Source: Clostridiaceae bacterium (lineage in GTDB: Bacteria > Bacillota > Clostridia > Peptostreptococcales > Peptostreptococcaceae). Taken from it: 64,000 bases of DNA. A model generated the notes under the pieces. The model was not told the origin of the DNA, did no database searches, and saw only the letters and a list, made by a program, of their open reading frames with translations. The translations under genes and the position numbers were made by a program. Shown here piece by piece: positions 1 through 64,000 of this stretch. Where the stretch lies: the NCBI GenBank assembly GCA_902362365.1, contig CABIVQ010000008.1, positions 1-64,000 on the forward strand, read 5' to 3'. Numbering within the stretch: position 1 is the first letter of the stretch; each line of letters starts with the position of its first letter.

Positions 1-48
1 AAGTGTCTTGGATATAGGACACCTGCAGAGGTATTTGATGCAACATGA
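1..48 (+). CDS. IS30-family transposase, C-terminal end only
   Basis: The first 48 bases read in frame as KCLGYRTPAEVF followed by three residues and a TGA stop. This is the characteristic last block of IS30-family DDE transposases (a CLGYRTPxEVF-like ending just before the stop). The gene enters from the left edge of the window, so its catalytic core cannot be seen. The call rests on this short but distinctive motif and on the transporter fragment that is interrupted immediately to its right. Too short for the ORF list. Confidence 0.72.
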   Translation, partial: KCLGYRTPAEVFDAT

Positions 49-78
49 ATATAAAGTGTTGCACTTATATTGACAATC
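1..78 (+). mobile_element. Right end of an IS30-family insertion sequence
   Basis: The transposase tail (1-48) is followed by about 30 bases containing TGTTGCACTTATATTGACAA (57-76), which resembles the terminal inverted repeats of Firmicute IS30 elements. The exact outer end is uncertain because neither the left end nor the target duplication is in the window. To its right lies an interrupted transporter reading frame, as expected for an insertion into a gene. Confidence 0.55.
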
Positions 79-305
79 TATCATCATATATGTAAGAGTT
101 TAGTGGATCTTTTTTTACTTTTTCGACGTATCTAATTGTATATATAATACAAATTACAACACCTGCAAGTAGCATAAATATTCTAAGAGGCATACCATTA
201 GTAAAATCAATTCCAGCTGTATTAGAAGCTATTACAGTTGAAAATGGATTTACTGTAGATACCATGTTCCCAATAGAAGAACCTAAACATATATAGATAT
301 ATCTT
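65..305 (-). pseudogene. YfcC/DcuC-type C4-dicarboxylate or basic amino acid antiporter fragment
   Basis: A minus-strand frame from about 305 to 65 encodes roughly 78 residues resembling the middle of YfcC-family transporters: a CLGSSIGN stretch, then VNPFSTVIAS, an AGIDFTNG segment, one hydrophobic helix and a charged RYVEKVKKDP loop. An in-frame stop at about 306 cuts off the N-terminal half. The C-terminal half is replaced by the end of the IS30-type element, which supplies the present TAA at 65-67. Full-length family members have about 500 residues, so this is a remnant. The nearest internal ATG (263-265) has no ribosome binding site and it is unlikely to be translated. Confidence 0.6.
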
Positions 306-410
306 TATTAATTTACTGATAATTTTTTAATTTTATAGTATAATAATACTTATCTTAGTAAATAGTTAAATATTAGAATTTAAAGTTTCCTTATCAATGG
401 AGGAAATAAT

Positions 411-1466
411 ATGAAACCATTAGTTATTGGAAATTTAGTCGTAAAAGTTCCTGTTATTCAAGGAGGTATGGGTATAGGTATATCCCGTTCATCTTTAGCT
501 TCAGCAGTAAGTAACTCGGGTGGTATTGGAGTAATCTCTGGAGTAAATATAGGATATGATGAATATGATTTTGAAAATAATTCATTAGAAGCTAACTTAA
601 GAGCTTTAAAAAAGCATATATCTATTGCAAAAGAAAAAACAAGTAATGGTATAATAGGTGTAAATCTTATGGTTGCAATGAACTTCTATGAGGAACATGT
701 AAAAACAGCTATTAAATCCGGTTGTGATATTGTTATATCAGGTGCTGGATTACCATTGAAATTACCTAGATTGGTAAAAAATAGTAATACTAAAATCGCA
801 CCAATAGTATCTTCATCTAAAGGTGCTAATATCTTGCTTAAAATGTGGGATAAAAAAGATAATACAACAGCTGATCTAATAATTGTAGAAGGTCCAAAAG
901 CTGGTGGGCATTTAGGATTTAGTAATGATGAATTAGAAAATATAAATTCTATTAATTACGATGATGAGTTTATAAAAATACTTCAAATCGCAAAAATTTA
1001 TGGCGAAAAATATAATAAAGAAATTCCCGTTATAGCAGCTGGTGGTATATCTTCAAGTTCTGATGTTAAAAGATACATAGATATGGGCGCAAGCGGTGTT
1101 CAAGTAGGTACTAAATTTGTAACAACTTATGAATGTGATGCAGATGAAAGCTTTAAGAATGCATATATAAATGCAAAAGAAGAAGACATACAAATAGTAA
1201 AAAGTCCTGTTGGTCTTCCAGGAAGAGCAATAAAAAACAAGTTTATTGAACATATTTCATCTTCAAAATCTAAAATAACAAAGTGCTACAATTGCTTAGT
1301 TCCGTGTAATCCTAAAAATACACCTTATTGTATATCACAAGCATTAATAAATGCTGTAAAAGGAAATCTGGACGATGCATTACTATTCTGTGGAGCAGAT
1401 GCATATAAAATAAATAAAATAAAATCAGTTAAAGAAGTTATGGAAGAGTTAACTTGTGAAATATAA
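411..1466 (+). CDS. NAD(P)H-dependent flavin oxidoreductase, nitronate monooxygenase/FabK-like
   Basis: A 351-residue TIM-barrel FMN enzyme of the nitronate monooxygenase/FabK family. It begins with the family's VPVIQGGMGIGIS block, followed by GGIGVISG, a central ISGAGLPL, a VEGPKAGGHLG motif and AAGGI near residue 215, which form the FMN phosphate-binding side. It carries an extra C-terminal segment with four cysteines at residues 292, 295, 299 and 307, absent from the true FabK at 9303-10229; the cysteines could bind a metal or Fe-S centre (inference). A GGAGG ribosome binding site sits 8 bases before the ATG. It is monocistronic, on the opposite strand to the fatty-acid operon, and ends in a strong hairpin. 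The physiological substrate (alkyl nitronate, enoyl thioester or other) cannot be told from sequence. Confidence 0.85.
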   Translation: MKPLVIGNLVVKVPVIQGGMGIGISRSSLASAVSNSGGIGVISGVNIGYDEYDFENNSLEANLRALKKHISIAKEKTSNGIIGVNLMVAMNFYEEHVKTAIKSGCDIVISGAGLPLKLPRLVKNSNTKIAPIVSSSKGANILLKMWDKKDNTTADLIIVEGPKAGGHLGFSNDELENINSINYDDEFIKILQIAKIYGEKYNKEIPVIAAGGISSSSDVKRYIDMGASGVQVGTKFVTTYECDADESFKNAYINAKEEDIQIVKSPVGLPGRAIKNKFIEHISSSKSKITKCYNCLVPCNPKNTPYCISQALINAVKGNLDDALLFCGADAYKINKIKSVKEVMEELTCEI

Positions 1467-1496
1467 ATAATTTTAATTCATAAGTTGATAAAAATA

Positions 1497-1535
1497 AAAA
1501 GTTGCTTTGATATATATCAAAGCAACTTTTTATTT
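1497..1535 (+). terminator. Intrinsic terminator of the flavin oxidoreductase gene
   Basis: A perfect 12-bp stem, GTTGCTTTGATA at 1501-1512 and its complement at 1515-1526, flanked by A and T runs. It lies 30 bases past the stop and could work in both directions. Confidence 0.85.
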
Positions 1536-1713
1536 TCACTAATTAGTTTTAGTTTTTTAATTTTATTTATTCCTACTAGGTTTTTATGAACTGTTTTATT
1601 AAAGTAATTTAAAGCATTTTTAAAATCTTCAAATCTACTTTCATCAGATGATTCTCCACCCTTTTTATTTTAGATTTAATTGAAAATCTTCCTACAACCT
1701 CTGATTTCTTATG
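1517..1713 (-). pseudogene. Frameshifted flavodoxin-like C-terminal remnant
   Basis: On the minus strand, 1713-1660 reads EVVGRFSIKSKIK in one frame and 1660-1517 continues in another frame as ESSDESRFEDFKNAL and NYFNKTVHKNLVG before a stop. Joined, the two pieces resemble the C-terminal end of flavodoxin-family proteins, where a VVG-F strand is followed by a Glu-rich loop and a terminal helix. No start codon or ribosome binding site precedes it and a stop lies just upstream, so this is a decayed gene. The assignment to the flavodoxin fold is tentative. The remnant fills most of the gap between the flavin oxidoreductase and the MarR gene. Confidence 0.35.
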
Positions 1714-1772
1714 TCAAATCTATAACTTAAATTTTATAAATCACAATTTTGGTATATAATTTTACATAATAT

Positions 1773-1798
1773 AAAAAAAGCCTCCTACTGGAAGCTTT
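1773..1798 (-). terminator. Terminator at the end of the fatty-acid operon
   Basis: Read on the minus strand, AAGCTTCC and GGAGGCTT form an 8-bp stem with one G-U pair and a 4-base turn, followed by seven T. The stem overlaps the last codons and stop of the MarR gene, so it closes the whole fab-acc transcript. Confidence 0.8.
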
Positions 1799-2240
1799 CA
1801 TATTTTTTCTCGAAGAATCTGCTAGCTTTACCTAGGGCTCTAGTTAAAACATCTAAATCTTCTCCATGGAAGTTTTCAAGAATAGTATCAATCATTTCCT
1901 TGTGAAATACACTATGAATATCAAAAACATTTTTCCCTTTTTCAGTAAGGCTTACTATTACTACTCTTCTATCTTCTTCTATTCTTTTTCTTTCAACATA
2001 ACCCTTTTTTATAAGTCTATTTATTGCTGTAGTTAAAGTACCTACAGTTATTCTTAAATCATGAGCTATCTCACCCATAGTTCTATTACCTTCAGTTCCT
2101 ATAGCATCTATAGTATGAATTTCTGTAATAGACAGGTCAGTAAACTCTGTACTTCTTAAAGCTTTTTCTTCAATATGTAAGATATCATTAAATAATTGTA
2201 CCAATAATGTATTTAGTACCTCTTCAGTTGAATTTTTCAT
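1785..2240 (-). CDS. fabT: MarR-family regulator, FabT-like repressor of fatty acid synthesis
   Basis: A winged-helix MarR protein of 151 residues when started at the ATG at 2238-2240, which has GGAG 10 bases upstream; an open frame continues 25 codons further but lacks a ribosome binding site. The MarR core is clear: an N-terminal dimer helix, helix-turn-helix IAHDLRITVGTLTTAINRL and the wing YVERKRIEEDRRVVIVSLTEKG. Position decides the name: it is the last gene of a complete fab-acc operon, and FabT in streptococci and lactococci is the MarR regulator that represses the same gene set with acyl-ACP as co-repressor. Here the regulator is at the 3' end rather than near fabH, giving autoregulation through the operon. 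TTTGA/TCAAA-type palindromes near the fabH promoter are its likely targets. Confidence 0.72.
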   Translation of the reverse strand: MKNSTEEVLNTLLVQLFNDILHIEEKALRSTEFTDLSITEIHTIDAIGTEGNRTMGEIAHDLRITVGTLTTAINRLIKKGYVERKRIEEDRRVVIVSLTEKGKNVFDIHSVFHKEMIDTILENFHGEDLDVLTRALGKASRFFEKKYESFQ

Positions 2241-2352
2241 AGTATTAGGTCTCCATATTTTTATTTTAACTGTAATATTATAATAAATTTTTCGAATAAA
2301 TTCAATTGGTACCAAGCTTTAATTTATAGTAAAATGAATTATAACCTGAGCT

Positions 2353-3159
2353 TTAATAGAAATTTCCAATCTCTCTAAACTTATTATACCTATTTTCTAA
2401 TAAATAATTTATGTCTTGATTTATTAATTCTTCAAGATCTTTAGTAATGAATGCTTTTATATTATTAGAAGCCTCTATAGGGTTATTATGTGCTCCACCT
2501 TGTGGTTCTTTGATAATATCATCTATTATATTAAAGTTCTTTAAATCATCTGCAGTGATTTTCATAGCTAATGCAGCTTCTTTTGACCTACTTACATCTT
2601 TCCATAGTATTGATGCAAATCCTTCTGGTGATAAAATAGAGTAAACAGAATTCTCCATCATGTATATTTTATCGCCTACTGCTAGTGCTAAAGCACCACC
2701 ACTTCCACCTTCACCAATAATTATTGAAATAATGGGTGTTTTTAAATTACTCATTTCAAATAAATTTTTTGCTATTGCCTGACCTTGACCTCTTTCTTCT
2801 GCACCTATTCCACAAAATGCTCCCGGAGTATCTACTAAACATACTATAGGTCTTTTAAATTTTTCAGCTTGTTTCATAAGTCTAAGAGCTTTTCTATATC
2901 CTTCCGGATGAACCATTCCAAAATTTGTTTCTATATTTTCCTTTGTATTTGTTCCTTTATTAATACCAATTACAGTTATATTAAAATTATCTATCCTAGC
3001 TATACCAGCAATTATTGCTTTATCATCTCTAAATGATCTATCTCCATGGAGTTCTACAAAATCATCAAATATATTTTCTATATAATATCTAGCATTAGGT
3101 CTGTCTTTATGTCTTGCTATATTTACTTTTTCCCATATTATATTTACATTATTTTGCAT
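2353..3159 (-). CDS. accA: Acetyl-CoA carboxylase carboxyltransferase subunit alpha
   Basis: 268 residues of the crotonase-fold carboxyltransferase alpha subunit, which together with AccD moves the carboxyl group from carboxybiotin to acetyl-CoA to make malonyl-CoA. Visible family blocks include [16 protein letters not shown] near the start, [17 protein letters not shown], the [16 protein letters not shown] segment and the oxyanion-hole region [15 protein letters not shown]. Shorter than E. coli AccA (319), as usual for the streptococcal/clostridial type. Its ATG overlaps the end of accD by 11 bases, with GAGGTGA as ribosome binding site inside accD, so equal synthesis of the two subunits by translational coupling is likely. 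Confidence 0.95.
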
Positions 3160-4018
3160 ATTCCATCACCTCATGTAAGCTAAGTATCTTTGATAAATAT
3201 CCTCTTAAGTCTTTTCTTTTTACTATAGAGTCTATTAGGCCTTTTTCTAATGCAAACTCAGCACTTTGAAAATCTTCTGGTAATTTTTCATTAATAGTAT
3301 TTTCTATAACTCTTCTACCTGCGAATCCAATAATAGAATTAGGTTCACTAATAATAATATCTCCTAGCATTGCAAAACTTGCTGTTACTCCTCCAGTTGT
3401 TGGATTAGTAATTACACTTATATATAAAAGTCCTTCTTTATCATGTTTTGAAATTGCAGCTGATGTTTTTGCCATTTGCATTAATGAAAATATTCCTTCT
3501 TGCATTCTAGCTCCACCTGATGCTGTAAATATGATTAATGGTAATTTATTCTCTGTAGCATATTCTATAATTCTAGTTATTTTTTCACCTACTGCAGATC
3601 CCATACTTCCCATCATGAAATTGCTATCCATGATAGCTGTTGCAACTTTATTTGAATTTATACTTCCTACTCCTGTTATAACAGCTTCATTTAATTCAGA
3701 TTTTTCTCTATTTATTTTTAACTTATCTTCATATCCATCAAAATCAAGTGGATTTTTAGATATAATGTCTTCAAATAAATAAGTAAAGCTATTTTCATCA
3801 AATATCTGTTCTACTCTTTCTTTCGAAGAAATTTTAAAATGAAAACCACAGTTTATACAAACATTGTGGTTTCTTTGTAAATCTTCTGTATAGATAATAT
3901 TTTTACATTTATTACAGTTTATCCATTTTCCATCTGGTATATTAGGGATAGATTTATTATCTAAATATACCCTATTAACTGTAACATACTCTCTTTTTCT
4001 AAATAAATTTTTAAGCAT
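3149..4018 (-). CDS. accD: Acetyl-CoA carboxylase carboxyltransferase subunit beta
   Basis: 289-residue beta subunit of the cytosolic acetyl-CoA carboxylase carboxyltransferase. An N-terminal zinc ribbon with cysteines 35, 38, 54 and 57 (CNKC and CINC) precedes the crotonase-like domain, which shows the [21 protein letters not shown] block and [17 protein letters not shown]. The zinc ribbon is known in E. coli to bind nucleic acid and the partner subunit. It overlaps accC by 8 bases upstream and accA by 11 bases downstream, so three subunit genes are translationally linked. Confidence 0.95.
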
Positions 4019-5363
4019 TATTATTCACCAACTTCTCTTCTATAAATGATGTGTTATAATCTCCATTTATAAAATCCTTATGATCTAATATTTCATATTG
4101 AAAATCTATATTAGTAGTAACTCCACCTATGGCAAATTCAGCTAATGCTCTTTTCATTTTTATAATAGCATTTTCTCTATTATCTCCATAGGTAATCAGT
4201 TTCCCAATCATCGAATCATAATACGGTGGTATTTCATATCCACAAAATATTGCACTATCAACTCTAACACCCAAACCTGATGGTACATACAGTTCACTTA
4301 CAACCCCAGGACATGGTCTAAAATTATTCTTAGGATCTTCAGCATTAATTCTGCATTCAATTGCATGACCAGATATATTTATATCTTCTTGGGTAAATTC
4401 AAGTTTTATACCTGATGCTATTTTTAACTGCTCTTTCACAATATCTATATTTGTAATCATTTCTGTTATAGGATGCTCAACTTGAATTCTTGTGTTCATT
4501 TCCATAAAATAAAACTCACCATTTTTATCTACTAAAAATTCAATTGTCCCTGCATTTTTATAGTTTACTGCCGTAGCTGCTCTTATAGCAACTTTACCCA
4601 TTTCATTTCTTAATTTATCATCTAAAAATGATGATGGAGCTTCTTCTAAAACCTTTTGATTATTTCTTTGAAGAGAACACTCTCTTTCACCAAGATGAAC
4701 AATATTTCCAAATTCATCTGCTAATATTTGAAATTCAATATGTCTAGGTTTTTCTATATACTTTTCAATATAAACTTTATCTTCACCAAAACAAGATTTT
4801 GATTCTAGTTTAGCGGCCTCATAATTATGTTTAAACTCACTAGGATCTCTTACAATTCTAATACCCTTACCACCACCTCCGGAAGCGGCTTTTATCATAA
4901 CTGGGAATCCTATATTATTTGCAATTTCTAAAGCATCAGTATAAGAATTTATTTCTCCTTCATACCCTGGAACAACAGGTACATTTGCTTTTTTCATTAT
5001 TTCTCTAGCTCTTGCCTTATCTCCCATTAATTCTATAATTTCATAACCTGGTCCGATAAATTTTATATTACACTCTTTACACATTTTAGCAAATTTAGGA
5101 TTTTCTGATAAAAAACCAAACCCGGGATGTATACCTTCACATTGTGTTAAAACACAAGCGCTTAGGATATTGGCCATATTTAAATAACTATCCTTACTAG
5201 AAGGCCCTCCAACACAAATAGCTTCGTCTGCCATTTGTGTATGAAGAGCATATCTATCCGCTTCTGAGTAAATTGCAACAGTATTTATACCAAGTTCTCT
5301 ACAAGCTCTAATTATTCTTACTGCAATTTCACCTCTATTTGCTATAAGTAATTTCTTTAACAT
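4011..5363 (-). CDS. accC: Acetyl-CoA carboxylase biotin carboxylase subunit
   Basis: 450 residues, the usual length of a free-standing biotin carboxylase, which uses ATP and bicarbonate to carboxylate biotin on AccB. It starts [20 protein letters not shown], the conserved N-terminal strand, has the ATP-grasp glycine loop GGGGKGIR near residue 165, the [17 protein letters not shown] block ([13 protein letters not shown]) and the C-terminal [16 protein letters not shown] region. The ATG has AGGTGG 5 bases upstream and follows fabZ after 8 bases. It carries no fused biotin domain; the carrier is encoded two genes upstream. Confidence 0.96.
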
Positions 5364-5371
5364 AATACCAC

Positions 5372-5794
5372 CTACCCAATAGCGAACATTATTTCACCTT
5401 CGCAAACTATTTGATTATCTACAGTAGCCTTTCCTTTCCCTACTCCAATGCTACCTCTTAATTTTATAATCTCTATTTCTAATTCTAATTTATCACCTGG
5501 CATTACTTGCTTTTTCCATCTAACTTTATCTGCCCCAACTAAAAATCCAATTTTGCCTTTAAAGTCTTCCATAGAAAGTATGCATATTGCTCCCATTTGA
5601 GCTAATGCTTCAAGAATTAATACTCCTGGCATTACTGGATACTCGGGAAAATGACCATTAAAAAAGTTTTCATTTATTGTAACATTTTTATATCCCTTTG
5701 CACTTTTACCTTCTATTACTTCTTCTACTCTATCTATCATTAAGAAAGGATACCTATGTGGTAATATTTCTTTTATCTCTTTAACAGTTAACAT
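5372..5794 (-). CDS. fabZ: 3-hydroxyacyl-[ACP] dehydratase FabZ
   Basis: 140-residue hot-dog-fold dehydratase that removes water from 3-hydroxyacyl-ACP in the elongation cycle. The family signature [13 protein letters not shown] carries catalytic His48, and Glu62 of LEALAQ is the second active-site residue. It sits between accB and accC, directly abutting the accB stop, the arrangement found in streptococci and enterococci. No fabM or fabA isomerase gene is seen in the operon, so the source of unsaturated fatty acids, if any, is not visible here. Confidence 0.95.
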
Positions 5795-6319
5795 TTATAT
5801 TCTCCTTACTTTGAATAATGGTTCACCATATTCTACCATTTCCCCATTTTTACCTAAAACGCTTATTACTTCACAATCAAATTCTGCACTTATTTCATTC
5901 ATAAGTTTCATTGCTTCAACTATACATACAACTTCACCTTCTGATATTTTTTGTCCTACTTTAACAAATGGATCTGCATCTGGTGATGTTGCTTCATAAT
6001 AAGTACCTACTATTGGAGACTTAATATAATCACAATCAATTTCTATATTATCATCCATACTATTATTTGTAGGTGAGTTTATATTAGTTGTATTTATATT
6101 ATTTAAATTTGAATCTTGTAATTCTAATTTATCTAAGCTTTCTGTAACTGCTAATTTATTTAAACTATTAATATCTATAGCGTCGTTATTTGGATTTATA
6201 TAGTTTCTTGTTATTGACTTATCCATTTTTATATAATTATTTTCATTTTTAATTTCAAAATAAGATAAATCTGAACTATTGATAAGTCCTATTAATTCTT
6301 TAATTTCATTAAAATCCAT
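5795..6319 (-). CDS. accB: Acetyl-CoA carboxylase biotin carboxyl carrier protein
   Basis: 174 residues when started at the ATG at 6317-6319, which has GGAGG 7 bases upstream; an in-frame TTG 12 bases earlier is itself part of that ribosome binding site. The C-terminal 75 residues are a biotinyl domain with the canonical EAMKLM motif (biotinylated Lys138) and a GEPLFKVRRI end. The N-terminal helix FNEIKELIGLINSSDLSYFEI is the family's docking segment. The middle 60 residues are an Asn/Asp/Ser-rich linker, the flexible arm that swings biotin between AccC and AccDA. Confidence 0.93.
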   Translation of the reverse strand: MDFNEIKELIGLINSSDLSYFEIKNENNYIKMDKSITRNYINPNNDAIDINSLNKLAVTESLDKLELQDSNLNNINTTNINSPTNNSMDDNIEIDCDYIKSPIVGTYYEATSPDADPFVKVGQKISEGEVVCIVEAMKLMNEISAEFDCEVISVLGKNGEMVEYGEPLFKVRRI

Positions 6320-6331
6320 GATAACCTCCAA

Positions 6332-7567
6332 TTATTCCCACTTTTTAAATAAAAGTGAGGCATTATGACCACCAAATCCTAAAGAGTTATTAATTGCGTA
6401 CTTTAATTCAGATTTACGACCAGTATTAGGTACATAATCTAAATCTAACTCTTCGTCACTTTCTTTGTAACCTATAGTAGGCGGAATATATCCTTCCTCT
6501 AAAGCTTTAATACATACTATTGATTCTACAGCTCCTGCAGCTCCTAATAAGTGACCAGTCATAGATTTAGTTGATGATATAGGTATATTTTTAGCACTTT
6601 CTTTAAATACTTTTTTTATTGCTCTAGTTTCAAATAAATCATTGTATGGTGTTGATGTTCCATGAGCATTAATGTATGAAACTTGACTATAGTCAATATT
6701 ACCTTCATTTATTGCATCAATCATTGCTCTTGAAGCACTTTCTCCTTTAGGATCTGGAGATGTTATATGATACGCATCACATGTAGATCCATAACCTACT
6801 ATCTCACATAATATATTTGCATTTCTCTTTAAAGCATGATCTAAACTTTCCATAACTAATATCCCAGCACCTTCTCCCATTACAAATCCACTTCTTTCTT
6901 TATCGAATGGTATTGATGCTCTATTTGGATTATTATTAGAGTTTAAAGCTCTCATATTTGCAAATCCTGCTATAGCTATAGGTGTTATAGAAGATTCACA
7001 TCCTCCAGTAATCATTACATCTGCATATCCATGTTTTATGTATCTAAATGCATCCCCTATATTATTTGTTCCTGTTGCGCAAGCAGTAACTGCAGATGTA
7101 CATGTAGCTCTTGCTTCATATTTTATTGCTATATTTGCAGCTGCAGCGTTAATTATTGTCATTGGTATATACATTGGAGATATTCTTTTTGGTCCTCTAT
7201 TGTATAAAGTACTGAATTCATTCTCATGAGTATGAAAACCGCCGATACCTGACCCCACCATTACTCCAAACTTACTTTTATCTAACTCATCTATATTAAG
7301 GCCTGCATGATTTACAGCTTCATCACTTGCAATAAGTGCATATTGCGTAAATTTATCAAGGCGCCTGCTTTCTTTTTTATCTAAATAATCTTCTATCTTT
7401 AAATCTTTAACTTCTCCAGCTATTTTTACATCTAGATTCTCTGTATCTATTGATTTTATAAAATCAATTCCTAGCTTTCCAGCTTTACTATTTGACCAAA
7501 ATTCATCAACATTATTACCTATAGGAGTTACTGCACCTATACCTGTTATTACTACTCTTCTACTCAT
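6332..7567 (-). CDS. fabF: 3-oxoacyl-[ACP] synthase II (KASII)
   Basis: 411-residue condensing enzyme that extends acyl-ACP with malonyl-ACP. The Cys-His-His catalytic triad is visible: Cys163 in TACATGTNN, His302 in NAHGTSTPYND and His339 in KSMTGHLLGAAG. It starts with RRVVITGIGAVTPIG and ends GFGGHNASLLFKKWE, both typical. The accB gene follows after a 12-base gap that holds its ribosome binding site. It is the only elongation synthase in the operon, so it probably handles all chain lengths. Confidence 0.96.
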   Translation of the reverse strand: MSRRVVITGIGAVTPIGNNVDEFWSNSKAGKLGIDFIKSIDTENLDVKIAGEVKDLKIEDYLDKKESRRLDKFTQYALIASDEAVNHAGLNIDELDKSKFGVMVGSGIGGFHTHENEFSTLYNRGPKRISPMYIPMTIINAAAANIAIKYEARATCTSAVTACATGTNNIGDAFRYIKHGYADVMITGGCESSITPIAIAGFANMRALNSNNNPNRASIPFDKERSGFVMGEGAGILVMESLDHALKRNANILCEIVGYGSTCDAYHITSPDPKGESASRAMIDAINEGNIDYSQVSYINAHGTSTPYNDLFETRAIKKVFKESAKNIPISSTKSMTGHLLGAAGAVESIVCIKALEEGYIPPTIGYKESDEELDLDYVPNTGRKSELKYAINNSLGFGGHNASLLFKKWE

Positions 7568-7576
7568 AATTACCTC

Positions 7577-8317
7577 CTACATTGCCATTCCGCCATCAAC
7601 ATGAATTACTTGGCCTGTTATATAATTTGATTTATCACTCCCTAAGAATACTGCTAAATTAGCTATATCTTCAACATTCCCTAGTCTTTTTAAAGGAACT
7701 TGTGATATTATATTTTTCTTTTGATCATCACTTAATACTTTAGTCATATCAGTATCTATAAAACCTGGTGCTATTGCATTTACATTTATATTTTTACTTC
7801 CTATTTCACGAGCTAAAGATTTTGTCATTCCTATTAAACCCGCTTTAGAAGCTGAGTAATTTACTTGACCAGCATTACCTATAACTCCTACAACAGAGGA
7901 CATATTTATTATTTTGCCTTCTTTTTGTTTTACCATTATTGGAGAAATTGCTCTTAAGCAATTAAAAGCTCCTTTTAGATTTACTTCTATTACGTTATCG
8001 AAATCTTCTTCTTTCATTCTAATAATTAATGTATCTTTTGTTATTCCAGCATTATTAACTAGTATATCTATTTTTCCAAAAGTATTTTTAGCTTCTTTTA
8101 TTAACTTTTCAGCTTCATCAAATTTGCTAATATCTGCTTTGATTATCAAAGTATTAGAACCTAATTTATCAAGCTCATTTTTTAATTCTAGAGCTTCTGA
8201 TTCACTATTTCTATAATTTAAAACTATATTCGCACCTTCTTTTGCAAATTTTAGTGCTATAGATCTTCCTATTCCTCTAGACGCACCAGTTATTATTGCA
8301 CATTTTCCCTTTAACAT
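7577..8317 (-). CDS. fabG: 3-oxoacyl-[ACP] reductase FabG
   Basis: 246-residue short-chain dehydrogenase reducing 3-oxoacyl-ACP with NADPH. The Rossmann nucleotide motif TGASRGIG lies at residues 10-17, NNAG at 88-91, and the catalytic set Ser141, Tyr154 and Lys158 in VNYSASKAG. The C-terminus NYITGQVIHVDGGMAM is the FabG hallmark. Ribosome binding site AGGAGG before the ATG; the 35-base gap to fabD is the widest in the central part of the operon. Confidence 0.95.
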   Translation of the reverse strand: MLKGKCAIITGASRGIGRSIALKFAKEGANIVLNYRNSESEALELKNELDKLGSNTLIIKADISKFDEAEKLIKEAKNTFGKIDILVNNAGITKDTLIIRMKEEDFDNVIEVNLKGAFNCLRAISPIMVKQKEGKIINMSSVVGVIGNAGQVNYSASKAGLIGMTKSLAREIGSKNINVNAIAPGFIDTDMTKVLSDDQKKNIISQVPLKRLGNVEDIANLAVFLGSDKSNYITGQVIHVDGGMAM

Positions 8318-8352
8318 TGATTTACCTCCTAATTACTATTTAGGTATTTATT

Positions 8353-9303
8353 TTATATACTAGCAACTCTAGACTTTAAACTTTCTACAGTTTCATTTAA
8401 TGATTTTATATCTTCCACATTGTATACAAAAACATCTTTGTTTATTTTTTTTACAAATCCACTTAATGTTTTACCTGGACCAACTTCAATAAATGTATCT
8501 ACACCTTTGTCTATTAAATCTCTTATACTCTTTTCAAATAAAACAGAAGACATTATTTGTTTTCTTAATAACTCGTATACATCATCATCTTCTTCATATG
8601 GCTTACCTTTTACATTTGAATAAGTAACTTTATCAAAGTTATTTATATTTACTTTTTTTAATTCATCATAAAATTCATAACTTGCTTTTTCATACATAGA
8701 ACTGTGAAAAGGTCCACTTACTTTAAGCGGTACAAGCATTCCTTTTAATTCTTTTGCTATTTTCATACTTGCTTTTATAGCTTTAGGCTCTCCAGAAATA
8801 ACTACTTGACCTGGACAGTTATAATTTGCTCCTTCAACAAGGCCAAATTCATTTGCTCTTTTTATTAATTCTTCTACTTTATCATCACTTAATTTTAATA
8901 CGGCGGCCATTGTTCCTTCGTCTGTACTTACTGCAGAGTCCATTATTTGTGCTCTTTTTTTAATTAATTTTATTCCATCTTCAAAAGATAATGCTCCTGA
9001 ATGTACTAACGCTCCATATTCCCCTAAAGATAAGCCTAATGAATAATCAGCTTCTACTCCATTTATTTCTAAAGCTTTTAAGCACGCTAATGATGTTAAT
9101 AAAATAGCGGGTTGACTATTCTTAGTTTTTGTAAGCTCATCTTGCTCACCATTAAATATTAAATCTTTTATTGGCATATTTAGTATTTCTTGACCTTTAT
9201 CGAATACCTCTTTACATTCACAAATATTATCATATAATTCTTTTCCCATGCTTATATATTGTGAACCTTGGCCTGGAAAAAGAAAAGCTGTCTTTTTACT
9301 CAT
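8353..9303 (-). CDS. fabD: Malonyl-CoA:ACP transacylase
   Basis: 316-residue acyltransferase loading malonyl groups onto ACP. FPGQGSQYISMG is at the start, the nucleophile Ser92 is in GLSLGEYGAL (GxSxG) and the general-base His200 in GPFHSSMY. The C-terminus has the ferredoxin-like insert and EVGPGKTLSGFVKKI. Start codon and the fabK stop share one base (TAATG), with GGAGG just inside fabK, so the two are translationally coupled. Confidence 0.95.
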   Translation of the reverse strand: MSKKTAFLFPGQGSQYISMGKELYDNICECKEVFDKGQEILNMPIKDLIFNGEQDELTKTKNSQPAILLTSLACLKALEINGVEADYSLGLSLGEYGALVHSGALSFEDGIKLIKKRAQIMDSAVSTDEGTMAAVLKLSDDKVEELIKRANEFGLVEGANYNCPGQVVISGEPKAIKASMKIAKELKGMLVPLKVSGPFHSSMYEKASYEFYDELKKVNINNFDKVTYSNVKGKPYEEDDDVYELLRKQIMSSVLFEKSIRDLIDKGVDTFIEVGPGKTLSGFVKKINKDVFVYNVEDIKSLNETVESLKSRVASI

Positions 9304-10229
9304 TATATCCTCCTAAGAGTTTCTTCGAACTCATAAACTAGTTCATTTATTATTTCTTTACAACTTTGTTTTTCTTTGACAAGACCTGCAATCTGACCTG
9401 CCATTACACTTCCATTTTCAACATCGCCATCTATGACTGCTTTTCTTAAAGCTCCTTTTCCTAAAGCTTCAATTTCACTACTATCTGCATTAGATTTTTC
9501 TAGTTTTATATATTCTCTAGTTAATTTATTTCTTAAAACTCTTACAGGATGTGAAGTTGATGTTCCTGTTATTTCTGAATCAATATCTCTTGCATTAAGT
9601 ACTTTTTCTTTATAATTATCATGAACATTACATTCATCAGACACTAAAAATCTAGTTCCCATTTGTACTCCACAAGCTCCTAACATAAATGATGCTGCTA
9701 TACCTCTTCCATCGCCTATGCCTCCCGCTGCTATAACAGGAATACTAACTGCATCTACAACTTGTGGCACTAAGCTCATAGTTGTCAATTGTCCTATATG
9801 ACCTCCTGCTTCCATCCCTTCTACAATAATAGCATCTGCTCCGAACTTTTCCATTCGTTTTGCTATTGCTACAGAAGGGACAACAGGTATTACTTTTATA
9901 TTATTTTTCTTCCAATCTTCCATATACTTTCCAGGGCTACCTGCACCAGTTGTAACCACTGATACTTTTTCTTCACATACCATCTTAGCAATTTCATCTA
10001 CATTTTTAGCCATTAGCATTATATTCACACCAAAAGGTTTATTTGTAAGTGACTTAGCTTTTTTTATTTGAGCTCTAACATCCTCTGTTTCACCTACGCC
10101 ACTTATTATTCCAAGACCTCCTGCTTCACTTACGCCTACTGCTAAGTCTGCATCTGAAATCCATGCCATTCCGCCCTGTATGATTGGATATTTAATATTA
10201 AGTATATCTGTTATCCTTGAATTTATCAT
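9303..10229 (-). CDS. fabK: Enoyl-[ACP] reductase II, FMN-dependent
   Basis: 308-residue FMN TIM-barrel reductase for the last step of the elongation cycle. It begins with the FabK signature (YPIIQGGMAWISDADLA), followed by GGLGIISG, TTGAGSP, VEGMEAGGHIG and IAAGGI. Its position between acpP and fabD identifies it as the enoyl reductase rather than a nitronate monooxygenase, and no FabI gene is visible in this window. FabK-type reductases are known to be insensitive to triclosan. The paralogue at 411-1466 shares the fold but has a Cys-rich tail and lies outside the operon. Confidence 0.94.
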   Translation of the reverse strand: MINSRITDILNIKYPIIQGGMAWISDADLAVGVSEAGGLGIISGVGETEDVRAQIKKAKSLTNKPFGVNIMLMAKNVDEIAKMVCEEKVSVVTTGAGSPGKYMEDWKKNNIKVIPVVPSVAIAKRMEKFGADAIIVEGMEAGGHIGQLTTMSLVPQVVDAVSIPVIAAGGIGDGRGIAASFMLGACGVQMGTRFLVSDECNVHDNYKEKVLNARDIDSEITGTSTSHPVRVLRNKLTREYIKLEKSNADSSEIEALGKGALRKAVIDGDVENGSVMAGQIAGLVKEKQSCKEIINELVYEFEETLRRI

Positions 10230-10253
10230 AAATCCTCCTGTAACTTACTCTTA

Positions 10254-10490
10254 TTATGAATTTACTTTTTCATTAGTCTTTTCTTCTATGTAATTAACAA
10301 CATCTTGTATACTCTTCATATTTTCTGGTGATTCTATTTCAATTCCAAATTGTTCTTCTATTTCTATCACTAATTGGAATGTATCTAAGGAGTCTATTCC
10401 TAAAGATTCAAATGTACTTTCTAATTTTATTTCATCTCTTTCTATTGATAAGTTTTCTTCTATTATTCCTTGTAATTTTTCAAATATCAT
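10254..10490 (-). CDS. acpP: Acyl carrier protein
   Basis: 78 residues when started at the ATG at 10488-10490, which has GGAGG 7 bases upstream; a longer frame to 10550 would add a 20-residue N-terminus not found in ACPs. The 4'-phosphopantetheine attachment site is Ser34 in GIDSLDTFQ. Strongly acidic, as expected, with a four-helix pattern and the VVNYIEEK helix near the end. It carries growing acyl chains between all enzymes encoded around it and is probably also the acyl-ACP ligand sensed by the FabT-like regulator. Confidence 0.95.
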   Translation of the reverse strand: MIFEKLQGIIEENLSIERDEIKLESTFESLGIDSLDTFQLVIEIEEQFGIEIESPENMKSIQDVVNYIEEKTNEKVNS

Positions 10491-10665
10491 TTTGCTTTCC
10501 TCCAAATTTTCTTTTATATTTTGTATATTATTTACTTTTCTTGTTATCATGTTTGATTTGTATTAATATCTAGTTTTAAAATAATTATTTTTAATTTATC
10601 TTAGTTTTTTAATCTTAGTATCTTAGTTAATTATTAAATTTAAATTCCTTAAATTAATTTATTTT

Positions 10666-11643
10666 TTATTTTGACCAATTTATAAGAGTTGCACCATAAG
10701 TGAGACCTGCTCCAAATCCAACTAATATAATTTTTTGTCCTTTTTTCAACATTTTTTTCTCATCCATCTCACATAACGCAATGGGAATTGATGCTGCAGA
10801 TGTATTTCCATATTCATCAATGTTTATGTAAAATTTATCTATAGGAACTTTTAATTTTTTAGCTGCATAATCAATTATTCTAATATTTGCTTGATGAGGT
10901 ACTATATAATCAATATCATCTAAGCTTAAATTATTATCATCTAATATTTTATTTATAGAATTCACAATTGTAGAAGTGGCAAACTTAAATACTTCATTTC
11001 CATTCATTTTTAGCTTCGAATGTCTTATTGTTTTATTTTCTACAAAAGGACTGTCTATATCATTCCCTTCTATTGTTATACACTGCCATTTATCTCCTTC
11101 TGATTTAGAAAAAGAACTTACAATCCCTTTTTTATCACTTTTAGATATAATCGCAGCTCCTGCACCATCTCCAAATAATACACAGGTTGATCTATCTTCC
11201 CAATCAACTGATTTAGATAAATTTTCTGATCCAATAACAAGTGCATGTTTATAGTCATTACAAACCATAAGAGATTTTGCAACTTCTAAACCATAAATAA
11301 ACCCTGAACATGCTGCACTTATATCAAAAGCTACTGCATTTTTTGCACCTATTAAATTTTGTACTATGCAAGCTGTAGATGGAGTAAACATATCTGGTGT
11401 ACATGTAGCTAATACTATTAAGTCTACATCTAATGGTGATAAATTAGCATCTTGTATAGCTTTAATGCTAGCTTTCGAAGCCATATAAGAAGTATCTTCT
11501 CCAGTCGATATGTATCTACTTTTTATTCCTGTTCTTGAATGTATCCACTCATCATTTGTATCAATAAACTCACTTAATTGATCATTGGTGACTCTTTTAG
11601 AAGGTATGTAATTTCCGACACCTCCTATTATTACCTCGTTCAT
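10666..11643 (-). CDS. fabH: 3-oxoacyl-[ACP] synthase III (KASIII)
   Basis: 325-residue initiating condensing enzyme joining acetyl-CoA (or a branched acyl-CoA) to malonyl-ACP. Catalytic residues Cys112 (SAACSGF), His250 (VPHQAN) and Asn280 (EYGNTSAAS) are all in place. First gene of the fab-acc operon: AAGGAG lies 8 bases before the ATG, and promoter and operator-like palindromes precede it. The 175-base gap to acpP is AT-rich and shows no hairpin strong enough to be a terminator. Sequence alone does not reveal whether the primer is straight or branched. Confidence 0.95.
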   Translation of the reverse strand: MNEVIIGGVGNYIPSKRVTNDQLSEFIDTNDEWIHSRTGIKSRYISTGEDTSYMASKASIKAIQDANLSPLDVDLIVLATCTPDMFTPSTACIVQNLIGAKNAVAFDISAACSGFIYGLEVAKSLMVCNDYKHALVIGSENLSKSVDWEDRSTCVLFGDGAGAAIISKSDKKGIVSSFSKSEGDKWQCITIEGNDIDSPFVENKTIRHSKLKMNGNEVFKFATSTIVNSINKILDDNNLSLDDIDYIVPHQANIRIIDYAAKKLKVPIDKFYINIDEYGNTSAASIPIALCEMDEKKMLKKGQKIILVGFGAGLTYGATLINWSK

Positions 11644-11672
11644 ATTTTTACTCCTTGTGTTTTGATAGTATT

Positions 11673-11693
11673 ATATTTTGAATTTCAAAATAT
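11673..11693 (-). promoter_or_regulatory. FabT-type operator in the fabH leader
   Basis: A perfect 21-bp palindrome: arms ATATTTTGAA and TTCAAAATAT around one central base, 30 bases before fabH. Its core TTTGA-N5-TCAAA form resembles the FabT box described in streptococci and lactococci. Located between promoter and gene, it could act as a roadblock or leader operator. Binding is inferred from the regulator in the same operon. Confidence 0.6.
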
Positions 11694-11726
11694 ATATTCA
11701 AAAAAATTTACTCATTAATTAACATA

Positions 11727-11796
11727 TTGATTATCGTTAATTATCAGTTAATTATTTCGATAATCAAAATATATTATATTCAAAGATAAATGTCAA
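11727..11796 (-). promoter_or_regulatory. fab operon promoter with paired operator arms
   Basis: On the minus strand, TTGACA (11791-11796) and TATATT (11768-11773) are separated by 17 bases, a near-consensus sigma-A promoter. The expected start point, near 11761, falls inside one arm of a second inverted repeat: TTGATTATCG at 11727-11736 (plus strand) and its exact complement at 11758-11767. The arm centres are 31 bases apart, about three helical turns. Each arm resembles a half FabT box, so a repressor there would cover the start site. Confidence 0.62.
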
Positions 11797-11965
11797 CTCT
11801 TTTCATCGAAATATTTTTTTATTATGATTAATATATTTTTTATTAACTTATTTCTGTCATATAAATCTATCTACTTTTTTAATGATAAACAGCTTAAATT
11901 CAATATTTTTATTATCCTATATATATATTTACGGTAATTAAAAATAAAATTGCATTGCTTAATAT

Positions 11966-12006
11966 ATAAAAAAACTCTCTAAGCTAAATAAACTTAGAGA
12001 GTTTCT
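11966..12006 (-). terminator. Terminator of the nucleotidase gene
   Basis: On the minus strand AAACTCTCTAAG and its complement (11994-12005 and 11973-11984) form a 12-bp stem with a 9-base loop, followed by seven T. It lies directly past the stop of the 1375-residue gene. The rest of the gap 11797-11965 is featureless AT-rich DNA. Confidence 0.88.
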
Positions 12007-12008
12007 TA

Positions 12009-15000
12009 TTATTTTTCTTTTCTTCTTCTATTATTTACAAACACCCCTGCCATAGCAGCTACACTCATTCCTACGTAACCTAATATAGTCGCATCTCCTG
12101 TTTGAGGATTTGATGGTTTGTTGCTATTTCCATTATTTCCACCTTGGTTTTCATTGTTACTTCCACCATCTCCGTTATTTCCGTCTTGGTCTTCATCGTC
12201 ACTTCCACCATTATCTGGTTTACTATTTTCTAACTCTTCTTTTATTTCTTCTACTAAATTATTTAGTTCTTCTACAGTTAAATCTTTTACTTCTAATATA
12301 GCTACTAGAGCATTATTTTTAGCTTTTGGTGCGTATATCTTAACTATAGACTTACCACCTTCTTCTAATACTTCTACAGTATATCCAGAATTTATTGCAC
12401 TTGTAAGTATATCTTTTACATATTCACTCTCAACTTCAACTTTTATAACTCCATTTACCATTGTACCTGCTAATATTCTACCTTGTTTAGTATAGCTAAC
12501 AGTACCTAAAAATTTTATGAAGTTTCCAACAGATTCTTCTAATGAAGAATACTCATTTAATGTAGGTACATCTCCAAAGCATGGATAATCATCTCCACCT
12601 ACAGCCATAAAGTCATTTGTAGCTACAGTGTATGTTTTATTCATATCTAATTCCTGTCCATTAATTGTTAAAGATATTATTCTATCTCCAACTGCTCTAC
12701 TTGGATCTACAACAAACTTTATCCCAGCAACATGAGGGAATCCTCCTAAAGATTCTCCATAAGCTCTAACACCAAATTCAAGGACTTCTTTTATTTGAGC
12801 TCCTGTAAGCTGCTTAGTAACTATAAAGTTACCAAATGGAAGAACACTTACAACATCACCTTTTGTTATATCTCCTTTAGCTATACTAGCACGGATTCCG
12901 CCTCCATTTGTTATAGCAAGATCTGCATCAGTTTCATTTAACATAGCATCAGTTATTAAATTTCCTAAGTTTGTTTCTCCGTATCTTACACTATTTCTAT
13001 CTCCATCAAGATCTATAGCATTAGTTCCTATAACTTCAGATAATACTTCTTCTTGTGCTGAATTTATTTCTTCTATTTTTTCAGCAACCTTTTCATCAGG
13101 AGTTATAGATAAAGCCTCTTCTTTTGTTATAAGACTTGCAGTAGCATTTACTACTTCATTTTTATCATTTAATTCTAACTCAACTTTACCTACATTTGAT
13201 AAGTATTCACCTGTACTTACTAGTAAAGTATCTTTAACTTTTTCTCCATTTTCAAATGTAGTATGACTATGTCCATCTACATATACATCTATTCCATCAA
13301 CAGCGTTTATAACATCATAAGCCGTAGGCTCACTACTTTCATCAGTTCCTATATGAGATAAGGCTACTATTACGTCTGCACCATTATCTTCTAGTTCTTT
13401 AACTTGTTCCTTAGCCGCTTCTATTGGATTAGTAAAATCTATTCCTTTAACATTGTTAGGATTTGTTTTATAAGCTGTTTCTTCTGTAGCTATACCAAAG
13501 AAACCAACTTTAACAGTTTTTCCATTAACTTGCATTTCTTTTATATTATTAGACTCAAATATAGATTTTCCATCTTTCTTTACGTTTGAAGCTAATAATT
13601 TAAGTTTATTCTCGCCACTTTTTAATGTTACGCTATTTTTGAATAACTCCATTAATCTTCCATAACCATAGTTAAAGTCATGATTACCTGGAACCATAAA
13701 TTCATATCCTGCTTCATTTAATAAATCAACAGCATCTTGACCTTTACTTAAAGTAACAAATGGTAAACCATGTATAGTATCTCCTGCATCAACTAATATA
13801 GAGTTTTCTGTATTGTTCTTTATTGCTGCAACTGTATCTATACCTATTACTTTATCATCTGCTTTTAATCTACCATGTGTATCATTTGTATGTAATATAG
13901 TTATCTTATTAGATTCTTCTTTTTCACCTGATAAATCATAGTAGTATTTGTATAATCTATTACCAGCTGATTCTTTATTTGTATATATAGAAGGATAGCT
14001 TGATAAGTAGTTTACCCCATTTTCATGAGAAGTAAAGTATACTTTAGCATCAGTATCTATAGCTTTAAACTTCCAGTTATTATCAACACTTGGCTCTAAT
14101 TTACCAGCATCTTCTATATATTTCTTTAATACATCTCTACTTTCATCAGTTGTAGTATATACACTTACTTGTCTACCATTCCATGGGAAGCTATCTCCAC
14201 CAGCTCTATAATTGTTAGTAGTTATTAAGAACTCTTGATCTAAATCTATAGGTTTTCCATTGTAAGTTAAGTTGTATACTCTTGAAGAATCTGGATTTAT
14301 TACTTTTCCAGTTTTATCATACTTAGGTTTTTGAGTTACATCTATTTCGTACTCTATTCCATCTATTACATCAAAGTTAAATGTTGGGAAATCCCTATTT
14401 ATTAAATTTTGTTCTTCACTAGAGTTAGGATCTATCGTATTGAACATGTTAGCTGAAAACTCTAACCATTCTTTTACATCAGAACCATTCAGCTTTATAA
14501 CTGCCATAGTATTATCATATTTATATAAGTTAGATAAGTCTCTTATAGCAAGTCCTCCAGCTTTTATATCAACATAGTTATCAGCACTACTTCCTGCTTT
14601 AAATGGAGCTGCTGCTGATAATATTGGAAGATCTGCATAAGGGGCTAAACTTGGATCATTATTTTCTATAAGTTCTTCAACGTATGCTTTTTGAGCATCA
14701 GAAACTATTTGTATAGATGGATCATCTGCTACAAGTGTAAAGAAACTATTTAAATCTTTTGTAACTTCTCCTGATTTTTCATTTACATATTTATCAGTAG
14801 CTTCATGATATTCCCTAACAACATCTTCAGTCTCCGCATCATTAGCTTTATTTGCTACACTTATATTGCTTATTTTAGAATTACTATCATTTATTGTGTA
14901 TTTATCGTTACCGTTTTCATCTTTTGTAACTTCTATTTTAAGATCTACTACTCCTACTTCTTTACCATTATTTAATGGTTGAACATATTGAGTTATATCT

Positions 15001-16136
15001 CCATTTTCTTTTTCTACTTCATATTTAGCACTTCTATGTACATGTCCACCAACAACTACGTCTACATCTTCTAACATTGATATAGCGTATCCTGCATTTT
15101 CAGCACCTGTTGCGTATGTAGTCTCTTCACCATATCCAGTATGCCCAAGTACTACAACTATATCAGCACCATTTTCTTTCATTTCTTTTGCATATTTATC
15201 TACACTTTTAACCATATCATCTACAGTTACTTTTCCACCTAGTATAACTTTATCCCAGTTTAGTATTTGAGTTGGAACAACACCAGTTATACCTATTTTT
15301 AATTCTCTTTCTTTTCCATTTGAGTCTACTACTGTTTCATTTAAGATTTTATATGGATCAAAAACTAAATCTCCACTTTCAGCATCTTTAAGGTTTGCAC
15401 AAACCATTCCCATACTTGTATTTGCATCTACTATTTGCTTTATATAATCCATTCCATAATTAACTTCGTGATTACCTATAGTAGTCATATCAAAACCTAA
15501 TGATTCTAAAGCTTTATACACAGGGTATTTTTCTCCCGGTGCAACTGGTTGCTTTACTGCATATAAGTTTGCTAATGGTGTACCTTGTATTGTATCTCCA
15601 TTATCGACTAATATTACATTATCAACGTTTTCTTTTTCTGATTTATTTGCTTTTTCTTTTTCTTCTTTTATAACTGTTGCTGCTTTAACTAAGCCAGAAT
15701 TTTTTGTTGTTGATCCGGTATAGTAATCATAGTTCATTAAATTCGCATGTAAATCACTTATAGCCATTACTTTAAAATCTATAGTAGTATTATCACTTTT
15801 GTCTTGAATGTTTACTTTTTCTTCGTTATTAGATTTAGTGTTATTTACTACTTTATTAGATTCTTCACTTTCTTCGTTAGGTTCTACATTTTCATCATTA
15901 GACTCTTCATTAATTTTTTCTAATGCTTCTTTTGCTTCATATTGATCTGCATAGTTTTCCTCAGACTCATCAGATTGATCTGTTGAGTTTTCTTCAGACA
16001 ATTCAAGGTTTACTGAATTTTCAACTTGTTCTGTTTTTTTTAAGTTTTCTAAAGCAAAAACTGGTTGTATATTTTGCCCAATTAATGCTGCTGCCATAGC
16101 AATTGCTGCTATTTTCTGTCCATTTCTTTTTACCAT
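12009..16136 (-). CDS. Cell-wall-anchored double 5'-nucleotidase/2',3'-cyclic phosphodiesterase
   Basis: A 1375-residue surface protein. An N-terminal signal peptide (Lys/Arg start, hydrophobic core, end near PVFALE) is followed by an acidic Glu/Asn/Ser-rich region to about residue 120. Two complete metallophosphoesterase plus 5'-nucleotidase C-terminal units follow. Unit 1 shows SDLHANL, VDNGDTIQG, GNHEVNYG and GGHVHRS; unit 2 shows HTNDTHGRL, VDAGDTIHG, GNHDFNYG and DGHSHT, each with the two-metal ligands. A Gly/Asn/Asp-rich wall spacer leads to the sorting signal NPQTG (1343-1347), one hydrophobic helix and a positive tail, so sortase attachment is expected. Likely role: releasing nucleosides and phosphate from extracellular nucleotides. 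Monocistronic, GGGGAG ribosome binding site. Unit 1 is nearer the CpdB type and unit 2 nearer UshA by motif, a tentative distinction. Confidence 0.92.
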   Translation of the reverse strand: MVKRNGQKIAAIAMAAALIGQNIQPVFALENLKKTEQVENSVNLELSEENSTDQSDESEENYADQYEAKEALEKINEESNDENVEPNEESEESNKVVNNTKSNNEEKVNIQDKSDNTTIDFKVMAISDLHANLMNYDYYTGSTTKNSGLVKAATVIKEEKEKANKSEKENVDNVILVDNGDTIQGTPLANLYAVKQPVAPGEKYPVYKALESLGFDMTTIGNHEVNYGMDYIKQIVDANTSMGMVCANLKDAESGDLVFDPYKILNETVVDSNGKERELKIGITGVVPTQILNWDKVILGGKVTVDDMVKSVDKYAKEMKENGADIVVVLGHTGYGEETTYATGAENAGYAISMLEDVDVVVGGHVHRSAKYEVEKENGDITQYVQPLNNGKEVGVVDLKIEVTKDENGNDKYTINDSNSKISNISVANKANDAETEDVVREYHEATDKYVNEKSGEVTKDLNSFFTLVADDPSIQIVSDAQKAYVEELIENNDPSLAPYADLPILSAAAPFKAGSSADNYVDIKAGGLAIRDLSNLYKYDNTMAVIKLNGSDVKEWLEFSANMFNTIDPNSSEEQNLINRDFPTFNFDVIDGIEYEIDVTQKPKYDKTGKVINPDSSRVYNLTYNGKPIDLDQEFLITTNNYRAGGDSFPWNGRQVSVYTTTDESRDVLKKYIEDAGKLEPSVDNNWKFKAIDTDAKVYFTSHENGVNYLSSYPSIYTNKESAGNRLYKYYYDLSGEKEESNKITILHTNDTHGRLKADDKVIGIDTVAAIKNNTENSILVDAGDTIHGLPFVTLSKGQDAVDLLNEAGYEFMVPGNHDFNYGYGRLMELFKNSVTLKSGENKLKLLASNVKKDGKSIFESNNIKEMQVNGKTVKVGFFGIATEETAYKTNPNNVKGIDFTNPIEAAKEQVKELEDNGADVIVALSHIGTDESSEPTAYDVINAVDGIDVYVDGHSHTTFENGEKVKDTLLVSTGEYLSNVGKVELELNDKNEVVNATASLITKEEALSITPDEKVAEKIEEINSAQEEVLSEVIGTNAIDLDGDRNSVRYGETNLGNLITDAMLNETDADLAITNGGGIRASIAKGDITKGDVVSVLPFGNFIVTKQLTGAQIKEVLEFGVRAYGESLGGFPHVAGIKFVVDPSRAVGDRIISLTINGQELDMNKTYTVATNDFMAVGGDDYPCFGDVPTLNEYSSLEESVGNFIKFLGTVSYTKQGRILAGTMVNGVIKVEVESEYVKDILTSAINSGYTVEVLEEGGKSIVKIYAPKAKNNALVAILEVKDLTVEELNNLVEEIKEELENSKPDNGGSDDEDQDGNNGDGGSNNENQGGNNGNSNKPSNPQTGDATILGYVGMSVAAMAGVFVNNRRRKEK

Positions 16137-16549
16137 TATAAATTCTCCCCAAAATTTTTTATAATTTTAATTTAAACACATAAATATTTTACCAAATATT
16201 ATTCTGTTTTTCTAACTAAATAATTCGTATTTTTTAACTAAGAAAAATTATATCATATTTAGTGCAATATAGTATACTATTTTCTGCATTTTTTTACATT
16301 TTTAGTTACTCATGTATTTCAATATCAGTTTTTAGATATTATTTAATTTTTTTATTAGATATAAAATAATATTTTTTATAATTATGTTATACTATTTAAT
16401 TTAATATCAAAATACTTCTGACTAAAATCAAGCTTTATAATATTATATATATCATTCGTAAAAATCACTTTAATCATATACCCTACAGAATAAAAACATG
16501 CTCATTGTTAAAGTTTATTGAGTATGAAATAATAATCTCCTTATAATAA
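16137..16549. other. Long AT-rich intergenic region with a putative promoter
   Basis: No coding frame with a ribosome binding site is seen on either strand. The only regulatory signal I can support is an extended -10 sequence TGATATAAT on the minus strand (16247-16255), about 110 bases before the nucleotidase start; no good -35 accompanies it. No Pho-box-like TTAACA array is present, unlike upstream of the Na/Pi transporter. Confidence 0.4.
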
Positions 16550-16587
16550 AAAAGATGATTCGTAGATTTAATCTACAAATCATCTTT
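16550..16587 (-). terminator. Terminator of the opp operon
   Basis: A 17-bp stem with one mismatch: AAAGATGATTTGTAGAT on the minus strand pairs across a short loop, with a T-rich tail past it. It lies 25 bases after the oppA stop. Confidence 0.85.
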
Positions 16588-16610
16588 TATAATTTAATTA
16601 ATATTTTCTA

Positions 16611-18257
16611 TTATTCAGCAACTGAAGTATACATAAAGTACTTATATCCAAGTGGTGAAGAATAGAATCCTTCTAACTTATCTGAAACTAACATTAAGTC
16701 AGTGTAGTAATAAAGTGGTATTAATGGCATTTCTTCACCTAATATTTTTTCTGCTTCATGCATTTTTGTATATCTTTCTTTATTATCAGTTGATGTTTTT
16801 ATTTCACTTATTAATTTATCATAGTCTGTATTTGACCATTGAGAATCATTATTTCCACCATCTGTTACCCACATATCTAAGAATGATATTGGATCATTAT
16901 AGTCAGCTAACCATCCATGACGAGCTACTTGATAATCACCTTTATTTCTTGTATCTATAAATACATTCCAGTCTTGAGATGATATAGTTACATTTATACC
17001 AAGATTTTCTTTCCACATATTTTGAATAGCTTCCATTATTGGTTCATGTCCTGGGTTACACATTAATTCTATCGTTGGAAGTCCTTTGCCATTTTCGTAT
17101 CCAGCTTCTTTAAGAAGTTCTTTTGCTTTTTTTATATTTGATTCATAGTCTTTTTCGTCTGCACTATACCAAGCATCGGCATTACTATGGAATTCAGTAC
17201 TTCCATCTTCATCAGTTAAACCTGTTGATACAAATGTATCTGCAGGTATTTGTCCTCCTTGAGCTACTTTATCAACTATATATTGTCTATCTAAAGCTAG
17301 AGCAAGTGCTTGTCTAACCTTTACATTATCTAAACCTTTTTCTTTAACATTTAAACATAAGAAATAAGTTCCTAATTGACTTTTTATTTCTAATCCATTA
17401 TCTTTCATTGCTTCTATTTCATCATTTGGTAAATCATCACCAAATAATATTTCGCCATTCTTAAATGCTGATAATATTGTGTTATTATCTTCCATAAGCT
17501 CAAAATTGATTGTATCTGGTCCTAATTTTTCTACATCATAGTAATTTTCATTTTTAGTATATACCATTTTAGCTTGATGGTTCCATTCAGTTAAAACATA
17601 TGGACCATTACCTATATAAGTTTGTGGATCAGTTGACCATGTATCAGGATTAGCATCTACTATATCTTGTCTTACAGGATATGTTGCTGGGAATGCACAT
17701 ATTTCTAAGAAGTATGCAGTAGGTGTTGCTAAAGTTACTTCAACTGTTTTATCATCAAGTGCTTTTATTCCTAATTCACTTGGATCTTTTTTCCCTTCCA
17801 TTATTTCATTTGCATTTTCTACCATACCTATCATATAGTTGTAATCTGATGCTGTTTCTGGATTTACTAATCTTTGCCAAGAATATACGAAATCACTTGC
17901 TTTTACAGCTTCTCCATCTGACCATTTTGCATCATCACGAAGTGTAAAAGTATATACCTTTTTATCTTCACTTACTTCATATTTTACTGCTTGACCTTCA
18001 ACTACTTTACTTTCAGAATTTAATTTCATTAAACCTTCGAAAGCATGATTTATTAATGTAGAACCATCTGAAGCCGTATTCTTCGCCGGATCTATTGATT
18101 CAGGCTCTGGTCCTACGCATACGTTAAGCTCGAATCCATCTGCAGAACCTCCTGTTGAATTGCCACCTGAACTACTACATCCAGATAGTACTGTTGATAG
18201 TGCTAAAGTTGAAGCTAGTATAACTGCAACTTTTTTCTTAAATTTTAGCATTTTCAT
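16611..18257 (-). CDS. oppA: Oligopeptide ABC transporter substrate-binding lipoprotein
   Basis: 548-residue SBP family 5 protein. The signal peptide ends in the lipobox LSGC with lipidated Cys27, then a Ser/Gly linker. The mature part opens with LNVCVGPEPESIDPAKNTASDG, the family start, and contains the YTFTLRDDAKWSDGEAVKASDFVYSW block typical of OppA and related binding proteins. The length fits OppA rather than nickel or dipeptide binders. It is the last gene of oppBCDFA, after a 61-base gap holding a small hairpin (GGTATATATTACC) that may stabilise the 3' mRNA; binding proteins usually need more copies than the permease. Start ATG has GGGGGAGG upstream. Confidence 0.92.
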   Translation of the reverse strand: MKMLKFKKKVAVILASTLALSTVLSGCSSSGGNSTGGSADGFELNVCVGPEPESIDPAKNTASDGSTLINHAFEGLMKLNSESKVVEGQAVKYEVSEDKKVYTFTLRDDAKWSDGEAVKASDFVYSWQRLVNPETASDYNYMIGMVENANEIMEGKKDPSELGIKALDDKTVEVTLATPTAYFLEICAFPATYPVRQDIVDANPDTWSTDPQTYIGNGPYVLTEWNHQAKMVYTKNENYYDVEKLGPDTINFELMEDNNTILSAFKNGEILFGDDLPNDEIEAMKDNGLEIKSQLGTYFLCLNVKEKGLDNVKVRQALALALDRQYIVDKVAQGGQIPADTFVSTGLTDEDGSTEFHSNADAWYSADEKDYESNIKKAKELLKEAGYENGKGLPTIELMCNPGHEPIMEAIQNMWKENLGINVTISSQDWNVFIDTRNKGDYQVARHGWLADYNDPISFLDMWVTDGGNNDSQWSNTDYDKLISEIKTSTDNKERYTKMHEAEKILGEEMPLIPLYYYTDLMLVSDKLEGFYSSPLGYKYFMYTSVAE

Positions 18258-18318
18258 ACTATTATCCTCCCCCTAATTATTATCTATATAATACCCTTGG
18301 TAATATATACCTTAATTT

Positions 18319-19302
18319 TTATATTTTATCTAAGTTATGACATGCAACAAAATGTCCGTTGTCATACTCTTTTAATGTAGGTGCTACTTTACTACATTCA
18401 CTTGTAGCATACGGACATCTAGTTCTAAAAGTACATCCACTAGGTGGATTTAATGGACTAGGTATATCCCCCTCTAAGACTATACGCTTTCTAGATCTAC
18501 TCATCTTTGGATCTGCTATTGGTATTGCAGAAAGTAATGTTTGTGTATATGGGTGCATTGGATTTTTATATAATTCTTTACTTGTTGTTAACTCAACCAA
18601 ATGTCCTAAATACATTACACCTATTCTATTACTTATATGCTTAACAACAGATAAATCATGTGCAATAAATAGATAAGTAAATCCTCTTTCAGCTTGTAAA
18701 TCTTCTAACATATTTACAACTTGAGCTTGTATAGAAACATCTAAAGCAGAAATAGGCTCATCACAGACAATAAATTCTGGTTCAACTGCTAATGCTCTTG
18801 CAATTCCGATTCTTTGTCTTTGTCCCCCTGAGAACTCATGAGCAAAACGATTTGCATGCTCTTTATTTAAACCAACAGTTTCAAGCAAATTATATATTTT
18901 TTCTTGTCTTTCTTGTTTATTATTATATAATTTATGAATATCTAGTGGCTCACCAATAATATCACCAATTGTCATTCTTGGGTCTAAAGATGCGTATGGA
19001 TCTTGAAATATTATTTGCATCTTTCTTCTATATGAAAGCATATCTACTTTAGTTATATCTTCACCCTTATATATAATCTTTCCTTCAGTAGGTTCATGAA
19101 GCCTTAATATCGTTCTTCCTAGAGTAGTTTTTCCACATCCACTTTCACCAACTAAACCTAAAGTTTCCCCCTTTTTTATATGTAATGAAACATCATCAAC
19201 TGCTTTTACATAATTAGTTTTTAAGAATCCCTCTTTAACTGGGAAGTACTTTTTTAATCCTACTATCTCAATTAAATTGTCATTTTTCTTTTTATTTATC
19301 AT
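18319..19302 (-). CDS. oppF: Oligopeptide ABC transporter ATP-binding protein OppF
   Basis: 327 residues from the ATG at 19300-19302, which overlaps the oppD stop as ATGA and has GGGAGG 11 bases upstream inside oppD; the longer frame to 19350 is not supported. Walker A GESGCGKTT, the ABC signature EFSGGQRQRIGIARAL, Walker B EFIVCDEP and the C-terminal oligopeptide_HTP block with CTFRTRCPYATSEC cysteines are all present. The start segment with YFPVKEGFLKT is characteristic of OppF/DppF. It pairs with OppD to power peptide import. Confidence 0.93.
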   Translation of the reverse strand: MINKKKNDNLIEIVGLKKYFPVKEGFLKTNYVKAVDDVSLHIKKGETLGLVGESGCGKTTLGRTILRLHEPTEGKIIYKGEDITKVDMLSYRRKMQIIFQDPYASLDPRMTIGDIIGEPLDIHKLYNNKQERQEKIYNLLETVGLNKEHANRFAHEFSGGQRQRIGIARALAVEPEFIVCDEPISALDVSIQAQVVNMLEDLQAERGFTYLFIAHDLSVVKHISNRIGVMYLGHLVELTTSKELYKNPMHPYTQTLLSAIPIADPKMSRSRKRIVLEGDIPSPLNPPSGCTFRTRCPYATSECSKVAPTLKEYDNGHFVACHNLDKI

Positions 19303-20312
19303 AGAGCCTTTACCTCCCTTTCGAATTCTTCTTTTACTAATAACCAACAACTTGATTCATGGCCTTCACCAACAGAATAAACAGGTGGAACTTTTTCCAT
19401 ACATATATTCATACAATAATCACATCTTGGTGCAAAAGCACACCCTTTAGGTGGATTTATTAAATCTACTGGATTACCTTCAATAGGTATTAATCGTTCA
19501 TGTTCGTCTGCATTTATCTTAGGTATAGATTTTAAAAGACCTAATGTATATGGATGTTTAGGATTATAGAATATATCATCAATACTTCCTCTTTCTATGA
19601 TATTTCCTGCATACATGACTGCTACTTTATCACATATTTCTGATATAACACCTAAATCATGTGTAATAAAAATTATAGACATATTTATTTTTTCTTTTAG
19701 TTCTTTTAATAACTCTATTATTTGAGCTTGTATTGTAACGTCTAAAGCTGTTGTTGGTTCATCTGCTATTAGCAATTTTGGATTACAAGCAAGTGCCATA
19801 GCAATCATAACACGTTGTCTCATACCTCCAGAAAATTCATGAGGGTATTGCTTTAATCTTTTTTCAGGTTGGTTAATTCCAACTAATTCAAACAATTCTA
19901 TTATTCTTTTTTCTCTTTGTTTCTTATCTAAATTTGTATGTTTTTTTAAACTCTCATCAATTTGACTTCCAACAGTAAAAACTGGATTTAAAGATGTCAT
20001 AGGGTCTTGGAATATCATCCCTACTTCTTTCCCTCTTAATTTAAGCATTTCAGCTTCAGATAATTTAGTAATATCTTTATCTTCAAAATTAATACTACCG
20101 TTAAGTATTTTTCCCGGCTCAGGTATGATCCCCATTAAAGCATATGATGATACTGATTTACCACTTCCTGATTCACCGACGATCCCCATAGCCTCACCGT
20201 ATTTTAAATCATATGAAACTTTGCGAACTGCTTTTACTTCTCCTGCATGTGTAAAGAAAGATACCTCTAAATCATTTACTTTTAATAATATATAATCCTT
20301 ACTAACTCCCAT
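19299..20312 (-). CDS. oppD: Oligopeptide ABC transporter ATP-binding protein OppD
   Basis: 337 residues. Walker [10 protein letters not shown], signature [16 protein letters not shown], Walker [14 protein letters not shown] and the C-terminal peptide-transporter extension with the [14 protein letters not shown] cysteines, which in OppD/DppD proteins can hold an Fe-S cluster. The N-terminus [21 protein letters not shown] is the OppD form. GGGGGA precedes the ATG, 12 bases after the oppC stop. Confidence 0.93.
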
Positions 20313-20324
20313 AATTTTGTCCCC

Positions 20325-21335
20325 CTATCTCTTTAATCTTGGATCAAGTGCATCTCTTAACCCATCCCCAAATAAGTTAAATGCAAGTATAATAATACTT
20401 ATAGCAACTGCTGGGAACATTAATCTATATGGATATGATGATATTCCAGATAATGCATCTGATGCTAAGGAACCTAAGCTTGCTAGTGGTTTACTTACAC
20501 CAATTCCTAAGAAACTTAAAAAGGCTTCTGTAAATATTGCTGAAGGTATTTGTAACATTGTTGTTACAACTAATTGACCAACACAGTTTGGAAGTAAGTG
20601 CTTATATATTAATCGTTTATTGTTTGCACCTAATGCACGTGCTGCACTAATGTATTCCATCTCTTTTAATTGTAAAACTTGCCCTCTTACAATCCTTGCC
20701 ATACCGACCCAATATAAAAGTCCATAAACTATAAACATAGCTATAATCCCTGGTCCTAGAGTCTGAAGAACTCCAAAGGATTTTCCAGAATCAAAGGCTT
20801 TTGTTAATGGTTCATGTAGCACTATTCTTAGTAATATAATAACTAACATATCAGGTAGTGAATAAATTATCTCAACTATCCTCATCATTACTGTATCGAC
20901 CTTACCACCTGCAAGACCAGATATAGCTCCATAAATAGATCCTATAACTAAAACTATAGCCGCAGAGCCTATACCAATTAATAATGATATTCTAGCTCCA
21001 ACCATAGTTCTTACTAATAAATCTCTACCTAACTTATCAGTTCCAAATGGATGCTCCATACAAGGGAATAAATTTTCATGCCCCCTAATTTGTTGATCAT
21101 ATGTATATGGGCTTAAGAATGGTCCTATAAATGCAAAACCTATAATTAATATAATTGTTACTAATGCAACCATAGCAATTTTATTTTCTTTTAATCTTCT
21201 CCATGCATCTTTCCAATAGCTTGTATTTTCCCCCATGGTTATTAAACTTTGTTGTACTTCTTTTGTAACTGGTTTGAAGTCATCTGGAGATAAATCAACT
21301 TCACAGTTAAATTTCGTACTATTATCTAAAATCAT
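20325..21335 (-). CDS. oppC: Oligopeptide ABC transporter permease OppC
   Basis: 336 residues with the N-terminal OppC extension (cytosolic stretch of about 50 residues ending WKDAWRRLKENKIAM) and six predicted membrane helices. The EAA loop is visible as EYISAARALGANNKRLIYKHLLPN, which docks onto the ATPases. The HPFGTDKLGRDLLVRT block is diagnostic for OppC/DppC. Contiguous with oppB and oppD. Confidence 0.93.
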   Translation of the reverse strand: MILDNSTKFNCEVDLSPDDFKPVTKEVQQSLITMGENTSYWKDAWRRLKENKIAMVALVTIILIIGFAFIGPFLSPYTYDQQIRGHENLFPCMEHPFGTDKLGRDLLVRTMVGARISLLIGIGSAAIVLVIGSIYGAISGLAGGKVDTVMMRIVEIIYSLPDMLVIILLRIVLHEPLTKAFDSGKSFGVLQTLGPGIIAMFIVYGLLYWVGMARIVRGQVLQLKEMEYISAARALGANNKRLIYKHLLPNCVGQLVVTTMLQIPSAIFTEAFLSFLGIGVSKPLASLGSLASDALSGISSYPYRLMFPAVAISIIILAFNLFGDGLRDALDPRLKR

Positions 21336-21349
21336 AAAAGTTGCCCCCC

Positions 21350-22276
21350 TTATTCATCTAACTTAATTCTTGGATCTACCAGTTTATATAAGATGTCACA
21401 TACTAAGTTCATTAATATAATAAATGATGCTAAGAAAACAGTTGTTCCCATTATAAGGTTATAATCTCTTGCATCTATTGCTTTAATAAAATATCTTCCA
21501 AGCCCTGGAATATTAAATACTTTTTCTACAACAAAACCACCAGTTAATGTAAATGCTACTAATGGGCCTAAATACGTTATTACAGGTATAAGTGAGTTTT
21601 TTAATGCATGTTTAAATGTAACTATAAATTCTGACATTCCTTTTGCTCTTGCTGTTCTAATATAATCATGGCCTAATGAATCTAGCATACTTGATCTCAT
21701 CAACCTTGTTATGTAACACATAGGATAAAATCCTAAAGTAAATACAGGTAATATATAACTAGATGTATCGCTTAAACCATAGGTAGGTAATAAATTTAAT
21801 TCAATTGCAAATATTAACATAGATGCTGTTGCTATTACAAATGACGGAACAGCAATACCCAATGTTGAAACAACACGAATTACACTGTCCTCCCATTTCC
21901 CCCTTTTTAAAGCTGACAAACATCCTAGTGGTATTCCTAATAGTAGTGCAAAACCAATAGCCATTGCACCAATTTTTGCTGATATAGGGAAAGAATCTGC
22001 GATTATTTTTGTGACTGGTACATTTTTTTGAAGTTTATAACTTACACCTAAATCTCCTTGTAATAATTGTTGTAAGTATATTTTATACTGTACTAATACT
22101 GGTTTATCTAGTCCATACTTTTCATTTAAAGCTTGTTGTGCAATTTCATTTGTTTTTTCTGAAGCAAACGGACTTCCTGGTACTAGTTTCATTAAAAAGA
22201 ACGTAATTGTAGCTGCTACAAATATTGTAAATATTGCCATCATAATACGTTTAAGAATATATTTAGCCGTGTCCAT
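21350..22276 (-). CDS. oppB: Oligopeptide ABC transporter permease OppB
   Basis: 308 residues and about six membrane helices. It starts YILKRIMMAIFTIFVAATITFFLMKLVPGSPF, the typical OppB/DppB entry, has the EAA loop DYIRTARAKGMSEFIVTFKHALKNSL and ends with NLVCDILYKLVDPRIKL. First gene of the operon; GGGGG lies before the ATG and a strong promoter 137 bases upstream. Confidence 0.93.
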   Translation of the reverse strand: MDTAKYILKRIMMAIFTIFVAATITFFLMKLVPGSPFASEKTNEIAQQALNEKYGLDKPVLVQYKIYLQQLLQGDLGVSYKLQKNVPVTKIIADSFPISAKIGAMAIGFALLLGIPLGCLSALKRGKWEDSVIRVVSTLGIAVPSFVIATASMLIFAIELNLLPTYGLSDTSSYILPVFTLGFYPMCYITRLMRSSMLDSLGHDYIRTARAKGMSEFIVTFKHALKNSLIPVITYLGPLVAFTLTGGFVVEKVFNIPGLGRYFIKAIDARDYNLIMGTTVFLASFIILMNLVCDILYKLVDPRIKLDE

Positions 22277-22412
22277 ACGTAAATCCCCCTTTTACTAATC
22301 TCTAATTTAACTTTTTAAAACTCTTTTACTCTCCCTAAACCCATACATCATATTTTATATTCAGAATTTTCTAAATTTTTTAAAATATGATATTTCCATT
22401 TGAGTTATTTAC

Positions 22413-22441
22413 ATTTTAGTGTACATTGTAGTAAAAGTCAA
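22413..22441 (-). promoter_or_regulatory. Promoter of the opp operon
   Basis: On the minus strand TTGACT (22436-22441) and TAAAAT (22413-22418) are spaced 17 bases apart, one mismatch each from consensus. The 5' untranslated region would be about 130 bases. Confidence 0.7.
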
Positions 22442-22787
22442 TAACCAAAAATTCTTACTTTTATTTAAGTTTTTATATTAAATATACGTAATATCATTAG
22501 AATTATTAGGTATATATCCGTTTAATTGCATATATTTAATTAAGAAATTGTTTTCAAGTTTATTTGTAAAAGCTGAATATTTTTTCTAAATTTTTTATAT
22601 AATGCAATTATTATATAATATTTTATTAATTCATAGCTTTTCCATTTAATTTTAATTATTAATTAACTCAAATTTTGTCACATTTTCTGTAAATATAGCC
22701 CTAAATCCAATTTATAGAGCTGAGAATTCATGATCATGAGATTTATCAACTTCTTCTCGAACCTTATACATATTATTCTCCATATAA
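22442..22787. other. AT-rich spacer without recognised features
   Basis: Contains no convincing gene. A 22-codon minus-strand frame (22714-22783) lacks a ribosome binding site. No riboswitch or operator was recognised upstream of the opp promoter. Confidence 0.4.
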
Positions 22788-22850
22788 AAAAGGCCACAAA
22801 GGAATATTAAAGATCTAATCTTTGATAATTACCTTTATGGCTTTATGCTT
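22788..22850 (-). terminator. Probable terminator after the thiamine-precursor transporter
   Basis: A long imperfect hairpin: arms around AAAGCCATAAAGG and CCTTTGTGGCCTTTT on the minus strand, followed by TTTTTTATAT. Its position 65 bases past the last gene fits a terminator. Pairing is interrupted, so confidence is moderate. Confidence 0.5.
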
Positions 22851-22914
22851 TTATTATTTTATTTTAATTAAATAGTAGTACTATAAATATTTAAAAGTCA
22901 ATAATTATATAAAT

Positions 22915-23649
22915 TTATAATAGACTTAATATCTCACTTTTTAATTTAATAACTTGTTCCATTTTTTTATCATTATTATCAGTCTTGTTAACAACAAACT
23001 CTTTTTTTACGCTAGCTGGCTTTTGAGAAATAACATATATTCTATTAGATAACATGATTGCCTCATCTATATCATGAGTTATAAGAATAATAGTTGAATT
23101 AACCTTACTTTTTACTTCTAGTAACCACCTTTGCATTGATAGTTTTGTTATAGAGTCTAATGCGCCAAAAGGCTCATCTAAAAGCATAATATCATCAGAA
23201 TTAATATAGGTCCTTAAAAAGTTTGCCCTTTGCTTCATACCACCTGATAATTCATTTGGATATTTATTTTCATATCCGCTTAGGCCAAATATTTCAAGAT
23301 AAGGATTTACCATTCTTCTTGCTTCTTTTTTACTTTTTTTATTGAGTATTAATGGTAAAGCTACGTTATCTATTATCGTCTTATATGGTAGTAATAAATC
23401 CTTTTGATACATATAACTTATTTTACCATTAACATTAATATCTCCATTATCAATTTTGGTTAAATTGCATATCAAATTAAATAGCGTACTTTTTCCACAT
23501 CCACTTGGACCTAAAATTGATACGAATTCTCCTTCATATACATCCATACTTATATTATCTAATATTTTTGTACCATCATAACTCTTGCTAACATTATTTA
23601 TACTTATTTTTTTATTTTTATTCTGGTAAGAATTCATTTGTATAAGCAT
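22915..23649 (-). CDS. thiZ: ABC transporter ATP-binding protein for thiamine precursor (ThiZ-type)
   Basis: 244-residue NitT/TauT-class ATPase: Walker [10 protein letters not shown], a short Q-loop [11 protein letters not shown], signature [16 protein letters not shown] and Walker [14 protein letters not shown] followed by LITHDIDEA. Last gene of the TPP-riboswitch operon. Its start overlaps the 3' end of the binding-protein gene by 32 bases; GGAAG lies 8 bases before the ATG at 23647-23649, and another in-frame ATG at 23635-23637 is possible. Predicted to energise uptake of formylaminopyrimidine or a similar hydroxymethylpyrimidine precursor. Confidence 0.82.
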
Positions 23650-24628
23650 CTTTTGCTTCCATATCCTTATCTATTAAATTATATTCTCTTAAAAAGTCTG
23701 TATAATTATTCCATATACTATCTTTCATTTCTCCCCATCTATCAGCATCATCTTTATATTTTTTTGCTAAATATTCTTGACTCTTAATAGCTAAATCTTC
23801 TTCTATTTCAGGAGCATATTTAACCAGTATTTTAGCAGATTCTGTTGGGTTTTCTATTGCATACTCATATCCTTTTGTTGTCGCTTTTAAAAATTTCTTT
23901 ACTAAGTCAGGATTTTGATTAAGAAACTTTTCATTTGATATTATAAGTGGTGTATAGTAATCTAATCTTTCATCTAAATCCTTAATTGGCATAAAGTTTA
24001 AATCTACACCTTTTCTTTTAGCTTCAATTCCATCCCATCCTTCAAATATCCAAGCAAAGTCAATATTTTTACTTGTAGCTGTCAAGAAATCATCTGTTCC
24101 CATATCAACTATTTTTAATTTACTTAAGTCTGCATTATTCTTTTCCATAACAGCTTTAAATATAGCGTCTTCTGATGGAGAGCCCCATCCACCATAAATT
24201 TTTCCCTCAAAATCTTTAACTGTATTAATATTCTTCTCCACTGGAGATGCAAATCCAGATGTATTATGCTGTATTATCGTAGCTACAGCTTTTATAGGTA
24301 GTGGGTCTTCACTTGTCTTTGCATAAGTTACTTCCTCTTGATAACTTATGCCAAAATCTGCCTTTCCTGTTGCAACTAAAGTCGCTGCATCTCCATCAGA
24401 AGGTTGTACTATTTCTACATCTAATCCTTCATCTTTGTAATATCCATTTTCTAATGCTACATATAATCCAGTATGATTAGTGTTTGGTGTCCAATCTAAA
24501 ACCATAGTTACTTTTTCTAACTGATCTTTATTTGATGCAGATTCAGTATCTTTAGATGTACATCCTGTTAAACTTCCTAAAGTTAAAGTTCCTATCAGGG
24601 ATAATATCCCCATTTTTTTTAATCTCAT
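23618..24628 (-). CDS. thiY: Thiamine-precursor (pyrimidine) binding lipoprotein, NMT1/THI5-like
   Basis: 336 residues. The signal peptide ends with lipobox LTGC (Cys23). The mature protein starts with [36 protein letters not shown], the hallmark of the NMT1/THI5/ThiY family, in which WTPNTNH forms the pyrimidine pocket. Continues with the family's [12 protein letters not shown] stretch. Together with the TPP riboswitch upstream this supports binding of a thiamine pyrimidine precursor outside the membrane. Ribosome binding site GGGAGG. Confidence 0.87.
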
Positions 24629-24638
24629 AATATCCTCC

Positions 24639-25403
24639 CTAATTTTTATGTCTTAATACAATCTTTTTTATTCCTTGAATTATTCCTACAAATATTAAAC
24701 TACTAACTACAACAATTAATGTAGATGCAAATACTTTATCTAAAGCATATGCACTTTTTGATCTTACCATATAAACTCCAAGCCCTTGGCTTCCTCCTAG
24801 CCACTCAGCAACTGTGGCTGCCATTACAGCATAAGTAGATGATATCTTTAGACCAGAAAATAACTTATCCATTGACATTGGAAATTTAAGATGGATAAAT
24901 GTATTTAACTTACCTGCATTCATAGTTTTAAATAAATTTAAATAGTCTTTATCTAGATTTTCCATACCATCTACAAAATTTATTAATATTGGAAAGAAAC
25001 AAGTTAATGTTACCATTAATATTTTAGGTAATATCCCAAAACCAAACCAAATAATTAATAAAGGTGCTATTGTTATTGTAGGGATAGTTTGAGTCACAAG
25101 CATTATAGGATAGAAACACTTTTTAAATATAGGTATAAAGTCCATAAGTATTCCCATAACTAACGCTATAATAATAGATAATATAAAACCTAACAAAGCT
25201 TCATTTAACGTAAACACAGTGTGTAAATATAAATTTTCATAGTCTGTAAAGAATACGCCTAAAATATCTATAGGTGAAGGTAATATATATTGCGGAATAT
25301 TAAAGCCTTCAACTACAAATTGCCAGATAATTAAAATTATTAAAAAAGTTACTACAGGATATAAGCTATTTTTTATTTTATCTATGATTCTTAAGTTTTT
25401 CAT
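24639..25403 (-). CDS. thiX: ABC transporter permease for thiamine precursor (ThiX-type)
   Basis: 254-residue permease of the NitT/TauT (SsuC/ThiX) group with about six membrane helices. The EAA loop appears as [21 protein letters not shown], and the [17 protein letters not shown] motif near the C-terminus is the usual ThiX/TauC block. The start overlaps the preceding thiamine-binding gene by 26 bases in another frame, which implies translational coupling. Confidence 0.85.
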
Positions 25404-25668
25404 CTATTGTTATGCCCCCAGATTTTTCGTCAATTCTAGCAACAGTTATGACTCTTTCACATCCAAGGTTAAAAGGGATTCTATGTATTTTTTTTAATAA
25501 GTCAAATACTTCATCAAACTCCCCTTCTATTGTTGTACTCATTGCTGCCACTTCGTATTTTAGACCACTTTTGGCTATTTCTTCTATGCAAGCATCCACT
25601 ACTTTATACATTTCATCTTCTCCTGCATAAGGCCTTAAAGGCATTACTGCTACATCTGCTATTACCAT
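25378..25668 (-). CDS. MTH1187/YkoF-type thiamine-binding protein
   Basis: 96 residues when started at the ATG at 25666-25668, which has AGGAGG 7 bases upstream; the frame open to 25692 includes the ribosome binding site itself. The fold is the small ferredoxin-like MTH1187 family: VIADVAVMPLRPY, a central helix, SGLKYEVAAMSTTIEGEFDEV and a second helix. Members of this family and YkoF bind thiamine or its pyrimidine. As first gene behind the TPP riboswitch it may buffer or sense intracellular ligand; a direct role in transport is not proven. Confidence 0.82.
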   Translation of the reverse strand: MVIADVAVMPLRPYAGEDEMYKVVDACIEEIAKSGLKYEVAAMSTTIEGEFDEVFDLLKKIHRIPFNLGCERVITVARIDEKSGGITIDEKLKNHR

Positions 25669-25694
25669 AATTCTACCTCCTATTTTTTGCATAA

Positions 25695-25722
25695 TAAAAG
25701 TCTTACCTATATAGGTAAGACT
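25695..25722 (-). terminator. Riboswitch-controlled intrinsic terminator
   Basis: A perfect 11-bp inverted repeat, GTCTTACCTAT and its complement (25700-25721), followed on the minus strand by TTTTATTAT, placed between the TPP aptamer and the first gene. This is the expression platform: termination with thiamine pyrophosphate bound, read-through without it (established mechanism for Firmicute TPP switches). Confidence 0.85.
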
Positions 25723-25774
25723 ATAAATTAACTATAAAAATAATTAACTAAATAATTAATAAATACTAATTACT

Positions 25775-25856
25775 ATCTCCCTACGCTGGCATTATCCAAA
25801 CAGGTTAAAGGGTCGAGATCTATATCTCCTCTCAGCCATTAGGCTCCCCTGATATA
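25775..25856 (-). promoter_or_regulatory. TPP riboswitch (THI element) aptamer
   Basis: Read on the minus strand, the conserved blocks occur in order: GGGGAGCC, GGCTGAGAGG, GACCCTTT, ACCTGTTTGGATAATGCCAGC, then GTAGGGA. These are the diagnostic thi-box segments around the pyrimidine-binding CUGAGA and pyrophosphate-binding helices. The three-way arrangement is complete, and a terminator lies 53 bases downstream. Confidence 0.97.
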
Positions 25857-25870
25857 TATTTTGTAATTTA

Positions 25871-25899
25871 ATTATACTATACTTATTTATTTTTTTCAA
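25871..25899 (-). promoter_or_regulatory. Promoter of the TPP-controlled operon
   Basis: TTGAAA (25894-25899) and a consensus TATAAT (25871-25876) on the minus strand, 17 bases apart, so transcription starts just before the aptamer. Confidence 0.8.
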
Positions 25900-26031
25900 T
25901 TTATTTCTTTTATTTTCAACATTTTATAAGTATATCAATTAAATTTTTTTATTTATCAATTTTTTCTATCTATTAATAGTATAATATATATATGTATATA
26001 TTATTTTGAACACTACAACTTGGAGGACAAA

Positions 26032-26643
26032 ATGTTAAAAAGTATAAGAAATAAATTTGAAAATTATAAACCTTATATAAATGGATTTGAAAATATGAAA
26101 AGAGCTTCTATATTAGTTCCTATAGTTAAAATAGATGATTCTTACTATATACTATTTGAAGTAAGATCAAAAAATCTAAGAACTCAACCAAATGAAATAT
26201 CATTTCCTGGAGGTAAAATCGAAAATGGTGAAAATCCTGTGGATGCAGCCATTAGAGAAACCTGTGAAGAATTAGGTACCAGCGAAGATAGCATCGAGAT
26301 AATATCACAACTTGATTTGCTTATTACTCATATGAACCTAATAATACATCCTTATGTAGGTATATTAAATAATATAAATCATTTAGATATAAATAAAGAT
26401 GAGGTTGATCATACATTCTTAGTTCCTATTACTCATTTAATAGAAAATAAACCAACATATTATAAAAACAAATTAGAAGTTATACCTGATGATAAATTTC
26501 CATATGATATTATACCAAATAAAGAAAATTATAAATTCCAAGAAAGTAGTTACCCTGTATTATTTTATGAATATAAAGATTACGTTATATGGGGACTTAC
26601 TGCACGAATTCTTGAAAACTTCTTAAAAGTTCTGACAGAATAA
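26032..26643 (+). CDS. Nudix hydrolase, CoA pyrophosphatase type
   Basis: 203 residues from the ATG at 26032; the frame opens at a TTG 12 bases earlier that is part of the GGAGG ribosome binding site. The Nudix box GGKIENGENPVDAAIRETCEELG fits GX5EX7REUXEEXGU. Before it, RSKNLRTQPNEISFPGG matches the extra motif of the CoA-diphosphatase (NudL/YeaB/PCD1) branch, which cleaves CoA to phosphopantetheine and 3',5'-ADP. Some similarity to other Nudix subtypes remains possible. Single gene between two hairpins. Confidence 0.85.
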   Translation: MLKSIRNKFENYKPYINGFENMKRASILVPIVKIDDSYYILFEVRSKNLRTQPNEISFPGGKIENGENPVDAAIRETCEELGTSEDSIEIISQLDLLITHMNLIIHPYVGILNNINHLDINKDEVDHTFLVPITHLIENKPTYYKNKLEVIPDDKFPYDIIPNKENYKFQESSYPVLFYEYKDYVIWGLTARILENFLKVLTE

Positions 26644-26655
26644 TTTATTTACAAC

Positions 26656-26703
26656 AAAAATCCCACTATATAATAGTTTTTCTATTACATAGTGGGATTT
26701 TTG
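26656..26703 (+). terminator. Terminator of the Nudix gene, possibly bidirectional
   Basis: AAAAATCCCACTAT pairs with ATAGTGGGATTTTT and the stem continues inward with ATAATAG/CTATTA, giving a long hairpin followed by T residues on both strands. Confidence 0.88.
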
Positions 26704-26727
26704 AATAGTTGGTTATAGGATTTATAT

Positions 26728-26958
26728 TTAAATTTGAACGGACTTCTCTTCTAATCTTTCATATAAGTCTATAAACTCCTCTGATAATTGCTGAAAGTTC
26801 ATTGCATTCATAATATGATCTTGAGCGTGTACTAGTATAACACTCATTTCAGTTTTATTTCCCTGTGCTTCATTTTGAATCAGTTCAGTCTGATATCTAT
26901 GAGCTTTTTGTATAGCTTCTTTAGACCCTTTTATTAAACCTCTTACTTTTTCAATATT
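26728..26958 (-). pseudogene. PTS lactose/cellobiose-type EIIA, N-terminally truncated remnant
   Basis: An open minus-strand frame without a start codon encodes about 76 residues of a PTS IIA (Lac/Chb type) domain: KEAIQKAHRYQTELIQNEAQG, then VHAQDHIMNAMNF, in which the His of HAQDH is the family's phosphorylation site, and a final helix ending EEKSVQI. The first 25-30 residues are missing; an in-frame TGA precedes the fragment and the miaB terminator occupies its place. No partner EIIB/EIIC genes are nearby, so a sugar PTS has decayed here. It explains most of the 401-base gap. Confidence 0.72.
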
Positions 26959-26960
26959 TC

Positions 26961-27010
26961 AAAAAGAAGTATAAATAAACTTAAATATAGTTTATTTATA
27001 CTTCTTATAT
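26961..27010 (-). terminator. Terminator of miaB
   Basis: A perfect 17-bp stem (26964-26980 with 26990-27006) and 9-base loop, followed by five T on the minus strand, 35 bases past the miaB stop. Confidence 0.88.
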
Positions 27011-27044
27011 TAATTAATCATATCTGTTATATAGTCTTTAATAT

Positions 27045-28475
27045 TTATATCTCTTTACCAATTAATGAGAAACCAGTTGCAGATGTTATTTCTACATTAA
27101 TTAATTTTCCAATTAAATCTTCACTTTTTGCATCAAAATTTACTAACTTATTTTGTCTAGTTCTTCCCATAAATCTATTATCATCAGTTTTACTTTTTCC
27201 TTCAACTAATACTTCAACTGTTTTGCCTATATAGCTTTGATTTATTTCTCCAACTATTTCATTTACCTTACTTAATACTCTATTAAATCTTTCATGCTTA
27301 ACATCTTCAGGTATTTGATTTTCCATTTCTGCAGCTGGAGTTCCTTTTCTCTTAGAATATATAAACGTAAATGCAGAATCGTATCTTACTTTTTCTACTA
27401 CATCTATAGTATCTAATAAATCTTCTTCTGTTTCACCTGGGAATCCTATCATTAAATCTGTTGAAAATGCTATATCTGGAACTTCTTTCTTAGCTTTTTC
27501 GATTATCTCTAAGTATTGCTCCTTAGTATAGTGCCTATTCATAACTTTTAGTAATGAAGAACTTCCGCATTGTACTGGTAAGTGTAAGAATTCACATACC
27601 TTATCACAGTCTCTTATTGCATAAATTACTTCATCAGATATATCTTTTGGATGAGAAGTCATAAATCTTATTCTCTCTATTCCTTCTACATTATTTACTT
27701 CTCGTAAAAGTTCTGCAAATGTCATAGGATTATCTAATGTCTTTCCATAAGAATCAACATTTTGCCCTAATAAAGTAACTTCTTTTGTTCCGTTTGCAAC
27801 TAACTCTTTTATTTCATTTAATATATCTTCTGGTGTTCTACTTCTCTCTCTACCTCTAGTGTATGGAACTATACAATATGTACAGAAGTTATTGCATCCA
27901 TACATAATATTTACAAAAGCTTTTAACTCAAATTTTCTATTACTCTTAAGACCTTCTACTACTTCTCCATCTACATCCCATACATCAACTAATATATTTT
28001 CAGATTCTATTGATTTAGTTAATAACTCTGGGAACTTATATAGATTGTGAGTTCCAAAAACTAAGTCTACGTGCTTGTATTTAGATTTTATTTCTTTAAC
28101 TACATGTGGTTGTTGCATCATACATCCGCATACAGCAATTTTTAAATCAGGATTTTTTCTTTTAGCTAGTTTTAAATGACCTAAATTCCCAAATACTTTA
28201 AGTTCAGCATTTTCTCTTACTGCACATGTATTATATATTATTAAATCACATTCATCTACCATCATGCCTTGCTCATATCCCATGCTGTCTAACATAGCAC
28301 AAAGCTTTTCTGAGTCATGTTCATTCATTTGACATCCAAAAGTTTGAATTATATATTTAGGCTTTACTTGATGTATAGCGTAGTATCTAGAATTTTGTTC
28401 TGCTATTGCTTCTATAAATCTATCTTGTTCCTCTATTTTTTCCATAGGAACTTGTACTTGTTTTCTCTTTGACAA
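27045..28475 (-). CDS. miaB: tRNA-2-methylthio-N6-dimethylallyladenosine synthase
   Basis: 476-residue radical SAM methylthiotransferase acting on A37 of tRNAs. An N-terminal UPF0004 domain has the three cluster cysteines ([28 protein letters not shown]), the radical SAM core has [20 protein letters not shown] (CxxxCxxC), and a C-terminal TRAM domain includes [12 protein letters not shown] and [11 protein letters not shown]. The start is a TTG at 28473-28475 with AGGAGG 8 bases upstream; no ATG is suitably placed. An N-terminal extension of about 55 residues before the UPF0004 domain is usual in clostridia. Confidence 0.95.
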
Positions 28476-28672
28476 AGTTGATTCCTCCTATCAGTATTTC
28501 TATTTTACTAAACATAGAAATAATTATATCAAATTAAAATAAATTTTAAAAGATATTAGTTACATAATATACCTATATAATATTTTATAAGTATCTTTTT
28601 ACTGAATTCTTATTAAAAGAATTGGAAACAATATTTAAATAATACCTTTATAGAAATAAAAGGAGAATAAAT

Positions 28673-29329
28673 ATGTTAGTAGTTTTAATTAGAAGTATTA
28701 TATTATATATTGCGGTATTAATATCCCTAAGGGTTATGGGAAAAGGTGAAATGGCAGAAATGAATTCCTATGATTTAGTTATAACATTACTAATTGCAGA
28801 TGTAGTTTCTATGCCTATGGAAAATAATAATATCCCTATGATTAATGGAATAGCTAGTTTAACTGGTTTAGTTTTAATGCAAACAATTATATCTTATCTT
28901 TCTTTAAAAAGCAGAAAATTTAATTCTTTTTTATGCGGTAAACCTTCTATTTTAATTAATAAAGGAAAGATTGATCAAAAAGAATTAAAAAAAGAAAGAA
29001 TAAGTATAGATGAACTCTTAGAACAACTTCGAGTTCAAGGTTTTTTTAATTTGAAAGAAGTACAGTATGCAATCTTAGAAACTGACGGAAATTTAAGTGT
29101 AGTTCCTTCTGGGAGTCACAGTGATTCTCCTTCAGTTACTTTTAAACATCTACCTATTTCTTTAATCATTGATGGTAGAATAATACATAGAAGTTTAAAA
29201 TCAATTAATAAAAATGAAGATTGGTTATTAGAAATTATAAAATCTAATCAAATTAATAATTTTAAGGATGTACTTATTTGTATCTTAGATGAATGTGATG
29301 AAATATTTATTCAAAAGAAGAAAATTTGA
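28673..29329 (+). CDS. DUF421 (YetF/YrbG-like) membrane protein
   Basis: 218 residues with three N-terminal membrane helices (about 5-75) and a soluble C-terminal DUF421 domain. The conserved motifs RVMGKGEMAEMNSYDLVITLLIADVVSMPME and RISIDELLEQLRVQGFFNLKEVQYAILETDGNLSV are those of the family, where RVMGKRE and a VQYAILE-like block are constant. Function unknown; B. subtilis homologues appear in sporulation contexts. It lies 20 bases upstream of a DUF4363 gene, a recurrent pairing in clostridia. AAAGGAG precedes the ATG. Confidence 0.85.
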   Translation: MLVVLIRSIILYIAVLISLRVMGKGEMAEMNSYDLVITLLIADVVSMPMENNNIPMINGIASLTGLVLMQTIISYLSLKSRKFNSFLCGKPSILINKGKIDQKELKKERISIDELLEQLRVQGFFNLKEVQYAILETDGNLSVVPSGSHSDSPSVTFKHLPISLIIDGRIIHRSLKSINKNEDWLLEIIKSNQINNFKDVLICILDECDEIFIQKKKI

Positions 29330-29349
29330 CAATATGGGGTGATTAACTT

Positions 29350-29730
29350 ATGAAGTCTGTAGTTGGTGTAATAGTATGGACTATTTTATTTGTACTATTA
29401 GGTATATATATAAATGATGAAGTCTATGAATTTACAGATAAGTATACATCTAACATAAACGTAATTGAACAGCATATAGAAAATGGTAATTGGAGTGAAG
29501 CTTCTAAAGAACTTGATTATTATTCAAAAGGATATTATAAGGAAAAAGAAATATGGTATAAAATATTAGATCATACTTATTTTGATGATATATGTTTATA
29601 CATTAATATTTTAAATAAATCAATTCTTACAGAAAATAAAACCCAATCTTTCATTGAGATAGAAAGAATAAAAATGACCTTTGACAATATTCTTGAAAGC
29701 GGAAAATTTGATATTAATCATATTTTCTAA
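29350..29730 (+). CDS. DUF4363-family protein
   Basis: 126 residues: one N-terminal membrane helix (about 4-19) and an outside-facing helical domain. Features NWSEASKELDYYSKGYYKEKEIWYKILDHTYFDDI and a terminal IERIKMTFDNIL helix fit DUF4363. Co-transcribed with the DUF421 gene (20-base gap, GGGGTG upstream). No enzymatic motif; a partner of the DUF421 protein at the membrane is likely but unproven. Confidence 0.78.
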   Translation: MKSVVGVIVWTILFVLLGIYINDEVYEFTDKYTSNINVIEQHIENGNWSEASKELDYYSKGYYKEKEIWYKILDHTYFDDICLYINILNKSILTENKTQSFIEIERIKMTFDNILESGKFDINHIF

Positions 29731-29792
29731 TCTTTTAATTTACTATAATATGGATACTTTATCATACAATAAAGTAATTAACTTAAATTAAA

Positions 29793-29848
29793 TAGTAACA
29801 AAAATAGCTAAGGGTTTTAAATTTACTACTTAGCTATTTTTGTTACTA
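29793..29848. terminator. Bidirectional terminator between DUF4363 gene and argG
   Basis: A perfect 20-bp stem (29793-29812 with 29829-29848), A-rich on one side and T-rich on the other, lies between two converging genes and can end both transcripts. Confidence 0.9.
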
Positions 29849-29861
29849 AATATTTATTTAC

Positions 29862-31082
29862 TTATTCTACTATTTCAGTTATTATATTTTTATTTAACTT
29901 CATCGCATTTATTTTTAAAGGCAATGTAAATAAATTTATAAATCCTTCAGCATCCTTATGATCATAAAGTTCGCTGTTTCCAAAAGAAGATATTCCTTGA
30001 TCATAAAGTGGTGAATCTGCAAATATCCCAGCAGGTTTAATATTTCCTTTATAGAGTCTTAATTTTACACTTCCATTTACATTTTTCTGAGTAGTATCTA
30101 TAAAAGCATCAATTGCTTCTCTTAACTTGCTATACCATAGTCCATTATATATAAGCTCTCCATACTTATAGGAAACAACTTGTTTGTAATGTAATGTTTC
30201 TTTGTCTAATGTAGCACTTTCTAATACATTATGTGCTTCATATAGAATAGTTCCTCCTGGTGTTTCATATATCCCTCTAGACTTCATTCCTACAAGTCTA
30301 TTTTCTAATATATCAACTACTCCTATTCCATGCTTAGAACCTAATTGGTCTAAAGTATAGACTAAACCAACTGGATCAAGCTCTTTTCCATTTACTTTCT
30401 TAGGTATACCTTGCTCAAAATATATTTCTACATACTCAGCTACATCACATCCATCTTCAGGATCTACTGTCTTTTTGTAAATATCTTTACTATGCTCATT
30501 TGCTAAGTCTTCAATATTTCCACCCTCAGTTGATACATGCCATAAATTATCATCTACTGAGTATATTTTTTCTTTAGTTGCTACAACAGGAACATTATGC
30601 TTTGCTGCATAATCTAATGCATCTTCTCTTGATTTTATATCCCATATTCTCCATGGAGCAATAACCTTTATTGTTGGGTCTAATGCTGCTATAGTTGCTT
30701 CAAATCTCACTTGATCATTTCCTTTTCCAGTACATCCATGACAAATATACTTTGCACCTTCCATTTGAGCTACTTCAACTAACTTTTTTGCTATTATTGG
30801 TCTAGCTAAAGAAGTCCCTAGTAAATACTTTCCTTCATACTTGGCTTCAGCTTTTATTGCTTGGTATATTGTTGTTGTAACGAACTCTTCTCTTAAGTCC
30901 TCTACATACGCTTTAATTGCTCCACTTTTAATTGCTTTTTCATGTATCCCATCCATTTTATCATCTTGACCAACATCCCCACAAACTGCAATTACATCTA
31001 TATCATAATTTTCTTTTAACCAAGGAATTATTATTGATGTATCTAATCCTCCTGAATATGCTAATACCACTTTTTCTTTCAT
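29862..31082 (-). CDS. argG: Argininosuccinate synthase
   Basis: 406 residues, normal for the family. It joins citrulline and aspartate with ATP hydrolysis in arginine biosynthesis. The PP-loop nucleotide motif [10 protein letters not shown] is at residues 9-18; [10 protein letters not shown] and [13 protein letters not shown] are further conserved blocks. No argH follows, so argininosuccinate lyase must be encoded elsewhere or be absent. GGGGGAAA precedes the ATG. Expression is expected to be governed by the unusual T-box leader upstream. Confidence 0.95.
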
Positions 31083-31121
31083 ATTTGTTTCCCCCTGTAT
31101 ATATATTTTTTGTAATAAATT

Positions 31122-31173
31122 AAAAGCCCCTTAGTCAAAATACTAAGAGGCGAAGTTTCGCGGTACCACTCTT
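31122..31173 (-). promoter_or_regulatory. Second T-box antiterminator/terminator module of argG
   Basis: On the minus strand AAGAGTGGTACCGCG (31159-31173) is a T-box sequence with the tRNA-acceptor-binding UGGU. It is followed by the terminator stem GCCTCTTAGT/ACTAAGGGGC (one G-U) and TTTTAATTT. Only about 50 bases separate it from the terminator of the first module, with no room for a Stem I of its own. Confidence 0.88.
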
Positions 31174-31223
31174 ATTGATAGTTTACTTATTAAAAATTAA
31201 TATCTTTATATTTAAATATAAAA

Positions 31224-31436
31224 AACGCCTCTTGGAAAACCAAGAGACGAATTAATATCCGCGTTACCACTCTAATTAATAAGATAAACTTATCCACTCT
31301 TTCTCTTAAGGCGAGACATGCCGACTATTTTACTATTTTCAAATAATCTTCTCCAAAGCTCTCTTCACTTAAATCTTTTTATTAGGCTTCCACCATCCCT
31401 AACTCTCTATAAAATCCATCTAAGCTACTTTCTTTT
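31224..31436 (-). promoter_or_regulatory. T-box leader: Stem I region and first antiterminator/terminator module
   Basis: Minus-strand order: an AGTAGC segment, AGAGAG and GGATGGTGGAAGCC typical of the upper Stem I, the descending strand GTGAAGAGAGCTTT, a Stem III-like hairpin GGCATGTCTCGCC, then the T-box AGAGTGGTAACGCGG (31259-31273) and a terminator with a 10-bp stem (CGTCTCTTGG pairing across TTTT) and TTTTTT. An AGA (Arg) codon in the GAAGAGAGC segment would suit argG, but GAG or AGC are also possible, so the specifier is not settled. T-box RNAs bind uncharged tRNA and then favour read-through. Confidence 0.9.
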
Positions 31437-31479
31437 TCATAGAATTTAGTATATTTAATTAAGTATATTTTATGAATTA

Positions 31480-31508
31480 ATAATAATTTATCATTAATAA
31501 TATTTCAA
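31480..31508 (-). promoter_or_regulatory. argG promoter
   Basis: TTGAAA (31503-31508) and TATTAT (31480-31485) on the minus strand with a 17-base spacer, located between the truA stop and the T-box leader. Confidence 0.65.
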
Positions 31509-31529
31509 CTCTATAAATAATTTTATATA

Positions 31530-32267
31530 TTAATATTTAACTTTATATAAAAATAATCCTTTAGATGGTGCAGTATCTGAGGCTTCTGCCCTATTTTTAA
31601 CTTCTAACATAGCCTTTATATCCTCTGGAGTCTTTTTTCTAAGACCTACATCAACTAACGCTCCTGCAATAATTCTTACCATATTATATAAAAATCCATT
31701 ACCTTCAATATAAATTTCTATTAAATTTTTATTTTCTTGTATTTCTATTGAATAGATTTCTCTTACATTGCTTTTCTTTTTCGATTTAGAAGAAGCAAAA
31801 CTTGTAAAGTCATGTTCTCCTATTAAAAATTTACTTCCTTCTCTCATAAGCTCTATATCAAGTTTCTTTTCAACATGATAAGAATATTTTCTATTAAAAG
31901 TATTGTGGAATTTATTATTGTCTATTCGATATAGATAAACCTTAGATTTTGCATTATATCTAGAATGGAATCTTTCTCCAACTTCTTCAATGTTCCTAAT
32001 AACAATATCTTCAGGTAAATACTCATATAAGTATTTTTGCATTTTTTCTATAGAATCAGTACTCTTTGTTTTAAAGTTTACAACTTGTCCATAAGAATGT
32101 ACTCCCATATCAGTTCTACCAGAACCTATTATTTCTATATCTTCATTTGCCATTTTAGAAAGAACTGCTTCAATCTTACCTTGTATCGTCATATCATTAT
32201 CTTTAAGCCTTTGGAATCCTTTATATCGAGATCCATCATATTCTACTGTCATTTTTATATTTCTCAT
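31530..32267 (-). CDS. truA: tRNA pseudouridine(38-40) synthase
   Basis: 245 residues of the TruA fold, which modifies U38-U40 in the anticodon stem. The catalytic Asp is in GSGRTDMGVHSYGQVVNF, followed by the KVYLYRIDN strand, EHDFTSFAS and the C-terminal GNGFLYNMVRIIAGALVDVG block. AGAGG before the ATG. It follows the histidine kinase gene by 30 bases and may be in the same transcript. Confidence 0.93.
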   Translation of the reverse strand: MRNIKMTVEYDGSRYKGFQRLKDNDMTIQGKIEAVLSKMANEDIEIIGSGRTDMGVHSYGQVVNFKTKSTDSIEKMQKYLYEYLPEDIVIRNIEEVGERFHSRYNAKSKVYLYRIDNNKFHNTFNRKYSYHVEKKLDIELMREGSKFLIGEHDFTSFASSKSKKKSNVREIYSIEIQENKNLIEIYIEGNGFLYNMVRIIAGALVDVGLRKKTPEDIKAMLEVKNRAEASDTAPSKGLFLYKVKY

Positions 32268-32297
32268 TTTTATCCTCTTTCTTCAATTTATAAAAAA

Positions 32298-33728
32298 CTA
32301 AATAGATTCAAGTATTTTATTTTTTAAAGTAAATGTAATAGTAGTGCCGACATCTTTTTCACTTTCTATTTTCATTTTACCACCATGAAGTTTCACTATC
32401 TCGTTACTAATAGCAAGTCCTAAACCACTACCTGATTTATTAATATCTTCTTGGAAAAATTTATCTAACACTTTTTCTAAATTTTCTTTTTTAATCCCTG
32501 AACCAGTATCCTTAACCTTAATTGTTGTAAATTCTTCGTCTTGAGATACTATAACATCTATTTCTCCTTCAGGCGGAGTAAATTTAATTGCATTTTGTAT
32601 TAAATTAATTAATACTTGTCGTAGTCTATTTTTATCACCTTGAATTGGGTTTAAATCTGCAACTTCAAATTTTGATAATAATTTTATATTATTTTCAATA
32701 GCTTTTACTTTTAGTTGATTAACAACTCCCTTTGCTAAGGCTTCTACATCTACTATGTCCACTTGAAGTCTTATTCTATCCGAAGATAATCTAGAGAAGT
32801 CTAACAATTCTTCAACTAATTTTATTAATCTTTCAGTCTCATCTTGAATAATTCCAAGACCTAAGTCTAGTTCATCTCTAGTTATATTTTCATATCCTAA
32901 AGTTTCACTCCAACCTTTTATTGAAGTTAAAGGCGTTCTTAGTTCGTGAGATATAGAAGATATAAACTCTTCTTTTAATCTTCTAGTTTTATCTATTTCA
33001 GTAGCCATATGCTCAAATGTTTGAGCCAGGTCTCCAATTTCATCATTCCTTATTTTCTTGTTCTTTAATTTAATATTGTAATTTCCATGAGCTAATTCAT
33101 TAGCAAATTCTTTTAATTCTCTTAGTGGTTGTATTAATGTTTCTGCAAATCTTAAACTTATAGATATTGTAATTAACAAAATAAATACGCCAGCAAGTAT
33201 AAGTCCAAGTACCAATTTAAAAATAGTTTTATCAATAGCATTTAAAGTAACTGTATATCTTACAACACCTTCTATTACGTTATTAACTTTTAATGGTACA
33301 GATATACTCATTAAATGTTCATTTGTATCTGTAATCCTATATGTATATGGTGTTAGATTACTTGAATCACGCAGTGCATTATCTACATCTTCATAATCAA
33401 CTTTTTCATTAGTTCTAAATCCATATTGGTCTATGATTAAGTTCTTATCTTTGTCTATTATTTGTACAGCATATTTTGAGTTAGCTCTCAATTTTTCCTT
33501 TTCAATAATATTATTAACCTTATATTCAAAGCTTGAAGACTCATTGCCTATAGTTGTATATGTATCTTTTGTATATGCAGCATGATTAGCCAAAGATTGT
33601 TTTACAGAATCATAGTAATAGTTTTGAATATAAAATATAAATAACCCTTCAAATAAGGCAATTGTTATGATAATTATTGTAAAATAATATTTAATTATCC
33701 TTCTTCTTAACCCTTCGAAATGTAACAC
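32298..33728 (-). CDS. Sensor histidine kinase of an OmpR-type two-component system
   Basis: 476 residues. Two membrane helices (about 14-33 and 170-190) bracket a 135-residue extracellular sensor region; HAMP domain about 190-245; HisKA with the phosphorylation site in FISSISHELRTPLTSIKGW; then HATPase_c with N box LIQNAIKFT, G1 VKDTGSGI and G2 GSGLGLAI. This is the PhoR/WalK-like architecture. The start is GTG at 33726-33728 with AAGGAAG upstream, 2 bases after the regulator gene. Signal unknown. Confidence 0.9.
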   Translation of the reverse strand: MLHFEGLRRRIIKYYFTIIIITIALFEGLFIFYIQNYYYDSVKQSLANHAAYTKDTYTTIGNESSSFEYKVNNIIEKEKLRANSKYAVQIIDKDKNLIIDQYGFRTNEKVDYEDVDNALRDSSNLTPYTYRITDTNEHLMSISVPLKVNNVIEGVVRYTVTLNAIDKTIFKLVLGLILAGVFILLITISISLRFAETLIQPLRELKEFANELAHGNYNIKLKNKKIRNDEIGDLAQTFEHMATEIDKTRRLKEEFISSISHELRTPLTSIKGWSETLGYENITRDELDLGLGIIQDETERLIKLVEELLDFSRLSSDRIRLQVDIVDVEALAKGVVNQLKVKAIENNIKLLSKFEVADLNPIQGDKNRLRQVLINLIQNAIKFTPPEGEIDVIVSQDEEFTTIKVKDTGSGIKKENLEKVLDKFFQEDINKSGSGLGLAISNEIVKLHGGKMKIESEKDVGTTITFTLKNKILESI

Positions 33729-33730
33729 TA

Positions 33731-34429
33731 CTAGTCTTCCTTTCTAAAACTATATCCATACCCCCATACTGTTTGTATATATTTAGGTTTAGATGGATCA
33801 TCTTCTATTTTATTTCTTATCCTTCTAATATTTACGTCAACAATTTTAAAGTCATATAAATAATTACTTCCCCAAACCTCTTTTAATATTTGATCTCTAC
33901 TTAATGATTGGCTACCATTTGTCATTAAGTATTTTACAATTGAAAATTCTGTCGGAGTAAGCTCAATCTCTTCATTATTTTTAAATAATTTTCTCTTATC
34001 AATATCAAGAACAAATGGGTGTGATACTATTTCATTTGTTTTAGTTTTATTTTCATCTTTTTTTATTCTTCTAAGCAATGCTGATACTCTCACTAATAAT
34101 TCCTTTATACTAAAAGGCTTTACCATATAGTCGTCAGCTCCAGAAATAAAACCTTCTATCTTATCTTCTTCTTGTGATTTAGCAGTAAGCATTATAACTC
34201 CTACTTGATCAAAGTTTTGTCTTATAAACTTACAAATTTCTATACCACTCATATCTGGTAACATGACATCTAAAAGTGCTATTGATATGTCATCTTCTTT
34301 AGATAATTTTTCTATAGCTTCACTTCCTGAACCAGCTTCAATAACTTCATAACCTTCTCTTTTTAGATTTATGCTAACAAAACTTCTAATTCCTATTTCA
34401 TCTTCTAATACTAATATTTTTTCCTTCAT
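33731..34429 (-). CDS. Response regulator, OmpR/PhoB family
   Basis: 232 residues: receiver domain with acidic pair E9/D10, phospho-acceptor in ALLDVMLPDMSG (Asp54 region), switch Thr in LTAKS and Lys in VKPF; a winged-helix DNA-binding domain from about 130 with LTPTEFSIVKYLM and VWGYGYSFRKED. Cognate partner of the adjacent kinase. GGGAGG before ATG. Its regulon cannot be told from the window; the Pho-box array at 49786-49855 makes a PhoP role conceivable but is not evidence by itself. Confidence 0.92.
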   Translation of the reverse strand: MKEKILVLEDEIGIRSFVSINLKREGYEVIEAGSGSEAIEKLSKEDDISIALLDVMLPDMSGIEICKFIRQNFDQVGVIMLTAKSQEEDKIEGFISGADDYMVKPFSIKELLVRVSALLRRIKKDENKTKTNEIVSHPFVLDIDKRKLFKNNEEIELTPTEFSIVKYLMTNGSQSLSRDQILKEVWGSNYLYDFKIVDVNIRRIRNKIEDDPSKPKYIQTVWGYGYSFRKED

Positions 34430-34446
34430 AAATATCCTCCCATATA

Positions 34447-35841
34447 TTATTCATATATTAAAGAAAAGTAATCCTTTAATGCTTCTTTTGTAATATCTAA
34501 TCTTTCTAATTCCTCTGTATCGTCAATACTTAGTGAAAAATTATATTTTTCTGTTTCTTTAAGAAGAATTGATGCTTGATTTACTAAGTTTATATTTTTA
34601 TTTTCATCAACTATATTTCTACTTGATGCCGTTATTGTAAATAAAGATTTTGATTTATTTCCTGTAGCATCATTGTAGCAGAACTTGAATAAAACATTAT
34701 CAAGGTTTTGCTCCTGTTCTATATAAATTTTGTTTGCTAAATTATTTGGTATAAGGAATTTATAATTATAATCGTAATTATAGTAAATTTGAATAGTAAA
34801 TAATAATCCTGAATTATCATCAGTTTTACCATTCCATCTATACCAACTAATATTCGCAGATGACTTTGATGTATAAGTATTTTCATTTAAACTTCCATTT
34901 AATATAGGAATATCTATTACCTTATCTTTGTTAATATCTTCTATAGGAATATAATAAGATTTCATAAGGTTCTTGTCATCATCTTTGAAAGCTTTCTTAA
35001 TAGATCCATTTTCAAGATAAATCATTTGTGTAAAATAACTACTATCTTTGATCATAGGAATATCAAGAACTACACCTCTTGTTGTTGCTCCTTTGACTTG
35101 GCTTGCTAAATTTCCAAATGTTATATATAAATCACTTATATTTTTTACATTCTCAAATTTAACATAATCTATTAACTTCATTTTATTATCAAAATTAAGT
35201 ATACTTACATACATTTCACTATTTTTATAATCATAGTTTACCATTAGAATATCTAAGATGTGATCATCATTAATATAACCAATCTTAATCTTCATATCAC
35301 TTAGATATCCTCTATTTTTAATCCATGTAGGTTCCGAATTATATACTTCTTGTACTTCTTCATCTATATACTTATATAAATATAATCTAGTTTTTGTCTT
35401 TTCTTTAATTGCTAACACAATTTCTTTATTTCCATCATTATCTAAATCATAGAAATTAGCATACTCAATAGATTCTCCTACTTTTAAAAGATTCACTTTC
35501 TCTTCATAAGTCCCATCATATTTCTGACTAAAAATCATAAACCCAACTTCATTTTCATTAGTGTTAAGATTTTTCTTTTTTTCGAAAGCAACTACTTCAT
35601 TTATATCATCATTGTTTAAATCTACTTTGTTTATTTCTCCTACATCCTGAGAATTAGAAGGTAATGATAATGATGCAGGCTTAACTAACATCTTATTTAT
35701 ACTATCATATAGTTCTTTATTTTCTTCATTGTAAATTGGCTTTTTATCTATCAAACTTTCCGGTGATTCACTGCTGGAGACACAACCAGTCATTAAGAGC
35801 ATAAGCGCCCCTAATAAAGCAGTGCTTTTAAATAACTTCAT
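34447..35841 (-). CDS. FG-GAP-like repeat lipoprotein
   Basis: 464 residues. Signal peptide with lipobox MTGC (Cys20), then repeated DxDxDG-like loops in beta-rich context: KVDLNNDDINEVVAF, FYDLDNDGNKEIVLA, KIGYINDDHILDILM and IEDINKDKVIDIPIL. Such loops are typical of FG-GAP/VCBS beta-propeller blades that bind calcium. It is placed directly before a response regulator and kinase and after an HD protein, so an accessory sensor role on the outer membrane face is plausible (inference). GGAGGAGC before the ATG. Confidence 0.72.
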   Translation of the reverse strand: MKLFKSTALLGALMLLMTGCVSSSESPESLIDKKPIYNEENKELYDSINKMLVKPASLSLPSNSQDVGEINKVDLNNDDINEVVAFEKKKNLNTNENEVGFMIFSQKYDGTYEEKVNLLKVGESIEYANFYDLDNDGNKEIVLAIKEKTKTRLYLYKYIDEEVQEVYNSEPTWIKNRGYLSDMKIKIGYINDDHILDILMVNYDYKNSEMYVSILNFDNKMKLIDYVKFENVKNISDLYITFGNLASQVKGATTRGVVLDIPMIKDSSYFTQMIYLENGSIKKAFKDDDKNLMKSYYIPIEDINKDKVIDIPILNGSLNENTYTSKSSANISWYRWNGKTDDNSGLLFTIQIYYNYDYNYKFLIPNNLANKIYIEQEQNLDNVLFKFCYNDATGNKSKSLFTITASSRNIVDENKNINLVNQASILLKETEKYNFSLSIDDTEELERLDITKEALKDYFSLIYE

Positions 35842-35851
35842 TCAGCTCCTC

Positions 35852-36475
35852 CTAATCTGAAACTTTCTTACAGTAATTCTTGAAATTTTCTATTCTATCA
35901 CATTCCTCTTTAATTTTAGACTCATTTAATTCACCTCTTCCAAGTCTATCACATTTTGATAAAAGTGCAACTTCTTCATAATCGCATTCTTTTAACATAT
36001 TTGATGGATCAAAGAATGGTAAGTTTTTATCAAAAAATAATGGTTGCATATGATATCTTACTAATTTACTTACTTTTACTTTAAAATCTTCATCTTTGCC
36101 TAATTTATCAAGTATATCATAGGCAATTTTTTCTCCTTCAACATCATGATTATATGATGTTAACCTTCCTTTTCTTAACTTTGTTGTTGTTAATTTACCC
36201 ATATCATGTAAAAGTGCTGCCCACATAAAAACTTCTTTGTTTTTAGAATGGTTTTTATTTTTTGCTGCTTCATCAACAACTAAAAGCACATGATTTAAAA
36301 CATTTCCTTCAGGATGATACTTTCTATTCTGATCTATCTCTGATAACTTCTTTATTAAATCAAAGGGCTGTTCGTCTAATTTTCCTTCTTTTATTAACCT
36401 TATAATTTCTTTTGATGGAATCTTAATTTCAAGTAAAATTTCATTAATTTTATAGTAATTGTCTATTGATGTCAT
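35852..36475 (-). CDS. HD-domain phosphohydrolase
   Basis: 207 residues from the ATG at 36473-36475 with AAGGGTG 7 bases upstream; an in-frame GTG nine bases earlier belongs to the ribosome binding site. HD-domain metal ligands are visible: HPEGNVLNHVL, then AALLHDMGKLTT, and further histidines in SYNHD and RYHMQP. The region resembles the HD part of bacterial CCA-adding enzymes, without the nucleotidyltransferase head. Substrate unknown. First gene of the operon with the FG-GAP lipoprotein and the two-component system. Confidence 0.8.
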   Translation of the reverse strand: MTSIDNYYKINEILLEIKIPSKEIIRLIKEGKLDEQPFDLIKKLSEIDQNRKYHPEGNVLNHVLLVVDEAAKNKNHSKNKEVFMWAALLHDMGKLTTTKLRKGRLTSYNHDVEGEKIAYDILDKLGKDEDFKVKVSKLVRYHMQPLFFDKNLPFFDPSNMLKECDYEEVALLSKCDRLGRGELNESKIKEECDRIENFKNYCKKVSD

Positions 36476-36533
36476 ATAATTCACCCTTTCCTTATATTAT
36501 CATAAAATTTACTTAATGTATTCTTTTAAATAA

Positions 36534-36572
36534 AAAATAAAAGCTTAGCATTTTAACTAAGCTCTTATTTAT
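36534..36572 (-). terminator. Terminator of the Lys-rich protein gene
   Basis: ATAAGAGCTTAG pairs with CTAAGCTTTTAT on the minus strand, followed by TTTTT. It lies about 75 bases after the stop of the gene at 36649. Confidence 0.75.
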
Positions 36573-36648
36573 ATTTTAACACTATATAAATCATTTATTT
36601 ATTTTTTTCTTTTATAAATAAAATAAATTTATAAGTATCAATAATTTT

Positions 36649-37434
36649 CTATTTTTTAGGGAAATTTTCTTTAGACCAAACTATATTTTCAACTCTTCTA
36701 TCATCTGTTTTTATTTCTTCAACTACCTCGATTTCCTGTACTTTATTTAAATTATCATTCTCTACTCCTCTAAAACTCCCTAAATCATTTTGATCTTCTA
36801 TATCTTCTAATATTTCTTCGCTTTCTTCTATTACATTCTGTTTAACTTCTAATGAATCTTCTTTATCGAATTTATCTGATTTTTTTGTTCTTCTTTTATG
36901 ACTGTGATTATTTGAATGTGATTTTTTATGATTCTTTGTATTTTTGTTTTCTGTTCCAGTATTATCTACTTTGTTTTCAACTTTATTTTCTATTATGTTA
37001 TCTACTTCATTGTCTATTGATTCATTTTTAGGATGAGTTTTTTTTGTATTTTTAGAATGAGCTTTTTTAGAGTGATTTTCTTTAGAATCAGTTTGTTTGC
37101 TATTAGTTTTTTTGTTTAAAGATGATTTTTTATTTTTAGACCCTTTTGTACTTTCTGATACTTCAGTTGTATCATCTTCTTTTTTGATTTTGCTTTTTTT
37201 TGCAGGTTTCTTTTTACCACCTAGGCCTAAATTAAACGGTCTATTTTTCTTTGCCCTAGGCTTAGCTTCTTCTAAACCAAATTCTTGTTTTTTATCATCT
37301 GGTACTAAATCATTTAATATTACTTCATTAAAATCTTCTTCGTAATTAGATTTGCTATCTACATTTTTATCTACTTGGTTAGAGTGTTTTTTTCTACTAC
37401 TTCTTTTATGATTATTATTTTTCATTCTAAGCAA
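36649..37434 (-). CDS. Low-complexity Lys/Ser/Asn-rich basic protein of unknown function
   Basis: 261 residues, unrecognised. The first two thirds are highly basic and repetitive (KKHSN, KKTNSK, NHSKKAHSKN, KNTKKTHPKN and similar), with His-Ser/Lys pairs that suggest nucleic-acid or wall-polymer binding; the last third is acidic (EESEEILEDIEDQNDL). No signal peptide or membrane helix, so it probably stays in the cytoplasm. The likely start is TTG at 37432-37434, 6 bases after AAGGGGGTG; the next ATG, 9 bases later, is too far from any ribosome binding site. The composition would make homologues hard to find. Follows the RlmL-type gene. Confidence 0.6.
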   Translation of the reverse strand: MLRMKNNNHKRSSRKKHSNQVDKNVDSKSNYEEDFNEVILNDLVPDDKKQEFGLEEAKPRAKKNRPFNLGLGGKKKPAKKSKIKKEDDTTEVSESTKGSKNKKSSLNKKTNSKQTDSKENHSKKAHSKNTKKTHPKNESIDNEVDNIIENKVENKVDNTGTENKNTKNHKKSHSNNHSHKRRTKKSDKFDKEDSLEVKQNVIEESEEILEDIEDQNDLGSFRGVENDNLNKVQEIEVVEEIKTDDRRVENIVWSKENFPKK

Positions 37435-37442
37435 TTAATACA

Positions 37443-37487
37443 CCCCCTTGAAATACTCTTTATAACATTTATATTCTTACAAGGGGG
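37443..37487 (-). promoter_or_regulatory. RBS-sequestering hairpin before the Lys-rich gene
   Basis: On the minus strand CCCCCTTG (37480-37487) is exactly complementary to CAAGGGGG (37443-37450), the latter being the ribosome binding site of the TTG-initiated gene. The loop is 29 bases. Folding would hide the ribosome binding site. In DNA this AT-rich, two 8-base GC-richer complementary blocks are unlikely to be accidental. Confidence 0.5.
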
Positions 37488-37509
37488 AAATTATCTTTAT
37501 TATTTTTAA

Positions 37510-38658
37510 TTAATCATTTTTTCTTGGTGGTCTTGGCCCAGGATATTGATATAAGTTAGTTTTTAACATCCCATTATATAGCTTTCTTTTTCTTTCAGCA
37601 TCCTTACCAAATTCTTTTTCAAAATCTTCAAAAGATGTTATTAAGTAATAAGACCAATTTTTTAATTTTCTAAAAGTGTATCCAAGTTCTTTATAAAGCA
37701 TTTTTACACTATCAGCATCTTCTAACCTTTCTCCATAAGGTGGATTCGTTATTATGAATCCATATTCTTCCTCACTTTTAAAATCTACTGCATTCGCTAC
37801 ATTAAATTCTATATAATCTTCTACTCCTGCAAGTTCTGCATTTTCACGCGCTATATTTATAGCTTCTTCATCTATATCATAACCATATATCTTAAATTGT
37901 GTACTTTCATCAATCTTATCATAAGCTTCTTTTCTTATATCCCACCATATTTTTTTATCCATAGTTCTCCATTTTTCAGAGATAAACTCACGGTTAAGAC
38001 CTGGTGCCATATTTATTCCCATCATAGCTGCTTCTATTAATAAAGTACCAGAACCACACATAGGATCTACTAAAGTTCTACCTGGTCTCCATGGAGTAAG
38101 ATACATTATAGCTGCTGCTAAAGTTTCTCTTATTGGAGCTTTATTAGCTTTTTCTCTATATCCTCTTTTGTGAAGGGCATCTCCTGTTGTATCTATAGAC
38201 AACACTACCTTATCTTTGTGTATAAATACATAAATAGGATATTTTTCTTTATCTTCTTTTAATAATCCGTCTTCTAAATAGCTTTTCTTTAAACTTTCAA
38301 CTATAGCTTTTTTTACAATTGATTGTATATGCGGGGTTGAGTGTAGCTTTGACTTTATTGATGACGCCTTTGCTATTGGAAACTGTGCTCCATAAGGAAT
38401 ATATTTTGCCCAGTTTATTCTTTTTGTTCCTTCAAATAATTCATCGAAACTTTTAGCTTCGAATTCAGCTATTTTTAAGTGAACTCTTTCGGCACATCTT
38501 AGCCACATATTTGCTCTTGCTATACCATATTCATCAGTCTTATATGTAACTCTTCCATCTTCTGTTTTAATTATTTCAAATCCTAAATCTTTTATTTCTC
38601 TCGCAAGCATTTTTTCTACCCCGAAGAAACAAGGTGACATTAACGTATACGTCTTCAT
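37510..38658 (-). CDS. rlmL: THUMP-domain class I RNA methyltransferase (RlmL/YpsC type)
   Basis: 382 residues: N-terminal ferredoxin-like and THUMP region (about 1-155), then a UPF0020 methyltransferase domain with VDPMCGSGTLLIEAA as SAM motif I, GYDIDEEAINIARENAELAG, and the catalytic NPPYGERL motif that marks N2-guanine methylation. This is the B. subtilis YpsC-type single-domain protein; E. coli RlmL is a fusion twice this size. Predicted target: 23S rRNA G2445. AGGAGG before the ATG; larE lies 17 bases upstream in the same direction. Confidence 0.88.
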   Translation of the reverse strand: MKTYTLMSPCFFGVEKMLAREIKDLGFEIIKTEDGRVTYKTDEYGIARANMWLRCAERVHLKIAEFEAKSFDELFEGTKRINWAKYIPYGAQFPIAKASSIKSKLHSTPHIQSIVKKAIVESLKKSYLEDGLLKEDKEKYPIYVFIHKDKVVLSIDTTGDALHKRGYREKANKAPIRETLAAAIMYLTPWRPGRTLVDPMCGSGTLLIEAAMMGINMAPGLNREFISEKWRTMDKKIWWDIRKEAYDKIDESTQFKIYGYDIDEEAINIARENAELAGVEDYIEFNVANAVDFKSEEEYGFIITNPPYGERLEDADSVKMLYKELGYTFRKLKNWSYYLITSFEDFEKEFGKDAERKRKLYNGMLKTNLYQYPGPRPPRKND

Positions 38659-38675
38659 TTTTTCCTCCTAAATGT

Positions 38676-39476
38676 TTATGTGAGATTAGTACTGCCCATC
38701 TTATAGCCGCCCATATCTAAAGTCACATATTTAAATCCAAATTCTTTAAGTTTATTATTTGTTTTGTCTAATAAATCATTACTAAAAAACTTATGTATTT
38801 CTTCTTTTCCAACTTCAATTCTAGCAATATCTTCATGAAGTCTTACTCTAAATTGATTAAATCCCAACTCTACTAAGTATTCTTCACTTTTTTCTATCAT
38901 TCTAAGCTTTTCATTTGTAATTTTAGTTCCACAAGGTATTCTTGTTGCAAGACATGCAAATGCAGGCTTATTAAATGTATTAAGATTCATTTCTTTTGAT
39001 AAAGCTCTTATATCATTTTTTGTAAAACCACATTCCTTAAGTGGACTCACTACATTTAATTCTTCAATAGCCTTAAGACCTGGTCTATAATCACCAAGAT
39101 CATCCAAATTGGTTCCATCTACTACATATTTAATATTGTTTTCTTTTGCAATTTCTTTTACTTTAGAAAATACTACCTTTTTACAGTAATAACATCTCTT
39201 AGGACCATTTTCTATAAACTCTTTAACATCAAAATTATCTATATCAACTACAATATGATTTGTATTAAATGTTTTAGCATACTCTATAGCTTCTTCAATT
39301 TCTCTCTTTGAATGCATCATTGCATGTAAAGTTACTGCTACTACATTTTCTCCTAAGGTTTCACTAGCAACCTTCAGTAAAAAATTACTGTCAACGCCTC
39401 CAGAATAAGCAACTGCTACACTACCTAATTCTCTAAGCATATTTTTTAATTTTACTAATTTTTCACTTAGTTCCAT
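38676..39476 (-). CDS. larE: LarE-like ATP-dependent sacrificial sulphur transferase
   Basis: 266 residues from the ATG at 39474-39476, which has GGGGG 5-6 bases upstream; an ATG 18 bases earlier lacks one. PP-loop AYSGGVDSN (about 23-31), DGTNLDDLGDYRPG and the FACLATRIPCG block are LarE signatures. In lactobacilli LarE donates sulphur from one Cys to the nickel-pincer cofactor of lactate racemase. Here Cys95 and Cys98 (RCYYCK) plus Cys175 match the pattern of LarE proteins that hold a [4Fe-4S] cluster instead of sacrificing the Cys. No larA, larB or larC nearby, so the acceptor is unknown. Confidence 0.85.
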   Translation of the reverse strand: MELSEKLVKLKNMLRELGSVAVAYSGGVDSNFLLKVASETLGENVVAVTLHAMMHSKREIEEAIEYAKTFNTNHIVVDIDNFDVKEFIENGPKRCYYCKKVVFSKVKEIAKENNIKYVVDGTNLDDLGDYRPGLKAIEELNVVSPLKECGFTKNDIRALSKEMNLNTFNKPAFACLATRIPCGTKITNEKLRMIEKSEEYLVELGFNQFRVRLHEDIARIEVGKEEIHKFFSNDLLDKTNNKLKEFGFKYVTLDMGGYKMGSTNLT

Positions 39477-39685
39477 AATATCCCCCACTTTCATAGTAAA
39501 TTTATTATATAAAATATAACTACATAAATCAAACTAATTTATTATAAAAGTAAAGTTTTTATATAAAATATGATTATTTGTTTTTATACTAAGCTACTAC
39601 TATACACATAGTATAAGTCACTCTAAAATTTGCTATATTTTAAAATTTATTGTAGTATATGATTATTAAAAAGGGGGATTTGACA

Positions 39686-39919
39686 ATGAAAATTGACTAC
39701 AAAATACCAAATAATTTACTTAAAAATAATAAAGGAATGAAGTTAATATTTAGAGACGATTCTACTATATTGGATATTTACATAGGTAGCAATCCAGTTC
39801 TGACTTTAGAATTAGAAAAGAGAGATATAGAAAGTAATAGCGAGTTTATTTACAATTCAATAATAAACTTAAAAAATATCACTATGTATATTCCAAAAAT
39901 TTATATAAAAGAAAATTAA
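39686..39919 (+). CDS. Small protein of unknown function
   Basis: 77 residues starting at the ATG at 39686, 8 bases after AAGGGGGA; the frame extends 27 bases upstream through that ribosome binding site. No membrane helix or recognised domain. The sequence alternates short beta-like stretches (KLIFRDDSTILDIYIG, VLTLELEKRDIE) with a final strand, so a small beta-rich cytosolic fold is possible. Standing alone between larE and a bidirectional terminator. Confidence 0.6.
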   Translation: MKIDYKIPNNLLKNNKGMKLIFRDDSTILDIYIGSNPVLTLELEKRDIESNSEFIYNSIINLKNITMYIPKIYIKEN

Positions 39920-39960
39920 TACATAATAAGTAATATTAAAAGTAAAATATTCAAAGAACA

Positions 39961-39996
39961 AAAGTTGAACTATATTATATATAGTTCAACTTTTTT
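39961..39996. terminator. Bidirectional terminator
   Basis: AAAGTTGAACTATAT and its complement (39961-39975 with 39979-39993) form a perfect 15-bp stem flanked by A and T runs between two converging genes. Confidence 0.9.
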
Positions 39997-40011
39997 ACTC
40001 ATAATTAATGG

Positions 40012-40662
40012 TTACAATACCTGTTTATTTCTATATATTTTTTGAGAAATAATATATGATATAATCATAACAACTACACTAACTATTAAAAATATAGTTC
40101 CAATTCCAATTTCATTAATTTTAGATAAGAAAATCATAGCTTCTTTTTCCTCCGCCATTGCACTTATTAATGATGCTGGAGCCATAACTATGGATAATCC
40201 TACAATAGTTATAAATACTCTTCCTTTAACAATACCAAATTTTAATATTGAAGGGATAAGCACTGAAACTAAAATAATTGATGATGCTATACCTACCGTT
40301 AACATTGTCTTAAAATCTATTATATCATATGACTTACTTGAAAAAGTTAATACAAGTCTATATGTGACAGTAAATATTAATATAGATATAATTGTACTTG
40401 TTAGTCCAAAAATGTATCTAGAAGTAATATATTCTTTCTTTGTAACTGGCAATGATGCAATTAAATAATCTATTCCATAACTTTCTTCATATGCTATAAC
40501 TTGATAAGTCATTTGATATACTATAATTCCAATAAGCATATTTAAAAATATAGGATTGATAATAGATCCAACTATAAATAGAATTATTGAGATCAATAAT
40601 ATACTTTTTACTGCATTCAAATTTGAATAACTCATTTTTACTAAATTTATAATATTCTTCAC
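40012..40662 (-). CDS. ABC-2 type transporter permease
   Basis: 216 residues with six predicted membrane helices and little outside them. The N-terminal VKMSYSNLNAVKSILLISIILFIVGS and the loop GIDYLIASLPVTKKEYITSRY (SLPVTRxxxVxxRY-like) are typical of small ABC-2 permeases linked to YtrA regulators. Last gene of the gntR-ATPase-permease operon. Substrate unknown; such systems often respond to cell-envelope antibiotics. Confidence 0.82.
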   Translation of the reverse strand: MKNIINLVKMSYSNLNAVKSILLISIILFIVGSIINPIFLNMLIGIIVYQMTYQVIAYEESYGIDYLIASLPVTKKEYITSRYIFGLTSTIISILIFTVTYRLVLTFSSKSYDIIDFKTMLTVGIASSIILVSVLIPSILKFGIVKGRVFITIVGLSIVMAPASLISAMAEEKEAMIFLSKINEIGIGTIFLIVSVVVMIISYIISQKIYRNKQVL

Positions 40663-40664
40663 TT

Positions 40665-41519
40665 TTATTCCCCCCTTGTGTAGAAAGTTAATATATCCTC
40701 AAGATTTGGTTTATCATAAACCACCTCTTCACCAAATATTTCATAAGCTTCTTTTTTATTTCTAGCTAATCCCTCAAAACCAAAGCTATTTTCAGATACA
40801 GATATAAAAACTTCTTTAGTTTCATGATTTAACAAATCTTTTTTACCTCTTACTATACTGTGTTCTTCTAATATAGAATACTTATCACCTTCTAGTATTA
40901 TTTTTCCTTTATATATAAAGACTAGATAATCACCAACTTTATCTAAGTCTGAGGTTATATGTGTAGAGTAAAACACACTTGCATTATCAACTTCAATTCT
41001 TTCTTGTAATATTTCTAAAAATTCATTTCTCACTAATGGATCTAAATTTGCTGTAGGCTCATCCATAATAATTACTTTAGGATGATGAGCAAGTGCAATT
41101 GCAAGTTCAAATTGTTTTTTCTGACCTTTAGATAATTCCTTATATGTTTTATTCTCATCTAGTTTAAATTTATTGATATATTTTTTGTATAATTCTTCAT
41201 CCCAAATTTTATAAAATCTAGATATATTCTTTTTTATTATAGATATCTTAGCATCATGTAAGTATCCACTGTAGTCCCCAACGTAGCCTATCTGCTCTTT
41301 AATATATAAATCACATTCTTTATATTCTTTTCCTAATATTTCAATAGTACCATTATCCTTTTTAAGCATATTCATTATTAGCTTTATAGTTGTTGTTTTA
41401 CCTGAACCATTAGGACCTATAAATCCCGTTACATAACCTTCTTTTATATCTAACTCTTTTATATTTAAAGAAAAGTCTTCAAAACTTTTGCTAAGATTTT
41501 TAATTTTGATTGCACTCAT
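40665..41519 (-). CDS. ABC transporter ATP-binding protein (YtrB/YxlF-like)
   Basis: 284 residues from the ATG at 41517-41519, with GAGGAGG overlapping the end of the regulator gene. Walker A GPNGSGKTT, signature ELSKGQKKQFELAIAL (LSKGQ variant), Walker B VIIMDEPTANLD and H-loop STHITSD. A C-terminal 70-residue extension follows the ABC domain, as in YtrB. Works with the permease 2 bases downstream. Confidence 0.88.
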   Translation of the reverse strand: MSAIKIKNLSKSFEDFSLNIKELDIKEGYVTGFIGPNGSGKTTTIKLIMNMLKKDNGTIEILGKEYKECDLYIKEQIGYVGDYSGYLHDAKISIIKKNISRFYKIWDEELYKKYINKFKLDENKTYKELSKGQKKQFELAIALAHHPKVIIMDEPTANLDPLVRNEFLEILQERIEVDNASVFYSTHITSDLDKVGDYLVFIYKGKIILEGDKYSILEEHSIVRGKKDLLNHETKEVFISVSENSFGFEGLARNKKEAYEIFGEEVVYDKPNLEDILTFYTRGE

Positions 41520-41520
41520 A

Positions 41521-41907
41521 TTATACCTCCTCATATAAACTCTTAAATATCTCTAAACCCTCTTCTAATGTCATACCAACAGATTTTGCTTGTCTTATAA
41601 TCTCCTCCAATTTACTTTCTACTTCGTACATTGCCACTTCTTTCAGTCTTTCTTTATTTTGACTAGCTACAAAACTCCCTTTTCCAGTTACTGTTTCAAG
41701 ATATCCATCTTTTTCTAACTCTTCATATGCTCTTTTAATTGTAATAATACTTACCTTTAGTTCTTTCGCTAAGGACCTTATAGAAGGTAGTCCATCTCCG
41801 GCTTTCAGTTGACCATTTAAGATTTGTGATTTTATTTGAATTTGTATCTGTTCATATAATGGCACTGATGATGAATTACTTATATTAATATTAATATTAA
41901 TATTCAA
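41521..41907 (-). CDS. GntR-family regulator, YtrA subfamily
   Basis: 128 residues: winged helix VPLYEQIQIQIKSQILNGQLKAGDGLPSIRSLAKEL, KVSIITIKRAYEELEKDGYLETVTGKGSFVA, and a short C-terminal helical dimer region, the YtrA subfamily layout. The start is TTG at 41905-41907, 6 bases after AAGGAG. The first eight residues are an Asn-Ile alternation from an ATTAAT repeat at 41880-41903, possibly slippage-prone. It probably represses its own operon through the inverted repeats just upstream. Confidence 0.87.
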   Translation of the reverse strand: MNINININISNSSSVPLYEQIQIQIKSQILNGQLKAGDGLPSIRSLAKELKVSIITIKRAYEELEKDGYLETVTGKGSFVASQNKERLKEVAMYEVESKLEEIIRQAKSVGMTLEEGLEIFKSLYEEV

Positions 41908-41928
41908 ATTTAATCTCCTTTCTTAAAT

Positions 41929-41989
41929 TGTATATAGGTGTATACAACTGTATCTATATTATATATACAATTATATACACCTATATACA
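41929..41989 (-). promoter_or_regulatory. Operator region of the gntR-ABC operon
   Basis: A perfect 16-bp inverted repeat, TGTATATAGGTGTATA at 41929-41944 and its complement at 41974-41989, centre distance 45 bases. The intervening DNA adds TATATT and TATATA hexamers that could form the -10. YtrA-type regulators are known to bind such GTATA-rich inverted repeats near their own promoter. Confidence 0.65.
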
Positions 41990-42095
41990 GTTTTGCAACT
42001 ACAAAAATATTTTTATATGGTTATATATAAAAATAACCTCCATTTACTATTAAAAAACTAATAATAAAAGAGAAATTATCTTTTTAATTTAATAA

Positions 42096-42128
42096 AAAAG
42101 TGTATATCAAATATATATTGATACACAC
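42096..42128 (-). terminator. Terminator of the PspA module
   Basis: GTGTGTATCAA and TTGATATACAC pair with one mismatch around a 7-base loop, then TTTTTTATT on the minus strand, right after the stop at 42139. Confidence 0.75.
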
Positions 42129-42138
42129 CTAATTACTT

Positions 42139-42762
42139 TTAATCTCTTCTATTTCTAATCATATCTATTACTATATATGCTACTACTACCACCGTAATAA
42201 TAATTACTATATTAGTAATCCATGAACTAATATGTCCACCATATCCAATGGTTCTAAATGGATTAAAGTATCCTCCGAAGAATCCTCCTCCTGAACTTGA
42301 ATCTCCACTATAACTTCCACCACCTGATCCATAGTCCTTATAACTACCAGATCCCTGTGAATTATTACTTTCACCTGAACTACTATCATTAGGCTTAGTT
42401 GTAAAACTACCCGAATCAGGTTTTATAGTACTAGAATTACCATTAGAACTGCTTCCACTATTCGGACTAGTAGAAAAGCTACCTGAATCAGGCTTTATTG
42501 TTGTTGAGTTATTTTTTTTATTGCTACTACCTCCAGAGTTAAAGCTTCCAGAGCTAGGAAGTCTCTTGCTACTATTTGATTTATAACTTTTGGGTCTTGA
42601 ACTTTTACTGCTAGAACGTGATGATGAACTAATTGTATAAGTTTCTATACTGTTTAGTTCATCTGCATAACTAACTACCTCACTTAATGCGAAACTAATT
42701 GAAACAAATAATAAGGTAAATATAGTTAAGAAACTTATGAGCTTCTTTTTATTATTTCTCAT
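42139..42762 (-). CDS. Exported Ser/Gly-rich membrane-anchored protein
   Basis: 207 residues. An N-terminal signal sequence or helix (about 8-33, ending near VVSYADE), a Ser/Gly/Asn-rich low-complexity stretch with a duplicated TIKPDSGSF unit (about 38 residues apart with flanks), a Gly-rich GGGFFGGYFNPF segment and a C-terminal membrane helix (ITNIVIIITVVVVAYIVIDMI) with basic tail. Most likely an extracytoplasmic flexible loop between two membrane spans. Third gene of the pspA-Cys-rich operon; its ATG is 1 base after the preceding stop. Resembles in layout, not clearly in sequence, the Ser/Gly-rich membrane partner YdjH next to pspA in B. subtilis. Confidence 0.6.
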   Translation of the reverse strand: MRNNKKKLISFLTIFTLLFVSISFALSEVVSYADELNSIETYTISSSSRSSSKSSRPKSYKSNSSKRLPSSGSFNSGGSSNKKNNSTTIKPDSGSFSTSPNSGSSSNGNSSTIKPDSGSFTTKPNDSSSGESNNSQGSGSYKDYGSGGGSYSGDSSSGGGFFGGYFNPFRTIGYGGHISSWITNIVIIITVVVVAYIVIDMIRNRRD

Positions 42763-42763
42763 C

Positions 42764-43438
42764 TTATACCCTTAACCCCATTTCTATAAACTTATTATTT
42801 ATTCGTATTAACTCATATTGTGTATCATCTGTAATAACAGAATCATATCTTTCTTCTCCTTTAAATTTAGAGTATTTTAAAATATGTTGATTATCATAAT
42901 CTTCGCTATCAATTAAATAAACATACCTTGAATAGTTTCCATCTTTATCTTTTTCTATTAAATAAGCTTTTACATTGAAAATAATTTCTTTATTACCATT
43001 ATATAAAGTTACTGTATCGTTACAACTTGTAAGTAATGAGTCTGTTTTGTTGCAATCAAGTACATATTCTTTTTCTCGGCAGTTAAAACATTGATCCATA
43101 GGACACTTACTTACGCAATTTCTACACTTACATAGACTACATTTATCTAACTTCCCTAAATTTATTATTTTATCTTTACTTAAATAATTATCTATTTTAG
43201 AATTTACATCCATATCTTTATTAAGTAATTTTGCAAATAATCCTTTTTTTGCTTTACTATCTCTTTCTAATTTATCTAAAAAACTCATATAGTCTTTTAG
43301 AGTTTCCACCTTCGTTATAAAGCTTCTTTTATTTAATTCATCTTCATCTAACATCTGTTTTAAATCATCAGATGCAAATACTAAATCAGTATAAACTTTA
43401 TTATATTTATTTTTTTCTTCTTCGATCCTTGTGCTCAT
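42764..43438 (-). CDS. Cys-rich metal-binding protein of a PspA module
   Basis: 224 residues, not assigned to a family. An N-terminal helical region (1-95) is followed by a dense cysteine cluster: C100, C103, C105, C108, C112, C117, C120, with C129 and C139 beyond. The CxxCxCxxCxxxCxxxxCxxC spacing suggests a zinc or Fe-S knot. The last 80 residues are beta-rich (ELIRINNKFIEMGLRV end). No signal peptide. GAGGGGG ribosome binding site. It lies between pspA and a membrane-anchored protein; in B. subtilis the pspA neighbour YdjG also has a zinc ribbon and helps place the module at the membrane, so an adaptor role is plausible. Confidence 0.55.
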   Translation of the reverse strand: MSTRIEEEKNKYNKVYTDLVFASDDLKQMLDEDELNKRSFITKVETLKDYMSFLDKLERDSKAKKGLFAKLLNKDMDVNSKIDNYLSKDKIINLGKLDKCSLCKCRNCVSKCPMDQCFNCREKEYVLDCNKTDSLLTSCNDTVTLYNGNKEIIFNVKAYLIEKDKDGNYSRYVYLIDSEDYDNQHILKYSKFKGEERYDSVITDDTQYELIRINNKFIEMGLRV

Positions 43439-43471
43439 CTAAGGCCCCCTCAAAACAACTTATTCTAATTA

Positions 43472-43500
43472 AAGGTAGACAGTATTTAACCATCTACCTT
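43472..43500 (-). terminator. Weak hairpin between pspA and the Cys-rich gene
   Basis: AAGGTAGA and TCTACCTT pair around a 13-base loop, followed on the minus strand by TTTAATT. It is too weak for full termination and may lower downstream gene expression relative to pspA. Confidence 0.4.
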
Positions 43501-43546
43501 CACTTATTATTTTTAATATTCAATATTTATTATATTGTATTGAAAT

Positions 43547-44218
43547 TTATTTTTCCATTTCTTTTTTAATTCTTTCTAACTCATCACTTACTTTTGAATC
43601 AACAGCAGGAGAGCTATTTATATATTCATATAACATAGCATCTTCATCTTTAGGCTTTAAATCCTCTAATGCTTTTCCATAACTTTCTTTTTGTGAAACT
43701 TTCTTTTCTAATTCATCTAGGTTTATTCCATGATCATCGTTAAGCCCTGCTAAAGTTTCGTTTATTTCATTACTTATTTCAGCAACATCAAGTCTAGTAG
43801 CTAACTCTTGTTTTTTAGATTTCATTTTAGATATTTCTATCTCTAACTCTTGTATTCTATTTTTAATTAACTGAATTTTTTCATCTTGCTCTTTTATTCT
43901 AGTATCAGTTTGAGATATCTTCTCTTCTATTTCAATTTTTTGTTTAACAAAACTTTGAGCTTTTTCAGTATCTTCTTTTAATATAGCTGCTTTTGTAGCT
44001 TCCTCATACTTACTAGCCTTTTCTATTAATTCTACTTTATCTTTTCTTATATTATCTACTGTTGCAATAAAATTTGCGCATTGTTTTTTAGCATCTATTA
44101 ATAATTTTTCTTTCTTTCCTATAGACAATTCTAATAGTTCAATTGGATCTTCGTGTTTTTCTAGTGCCTTATTTGCTTTTGCACTTACTACGTTTTTTAA
44201 TCTTTTAAAGAAACTCAT
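43547..44218 (-). CDS. pspA: PspA/IM30 (LiaH-like) membrane stress protein
   Basis: 223 residues, almost wholly alpha-helical coiled coil. It begins FFKRLKNVVSAKANKALEKHEDPIELLE, the amphipathic N-terminal helix and PspA signature, and continues through LIDAKKQCANFIATVDNIRKDKVEL and a long heptad region. PspA/LiaH/Vipp1 proteins form ESCRT-III-like assemblies on damaged membranes. First gene of a three-gene operon with a Cys-rich protein and an exported Ser/Gly-rich protein. GGAGAG before the ATG. Confidence 0.87.
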   Translation of the reverse strand: MSFFKRLKNVVSAKANKALEKHEDPIELLELSIGKKEKLLIDAKKQCANFIATVDNIRKDKVELIEKASKYEEATKAAILKEDTEKAQSFVKQKIEIEEKISQTDTRIKEQDEKIQLIKNRIQELEIEISKMKSKKQELATRLDVAEISNEINETLAGLNDDHGINLDELEKKVSQKESYGKALEDLKPKDEDAMLYEYINSSPAVDSKVSDELERIKKEMEK

Positions 44219-44420
44219 TGTAATCTCTCCATTTCATTTTTTAAAATTAACTTCCATAATCTTGTAATATCTATATATTACATAAATATATACTATCATA
44301 AATAATTTTAATTTAGAATAGTTTAATAGTTACTATTTTGTTTCTATACCTAATATATACCTTTAAATTTGTATATATTAATATTATATTATTTATATGA
44401 ACTTATAGGAGGTTATACAT

Positions 44421-44942
44421 TTGAGATACGTTATAGTTAGTGTAGTTAAAAATAAAGCTGGTGACTTTAATAATAATTTAAGAAAAGATATATTTGAAAA
44501 ATTTAAGGCTAAATCATCAAAGTTGCCTGCACACTTTACAATTAAGTCCCCTTTTGAATCAGAGGATATAAGTGAATTAGAAAGCACTTTAAGTAAATTT
44601 ACAGAGAGTCATTCAAGTGCACCTTATAAAATTAAAGGATATAGTAACTTTGATAATAGAGTAATTTTTATGAAGGTCCTAATGAGCCAAGATGGAAAAA
44701 GAATTCATGACGAGCTTATTGACTCTTTAAATGAAATATCTTATATCAAATTTGATTCTAAAGATGGTAAGGATAAAATTTTTCATGTAACTATAAGTAG
44801 TAAAAAAATACAAAATATATTTTCTATAATATGGGACTATGTGAATCAATCTCCTTGTGACTTCGATTGTGTATTTGATAATATTTGCATATATAAGTGG
44901 GAAAATAATACTTGGGTTTTACATAGTGAATATAATTTATAA
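44421..44942 (+). CDS. 2H phosphoesterase, 2'-5' RNA ligase-like
   Basis: 173 residues of the LigT/2H superfamily. The two catalytic H-x-T motifs are HFTIKSP (His38 region) and HVTISS (His133 region), about 95 residues apart as in the family, with hydrophobic strands on each side. Such enzymes open cyclic phosphates or cleave 2'-5' bonds; the substrate here is unknown. Starts at TTG, 8 bases after AGGAGG; no nearby ATG. Monocistronic. Confidence 0.75.
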   Translation: MRYVIVSVVKNKAGDFNNNLRKDIFEKFKAKSSKLPAHFTIKSPFESEDISELESTLSKFTESHSSAPYKIKGYSNFDNRVIFMKVLMSQDGKRIHDELIDSLNEISYIKFDSKDGKDKIFHVTISSKKIQNIFSIIWDYVNQSPCDFDCVFDNICIYKWENNTWVLHSEYNL

Positions 44943-45032
44943 TTCTTAATAGTTAATTAATGTTCTAAATGAATATCTTATTTATTTTTAAGTATTATTA
45001 TTCCTACTAGGAATTATCTTCTTTTTATAAAA

Positions 45033-45108
45033 CTGATAATTAGTTTTTTGCATTCGATTATTTTCGATTATTTTCGATTATTGAAGGATAACTAATTATC
45101 AGCTTTTT
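45033..45108. terminator. Bidirectional hairpin with a repeat-containing loop
   Basis: CTGATAATTAGTT (45033-45045) and its exact complement (45090-45102) form a 13-bp stem with T tails on both strands. The 44-base loop holds nearly three direct copies of CGATTATTTT (45055-45083). Located between converging genes. Confidence 0.7.
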
Positions 45109-45114
45109 ATATTT

Positions 45115-47454
45115 TTACTTACTCCAAAATTTTTTGCATAGTCTTTTAACATCTTCGCTTTTTCTTACTTTTAAATTAGTATTATGCCATTCATAAGGAA
45201 ATAAACTTTTATATCTATTCTGAGAATATCTACTGTCTAAAATTAGTATAACCCCTCTATCTTCATCTGTTCTTATACATCTTCCTGCAGCTTGAAGAAC
45301 TTTTATCATCCCTGGATAAACATAAGCATAATCAAATCCTTTGTTATCTTTGTCATAATGTTCTTTAATAACATCTCTGTCTACACCTATCTGTGGCATC
45401 CCTACTCCTATTACTATTACACCAATAAGCTTGTCCTTAGTTAAATCTATACCTTCAGAAAAATGCCCTCCAAGTACACAAAAACCAACATGAGTTTCTA
45501 TATTATTTTCATCAAACATTGATAAGAAATCTTCCTTATCTTCCTCACTCATGTTACTTTCTTGTATAGATACATTTATTCTAGGGTGTTTTTCTTTCAT
45601 TTTCTCATATATTAATTCCATATATTTATAAGATGGGAAGAATGCCATATAATTTCCAGTCTTTCCTTGAGTACAAGCTGATATATAGTCGCATATCTCC
45701 TCACTAGTTTCATTTCTTTTTGAATATGTTGTTGAAATATTATCACCTATCATTATAAGTCTATTATTATTATCAAAAGGACTTTTTAGATTAATAACAA
45801 AATCTTCTTTTTCTGATCCATACATGGTCATAAAGTATTCTATTGGTATAAGAGTGGCAGAAAAAATTATTGTTGATTTTGATTTTTTCATCTTTTCTTG
45901 TATGACCTTAGAAGGATTCACACAATACATTTTAATAGTTATTCCAGAAAATCCTTGATAATATATAGTAGTGTAATTCTCATCATAAATGTCTTCTATT
46001 GAAATATACCTACGACATTCAAAGTAAAGATCAAGAAGTTCTTTATTATCTTCTGTACTCCTAGATAAATATTCATCAGTATATTTTATAAATGATTTTA
46101 GAATTTCACTTAGTTTCATTGGCAATTTATTATCTACTAAATACGTTTCATTTAATCTATTTAGACTTTCATATTTTTCTTTAAAGGTCTTTTCCACTTC
46201 TTTTATTATCGATGTTAGTGTTTTATCTTTGCTACTCATAAGCTTTCTAATTTGTACAAATTTTTCTTGAGTTAGTGTAGCTGAATACATATCTCTTGCT
46301 CTATCAACTAAATTGTGAGCTTCATCAATAAGAAAAGTAAAGTCTGTCTTACTTACTTCAAAGAACCTCTTTAAATATACCCTAGGATCAAATACATAGT
46401 TGTAGTCACATATTATTACATCACTAAACATTGTTAAATCCAAAGATAATTCAAATGGACATAAATTATATTCTTCGCTTATTTGATCTATATTGTATCT
46501 ATTATAATCATCATACTTTAATATAATCTCTTTTAAAGATTTATTTATTCTATCGTAATATCCTTTAGCATAAGGACAGTAGTCCGGATTACAATTAATT
46601 TCATTCATCTTACATATCTTTTCTTTTGCTGTTATAGTAACTGATTTTATAGATAAATTTTGCTTTCTCATTAAAGTTATACTGTCTTGTGCTACTTCTC
46701 TTGTTATTGTTTTTGCTGTTAAATAAAATATTTTCGAAGTATGTTCTTCTCCCATAGCTTTAATAGCTGGAAATAATGTAGAAATAGTTTTTCCCGTTCC
46801 TGTCGGTGCTTGTGCAAAGCATTTTTTACTATCCATTATACTTTTATAAACTCTTACTGCAAATTCTCTTTGTCCTGGCCTATAATTACTATAAGGAAAT
46901 TTAAGATTTTTAATTGATGAATTTCTTTTATTAATCCAATCACTTTCTATGTTTGCCCAACTTTTATACTCATCTAACAAATCAAAGAAAAAATCTTCTA
47001 GCTCTTTTAATAAATATTTTTTTCTAAATATTCTTGTAGTCTTACTTTCAATATTATAATAAGTTAATTGTATATCAATATTTTCTAATTCATTTTGTAT
47101 TGAATATATATATCCATAACATATACCTTGAGCCCAATGAAGTGGATTTGTATCTTCATCTATTAATAATAATTCCTTTGTTGTAGTCTTTATTTCATCT
47201 ATAATAATATTTCCATTTTCTATTAATATACCATCTATTCTACCTTCCACAATAAAAGTTAAACCATCATAATCAAACTCGTGTTTAATAGGTACTTCTG
47301 CACTATAGTTGCTACCATATGACTTTTGTACTATTTGGTGTCCTTTTATTCCTTCAATGGCTTTAACTGATCCTACGTACCTATTATCTATGTCTCCATG
47401 TCTTAAAATAAATTCTACTAAGCTTCTTATAGATATTTTTATTTTCTTTTTCAT
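45115..47454 (-). CDS. PD-(D/E)XK nuclease / XPD-DinG-type helicase fusion
   Basis: 779 residues. Residues 1-170 are a RecB/Cas4-like nuclease with GRID (Asp74), DEIK (Glu87, Lys89) and QGICY (Q-x3-Y, 109-113), so its catalytic residues are intact. Residues 185-779 are an SF2 helicase of the XPD/DinG/Rad3 type: YRPGQREFA, Walker A APTGTGKT (215-222), DEAH box, and an Fe-S cysteine cluster (ICKMNEINCNPDYCPYAKG and CPFEL). The C-terminus has AAGRCIRTDEDRG (motif VI). Likely a DNA-repair machine that unwinds and trims. It follows ogt after 1 base with no strong ribosome binding site of its own, implying coupling and a shared DNA-damage role. Confidence 0.88.
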   Translation of the reverse strand: MKKKIKISIRSLVEFILRHGDIDNRYVGSVKAIEGIKGHQIVQKSYGSNYSAEVPIKHEFDYDGLTFIVEGRIDGILIENGNIIIDEIKTTTKELLLIDEDTNPLHWAQGICYGYIYSIQNELENIDIQLTYYNIESKTTRIFRKKYLLKELEDFFFDLLDEYKSWANIESDWINKRNSSIKNLKFPYSNYRPGQREFAVRVYKSIMDSKKCFAQAPTGTGKTISTLFPAIKAMGEEHTSKIFYLTAKTITREVAQDSITLMRKQNLSIKSVTITAKEKICKMNEINCNPDYCPYAKGYYDRINKSLKEIILKYDDYNRYNIDQISEEYNLCPFELSLDLTMFSDVIICDYNYVFDPRVYLKRFFEVSKTDFTFLIDEAHNLVDRARDMYSATLTQEKFVQIRKLMSSKDKTLTSIIKEVEKTFKEKYESLNRLNETYLVDNKLPMKLSEILKSFIKYTDEYLSRSTEDNKELLDLYFECRRYISIEDIYDENYTTIYYQGFSGITIKMYCVNPSKVIQEKMKKSKSTIIFSATLIPIEYFMTMYGSEKEDFVINLKSPFDNNNRLIMIGDNISTTYSKRNETSEEICDYISACTQGKTGNYMAFFPSYKYMELIYEKMKEKHPRINVSIQESNMSEEDKEDFLSMFDENNIETHVGFCVLGGHFSEGIDLTKDKLIGVIVIGVGMPQIGVDRDVIKEHYDKDNKGFDYAYVYPGMIKVLQAAGRCIRTDEDRGVILILDSRYSQNRYKSLFPYEWHNTNLKVRKSEDVKRLCKKFWSK

Positions 47455-47455
47455 A

Positions 47456-47926
47456 TTATAAGTTTTCTTTTTCTAAATTTAGTAAAAATTCTTTTACTTC
47501 TAATCCACCTGCATACCCAACAAGTTTATTATTGCTGCCTATTACACGGTGACATGGAATAATAATAGGTATAGGATTCGTATTATTTGCCATTCCAACA
47601 GCTCTACATGCTTTCGAATTATTAATACTAATTGCAACTTCCTTGTATGAACTTGTATGACCATAAGGTATATTTTTAAGGCTATTCCAAACATTTTTTC
47701 TAAACTCTGTTCCGATAAGTTTAAATGGTAAATTAAATTCTTTCCTTTTACCATTTAAATATTGATTTAATTGACTACTTGCTTCTTTTATAACTTCACT
47801 TTCAAATATTTCATAATCTTCTTTTATTATTTTTCCATTCTCAAAATATATTTTAATTATATAACCATCTTCTTCTGCTATTCCAATTTTACCAATTTTC
47901 GTATCGTAAAAATATAAATATTTCAT
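47456..47926 (-). CDS. ogt: Methylated-DNA--[protein]-cysteine S-methyltransferase
   Basis: 156 residues. The suicidal alkyl-acceptor Cys is in IPIIIPCHRVIGSN, preceded by the helix-turn-helix GHTSSYKEVAISINNSKACRAVGMANNTNP that inserts an Arg into DNA, and followed by GYAGGLEVKEFLL. Repairs O6-alkylguanine. The N-terminal domain is reduced, as in single-domain Ogt. Cotranscribed with the nuclease-helicase. AAGGAG upstream. Confidence 0.93.
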   Translation of the reverse strand: MKYLYFYDTKIGKIGIAEEDGYIIKIYFENGKIIKEDYEIFESEVIKEASSQLNQYLNGKRKEFNLPFKLIGTEFRKNVWNSLKNIPYGHTSSYKEVAISINNSKACRAVGMANNTNPIPIIIPCHRVIGSNNKLVGYAGGLEVKEFLLNLEKENL

Positions 47927-48011
47927 TCATTAGTTCTCCTTATATAAAAACTTTACTTAAAATTCTGTTTATCATATTTAACATTATATACAATAACACT
48001 AAAGAATACAT

Positions 48012-48043
48012 AAAAAAAGAGTATCATTACGATACTCTTTTTC
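48012..48043 (-). terminator. Terminator of the Na/Pi transporter gene
   Basis: AAAGAGTATC and GATACTCTTT form a 10-bp perfect stem with a 5-base loop; the minus strand continues with seven T. It lies immediately after the stop. Confidence 0.9.
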
Positions 48044-48046
48044 TTA

Positions 48047-49684
48047 TTATACACTAACTGATTCGTTTACAGATTGGTTTGAAGTTATTACTTGTGTAGC
48101 TATATTTACAGAGTGATCAGATACTCTTTCTAAATTACTTATTATATCTAAGTATATAACACCTGAGTCTATACTACATACACCTTCATTTAATCTATTC
48201 ATATGACTTCTACGATAAGATGATTCCATAGCGTCAACTTGTTCTTCCATTTTTATAACCTTACAAGCTAAGTTTACATCAGCTTTTTCTAAAGCTTCTA
48301 ATGCACATGTATAAGTCTCTACAACTTTATTGAACATTTCTATTAATTCATCTTTACCTTTATCAGACATATTTAAGTCGTTGTTTATCATACTTTCAGC
48401 TAATTCAGCTATATTTTCAGCATGATCACCAACTCTTTCTATATCATTGATAGTATTGAATAATTTATCTATTCCTTCTATACAATCATGATTTAAAGAT
48501 GTTTTAGATAATTTTAATAAATAGTCTAATATTGTTTTTTGTAATTTATTTATTTTAGCTTCTTCTTCGAAAACATATTTTACTTTTGCTTCAGATTTTT
48601 CTAATAATCCGTTCATAGCATTTTCTAAAGATGCCTTAGCCTTATTACCCATTCTTAAAGTTTCTTTAGATGTATTTGATAAAGCTATTGATGGAGTTGT
48701 TATCATTCTTTCATCAATGAATCTAACAACTTTAGTATCTTCTACTTCATCTTCTCCTTCTGGAACTAGTTTCATAGTAAGTTTTACTATAAGCTTAGAG
48801 AATGGAAGTAATAATATTACGTTTATAACATTAAATAATGTATGTGAATTAGCAATTTGTCTACTTACGTCATTTGGATCTAAATGAGTAACTAACATTG
48901 TTATTGGTTTTGTCAGTAAGAACATAAATACTAACGTTCCTATTATATTAAATACTAAGTGCATTGTTGCTGCTCTTCTTGCATTTTTACTTGCACCTAT
49001 ACTTGATATTAAAGAAGTTACACAAGTACCTATATTTTCACCATAAAGTATTGGTAATGCTGATGATAAAGGTATTAAACCTTCTGATGCAAGTGCAAGT
49101 AACATACCCATTGAAGCACTTGAACTTTGAACAATTGCTGTTATACCAAATCCTAATAATATACCAAGTATTGGTTGGCTACCAAATGAAACTAATGCAT
49201 TTGTAAATCCAGAGAACTCTCTTAGCGGTTTAACTGCATCTTTCATAAAGTCCATACCTGTAAATAATATACCAAATCCTATAAGTATCTCTGCCATATG
49301 CTTTGTTTTTGAGTTTTTAGCAAATAAGTAAAGAACTATACCTATACCTAATGCCATCGGTGCCATTCCGACTAAGTCAAGTGATACAATTTGAGCTGTT
49401 ATCGTTGTACCTATATTCGCACCCATTATAACACCTATTGCTTGAGGTAATGTCATTATTCCTGCATTAACAAATCCTACTACCATAACTGTAGTTGCAG
49501 AACTACTTTGTATTATTGCTGTAACTAATGCACCTACTATAACACCCATTATTACGTTACTAGTTAAAAGTTCTATAATTCTCTTTAATTTTGCTCCTGC
49601 TGATTTTTGAAGACCGTCTCCCATAAGGTTCATACCGTATAAGAAAAGACCAAGTCCTCCCATTAAGTTAATTATGATTTCCAC
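48047..49684 (-). CDS. Na+/phosphate cotransporter with PhoU-like C-terminal domain
   Basis: 545 residues. The first 310 form two inverted NaPi-II-type repeats with the paired motifs IIQSSSATTVMVVGFVNAG and AIVQSSSASMGMLLALASEG (QSSSA marks phosphate/Na+ sites), plus GANIGTT and GENIGT. Residues about 340-545 are a helical PhoU-like regulator (IERVGDHAENIAELAE and LERVSDHSVNIATQVI). Fused NptA/YjbB-type protein, importing or balancing phosphate. Starts at GTG with AGGAGG upstream. The promoter region carries phased TTAACA repeats like a PhoP box. Confidence 0.9.
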   Translation of the reverse strand: MEIIINLMGGLGLFLYGMNLMGDGLQKSAGAKLKRIIELLTSNVIMGVIVGALVTAIIQSSSATTVMVVGFVNAGIMTLPQAIGVIMGANIGTTITAQIVSLDLVGMAPMALGIGIVLYLFAKNSKTKHMAEILIGFGILFTGMDFMKDAVKPLREFSGFTNALVSFGSQPILGILLGFGITAIVQSSSASMGMLLALASEGLIPLSSALPILYGENIGTCVTSLISSIGASKNARRAATMHLVFNIIGTLVFMFLLTKPITMLVTHLDPNDVSRQIANSHTLFNVINVILLLPFSKLIVKLTMKLVPEGEDEVEDTKVVRFIDERMITTPSIALSNTSKETLRMGNKAKASLENAMNGLLEKSEAKVKYVFEEEAKINKLQKTILDYLLKLSKTSLNHDCIEGIDKLFNTINDIERVGDHAENIAELAESMINNDLNMSDKGKDELIEMFNKVVETYTCALEALEKADVNLACKVIKMEEQVDAMESSYRRSHMNRLNEGVCSIDSGVIYLDIISNLERVSDHSVNIATQVITSNQSVNESVSV

Positions 49685-49785
49685 TACTATTTCCTCCTAA
49701 AAATCAATTGCTACAATTATTTTTGTATGTATTTTTTATTTGCTGATTAGTACATTTTTATTTTAACAATAAACTTAACATTTAT

Positions 49786-49855
49786 TGTTAAAATAATGTT
49801 AAGTTATTTAACATTTCGTTAACTTAAAGTTAAACAAATGTTAAATCTATGTTAA
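49786..49855 (-). promoter_or_regulatory. Pho-box-like array of phased TTAACA repeats
   Basis: On the minus strand TTAACA, or TTAAC plus one base, starts at exact 11-base steps in four copies (plus-strand TGTTAA-like units at 49817, 49828, 49839, 49850). Two more perfect copies lie nearer the gene (49786 and 49797), again 11 bases apart. B. subtilis PhoP binds direct TTAACA-like repeats at this spacing. Its place 100-170 bases before a phosphate transporter agrees. Confidence 0.72.
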
Positions 49856-49905
49856 AAGAGAGGAAATCAAGCATTAATCAAGTTATTAATGTTAATTTAT
49901 TGCAT

Positions 49906-50526
49906 TTATTTTAAATATATTGTTAAATTTTTTAGTTGCTTTGTTATAAACATTCCAACTCCTATACTACTTTCTATATGCATTATTTTTTGTATTGAAT
50001 TATCAAATAGAACAGTAGCGTTTGCAGAGATTTCATCATCTCCTTCCCATATTACTACACATATAGGAACTCTTGGAAATATATTAAATATTGCACTAGC
50101 ATCGCCAAATTTATACTCAGTCCCACCTAGACCTAAAGCTAGCATTGAAAATATATCACTACTATATCCAAATTCTTTAATTAATGTCTCTATAGAGCTT
50201 TTATAAAATGCTGGGTAATATAAATCCCCTCCATTTGGGATTTCTTTCAAACTGACCCACTTATTTTCTACCTTTATATCATCATCTGAAAAACCTAAAT
50301 AATTTAGAAGTGTTATAGCTAAAGATATATCCATATCTTCTAAAGTTTCTATATTATAAATTTTCTCGCTATCGCAGTCCAATATATAATGGTCTCCAAG
50401 TATATCTATTTCAAAGATATTCACATCTTCTCTATATTTTACATCTCTTATTTTTGAAACACGATTGAAGTTTCTATCTTTTAACATTTTCCATCCTTGA
50501 TTATATGCAATGCGATAATTATTCAC
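49906..50526 (-). CDS. DUF3786-domain protein
   Basis: 206 residues. The block FPRVPICVVIWEGDDEISANATVLFD and the preceding GLGGTEYKFGDASAIF are those of DUF3786; the function of this family is not known, and members occur in anaerobes, sometimes with corrinoid or redox proteins. No membrane helix. The start is GTG at 50524-50526, with AGGAGGTGA 5 bases upstream. A hairpin with a T run ends directly before that ribosome binding site, so expression may depend on read-through of a leader terminator. Confidence 0.8.
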   Translation of the reverse strand: MNNYRIAYNQGWKMLKDRNFNRVSKIRDVKYREDVNIFEIDILGDHYILDCDSEKIYNIETLEDMDISLAITLLNYLGFSDDDIKVENKWVSLKEIPNGGDLYYPAFYKSSIETLIKEFGYSSDIFSMLALGLGGTEYKFGDASAIFNIFPRVPICVVIWEGDDEISANATVLFDNSIQKIMHIESSIGVGMFITKQLKNLTIYLK

Positions 50527-50539
50527 TTAATCACCTCCT

Positions 50540-50573
50540 AAAAAAGCTAGTAAATCAAAGTAGATTACTAGCT
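50540..50573 (-). terminator. Leader terminator/attenuator before the DUF3786 gene
   Basis: On the minus strand GCTAGTAA and TTACTAGC form an 8-bp stem, extended by two pairs past a bulge, followed by TTTTTT and then AGGAGG of the gene. The tail on the opposite strand is poor, so the orientation points into DUF3786. An upstream AUGAAGUAGUUU (about 50590) could pair with the stem's AUCUACUUU as an antiterminator (inference). Confidence 0.6.
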
Positions 50574-50657
50574 CTTATATAAATATTTTAAACTACTTCA
50601 TTTCAAAGAAATACATGTACTTTTTAATACTCTATTCAATATAAATTAGTTGTGTTC

Positions 50658-50762
50658 TTATTTTCCCCATTTTAATTCATATACAAAGTATAATATACTT
50701 ATATTTATATATAGTATCATAATGTTTGTATTCTCACAGTTTTTTTCTAAATTTTCAAACAT
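50658..50762 (-). CDS. Putative 34-residue single-span membrane peptide
   Basis: ATG at 50760-50762 preceded by AAGGAG at 6 bases, an excellent ribosome binding site. The product starts MFENLEKNCENTN, has one hydrophobic stretch IMILYINISILYFVYEL and ends KWGK. The longer frame to 50858 has no ribosome binding site. It lies in the leader of the DUF3786 gene, upstream of the attenuator-like hairpin, so it may be a small membrane protein or a leader peptide. No family recognised. Confidence 0.45.
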   Translation of the reverse strand: MFENLEKNCENTNIMILYINISILYFVYELKWGK

Positions 50763-50844
50763 TTTTTCTCCTTGATTGATTTTATATAAGGAATTAAAAT
50801 TATATAATAATATAAACTTTATTTGAGACTTGAAAGGAAAATAT

Positions 50845-51456
50845 ATGAACGATATCAATTATGAAAATTTATTAAATATTAATACTTTTGGAGAGGAAAA
50901 CTGGAAAGATAAGTTTAGTCACTATCATCCTTATCAAGCAACATCTTATTCAGCCCTTGATACTTTATTTGAAAATTATAGAGTAAATGAAGATGATTAT
51001 ATTGTTGATTTTGGTTGTGGTAAAGGTAGGCTTATCTTTTATATAAATTACTACTTTAATGCAAGCTGCTGTGGAGTTGAAATGAATAATGACTTTTATA
51101 AAACTTGTTTAGATAATAAATCTTCATATTTAATTAAAAATAAGAAACTTAAAAATAAGATTAAATTTGAAAATACCTTTGCCGAGAATTACAAAATTAG
51201 CTTAAATGATAATAAATTTTACTTCTTTAATCCTTTTTCTCTACAGATTTTTATTAAGGTTATAGACAATATACTAGATTCCTTAGAAGCAAACATGAGA
51301 CCTGTAGAACTAATTTTATACTATCCATCTAGTGATTATATTTATTACTTAGAAAATAATACCCCTTTTGTTATTGAAAGAGAAATAATTTTAGATAATT
51401 TATATACTAAAGACAACAATGAAAGATTTTTAGTGTATAAGCTTGCTTATTGCTAA
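50845..51456 (+). CDS. SAM-dependent methyltransferase
   Basis: 203 residues from the ATG at 50845 with AAAGGA 7 bases before; a TTG 15 bases earlier is part of the upstream signal. Motif I is VDFGCGKGRLIFY and motif IV-like FYFFNPFS; the order of strands fits a class I Rossmann methyltransferase of the type found in small-molecule or lipid methyltransferases. An HPYQATSYSALDTLF stretch near the N-terminus may hold substrate. Substrate unknown. Confidence 0.75.
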   Translation: MNDINYENLLNINTFGEENWKDKFSHYHPYQATSYSALDTLFENYRVNEDDYIVDFGCGKGRLIFYINYYFNASCCGVEMNNDFYKTCLDNKSSYLIKNKKLKNKIKFENTFAENYKISLNDNKFYFFNPFSLQIFIKVIDNILDSLEANMRPVELILYYPSSDYIYYLENNTPFVIEREIILDNLYTKDNNERFLVYKLAYC

Positions 51457-51462
51457 AATGTA

Positions 51463-51514
51463 AAATAGGAGTATCTTACAATATATTAACATTGTATGGT
51501 ACTCCTATTTTTGT
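51463..51514 (+). terminator. Terminator of the methyltransferase gene
   Basis: AAATAGGAGTA (51463-51473) pairs with TACTCCTATTT (51500-51510) and the stem continues inward with CAAT/ATTG; a T run follows. Confidence 0.8.
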
Positions 51515-51555
51515 GCTTTGATTTATTAAAAATAATACTATATTTAATATAATAA

Positions 51556-51756
51556 TTACTTGCTTAACTCTTCGAATAACTCTTCTTGAGATTGCTTTAT
51601 AGTAAGTATTCCATCAACCTTTACAACAGCTTCTTTTTTATAAGCTCTACATTGTCCTATACAGCCTCTTTGAACCTTTTCTTTTCCTACTACTTCTTCT
51701 AATTTATCCATATCCACATTTGAACAATATGGACAAGCTCTAACTAAATTTATCAT
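51556..51756 (-). CDS. DUF1450 (YuzB-like) small Cys protein
   Basis: 66 residues with CPYC near the start and GCIGQC in the middle, the two cysteine pairs of DUF1450/UPF0349; a short Ile/Lys-rich end follows. The thioredoxin-like ferredoxin pattern CxxC plus CxxxC suggests an iron-sulphur or zinc site. AGGAGG before the ATG at 51756. Function unknown. Confidence 0.8.
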   Translation of the reverse strand: MINLVRACPYCSNVDMDKLEEVVGKEKVQRGCIGQCRAYKKEAVVKVDGILTIKQSQEELFEELSK

Positions 51757-51786
51757 GTCTAAATCCTCCTAAATAATTGTTCTTAT

Positions 51787-51897
51787 TCAGTTAATACCCG
51801 AAATTTGAATCATTAAACACAATTTAGTATTTTCATCTGCAGTCATTAAGAACTTTGTACCCCCACATGCACTTGATACGCCTTGTAGGGATATCAT
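51787..51897 (-). CDS. Possible 36-residue ORF or decayed coding fragment
   Basis: An ATG at 51895-51897 opens 36 codons reading MISLQGVSSACGGTKFLM, then an acidic TADENTKL and a hydrophobic end. Composition and codon use look protein-like, but no ribosome binding site precedes the ATG and no family is recognised. It may be the end of a lost gene upstream of DUF1450. Confidence 0.25.
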   Translation of the reverse strand: MISLQGVSSACGGTKFLMTADENTKLCLMIQISGIN

Positions 51898-52019
51898 TGT
51901 AAAAGTATTCAAATTATATTTTATACTAGTATACCATAATCAACAATATCATTTATATAATTAATCTTATATAGGATACTCATACTCTTTCTTAATATAA
52001 GATACTTTAAGTAACTAGA

Positions 52020-52853
52020 TTATTTATATTTTTTTATTTCATTGTAATATTCTTTTGGTGTAATACCAAATTCCTTTTTGAAAGCACGGAATAAATTATT
52101 ATAACTTCCTATTCCACAAATATGTGCAACATCTATTATTGTATTTCCCTCTTCAATAAGCTTTTTACATAAATCTAATTTAGCTTTTACTATATAACGA
52201 TGTAATGTTATTCCTGTAGCTTTCTTGAATTCTCTCGATATATGAAATTTACTAACATAAAATTCTCTTTCAAGATCATCAAGAGAAATCTCTTCTGTAA
52301 TATGGTTGTTAATATATGAAAATATATCGTCAATTAAAAATGGTTTACTTTTTTTTATTTTTTGTTTTGGTTCAGCGTAAATACATGATCTTAGTATTAG
52401 AACTAAAACTATTGATAGCATACTTTTTATGTATAAGTTATTAGCAAATTCAAAACTATCTTCTTTTAAGTACACAAGCTTTTTTAATATATTTTTTATT
52501 AACATAGTTGTTTCTGTACTTGCATCTATAACTACACACTCAAAAGGTACAGTATTAAAACTTTTAACAAGGTCTGTTTCTTCATCAGATAATTTATCTA
52601 GTAATTCTGTTGTAACGGATAGTTCATAGATTACTAGAAGTTGCTTTGATTTTGACTCTATATCAATAAAATTATTAGGACTTATTAAAATAATATTATC
52701 AGTGCTACACCTTTGAGATTGATTATTTAAATTTAAATTACAATCTCCTGAAAATACAAATAATATTTTATAATATTTATTTGATTTAATTCTTTTAGTT
52801 TTTATATTATTAAATTTAAATTCCCTTACAAAATAATCCTTTTTATCAATCAT
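52020..52853 (-). CDS. AraC-family transcriptional regulator
   Basis: 277 residues from the ATG at 52851-52853 with GGGTGG upstream; a GTG nine bases earlier is part of the ribosome binding site. N-terminal 120 residues form a cupin-like sensor (KILFVFSGDCNLNLN, DNIILISPNNFIDIESKSKQLLVIYE). The C-terminal 100 residues are the double helix-turn-helix: ISLDDLEREFYVSKFHISREFKKATGITLHRYIVKAKLDLCKKLI and TIIDVAHICGIGSYNNLFRAFKKEFGITPKEYY. It diverges from the transporter-hydrolase-reductase operon, making it the probable activator of that operon in response to the imported compound. Confidence 0.9.
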   Translation of the reverse strand: MIDKKDYFVREFKFNNIKTKRIKSNKYYKILFVFSGDCNLNLNNQSQRCSTDNIILISPNNFIDIESKSKQLLVIYELSVTTELLDKLSDEETDLVKSFNTVPFECVVIDASTETTMLIKNILKKLVYLKEDSFEFANNLYIKSMLSIVLVLILRSCIYAEPKQKIKKSKPFLIDDIFSYINNHITEEISLDDLEREFYVSKFHISREFKKATGITLHRYIVKAKLDLCKKLIEEGNTIIDVAHICGIGSYNNLFRAFKKEFGITPKEYYNEIKKYK

Positions 52854-52914
52854 TAATACCACCCTTTTATAGTTTAATAGCTAATATATCAATTTTTGTT
52901 AATATTATATCAAG

Positions 52915-52970
52915 ATATGAATATAATTTTATTTTACAATATGAGATAATAAAAATACAAATAAATATGA
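52915..52970 (+). promoter_or_regulatory. Spaced ATATGA half-sites in the divergent control region
   Basis: Three copies of ATATGA at 52915, 52939 and 52965, 24 and 26 bases apart, lie between the AraC gene and its likely target operon. AraC-type proteins bind such non-palindromic direct half-sites. In AT-rich DNA chance repeats are possible, and no good promoter hexamers stand out. Confidence 0.3.
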
Positions 52971-53027
52971 CAGTTTTGTTAAATTTATTTACAATCTATT
53001 TTTTATCAATAACAAGGGGGTTAATTT

Positions 53028-54392
53028 ATGCAAAAGTTTTCAATGAAAGATAAGATTGGTTATACTCTGGGGGATTTAGGATGCTGCTGTACAGAGCAAT
53101 TTAGGGCTATGTTTTTAACAGTATTTTATACATTAGTTCTAAAAGTTAATCCTATTCATGTCGGTACAATAATGTTAATAACAAAATTTTGGGATGCTAT
53201 TAATGACCCTATAATTGGTGCCATTATAGATTCTCGTAAAGCAAAACCTGGTAAAAAATTTATACCTTGGATTCGTACATTTTCAATACCATGTGCAATA
53301 TTAATGTGTATTGGATTTTTAAATGTTTCTAATTTAAATTATGGTTTAAAGTTAGCTTATATTTTAATTACTTATGTTCTATATGAAGCTATGTATACTT
53401 GTGTAAATGTTCCATTTGGGTCATTATCAAGTGTTATGACAGATGATACTAATCATCGTACAGATTTATCAAGATACAGAAGTTTAGGCGGAACTATTTT
53501 TATGACTGTAATAGTTATCGTTGGACCACTATTTTTATATAAAGATAATGTACCTGTTCCTTCAAACTTTTTACTATTAGCTATTATTTGCGCTTGTGTA
53601 AGCGTTTTCTGCTTACAAATCACATCTATTTGGTGTAAAGAACGTGTTGAGTTACCTCACGTAGAGAAGGAAAAGTTTAATTACTTTGAAGTATTAAAAA
53701 ATATTTCTAAAAATAAAGCTTTATTAGGAGTTATAATTGCTAGTTTAGTTGGAATGATATCAGCTAGTGTTGTTAATGGATTAAATACTTACTTATTTAA
53801 AGATTATTTTGGTAATGTAAAGATCATGGCTGTATCAGGAATGCTAAGTACTGTTTATTCAATAATCACATTTGTTGGTACTAAGTTTGTTGCTAATAAA
53901 TTTGGTAAAAAAGAATGGTGTATATATGGGGCTGGTTTTGCTGCAATAGTGTATGGAGTTTTATTCTTCTTCCCAATAGATAATCCTATAATGTTTATAA
54001 TAATCAATGGAGTTTGCTATATAGGAGCATCAGGCTTCCAAATACTAATTTGGGCTATGGTAAATGACTCAATAGATTATCAAGAATTACAAACTGGAAC
54101 TCGTAATGAAAGTATAATCTACTCTACATATTCATTCTTTAGAAAACTTGCTGCTGCTTTAAGTGCGAGTTTAAGTAGTTTTATACTTGCATTTATAGGA
54201 TATAATGTACATGCTTCTACTCAAACTGCAGAAGTTGCTTCAAAGCTTTGGAAATCGTATACAGGAATTTACTCTATAGGATATTTAATAGCAATATTAG
54301 CATTATTCTTTATATATCCTTTAAGTAAGAAAAAAACTCAAGAGATGTTAGAAGAATTATCAATCAAAAGAAGAAATATGAAAAATATTTAA
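53028..54392 (+). CDS. GPH-family (MelB-like) cation symporter
   Basis: 454 residues and 12 predicted membrane helices of the glycoside-pentoside-hexuronide:cation symporter group (MFS_2). The N-terminal MKDKIGYTLGDLGCCC segment, the signature KFWDAINDPIIGAIIDSRK after helix 2 and the DWQELQTG-like DYQELQTGTRNES motif near helix 9 are all family marks. Ribosome binding site AAGGGGG. First gene of an operon with a hydrolase and a BilR-like reductase. GPH relatives move sugars and glucuronides, and some clostridial members are linked to steroid or aromatic compounds. A glucuronide conjugate is an attractive cargo, not demonstrated. Confidence 0.88.
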   Translation: MQKFSMKDKIGYTLGDLGCCCTEQFRAMFLTVFYTLVLKVNPIHVGTIMLITKFWDAINDPIIGAIIDSRKAKPGKKFIPWIRTFSIPCAILMCIGFLNVSNLNYGLKLAYILITYVLYEAMYTCVNVPFGSLSSVMTDDTNHRTDLSRYRSLGGTIFMTVIVIVGPLFLYKDNVPVPSNFLLLAIICACVSVFCLQITSIWCKERVELPHVEKEKFNYFEVLKNISKNKALLGVIIASLVGMISASVVNGLNTYLFKDYFGNVKIMAVSGMLSTVYSIITFVGTKFVANKFGKKEWCIYGAGFAAIVYGVLFFFPIDNPIMFIIINGVCYIGASGFQILIWAMVNDSIDYQELQTGTRNESIIYSTYSFFRKLAAALSASLSSFILAFIGYNVHASTQTAEVASKLWKSYTGIYSIGYLIAILALFFIYPLSKKKTQEMLEELSIKRRNMKNI

Positions 54393-54419
54393 AATATATC
54401 AAGTAATAGGAGATCAATA

Positions 54420-55181
54420 ATGATTAAATTAGTAGAAATAAAAAATCGAAAAAATAAAACATTAAGAGGTGTACTTACTCTTCCTGATAATATAGAAAAT
54501 CCTTTTATCGTATTAAATCTACATGGATTTGGAGGAAGTATGTCAGGGCATAAATATGCTCATACTCATTTATCAAGAGTACTTGATTCTAACGGATTTG
54601 GATGTGCTAGATTTGACTTTTATGGTTGTGGTGAAAGTGATGGAGAATTTGAAGAAATGACTTTTACTGGTCTTATAGAAGATACTATTGATATGTACAA
54701 TTGGCTAATTGATTCTAAAATAACAACTTCTGATAAAATCATACTATCTGGTCATAGTATGGGTGGTTATGTAGCTGCATGTACTGCTCCAAAGTTACAA
54801 CCAATTGCTTTAATTCTTATGTGCCCTGGTGCTGGAATGTGGTACGGTTGCAAAGAGCGTGCAGATGAACTGAAAAATAAATCAATACAATATGCTAATA
54901 TGGAAGGCTTAAAATTTAATATTGATTTCAATTATGATTTATACAACTATGAACCATTCTCAAGTGCTATGGGATATGACAAAGATGTTCTAATTATAAG
55001 AGGAACTGAAGATAAATTAGTTGATAATCGTACTTGCCAAGCTTATTTAGATTGTTATAACAGCGATAAAACAACATATATAGAAATTGAGGGCGGAGAT
55101 CATAATTTTGCAAATATAAAAGCTAAAAGTGAATGTGAAAATGCAATTATTGATTTTTGCAAATTAATTAATAATAAATAA
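54420..55181 (+). CDS. Alpha/beta-hydrolase esterase
   Basis: 253 residues. Catalytic triad Ser113 in GHSMGG, Asp198 in RGTEDKLVD and His228 in GGDHNF; the oxyanion hole is HGFGGS (35-40). The layout FDFYGCGESDGEFEEMTFTGLIED matches the cinnamoyl/feruloyl-esterase-like group of gut lactobacilli (LJ0536 type), which hydrolyses small aromatic acyl esters. A 40-residue cap lies between strands 6 and 7. No signal peptide, so it acts in the cytoplasm on imported compounds. It sits between the importer and the BilR-like reductase, 27 and 38 bases away, so an ester conjugate of the reductase substrate is the likely target. Confidence 0.85.
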   Translation: MIKLVEIKNRKNKTLRGVLTLPDNIENPFIVLNLHGFGGSMSGHKYAHTHLSRVLDSNGFGCARFDFYGCGESDGEFEEMTFTGLIEDTIDMYNWLIDSKITTSDKIILSGHSMGGYVAACTAPKLQPIALILMCPGAGMWYGCKERADELKNKSIQYANMEGLKFNIDFNYDLYNYEPFSSAMGYDKDVLIIRGTEDKLVDNRTCQAYLDCYNSDKTTYIEIEGGDHNFANIKAKSECENAIIDFCKLINNK

Positions 55182-55219
55182 ATATAAAATAATTAAGAAA
55201 AAATTTAGGGGGGATTTAT

Positions 55220-57142
55220 ATGAAACTTTTAGAAACAATCAATGTAGGAAATATTACATTAAAGAATAGAGTTATGTTTCCACCATTAACTACTGGTTAT
55301 GAGGGTAGAGATGGTAGTATAACTAAACAAAGTATTGAATTTTATGAAAGGTTAGCAAAAGGTGGTGTTTCATACATAGTAATAGGTGATGTTTCTCCGA
55401 TTAATAGTTTTTCTCCTACACCAAAACTATATGATGATAGCCAAATTGAAGGTTTTAAAAAATTATGTGACTCAATACATAAACATGGGGCTAAAGTTTC
55501 TGTTCAGATATTTCACCCAGAATATGACTGTGATGCTATAAATAAGATGTTTGCAAGTGGTGATATGAAAGCTGTAAGAGAAAAATTACATCACGATATG
55601 AAGCACTTTGTTAATGAAGTAAGTGAAGAAGGCTTAAATAATATTATAAGTAAAATGTGTGATTGTGCAATTAGAGCTCAAAAAGCTGGTGTTGATATTA
55701 TTCAAATACATGGTGATAGATTAGTTGGTTCATTATGTAGTACTATATTAAATAAAAGAAATGATAAATTTGGTGGTTCTCTAGAAAATAGAACAAGATT
55801 TGCTATACAACTTGTAAAATCATTAAAAGAAGCAGTTCCTAATATGCCTATTGATTATAAATTCTCAGTTGTTACACCACAAAGGGGTAAAGGTGGAATA
55901 AACTTAGATGAAGCACCTACATTTGCTAAGTGGTTAGAAGAAGCTGGAGTTGATATGCTTCATGTAGCCCAAGCAAATCATACTGGTAATATGGCAGATA
56001 CGATTCCTCCAATGGGTGTTCAACCATATGGATTCTTTGTTGATATTGCTGGGCAAATAAAGAAATCAGTAAATATTCCAGTTAGCACAGTTGGTAGAAT
56101 ATTTAATCCTAAAATGGCTGAAAGTATTCTAGAGTCTAATAAATCAGATATAATTGGACTTGGTAGAATTTTACTTGCAGATCCTGATTGGATTAACAAA
56201 GTAAAAGATAACAAATCTGAAGATATACGTGAATGTATATGTTGTAATAAAGGATGTACTGATAATATACAAGAGCGTAAGTTCTTAAGCTGTGTGCTAA
56301 ATGCTGAAAATGGATATGAAGGAACTAGAAAAATAACTGAAGCTGAAACTAAGAAAAAAGTTATAGTAGTAGGTGGTGGACCTGCAGGACTTGAAGCTGC
56401 ACGTGTAGCAAGTTTAAAAGGTCATAATGTTACTTTATTTGATGAAAATACATCTCTAGGAGGACAATTAAATTTAGCTTGTATACCTCCTAGAAAAAAT
56501 GAAATACGTAGAGCTATTAGATTTTTAACACATTCAGTAACTTCTCAAAATGTGGAATTAAAGCTTGGAAAAAAAGTAACTCAAGAAGATATATTAGCTC
56601 TACAACCAGATGCTGTGTTAGTTGCAGTAGGTGCAAGTAATGTTATACCAAATATAGATGGATATAATAAACATATGGTATGTGATTCATGGAAAATCTT
56701 AAATGGTGAACAACAAGTATTTGGAAATATTGCTGTTATTGGTGGAGGTATGGTAGGCTGTGAGGTAGCTGAGTACTTATGTCTTCAAGAAGGAAATAAT
56801 GTTTCTATAATTGAAATGGATGATAGCATAGCTAAGGGTGAAAGCAATACAATACTTCCAACGCTAATGGAAAATTTCAATAAAAATAATGTTAAAATCT
56901 ATACTAATCATAAAGTTAATAAAATAGATAGTGAATATATAATTTGTGAAAATGATAATAATGAAATTAAAATACCTTGTGATTACGTAGTTATGGCAGT
57001 TGGTGCTAGACCTAATAATTTTAATGTTGACAAACTATTAGAAAATAATATTAAAGTTGTTAAAATCGGTGATTGTAAAGATAGAGCCTCTGATATTGAA
57101 AATGCAATTAAAACTGCTTATGATGCTGCTAACGAAATATAA
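55220..57142 (+). CDS. bilR: Bilirubin reductase-like flavoenzyme (BilR-type OYE/Fe-S/FAD reductase)
   Basis: 640 residues of the 2,4-dienoyl-CoA reductase/BaiCD architecture: FMN-binding old-yellow-enzyme barrel (1-330, starts NITLKNRVMFPPLTTGYEG), a [4Fe-4S] motif C339-x2-C342-x3-C346-x11-C358, and FAD/NAD(P) domains (GGGPAG at 385-390, second GGGMVGCE). Ordinary relatives carry HGAHGYL after the strand at residue 163, where H-G-Y acts in proton transfer. Here it reads HGDR at 164-167, then LVGSLCS. From memory, D166 and R167 in an HGDR motif are the residues identified in BilR, which reduces bilirubin to urobilinogen. Length and domain set also fit the long BilR form. GGGGG before the ATG. 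Third gene of the operon; no flavodoxin-like bilS is adjacent. If not BilR, an unassigned ene-reductase. Confidence 0.78.
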   Translation: MKLLETINVGNITLKNRVMFPPLTTGYEGRDGSITKQSIEFYERLAKGGVSYIVIGDVSPINSFSPTPKLYDDSQIEGFKKLCDSIHKHGAKVSVQIFHPEYDCDAINKMFASGDMKAVREKLHHDMKHFVNEVSEEGLNNIISKMCDCAIRAQKAGVDIIQIHGDRLVGSLCSTILNKRNDKFGGSLENRTRFAIQLVKSLKEAVPNMPIDYKFSVVTPQRGKGGINLDEAPTFAKWLEEAGVDMLHVAQANHTGNMADTIPPMGVQPYGFFVDIAGQIKKSVNIPVSTVGRIFNPKMAESILESNKSDIIGLGRILLADPDWINKVKDNKSEDIRECICCNKGCTDNIQERKFLSCVLNAENGYEGTRKITEAETKKKVIVVGGGPAGLEAARVASLKGHNVTLFDENTSLGGQLNLACIPPRKNEIRRAIRFLTHSVTSQNVELKLGKKVTQEDILALQPDAVLVAVGASNVIPNIDGYNKHMVCDSWKILNGEQQVFGNIAVIGGGMVGCEVAEYLCLQEGNNVSIIEMDDSIAKGESNTILPTLMENFNKNNVKIYTNHKVNKIDSEYIICENDNNEIKIPCDYVVMAVGARPNNFNVDKLLENNIKVVKIGDCKDRASDIENAIKTAYDAANEI

Positions 57143-57158
57143 CTTCATATAAATATAA

Positions 57159-57195
57159 AAGAATCTCCTTATAAATTCAAGGAGATTCTTTTTCA
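57159..57195. terminator. Bidirectional terminator between bilR-like gene and dhaM
   Basis: AAGAATCTCCTT (57159-57170) and AAGGAGATTCTT (57179-57190) form a perfect 12-bp stem with an 8-base loop and T/A flanks. Confidence 0.9.
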
Positions 57196-57216
57196 TACAA
57201 AATTAACTTATTATAT

Positions 57217-57600
57217 TTACTTTTCTATTTGTAGATCTTTTATGGATTCCTTAATCTCTTCTAAACTCTTACCCATACTTGAGTCTATAGCAGCAACAAA
57301 AGCTCCTTCTACTAAGCTAACTTTACAGATTTCTACCTTTTTACTAATATACTCATCTAACATATCTATAGCTAATTCAGCATTCATAAGTGCACTTCCA
57401 ATATCAAAGAATAATAAAACTCCATCATCACTATAAACTTCTTCAATCGCACTCATAATTTTCATAGGATCTGTACCTATTCTGCCATCGTCAGTTCCAC
57501 CTGCAACACATATCTTAACACCTACAGCCATTTGGCTTATAAGATCTTTTAAACCTTCTACAAGTTTATTACTATGAGATACTAACACTATTCCAACCAT
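57217..57600 (-). CDS. dhaM: PTS-dependent dihydroxyacetone kinase phosphotransferase subunit DhaM
   Basis: 127 residues, an EIIA-Man-like domain only (no fused HPr/EI as in E. coli). The phosphorylated His9 is in VLVSHSNKLVEG, and GGTDDGRIGTD and DIGSALMNAELAID are DhaM blocks. It passes phosphate from HPr to ADP bound on DhaL. GGGG before the ATG, 2 bases after dhaL. Confidence 0.92.
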   Translation of the reverse strand: MVGIVLVSHSNKLVEGLKDLISQMAVGVKICVAGGTDDGRIGTDPMKIMSAIEEVYSDDGVLLFFDIGSALMNAELAIDMLDEYISKKVEICKVSLVEGAFVAAIDSSMGKSLEEIKESIKDLQIEK

Positions 57601-57602
57601 AA

Positions 57603-58238
57603 TTATTCCCCTTTTATGTATTCATATATTGTTTTTAGTATTAAGTAACTAGAAGTTGCACCAGCATCTTGATGCCCTATACTTCTATCTCCAAGATAAC
57701 TTGCTCTTCCTTTAGTGGCCTTTATTTCTTTTGTTTTCTCTACTCCTTCATATGCTGCTTTTTGTGCATTATCTAGGCAGTCAATAATAGATAAATCTTT
57801 TTCTTTTGATTCAATTAAAGAATTTAAAGCAGGCTCTATTGAATCTATCATAGTCTTTTCTCCAGCTACAGCCTTTCCTCTCATTTTTATTCCATCAAGT
57901 GAGGATTTTAAAACGTTTATAAAATCATCTAAATCTATTTCACTTTTATTGTTAAGTACAGGTGCAGCTTTCATAAATGCTGTTCCATATAATGGACCTG
58001 AAGCTCCACCAACTGTAGAAACTAAAGTCATACCTATCTTTTTAAATGTATTTCCTAAATTTTCACCATTGTCATCAACTAACTTTTCTTTTACTGCTTC
58101 AAAGCCTTTGCTCATATTAAGACCATGATCCCCATCACCTATAGCTGCATCTAGTTCTGTTAAATATAATTTATTTTCACTAATTACATCAGCTATTTTA
58201 TTAATTATGCTGATTACCTCAAATCCTTTTATACTCAT
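57603..58238 (-). CDS. dhaL: Dihydroxyacetone kinase ADP-binding subunit DhaL
   Basis: 211 residues. The Mg-ADP-binding aspartates appear in ELDAAIGDGDHGLNMSKGF, and GGASGPLYGTAFM plus GRASYLGDRSIGHQDAGATSSYL are the conserved nucleotide-lid regions. It acts as a bound ADP cofactor that is phosphorylated by DhaM and then phosphorylates dihydroxyacetone on DhaK. Confidence 0.93.
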   Translation of the reverse strand: MSIKGFEVISIINKIADVISENKLYLTELDAAIGDGDHGLNMSKGFEAVKEKLVDDNGENLGNTFKKIGMTLVSTVGGASGPLYGTAFMKAAPVLNNKSEIDLDDFINVLKSSLDGIKMRGKAVAGEKTMIDSIEPALNSLIESKEKDLSIIDCLDNAQKAAYEGVEKTKEIKATKGRASYLGDRSIGHQDAGATSSYLILKTIYEYIKGE

Positions 58239-58267
58239 AAATAATTATTCCCCCTTAAAATAAACTA

Positions 58268-59266
58268 CTATAATACCTTAAGTCCTAGTGTATCTGCTTT
58301 AGCATCAAGTAGTTCTTTTAACTCATCATCAAGTTTTAATATACTTACTGAGTATCCAGCCATTTCAAGAGACGTCATATATTCTCCAACAAATGTGTTA
58401 TAAATTTTTATTCCTTTATTAGTTAGTATTTCATTAACTGTTTTATTTGCAATGTAAAGCTCCATAAGAGGTGTTGACCCTAGTCCATTTACCATTACAG
58501 CAACCTCTTCACCTTCAACTATTTCTATATCTGCTAATATTTTATCTAGTAAATGAGTAGTAATATCATTAGCACTTGATATTTCTTCTTTATGAGTTCC
58601 TGGTTCTCCATGTATACCCATTCCTATTTCTATTTCATTTTCTTCCAATGTGAAGTTTGGTTTTCCTGCTGCTGGAACTGTACAAGGGCTTAGTGCCATT
58701 CCCATACTTCTAACATTTTTTATTACTTTATTAGCTACTTCTTTTACTTGATTTAGTGTTGCTCCTTGTGTTGCTTTCGCACCTGCTATTTTATGTACAA
58801 ATACAGTACCTGCAATCCCTCTTCTACCTGCTGTATATAGACTATTTTCAACAGCAACATCATCATTTACCACAACATAATCAACTTCTATACCATCCAT
58901 TTCTGCCATTTCTTTTGCCATTTCAAAGTTCATTACATCTCCAGTGTAATTTTTAATCACTAATAATACACCATTTCCACCGTTTACTTCTTTTATAGCT
59001 TCATATACTTGATCTGGAGTAGGAGATGTAAATACTTCACCACAAACTGCAGCATCAAGCATTCCGTATCCAACAAATCCACCATGTGATGGCTCATGTC
59101 CACTACCTCCACCACTTACTAGCCCAACTTTACCTTTTACTGGAGCATCTTTTCTTACTAAAATATTCCCATTCTCACTTTTTCTTACATAATTAGGATG
59201 TGCTAATATCATTCCTTGGATCATATCAGATACTACATTACTTGGATCATTGATTATTTTTTTCAT
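58268..59266 (-). CDS. dhaK: Dihydroxyacetone kinase substrate-binding subunit DhaK
   Basis: 332 residues. [21 protein letters not shown] and the covalent-binding His in [14 protein letters not shown] (about residue 215) are the substrate signature; dihydroxyacetone forms a hemiaminal with that His. Makes dihydroxyacetone phosphate with DhaL and DhaM. The 77-base gap to the upstream fumarase gene holds a TATAAT but no convincing -35, so it may have a weak promoter of its own or be read from malic enzyme onwards. AGGGGG before the ATG. Confidence 0.94.
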
Positions 59267-59343
59267 TTTAATTAATCCCCCTAAATAACATTTTCCTTAA
59301 TAATATTATAGCACTAAATTTTTTACTATATTGTATTTAAAGC

Positions 59344-59871
59344 TTAGTTTCTTTCATAAATATTGTTACCATAACTGTCTATTGCAACAATTAACTTTAA
59401 ATCTTCTACTTCAATTTTTCTTATTGCTTCTGCTCCTAAGTAATCATATGCAATAACTTCACAAGACTTTATAGAATTAGATATATACGCTCCAGCACCT
59501 CCAATAGCAGCTAAATATACTGAACCATATTCTTTCATAGCTTCTATAACCTCTTTATCTCTCTTTCCTTTACCTATCATTATCTTAAGGCCTTTTTCTA
59601 ATAGAGGAATTGTTAAGTCATCCATTCTATAACTTGTCGTTGGTCCTGCTGATCCTATTATTTCTCCTGGTTTTGTAGGTGTAGGTCCTACGTAGTAAAT
59701 ACCTTGATTTTTCACATCAAATGGTAAATCTTTCCCCCCCTTTATATTTTCAATCATTAGTTTATGAGCTGCATCTCTTGCTGTATATAAAACACCACTT
59801 AAACTTATACTATCTCCACACTTTAATTTTCTTATTTCTTCAGTTGAGATTGGTGTACTTATTTCTATCAT
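59344..59871 (-). CDS. fumB: Fumarate hydratase class I, beta subunit
   Basis: 175 residues equal to the C-terminal part of class I fumarase/tartrate dehydratase: GDSISLSGVLYTARDAAHK, YVGPTPTKPGEIIGSAGPTTSYRMD and GKGKRDKEVIEAM. Needs the alpha subunit that carries the [4Fe-4S] cluster. GGGGG before the ATG, 13 bases after the alpha gene. Confidence 0.92.
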   Translation of the reverse strand: MIEISTPISTEEIRKLKCGDSISLSGVLYTARDAAHKLMIENIKGGKDLPFDVKNQGIYYVGPTPTKPGEIIGSAGPTTSYRMDDLTIPLLEKGLKIMIGKGKRDKEVIEAMKEYGSVYLAAIGGAGAYISNSIKSCEVIAYDYLGAEAIRKIEVEDLKLIVAIDSYGNNIYERN

Positions 59872-59884
59872 CTTATTCCCCCTA

Positions 59885-60727
59885 TTATATAACTACTTTT
59901 TTATGTCTTGATGCATGACAGTTTATATTTACCACAACTGGTAATCCCGCTATATGAGTTGGAAAAGTCTCAATATTTACAGCTAAAGCAGTGGTATTTC
60001 CTCCTAGGCCTTGAGGACCTATACCTAAGCTATTTATTTCTTTCAGCAGTTCTATTTCTAAATCAGCTATATAACTATCTTTATAATTATATTTTCCAAC
60101 ATCTCTTAATAAAGCTTTTTTAGCGATTTGAGCACATTTATCAACTGTTCCTCCTATCCCTACTCCAACTACAATAGGAGGGCATGGATTAGGACCTGCT
60201 TCTTTAACAGTTTCTATTATAAATTTTTTAATTCCATCAACTCCATCTGATGGCTTTAGCATCTTTAACTTACTCATATTCTCACTACCAAATCCTTTTG
60301 GTGCAAATTCTATTACAAGCTTATCTCCTTTAACCATTTCATAATGAATAATTGCAGGGGTATTATCTTTTGTATTCTTTCTAGTTAGAGGATGAACAAC
60401 TGATTTTCTTAAATAACCTTCTTCGTATCCTTTTCTTACACCATCATTAATCGCTTCTTCTATTGTTTTTCCTTCAATTATTACCTCTTGCCCTAATTGT
60501 ACGAAAAATACTGCCATGCCTGTATCTTGGCATATTGGTATTGCCTTTTCTTTAGCTATATTTGCATTTTCAATTAATATATTTAATATATCCTTACCTA
60601 CAGGGTTTTGTTCTTTAGGTAAATTACTTTCTATGCAAGTTAGTACATCTTCTCCTAAATATAAGTTAGCTTCTATACATAACCTTTTTACTTCTTTTGT
60701 AGTATCATCTGATGATATAGTCCTCAT
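59885..60727 (-). CDS. fumA: Fumarate hydratase class I, alpha subunit
   Basis: 280 residues. Cluster cysteines appear in AIPICQDTGMAVFF, AGPNPCPPIVVGVGIGGT and INCHASRHKKVV, in the usual order; LGIGPQGLGGNTTALAVNIE is the family block. Split alpha/beta layout common in anaerobes. Interconverts malate and fumarate. AGGGG before the ATG, 20 bases after the malic enzyme gene, so malate can be fed either to pyruvate or fumarate. Confidence 0.93.
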   Translation of the reverse strand: MRTISSDDTTKEVKRLCIEANLYLGEDVLTCIESNLPKEQNPVGKDILNILIENANIAKEKAIPICQDTGMAVFFVQLGQEVIIEGKTIEEAINDGVRKGYEEGYLRKSVVHPLTRKNTKDNTPAIIHYEMVKGDKLVIEFAPKGFGSENMSKLKMLKPSDGVDGIKKFIIETVKEAGPNPCPPIVVGVGIGGTVDKCAQIAKKALLRDVGKYNYKDSYIADLEIELLKEINSLGIGPQGLGGNTTALAVNIETFPTHIAGLPVVVNINCHASRHKKVVI

Positions 60728-60746
60728 TAAAATTTCCCCTTTTTAT

Positions 60747-61940
60747 TTATATATAAACCTCATCCTTGCTTAATTTTGATACATTAGTTTCAATAGCAAC
60801 CTCTGCTACTTTTTTAGCAACACTTTCAGCAACTCTCTTGTCAAAAGCTCCAGGTATAATATAATCTTCATTTAATGCTTCTTCATTTATTATTGATGCT
60901 ATCGCTATTGCTGCAGCTTTTTTCATTTCCTCTGTTATATCTGTTGCTCTAACATCTAAAGCACCTCTAAATATTCCTGAAAACACTAATACGTTATTTA
61001 TTTGATTTGGGAAATCTGATCTTCCTGTTGCTACGATTCTAGCTCCACCTTTTTTTGCTTCTTCAGGAGTTATTTCTGGTATTGGATTTGCCATTGCAAA
61101 AATTATTGGGTCTTTAGCCATTGTTGATACCATTTCACTTGTTACACATTTAGGTCCTGATACACCTATAAGTACATCCTTATTTTTAATAATATCTTTC
61201 AATGTTCCTACTTCATTGTATTTATTAGTCACTTTAGATATTTCTACTTGAGCTTCATTCATCCATACTTCCCCATTTGCTAGTGCTCCTTTTTTATCTA
61301 CAAGTACTACGTTACCTACTCCAAATTGTAAAAGCAATTTACAAATTGATATTCCAGCAGAACCTGCACCATTAATTACTACATTTATATCTTCCATTTT
61401 CTTTTTAACTATTTTCAATGAATTTATTAGTCCCGCAGCAACTACTATTGCAGTTCCATGTTGGTCGTCATGAAATACAGGTATATCTAATTCTTCTTTT
61501 AATCTTCTTTCTATTTCAAAACATCTTGGTGCAGATATATCTTCTAAATTTATACCTCCAAAAGTAGGTGCTAAATATTTTACAGTTTTAACTATTTCAC
61601 CAACATCTTTAGTGTCTAAACAAATAGGAAAAGCATCTATTCCTGCAAATTCTTTAAATAATATTGCCTTGCCTTCCATAACTGGCATAGATGCTTCTGG
61701 ACCAATATCTCCAAGGCCTAATACAGCTGTTCCATCTGATACTACTGCAACTAGGTTTCCTTTTGAAGTATATGTATATACATCTTCTTTATTTTCATAT
61801 ATTTTTCTACAAGGCTCAGCAACACCTGGTGTATATGCTGTGCTTAAATCGTTTCTATTTTTTACTTCTACTTTTGATATAACCCCTATTTTGCCTTTAT
61901 TATTTTTGTGCATTTCTAAACTTAACTTATTAAAATCCAT
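60747..61940 (-). CDS. NAD(P)-dependent malic enzyme
   Basis: 397 residues, the short prokaryotic malic enzyme (no phosphotransacetylase domain). Catalytic Tyr in NDLSTAYTPGVAEPC, Lys in GNLVAVVSDGTAVLGLGDIGPEASMPVMEGK, metal ligands in FEIERRLKEELDIPVFHDDQHGTAIV, and NAD(P) motif NGAGSAGISIC. Oxidative decarboxylation of malate to pyruvate. First gene of the cluster with fumarase and probably dhaKLM. AAGGAG upstream. Confidence 0.93.
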   Translation of the reverse strand: MDFNKLSLEMHKNNKGKIGVISKVEVKNRNDLSTAYTPGVAEPCRKIYENKEDVYTYTSKGNLVAVVSDGTAVLGLGDIGPEASMPVMEGKAILFKEFAGIDAFPICLDTKDVGEIVKTVKYLAPTFGGINLEDISAPRCFEIERRLKEELDIPVFHDDQHGTAIVVAAGLINSLKIVKKKMEDINVVINGAGSAGISICKLLLQFGVGNVVLVDKKGALANGEVWMNEAQVEISKVTNKYNEVGTLKDIIKNKDVLIGVSGPKCVTSEMVSTMAKDPIIFAMANPIPEITPEEAKKGGARIVATGRSDFPNQINNVLVFSGIFRGALDVRATDITEEMKKAAAIAIASIINEEALNEDYIIPGAFDKRVAESVAKKVAEVAIETNVSKLSKDEVYI

Positions 61941-61991
61941 AGTCTACTCTCCTTTTCCTTGTATAAGTATATATTCCATCTATTCTTCTAT

Positions 61992-62000
61992 ATTATATCA
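61992..62000 (-). promoter_or_regulatory. Extended -10 promoter of the malic enzyme operon
   Basis: TGATATAAT on the minus strand: a perfect TATAAT with the TG-N extension. The -35 region is weak, as expected for extended -10 promoters. Confidence 0.55.
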
Positions 62001-62030
62001 GAATATAGATACTATTTTTAATTAAATTAA

Positions 62031-62414
62031 TTTTTCATTCGCTAAATATTACGAATATTTTTTATATATACTAATATTAATTTCCTTCACCAATAGAAAT
62101 ATATAGCTAGATAGTTAAGTTAACTACGAATTTTAAATTAATAATATAATCTTTTATAATATTAATAATATTTTTGTATAAATTTTATTTATAATGTTAA
62201 TAAATATATGTTAGTAAATTATTACTATATAAATAATTTCGTTTCCAATTACAAAATTTGATTTTTCACAAAGAAAGAAATAAATCTCTTTTAATTATAT
62301 ATTTGGTCATTGTAAAAATTTTTAATAATTATGTTTAATTCGATACTCTTTAGAGATTTCAGATAATAATAAATAAAACAATGTGAAATATGAATAACAT
62401 CCTCCTTATTTTAA
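62031..62414. other. AT-rich divergent intergenic region
   Basis: No gene or hairpin terminator was found. A spaced inverted repeat ATTCG-N10-CGAAT (62037-62056) lies upstream of the malic enzyme promoter and could be a weak operator; nothing else stands out. Confidence 0.35.
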
Positions 62415-62443
62415 TTTACATTTTAAAAAGTGTATGTTATACT
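62415..62443 (+). promoter_or_regulatory. typA promoter
   Basis: TTTACA (62415-62420) and TATACT (62438-62443), 17 bases apart, 38 bases before the ATG. Confidence 0.75.
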
Positions 62444-62481
62444 AAGTAAGTTATTTTCACATGAAAGGAAGGAAAAATAAT

Positions 62482-64000
62482 ATGTCATTAAAACATAAAA
62501 TCATAAATATCGCGGTTATAGCCCACGTTGATGCTGGAAAGTCAACATTAGTTGATGCTTTCTTATCTCAATCTGGGGTATTCAGAGAAAACGAAGTAGT
62601 AAAAGATTGTGTAATGGATAGTAATGACCTTGAAGCAGAAAGAGGTATAACAATATATTCTAAAAACTGTTCTATAAACTACAAAGATTACAAAATAAAT
62701 ATAGTAGATACACCAGGACATAGTGACTTCTCTTCTGAAGTTGAACGTGTTATCAAAACTGTTGATACAGTTATATTACTAGTAGATGCTAGTGAAGGGC
62801 CAATGCCTCAAACTAGATTCGTTTTACAAAAATCATTAGAAGCAGGACTTAGACCTATACTTTTCATCAATAAAATAGATAAGCAAGATCAAAGAGCTGA
62901 AGAAGTTGTTGATGAAGTATTCGACTTATTCGTTGACTTAAATGCTAATGATGAACAATGTGAGTTCCCAATAATATACGGTATAGCTAAACAAGGTATA
63001 GCTAAGAGAGAATTAGATGATGAAAGTACTGACCTTTCTCCTTTATTCGAAACTATAACTGAGCATGTTGAAGCTTACCCAGACTTTGACAATGAGCCTT
63101 TACAACTTCAAGTATCTGCTCTTGCATATGATGATTATGTAGGTAGACTTGGTATAGGTAGAGTTTACAAAGGAACTGTTAAAAATGGTGAACAAGTTTC
63201 TATATGTAAAGCTGACGGAAGTGTAGCTAGAGGTAGAATAACTAAACTTACAGTATATGAAGGATTAAATCAAATAGAAAAAGCAGAAGCTTATTCTGGT
63301 GATATAGTAGTTGTTGCTGGTATATCTGATATATCTATAGGTGAAACTATATGTAACTTAGATAATCCATTACCAATGGAAATGATACACATAGAAGAAC
63401 CTACTCTATCAATGAACTTCTTAGTAAATGATTCTCCATTCTGTGGTAAGAGTGGTAAGTTCGTTACTACAAGACATATAAAAGATAGATTAGATAAAGA
63501 ATTAGAAGTTAACGTTGGACTTAAAGTTGAGCCAATGGATACTACTGATGGATACAGAGTATCTGGACGTGGAGAACTTCACTTATCTATACTTCTTGAA
63601 AATATGAGACGTGAAGGTTACGAAATAGGTGTTTCTAAGCCAGAAGTTTTAATGCATAGAGAAGATGGTAAATTATTAGAACCAATGGAAAGAGTTATAG
63701 TTAACTGTCCAGAAGTTTACTCAGGAACTGTTATAAACAAATTAAACCTTAGAAAAGGTCTTATGGAATCTATGTCTATAGAAGGAGATTATGTAAAAAT
63801 AGAATTTATAGCTCCTACTCGTGGATTATTAGGTTACAGAAGTGAATTCATAAATGATACTCGTGGAGAAGGTACTTTAGTTCGTTCATTCGAAAGATAT
63901 GAAGAGCATAAAGGTGAAATACCAGGAAGAAGTAACGGAGTTTTAATAGCTCAAGGACCAGGAACAACTATGGGATATGCACTTAATGCTTTAAGTGAAA
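62482..64000 (+). CDS. typA: Ribosome-associated GTPase TypA/BipA, 3' end outside window
   Basis: About 506 codons visible of some 605-610. G1 AHVDAGKST, switch I with RGITI, G3 [16 protein letters not shown]4 NKIDKQD, then domain II and the EF-G-like C-terminal part ([14 protein letters not shown] and GLLGYRSEF). BipA associates with 50S assembly and is important in cold or stress. AAGGAAGG lies 9-10 bases before the ATG. Not fused or disrupted in the visible part; the frame remains open at the right edge. Codon use is richer in A-ending and tidy codons than many neighbours, as expected for a well-expressed gene. Confidence 0.96.

Follow-up and report, generated by a model that had tools for sequence, protein, structure and literature searches.

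A three-gene run encoding a GPH-type cation symporter, an alpha/beta-hydrolase esterase and a long-form bilirubin reductase (BilR), with a divergent AraC-type regulator gene, was found in the stretch of DNA that was analysed (the window, 64,000 nucleotides). Judged from its sequence, the reductase very probably functions as a BilR. For the operon as a whole, the reading that we tentatively favour, at a probability of roughly 0.4, is that it serves the uptake and ester cleavage of a conjugated bile pigment, followed by reduction by BilR, under one regulator.

The locus and its reductase

The regulator gene (HTH_AraC) occupies positions 52020-52862 on the minus strand and diverges from the operon on the plus strand, where the genes for the symporter (53028-54392, 454 aa; MFS_2 and TIGR00792), the esterase (54420-55181, 253 aa; Hydrolase_4/Abhydrolase) and the long, non-insertion form of BilR (55220-57142, 640 aa) follow one another with gaps of 27 and 38 bp. 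The initial annotation had described an AraC regulator diverging from a GPH symporter, esterase and reductase run, and both the open reading frames and their domains bore this out. It had also raised the question of whether the transporter and esterase accompany bilR elsewhere, and the complete four-gene set was found in the same order in five other genomes (loci L001, L002, L003, L005 and L113), from the Clostridiaceae, Peptostreptococcaceae and Oscillospiraceae. Comparison of the window with L001, L003 and L002 gave dN/dS values of 0.07-0.17 for the three structural genes. On the strength of these two sequence comparisons, the gene order symporter-esterase-reductase is more than chance.

A terminator-like hairpin at 57157-57192 separates the operon from the convergent genes; on the plus strand it folds at -17.2 kcal/mol (z -5.5), with none of 200 shuffles equally stable. 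The terminator scan, which found two terminators in the region compared with 0.9 in shuffles, lists this hairpin for the minus strand only; the plus-strand version also ends in a U run. Neighbouring ORFs of at least 100 aa, scanned from 49906 to 61940, gave DUF3786, methyltransferase, AraC, EIIA-man, Dak2, Dak1, two fumarase parts and malic enzyme. The host of the operon is probably a gut bacterium.

The reductase scored 1046.2 bits against the NCBIfam model NF045599, 'bilirubin reductase, long form' (cut-off 750), and 551.6 bits against the bilirubin-reductase model NF045592 (cut-off 425), but 488 bits against the BaiCD equivalog NF041087, below its cut-off of 825. The earlier description of the enzyme as 'BaiCD-like' thus stands as a statement of homology and falls as one of identity. 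The HGDR motif noted at residues 164-167, which includes D166 and R167, was present, and the same motif was seen in 113 of 114 BilR rows; the remaining row, L058, reads HGGR and scores below the family cut-off. An Fe-S motif, CX2CX3CX11C, is shared with 83 of the 87 long BilR rows, and the domains Oxidored_FMN and Pyr_redox_2 cover the FMN and FAD/NAD parts. Placement in a tree, as had been suggested, agreed with the models in grouping the reductase with the long BilRs rather than outside BilR. It fell in a group of 69 long BilRs (support 99), in a tree none of whose rows is labelled as an assayed BilR, such as those of R. gnavus, C. symbiosum and F. intestinalis; four long BilRs (L030, L031, L032 and L034) fell outside that group. 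The long group was apart from seven BilV-like rows (support 100) and 13 short BilRs. From the rows for this tree, 13 that were duplicates or fragments and a further 15 similar ones had been dropped beforehand, and seven of 32 second reductases were added. The cassette label needed three changes on this tree, a number equally low in 27 of 500 shuffles.

Regulation and distribution of the cassette

The regulator scored 58.7 bits against PF00165 and 56.3 bits against PF12833. Its relatives showed 68-85% identity in L001, L002, L003, L005, L019 and L142 and 41% in L113, and each was divergent from the adjoining gene. The intergenic region between the regulator and symporter genes spans 165 bp. Alignment of the intergenic regions revealed a direct repeat with a 21-bp period, ATCAAYTTTNG-N10-ATCAA (52888-52913, plus strand), in all eight loci carrying this regulator, and this operator is the probable site of the AraC-type protein. 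Its conservation in front of the run in all eight loci supports the proposal of a single AraC regulator over the three genes. Each of the six genomes with the regulator had one site with 0-1 mismatch, in every case at this locus; when only the window was searched and two mismatches were allowed, the one match obtained was no more than chance. Beyond the regulator-linked sites, the search of eight genomes returned only sites with 2-3 mismatches, against 0-1 site per strand for the pattern run backward as a control, so no further members of a larger regulon are claimed. The operator overlaps a candidate operon promoter, TTAATA-17-TATAAT (52899-52927, plus strand), which came from a promoter scan in which promoter-type matches were no commoner than in shuffles (42 versus 40.0). 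Its TATAAT/TATGAT element was kept in 8/8 loci.

Apart from the complete sets, a split copy of the cassette was present in Terrisporobacter, where the regulator-symporter half was located through the operator pattern and the esterase was not seen. A diverged esterase (44%) adjoins BilR in Collinsella. Close copies of all three proteins were found in C. perfringens, with adjacency not seen; this species is reported in PMC10769871 to reduce bilirubin. Among 72,556 plasmid records, the best-ranked GPH, esterase and BilR matches fell in one record, OY725841.1, with the genes adjacent. The GPH match was 71.8% (next 36.9% among the 12 matches listed), the esterase match 51.4% (others at most 30.3% among the 12 listed) and the BilR match 67.2% (others at most 31.7% among the 20 listed). 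The origin of this record as a plasmid is doubtful because a gene for a peptide-chain release factor lies on it. In IMG/VR, neither the symporter nor the esterase turned up in pattern scans, a method that is limited to close relatives. Transfer of the cassette from one family to another is possible.

Esterase relatives with E no higher than 1e-40 are rare: among 381 genomes of the class they were present in two, and one of the two cases is this cassette. An esterase tree was built from 108 of 120 listed relatives (235-265 aa) and seven loci, with genomic context known for few rows. The ten BilR-linked rows, of which P0002, P0009 and P0017 were labelled only from shared longest-contig sizes, needed nine label changes, matched in 117 of 500 shuffles; they were scattered, and a single clade of BilR-linked esterases was therefore rejected, although the test is a weak one. 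In the protein lists, shared longest-contig sizes (39305, 50687 and 10828) hint at more linked sets and were not counted as evidence. A fourth shared size (4468), pairing a Lysobacter/Flavobacterium-like BilR with an esterase, was judged to be chance.

Candidate roles of the symporter and esterase

Under the favoured reading, the AraC-type protein would sense the pigment or its conjugate and activate the operon from the direct-repeat site, which is recognised by its conservation. Driven by a cation gradient, the symporter would import bilirubin as a soluble ester conjugate, with the mono- or diglucuronide as the likeliest form, and the cytosolic serine esterase would split the acyl ester to give bilirubin and a sugar acid. 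BilR would then reduce the methine bridges with FMN, Fe-S, FAD and NAD(P)H, where the chemistry is taken from relatives and the cofactors are predicted from the domains, and bilirubin reduction may serve the cell as an electron sink. The transporter and esterase would form an access module that can be missing from a locus which retains the other parts; L019 has the regulator, operator and BilR but neither of these two genes. That the cassette is a dedicated mobile pathway, combining glucuronide import, esterase deconjugation without beta-glucuronidase, reduction and a bile-pigment-responsive AraC switch, is rather unlikely. Acyl-migrated isomers are not known to be cleaved by beta-glucuronidase, and esterase deconjugation independent of that enzyme could therefore handle them.

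The symporter scored 286.2 bits against TIGR00792 (GPH:cation symporter, cut-off 231.35) and 200.4 bits against the UidB glucuronide-transporter equivalog NF007353, below its cut-off of 528. It shares a fold family with the GPH symporters MelB and UidB/GusB and with MFSD2A. Both aspartates that form the cation site in MelB are kept, whereas the sugar-contact aspartates Asp19 and Asp124 of MelB are replaced by Cys20 and Asn127.

In the esterase, a candidate triad of Ser113, Asp198 and His228, assigned by reading, was invariant in 37 aligned rows, and no signal peptide was seen by eye. The AlphaFold model had a pLDDT of 92.8, and its best folds and nearest solved relatives were the monoacylglycerol lipase TTL (7q4h) and feruloyl and cinnamoyl esterases. 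Like the short-lid esterases TTL, GthFAE (7wwh), Est1E and LJ0536, it is an alpha/beta-hydrolase with a small lid, at about 33% identity or less to the solved members. The aromatic cluster Phe37/Phe77/Phe170 is kept, with Phe170 corresponding to TTL Phe175 as counted along the alignment. No sequence mark of glucuronide specificity or acyl-glucuronide cleavage was found in the operon proteins. Human ABHD10 (6ny9), described as an alpha/beta hydrolase that splits acyl-glucuronides, offers a functional precedent (PMC8389839). UxaC, for glucuronate use, was encoded in all five genomes with a complete or split cassette, and also in G059 and G006, neither of which shows a transporter or esterase by BilR (the upstream flank of L006 is just 216 bp).

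A bile-pigment operon might also work differently, with the symporter moving unconjugated or amide-conjugated pigment or exporting the product, the esterase acting on another ester, and a beta-glucuronidase elsewhere performing the deconjugation. Membership of the reductase in the BilR family fits this as well, and because the symporter scores best, among solved relatives, with the MFSD2A lysophospholipid symporters, a non-sugar cargo is possible. The taurine of such a conjugate is reportedly not removed first. Moreover, a GH2 beta-glucuronidase was encoded in three of the five cassette genomes (G001, G002 and G004), in which esterase cleavage is consequently not needed; the absence of beta-glucuronidase was thus rejected as support for esterase deconjugation. 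Romboutsia timonensis, which has the complete cassette, gave a single GH2 hit, a beta-galactosidase. We nevertheless consider this alternative somewhat unlikely, as six complete loci, and Collinsella too, retain an esterase alongside BilR, under purifying selection, which would be odd for an enzyme outside the pathway. Passenger status on the BilR promoter, with the esterase and symporter drawn from lipid or monoacylglycerol metabolism, would suit a nearest solved esterase that is a monoacylglycerol lipase and nearest solved transporters that carry lysolipids, but is improbable given that the linkage is conserved across families. The glycerol-binding Glu43 of TTL is replaced by Gly43, invariant in 37 rows; this is a weak point against a lipid role, since the TTL authors describe Glu43 as non-conserved and TTL-specific and the E43A variant retains about a third of the activity.

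Other substrates would change the role of the reductase or its pigment. Plant hydroxycinnamate esters could be imported, the acid freed by the esterase and its side chain saturated by the reductase; the esterase fold and its feruloyl and cinnamoyl relatives are consistent with this, and enoate reduction is old-yellow-enzyme chemistry. It is made unlikely by the wide margin over the bilirubin-reductase cut-offs, by HGDR and by the position among long BilRs, and also by the BilR loci at large: in 99 of 108, neither such an esterase nor the transporter lay in the flank fetched (nine of the 99 had less than 2.3 kb upstream). This count weighs against the favoured reading too, as do the L019 locus, the lipase and feruloyl-type relatives of the esterase, the missed UidB cut-off, the three label changes on the BilR tree and the scatter of BilR-linked esterases. 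Plant phyllobilins, or another linear tetrapyrrole from the diet, would be a very improbable substrate; phyllobilins bear methyl esters and glucosides, and the esterase would then act like MES16, a plant methylesterase. A linear-tetrapyrrole reductase, a glycoside-type transporter and an esterase would fit that chemistry in principle, and BilR-family genes are present in Flavobacterium, Psychrobacter and Acinetobacter; however, among the loci fetched the esterase adjoins BilR only in Bacillota and Collinsella, and six Flavobacterium- and Psychrobacter-type BilR loci had neighbours unrelated to the cassette.

Comparison with known bilirubin reductase systems

Hall et al. (PMC10769871) call for experiments on bilirubin diglucuronide to confirm in which order deconjugation and reduction take place. 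The operon supplies a candidate transporter, deconjugating enzyme and sensor for conjugated bilirubin, and it can be cloned whole as one 5-kb piece, with L019 as a natural relative missing just two genes. If import and cleavage of the conjugate precede reduction as favoured here, certain bacteria would dispose of the conjugate with no release of the free, reabsorbable pigment into their surroundings, and such an intracellular route would bear on jaundice. To our knowledge, these would be the first bacterial bilirubin transporter, sensor and deconjugating esterase.

The main texts of two BilR papers (PMC10769871 and PMC13252198) make no mention of a transporter, an esterase or an AraC regulator. 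As described in PMC10769871, the long BilR of R. gnavus has HGDR numbered 164-167, as here, a numbering that indicates no insertion ahead of the motif in this type of long form; its bilR stands alone, whereas the gene described here lies in an operon. The BilRs of C. difficile and C. symbiosum are given there as the short form. The bilR-bilV operon, as presented in PMC13252198, resembles the present one in joining BilR to a helper gene, but that helper is a second old yellow enzyme with an AHAH motif. Elsewhere, second enzymes of this kind do adjoin BilR, and 30 of the 32 carry AHAH; none, BilV-like or otherwise, is present in this operon.

In the bilQRS operon (PMC10769871, as described), the regulator bilQ is of the MarR type and bilS is flavodoxin-like. 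No equivalent of either was among the neighbours scanned (49906 to 61940, ORFs of at least 100 aa), and the regulator here is AraC-type. A flavodoxin beside the Subdoligranulum cassette was not treated as BilS, since its sole other match in the loci searched was L086, at 28%. Both operons centre on a BilR with HGDR and a linked regulator, to which the operon described here adds a symporter and an esterase.

Layout of the four genes and identity of the reductase

An AraC-type regulator gene (52020-52862, − strand) is followed on the + strand by genes for a GPH symporter (53028-54392), an esterase (54420-55181) and a reductase (55220-57142). These open reading frames coincided exactly with the four-gene layout of the initial annotation. 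Pfam and NCBIfam profiles identified the regulator as AraC-type, the transporter scored above the GPH model cut-off, the hydrolase was an alpha/beta-hydrolase with its catalytic triad residues present, and the reductase was a long old yellow enzyme. As the gaps within the run are only 27 and 38 bp, the symporter, esterase and reductase genes likely form one three-gene operon. A stable hairpin lies 3' of the last gene; the terminator scan called it for the convergent − strand only, and the + strand too ends in a U run. Convergent to the operon is a PTS-type dihydroxyacetone kinase set (Dak1, Dak2 and EIIA-man; 57217-59266, − strand).

The window reductase scored 1046 bits against the NCBIfam long bilirubin reductase model (cut-off 750) and 552 bits against the N-terminal model (cut-off 425). 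A BaiCD identity was rejected, the score being just 488 bits against a cut-off of 825. The HGDR motif lies at residues 164-167 compared with approximately 192-197 in relatives bearing an insertion, which identifies the protein by sequence as the non-insertion long form of BilR. The motif of R. gnavus BilR is likewise numbered 164-167, and changing D166 and R167 together lowered its activity, according to the text of PMC10769871. The position of the reductase relative to the BilR clade had been set as a test; it fell within a long-BilR group of 69 rows (99*) in a 93-row tree whose rows include no labelled assayed BilR. Seven BilV-like rows (a second old yellow enzyme, with an AHAH motif) formed one side of a 100* branch, and four long BilRs (~44-45% identity) lay outside the 69-row group. 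The tree was built by a quick method after removal of 28 duplicate, fragment or similar rows, with long branches flagged. The protein is very probably a bilirubin/biliverdin reductase. In L058, a Coriobacterial BilR-like gene below the family cut-off, HGGR replaces HGDR, possibly a natural motif variant.

Recurrence, linkage and possible transfer of the cassette

BilR loci were collected by scanning genome contigs for similarity, which gave 18 loci, and by genome draws with the BilR N-terminal model (E up to 1e-100). Positive genomes numbered 12/71 in the family of Romboutsia, 9/206 in that of C. thermobutyricum, 3/391 in the class draw (all three within these two family draws), 30/247 in the order of Collinsella, 45/244 in the order of an Erysipelotrichaceae MAG, 12/199 in the family of Psychrobacter and 2/199 in the Flavobacterium draw. 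One flanked locus was taken per genome, also where a genome had two copies (G1211 and G011), and 10 of the 30 from the Collinsella order were omitted. Removal of six duplicates and addition of the window and L113 (Subdoligranulum variabile) gave 108 distinct loci.

Co-occurrence of symporter and esterase with bilR in other genomes, a survey suggested at the outset, was borne out by five further complete loci. The four-gene set was thus complete in 6/108: the window, L001 (C. thermobutyricum), L002 and L005 (Clostridium MAGs), L003 (Romboutsia timonensis) and L113; such counts are not prevalence, since the scan chose loci resembling the window BilR. A Terrisporobacter MAG carried a split cassette, with regulator, operator and a 94.7% identical symporter at one contig end and BilR at another contig's start; the esterase was not seen in it. 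Neither symporter nor esterase was detected in the fetched flank of 99/108 loci (tblastn, E up to 0.01), nine of which have <2.3 kb upstream. In Collinsella sp. BA40 an esterase (44%) adjoins BilR. Upstream of that pair (L012:4142-6866) are genes for an ABC transporter permease, an NMT1-type binding protein and an ATPase, which may provide another route of import; a search for a TPP riboswitch gave nothing at the gathering score. By reading, Flavobacterium- or Psychrobacter-type BilR genes in six loci (L007, L010, L036, L100, L105 and L106) sit amid unrelated neighbours.

The gene set is real and conserved. Against L001, L003 and L002, the symporter gave dN/dS values of 0.07-0.11, BilR 0.11-0.16, the esterase 0.14-0.17 and the regulator 0.15-0.29, which indicates that selection maintains all four genes. 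Nor is the symporter-esterase-BilR linkage due to chance. When 72,556 plasmid records were searched, the top matches were 71.8% (symporter; next among the matches listed 36.9%), 51.4% (esterase; others listed at most 30.3%) and 67.2% (BilR; others listed at most 31.7%), and all three lay in a single 4.1-kb stretch of one record. Only that record reached at least 60% identity to the symporter (1/354) and BilR (1/1783). Of 381 genomes from the class, two had esterase relatives (E up to 1e-40): the one in the Romboutsia cassette and a second at 36%. The plasmid-labelled record of L113 (OY725841.1) has a Flavodoxin_4 gene beside the regulator; its label is doubtful because it carries a peptide-chain release factor gene.

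L003 and L019, a relative with regulator, operator and BilR, occupy the same genomic site: identity between them is 95.0% for BilR, 90.3% for the regulator, and 99.5% (TypA-like GTPase), 98.7% and 91.8% for three common flanking genes. L019 is without symporter and esterase, the break lying near a short AATAAATA repeat. Loss is the simplest reading, as its nearest tree relative and the others possess the pair. In Romboutsia the gene after BilR is that of the TypA-like GTPase; the window has six genes between the two, and its GTPase gene start (62461-63999, + strand) shows 91% identity to the Romboutsia gene, an indication of a Peptostreptococcaceae host. Although C. thermobutyricum is in a different family, its symporter shows 95.6% identity (dS 0.30), with no flanking gene in common within the compared stretch. 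This suggests transfer of the cassette between families, judged from cassette and flanks rather than a housekeeping-gene yardstick.

Possible roles of the symporter and esterase

The best-scoring solved relatives of the symporter were MFSD2A proteins, then MelB. The cation-site aspartates of MelB are retained; its two sugar-contact aspartates correspond to Cys20 and Asn127, so the cargo likely differs from that of MelB. The symporter fell short of the cut-off of the UidB glucuronide transporter model, and some C. perfringens copies carry the database label glucuronide permease. The esterase model (AlphaFold, pLDDT 92.8) best matched the monoacylglycerol lipase TTL (7q4h; TM 0.91) and feruloyl esterases. 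Further down, at rank 48, came mouse ABHD10 (TM 0.78); human ABHD10 offers a precedent for acyl-glucuronide cleavage, as described in PMC8389839. The aromatic cluster of TTL is kept, and its glycerol-binding Glu43 is Gly43, invariant across 37 rows. This says little about the substrate, because Glu43 is specific to TTL and E43A retains a third of activity, according to the TTL authors.

The glucuronate isomerase UxaC was found in 5/5 genomes with a complete or split cassette (G001-G005) and in two others (G059 and G006), and was absent from G007, G008 and G016. In a survey of the GH2 family, beta-glucuronidase (NF007538) passed in G001, G002 and G004, the split Terrisporobacter case. The sole GH2 match of G003 was a beta-galactosidase, the one scanned of two in G005 lay below its cut-offs, and the two in G059 were a beta-galactosidase and a protein below the glucuronidase cut-offs. 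Close copies of the three proteins occur in C. perfringens, matched singly and nearest to L002 (96.7, 88.5 and 91.4%), the esterase being marginally closer to L005 (89.3%). Hall et al. (PMC10769871) report bilR in 137/315 C. perfringens genomes and count the species among bilirubin reducers; a title in their reference list concerns its reduction of bilirubin ditaurate.

Import of a conjugated bile pigment by the symporter and its deconjugation by the esterase, ahead of reduction by BilR, is the best reading, though a tentative one. The strongest points against it are that the symporter resembles known glucuronide transporters poorly, that several hosts possess beta-glucuronidase, that many BilR loci lack the helper genes and that microbes reportedly act weakly on conjugated bilirubin. 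Among the papers listed, no title or abstract opening concerned a bilR-linked transporter or esterase, and 'transporter', 'esterase' and 'AraC' are absent from the main texts of PMC10769871 and PMC13252198. Judged on these listings and main texts, novelty is provisional.

The regulator and its candidate operator

The single AraC regulator fronting the run, as initially annotated, was corroborated by a candidate operator. Alignment of the operon-front gap over six loci revealed direct repeats, ATCAAYTTTNG-N10-ATCAA, 21 bp apart and followed by a conserved TATAAT. L113, whose regulator is just 41% identical, and L142 also carry the site. It is kept in 8/8 loci with the window-type regulator, with TATAAT or TATGAT behind; the pattern was derived from seven of these, so that the Terrisporobacter site alone is a prediction, matched by pattern and then located between regulator and symporter. 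Beyond the cassette loci and L019, only L033 matched among 129 loci searched, and the pattern was absent where the AraC gene at a BilR locus is a different, distantly related one. A single site with 0-1 mismatches occurred in 6/6 genomes with this regulator, always at this locus, and none in two short-BilR genomes. With two mismatches, in the window alone, the pattern was no rarer than chance.

In L029, from the C. thermobutyricum family draw, an AraC gene and an AHAH-type reductase gene are transcribed away from BilR. In the Erysipelotrichales draw, BilR and/or a BilV-like AHAH reductase often has just upstream an AraC-type gene with 21-32% identity to that of the window (L059, L061-L065, L070, L071, L078, L080, L082, L084, L089 and others), whereas the published bilR-linked regulator is MarR-type.
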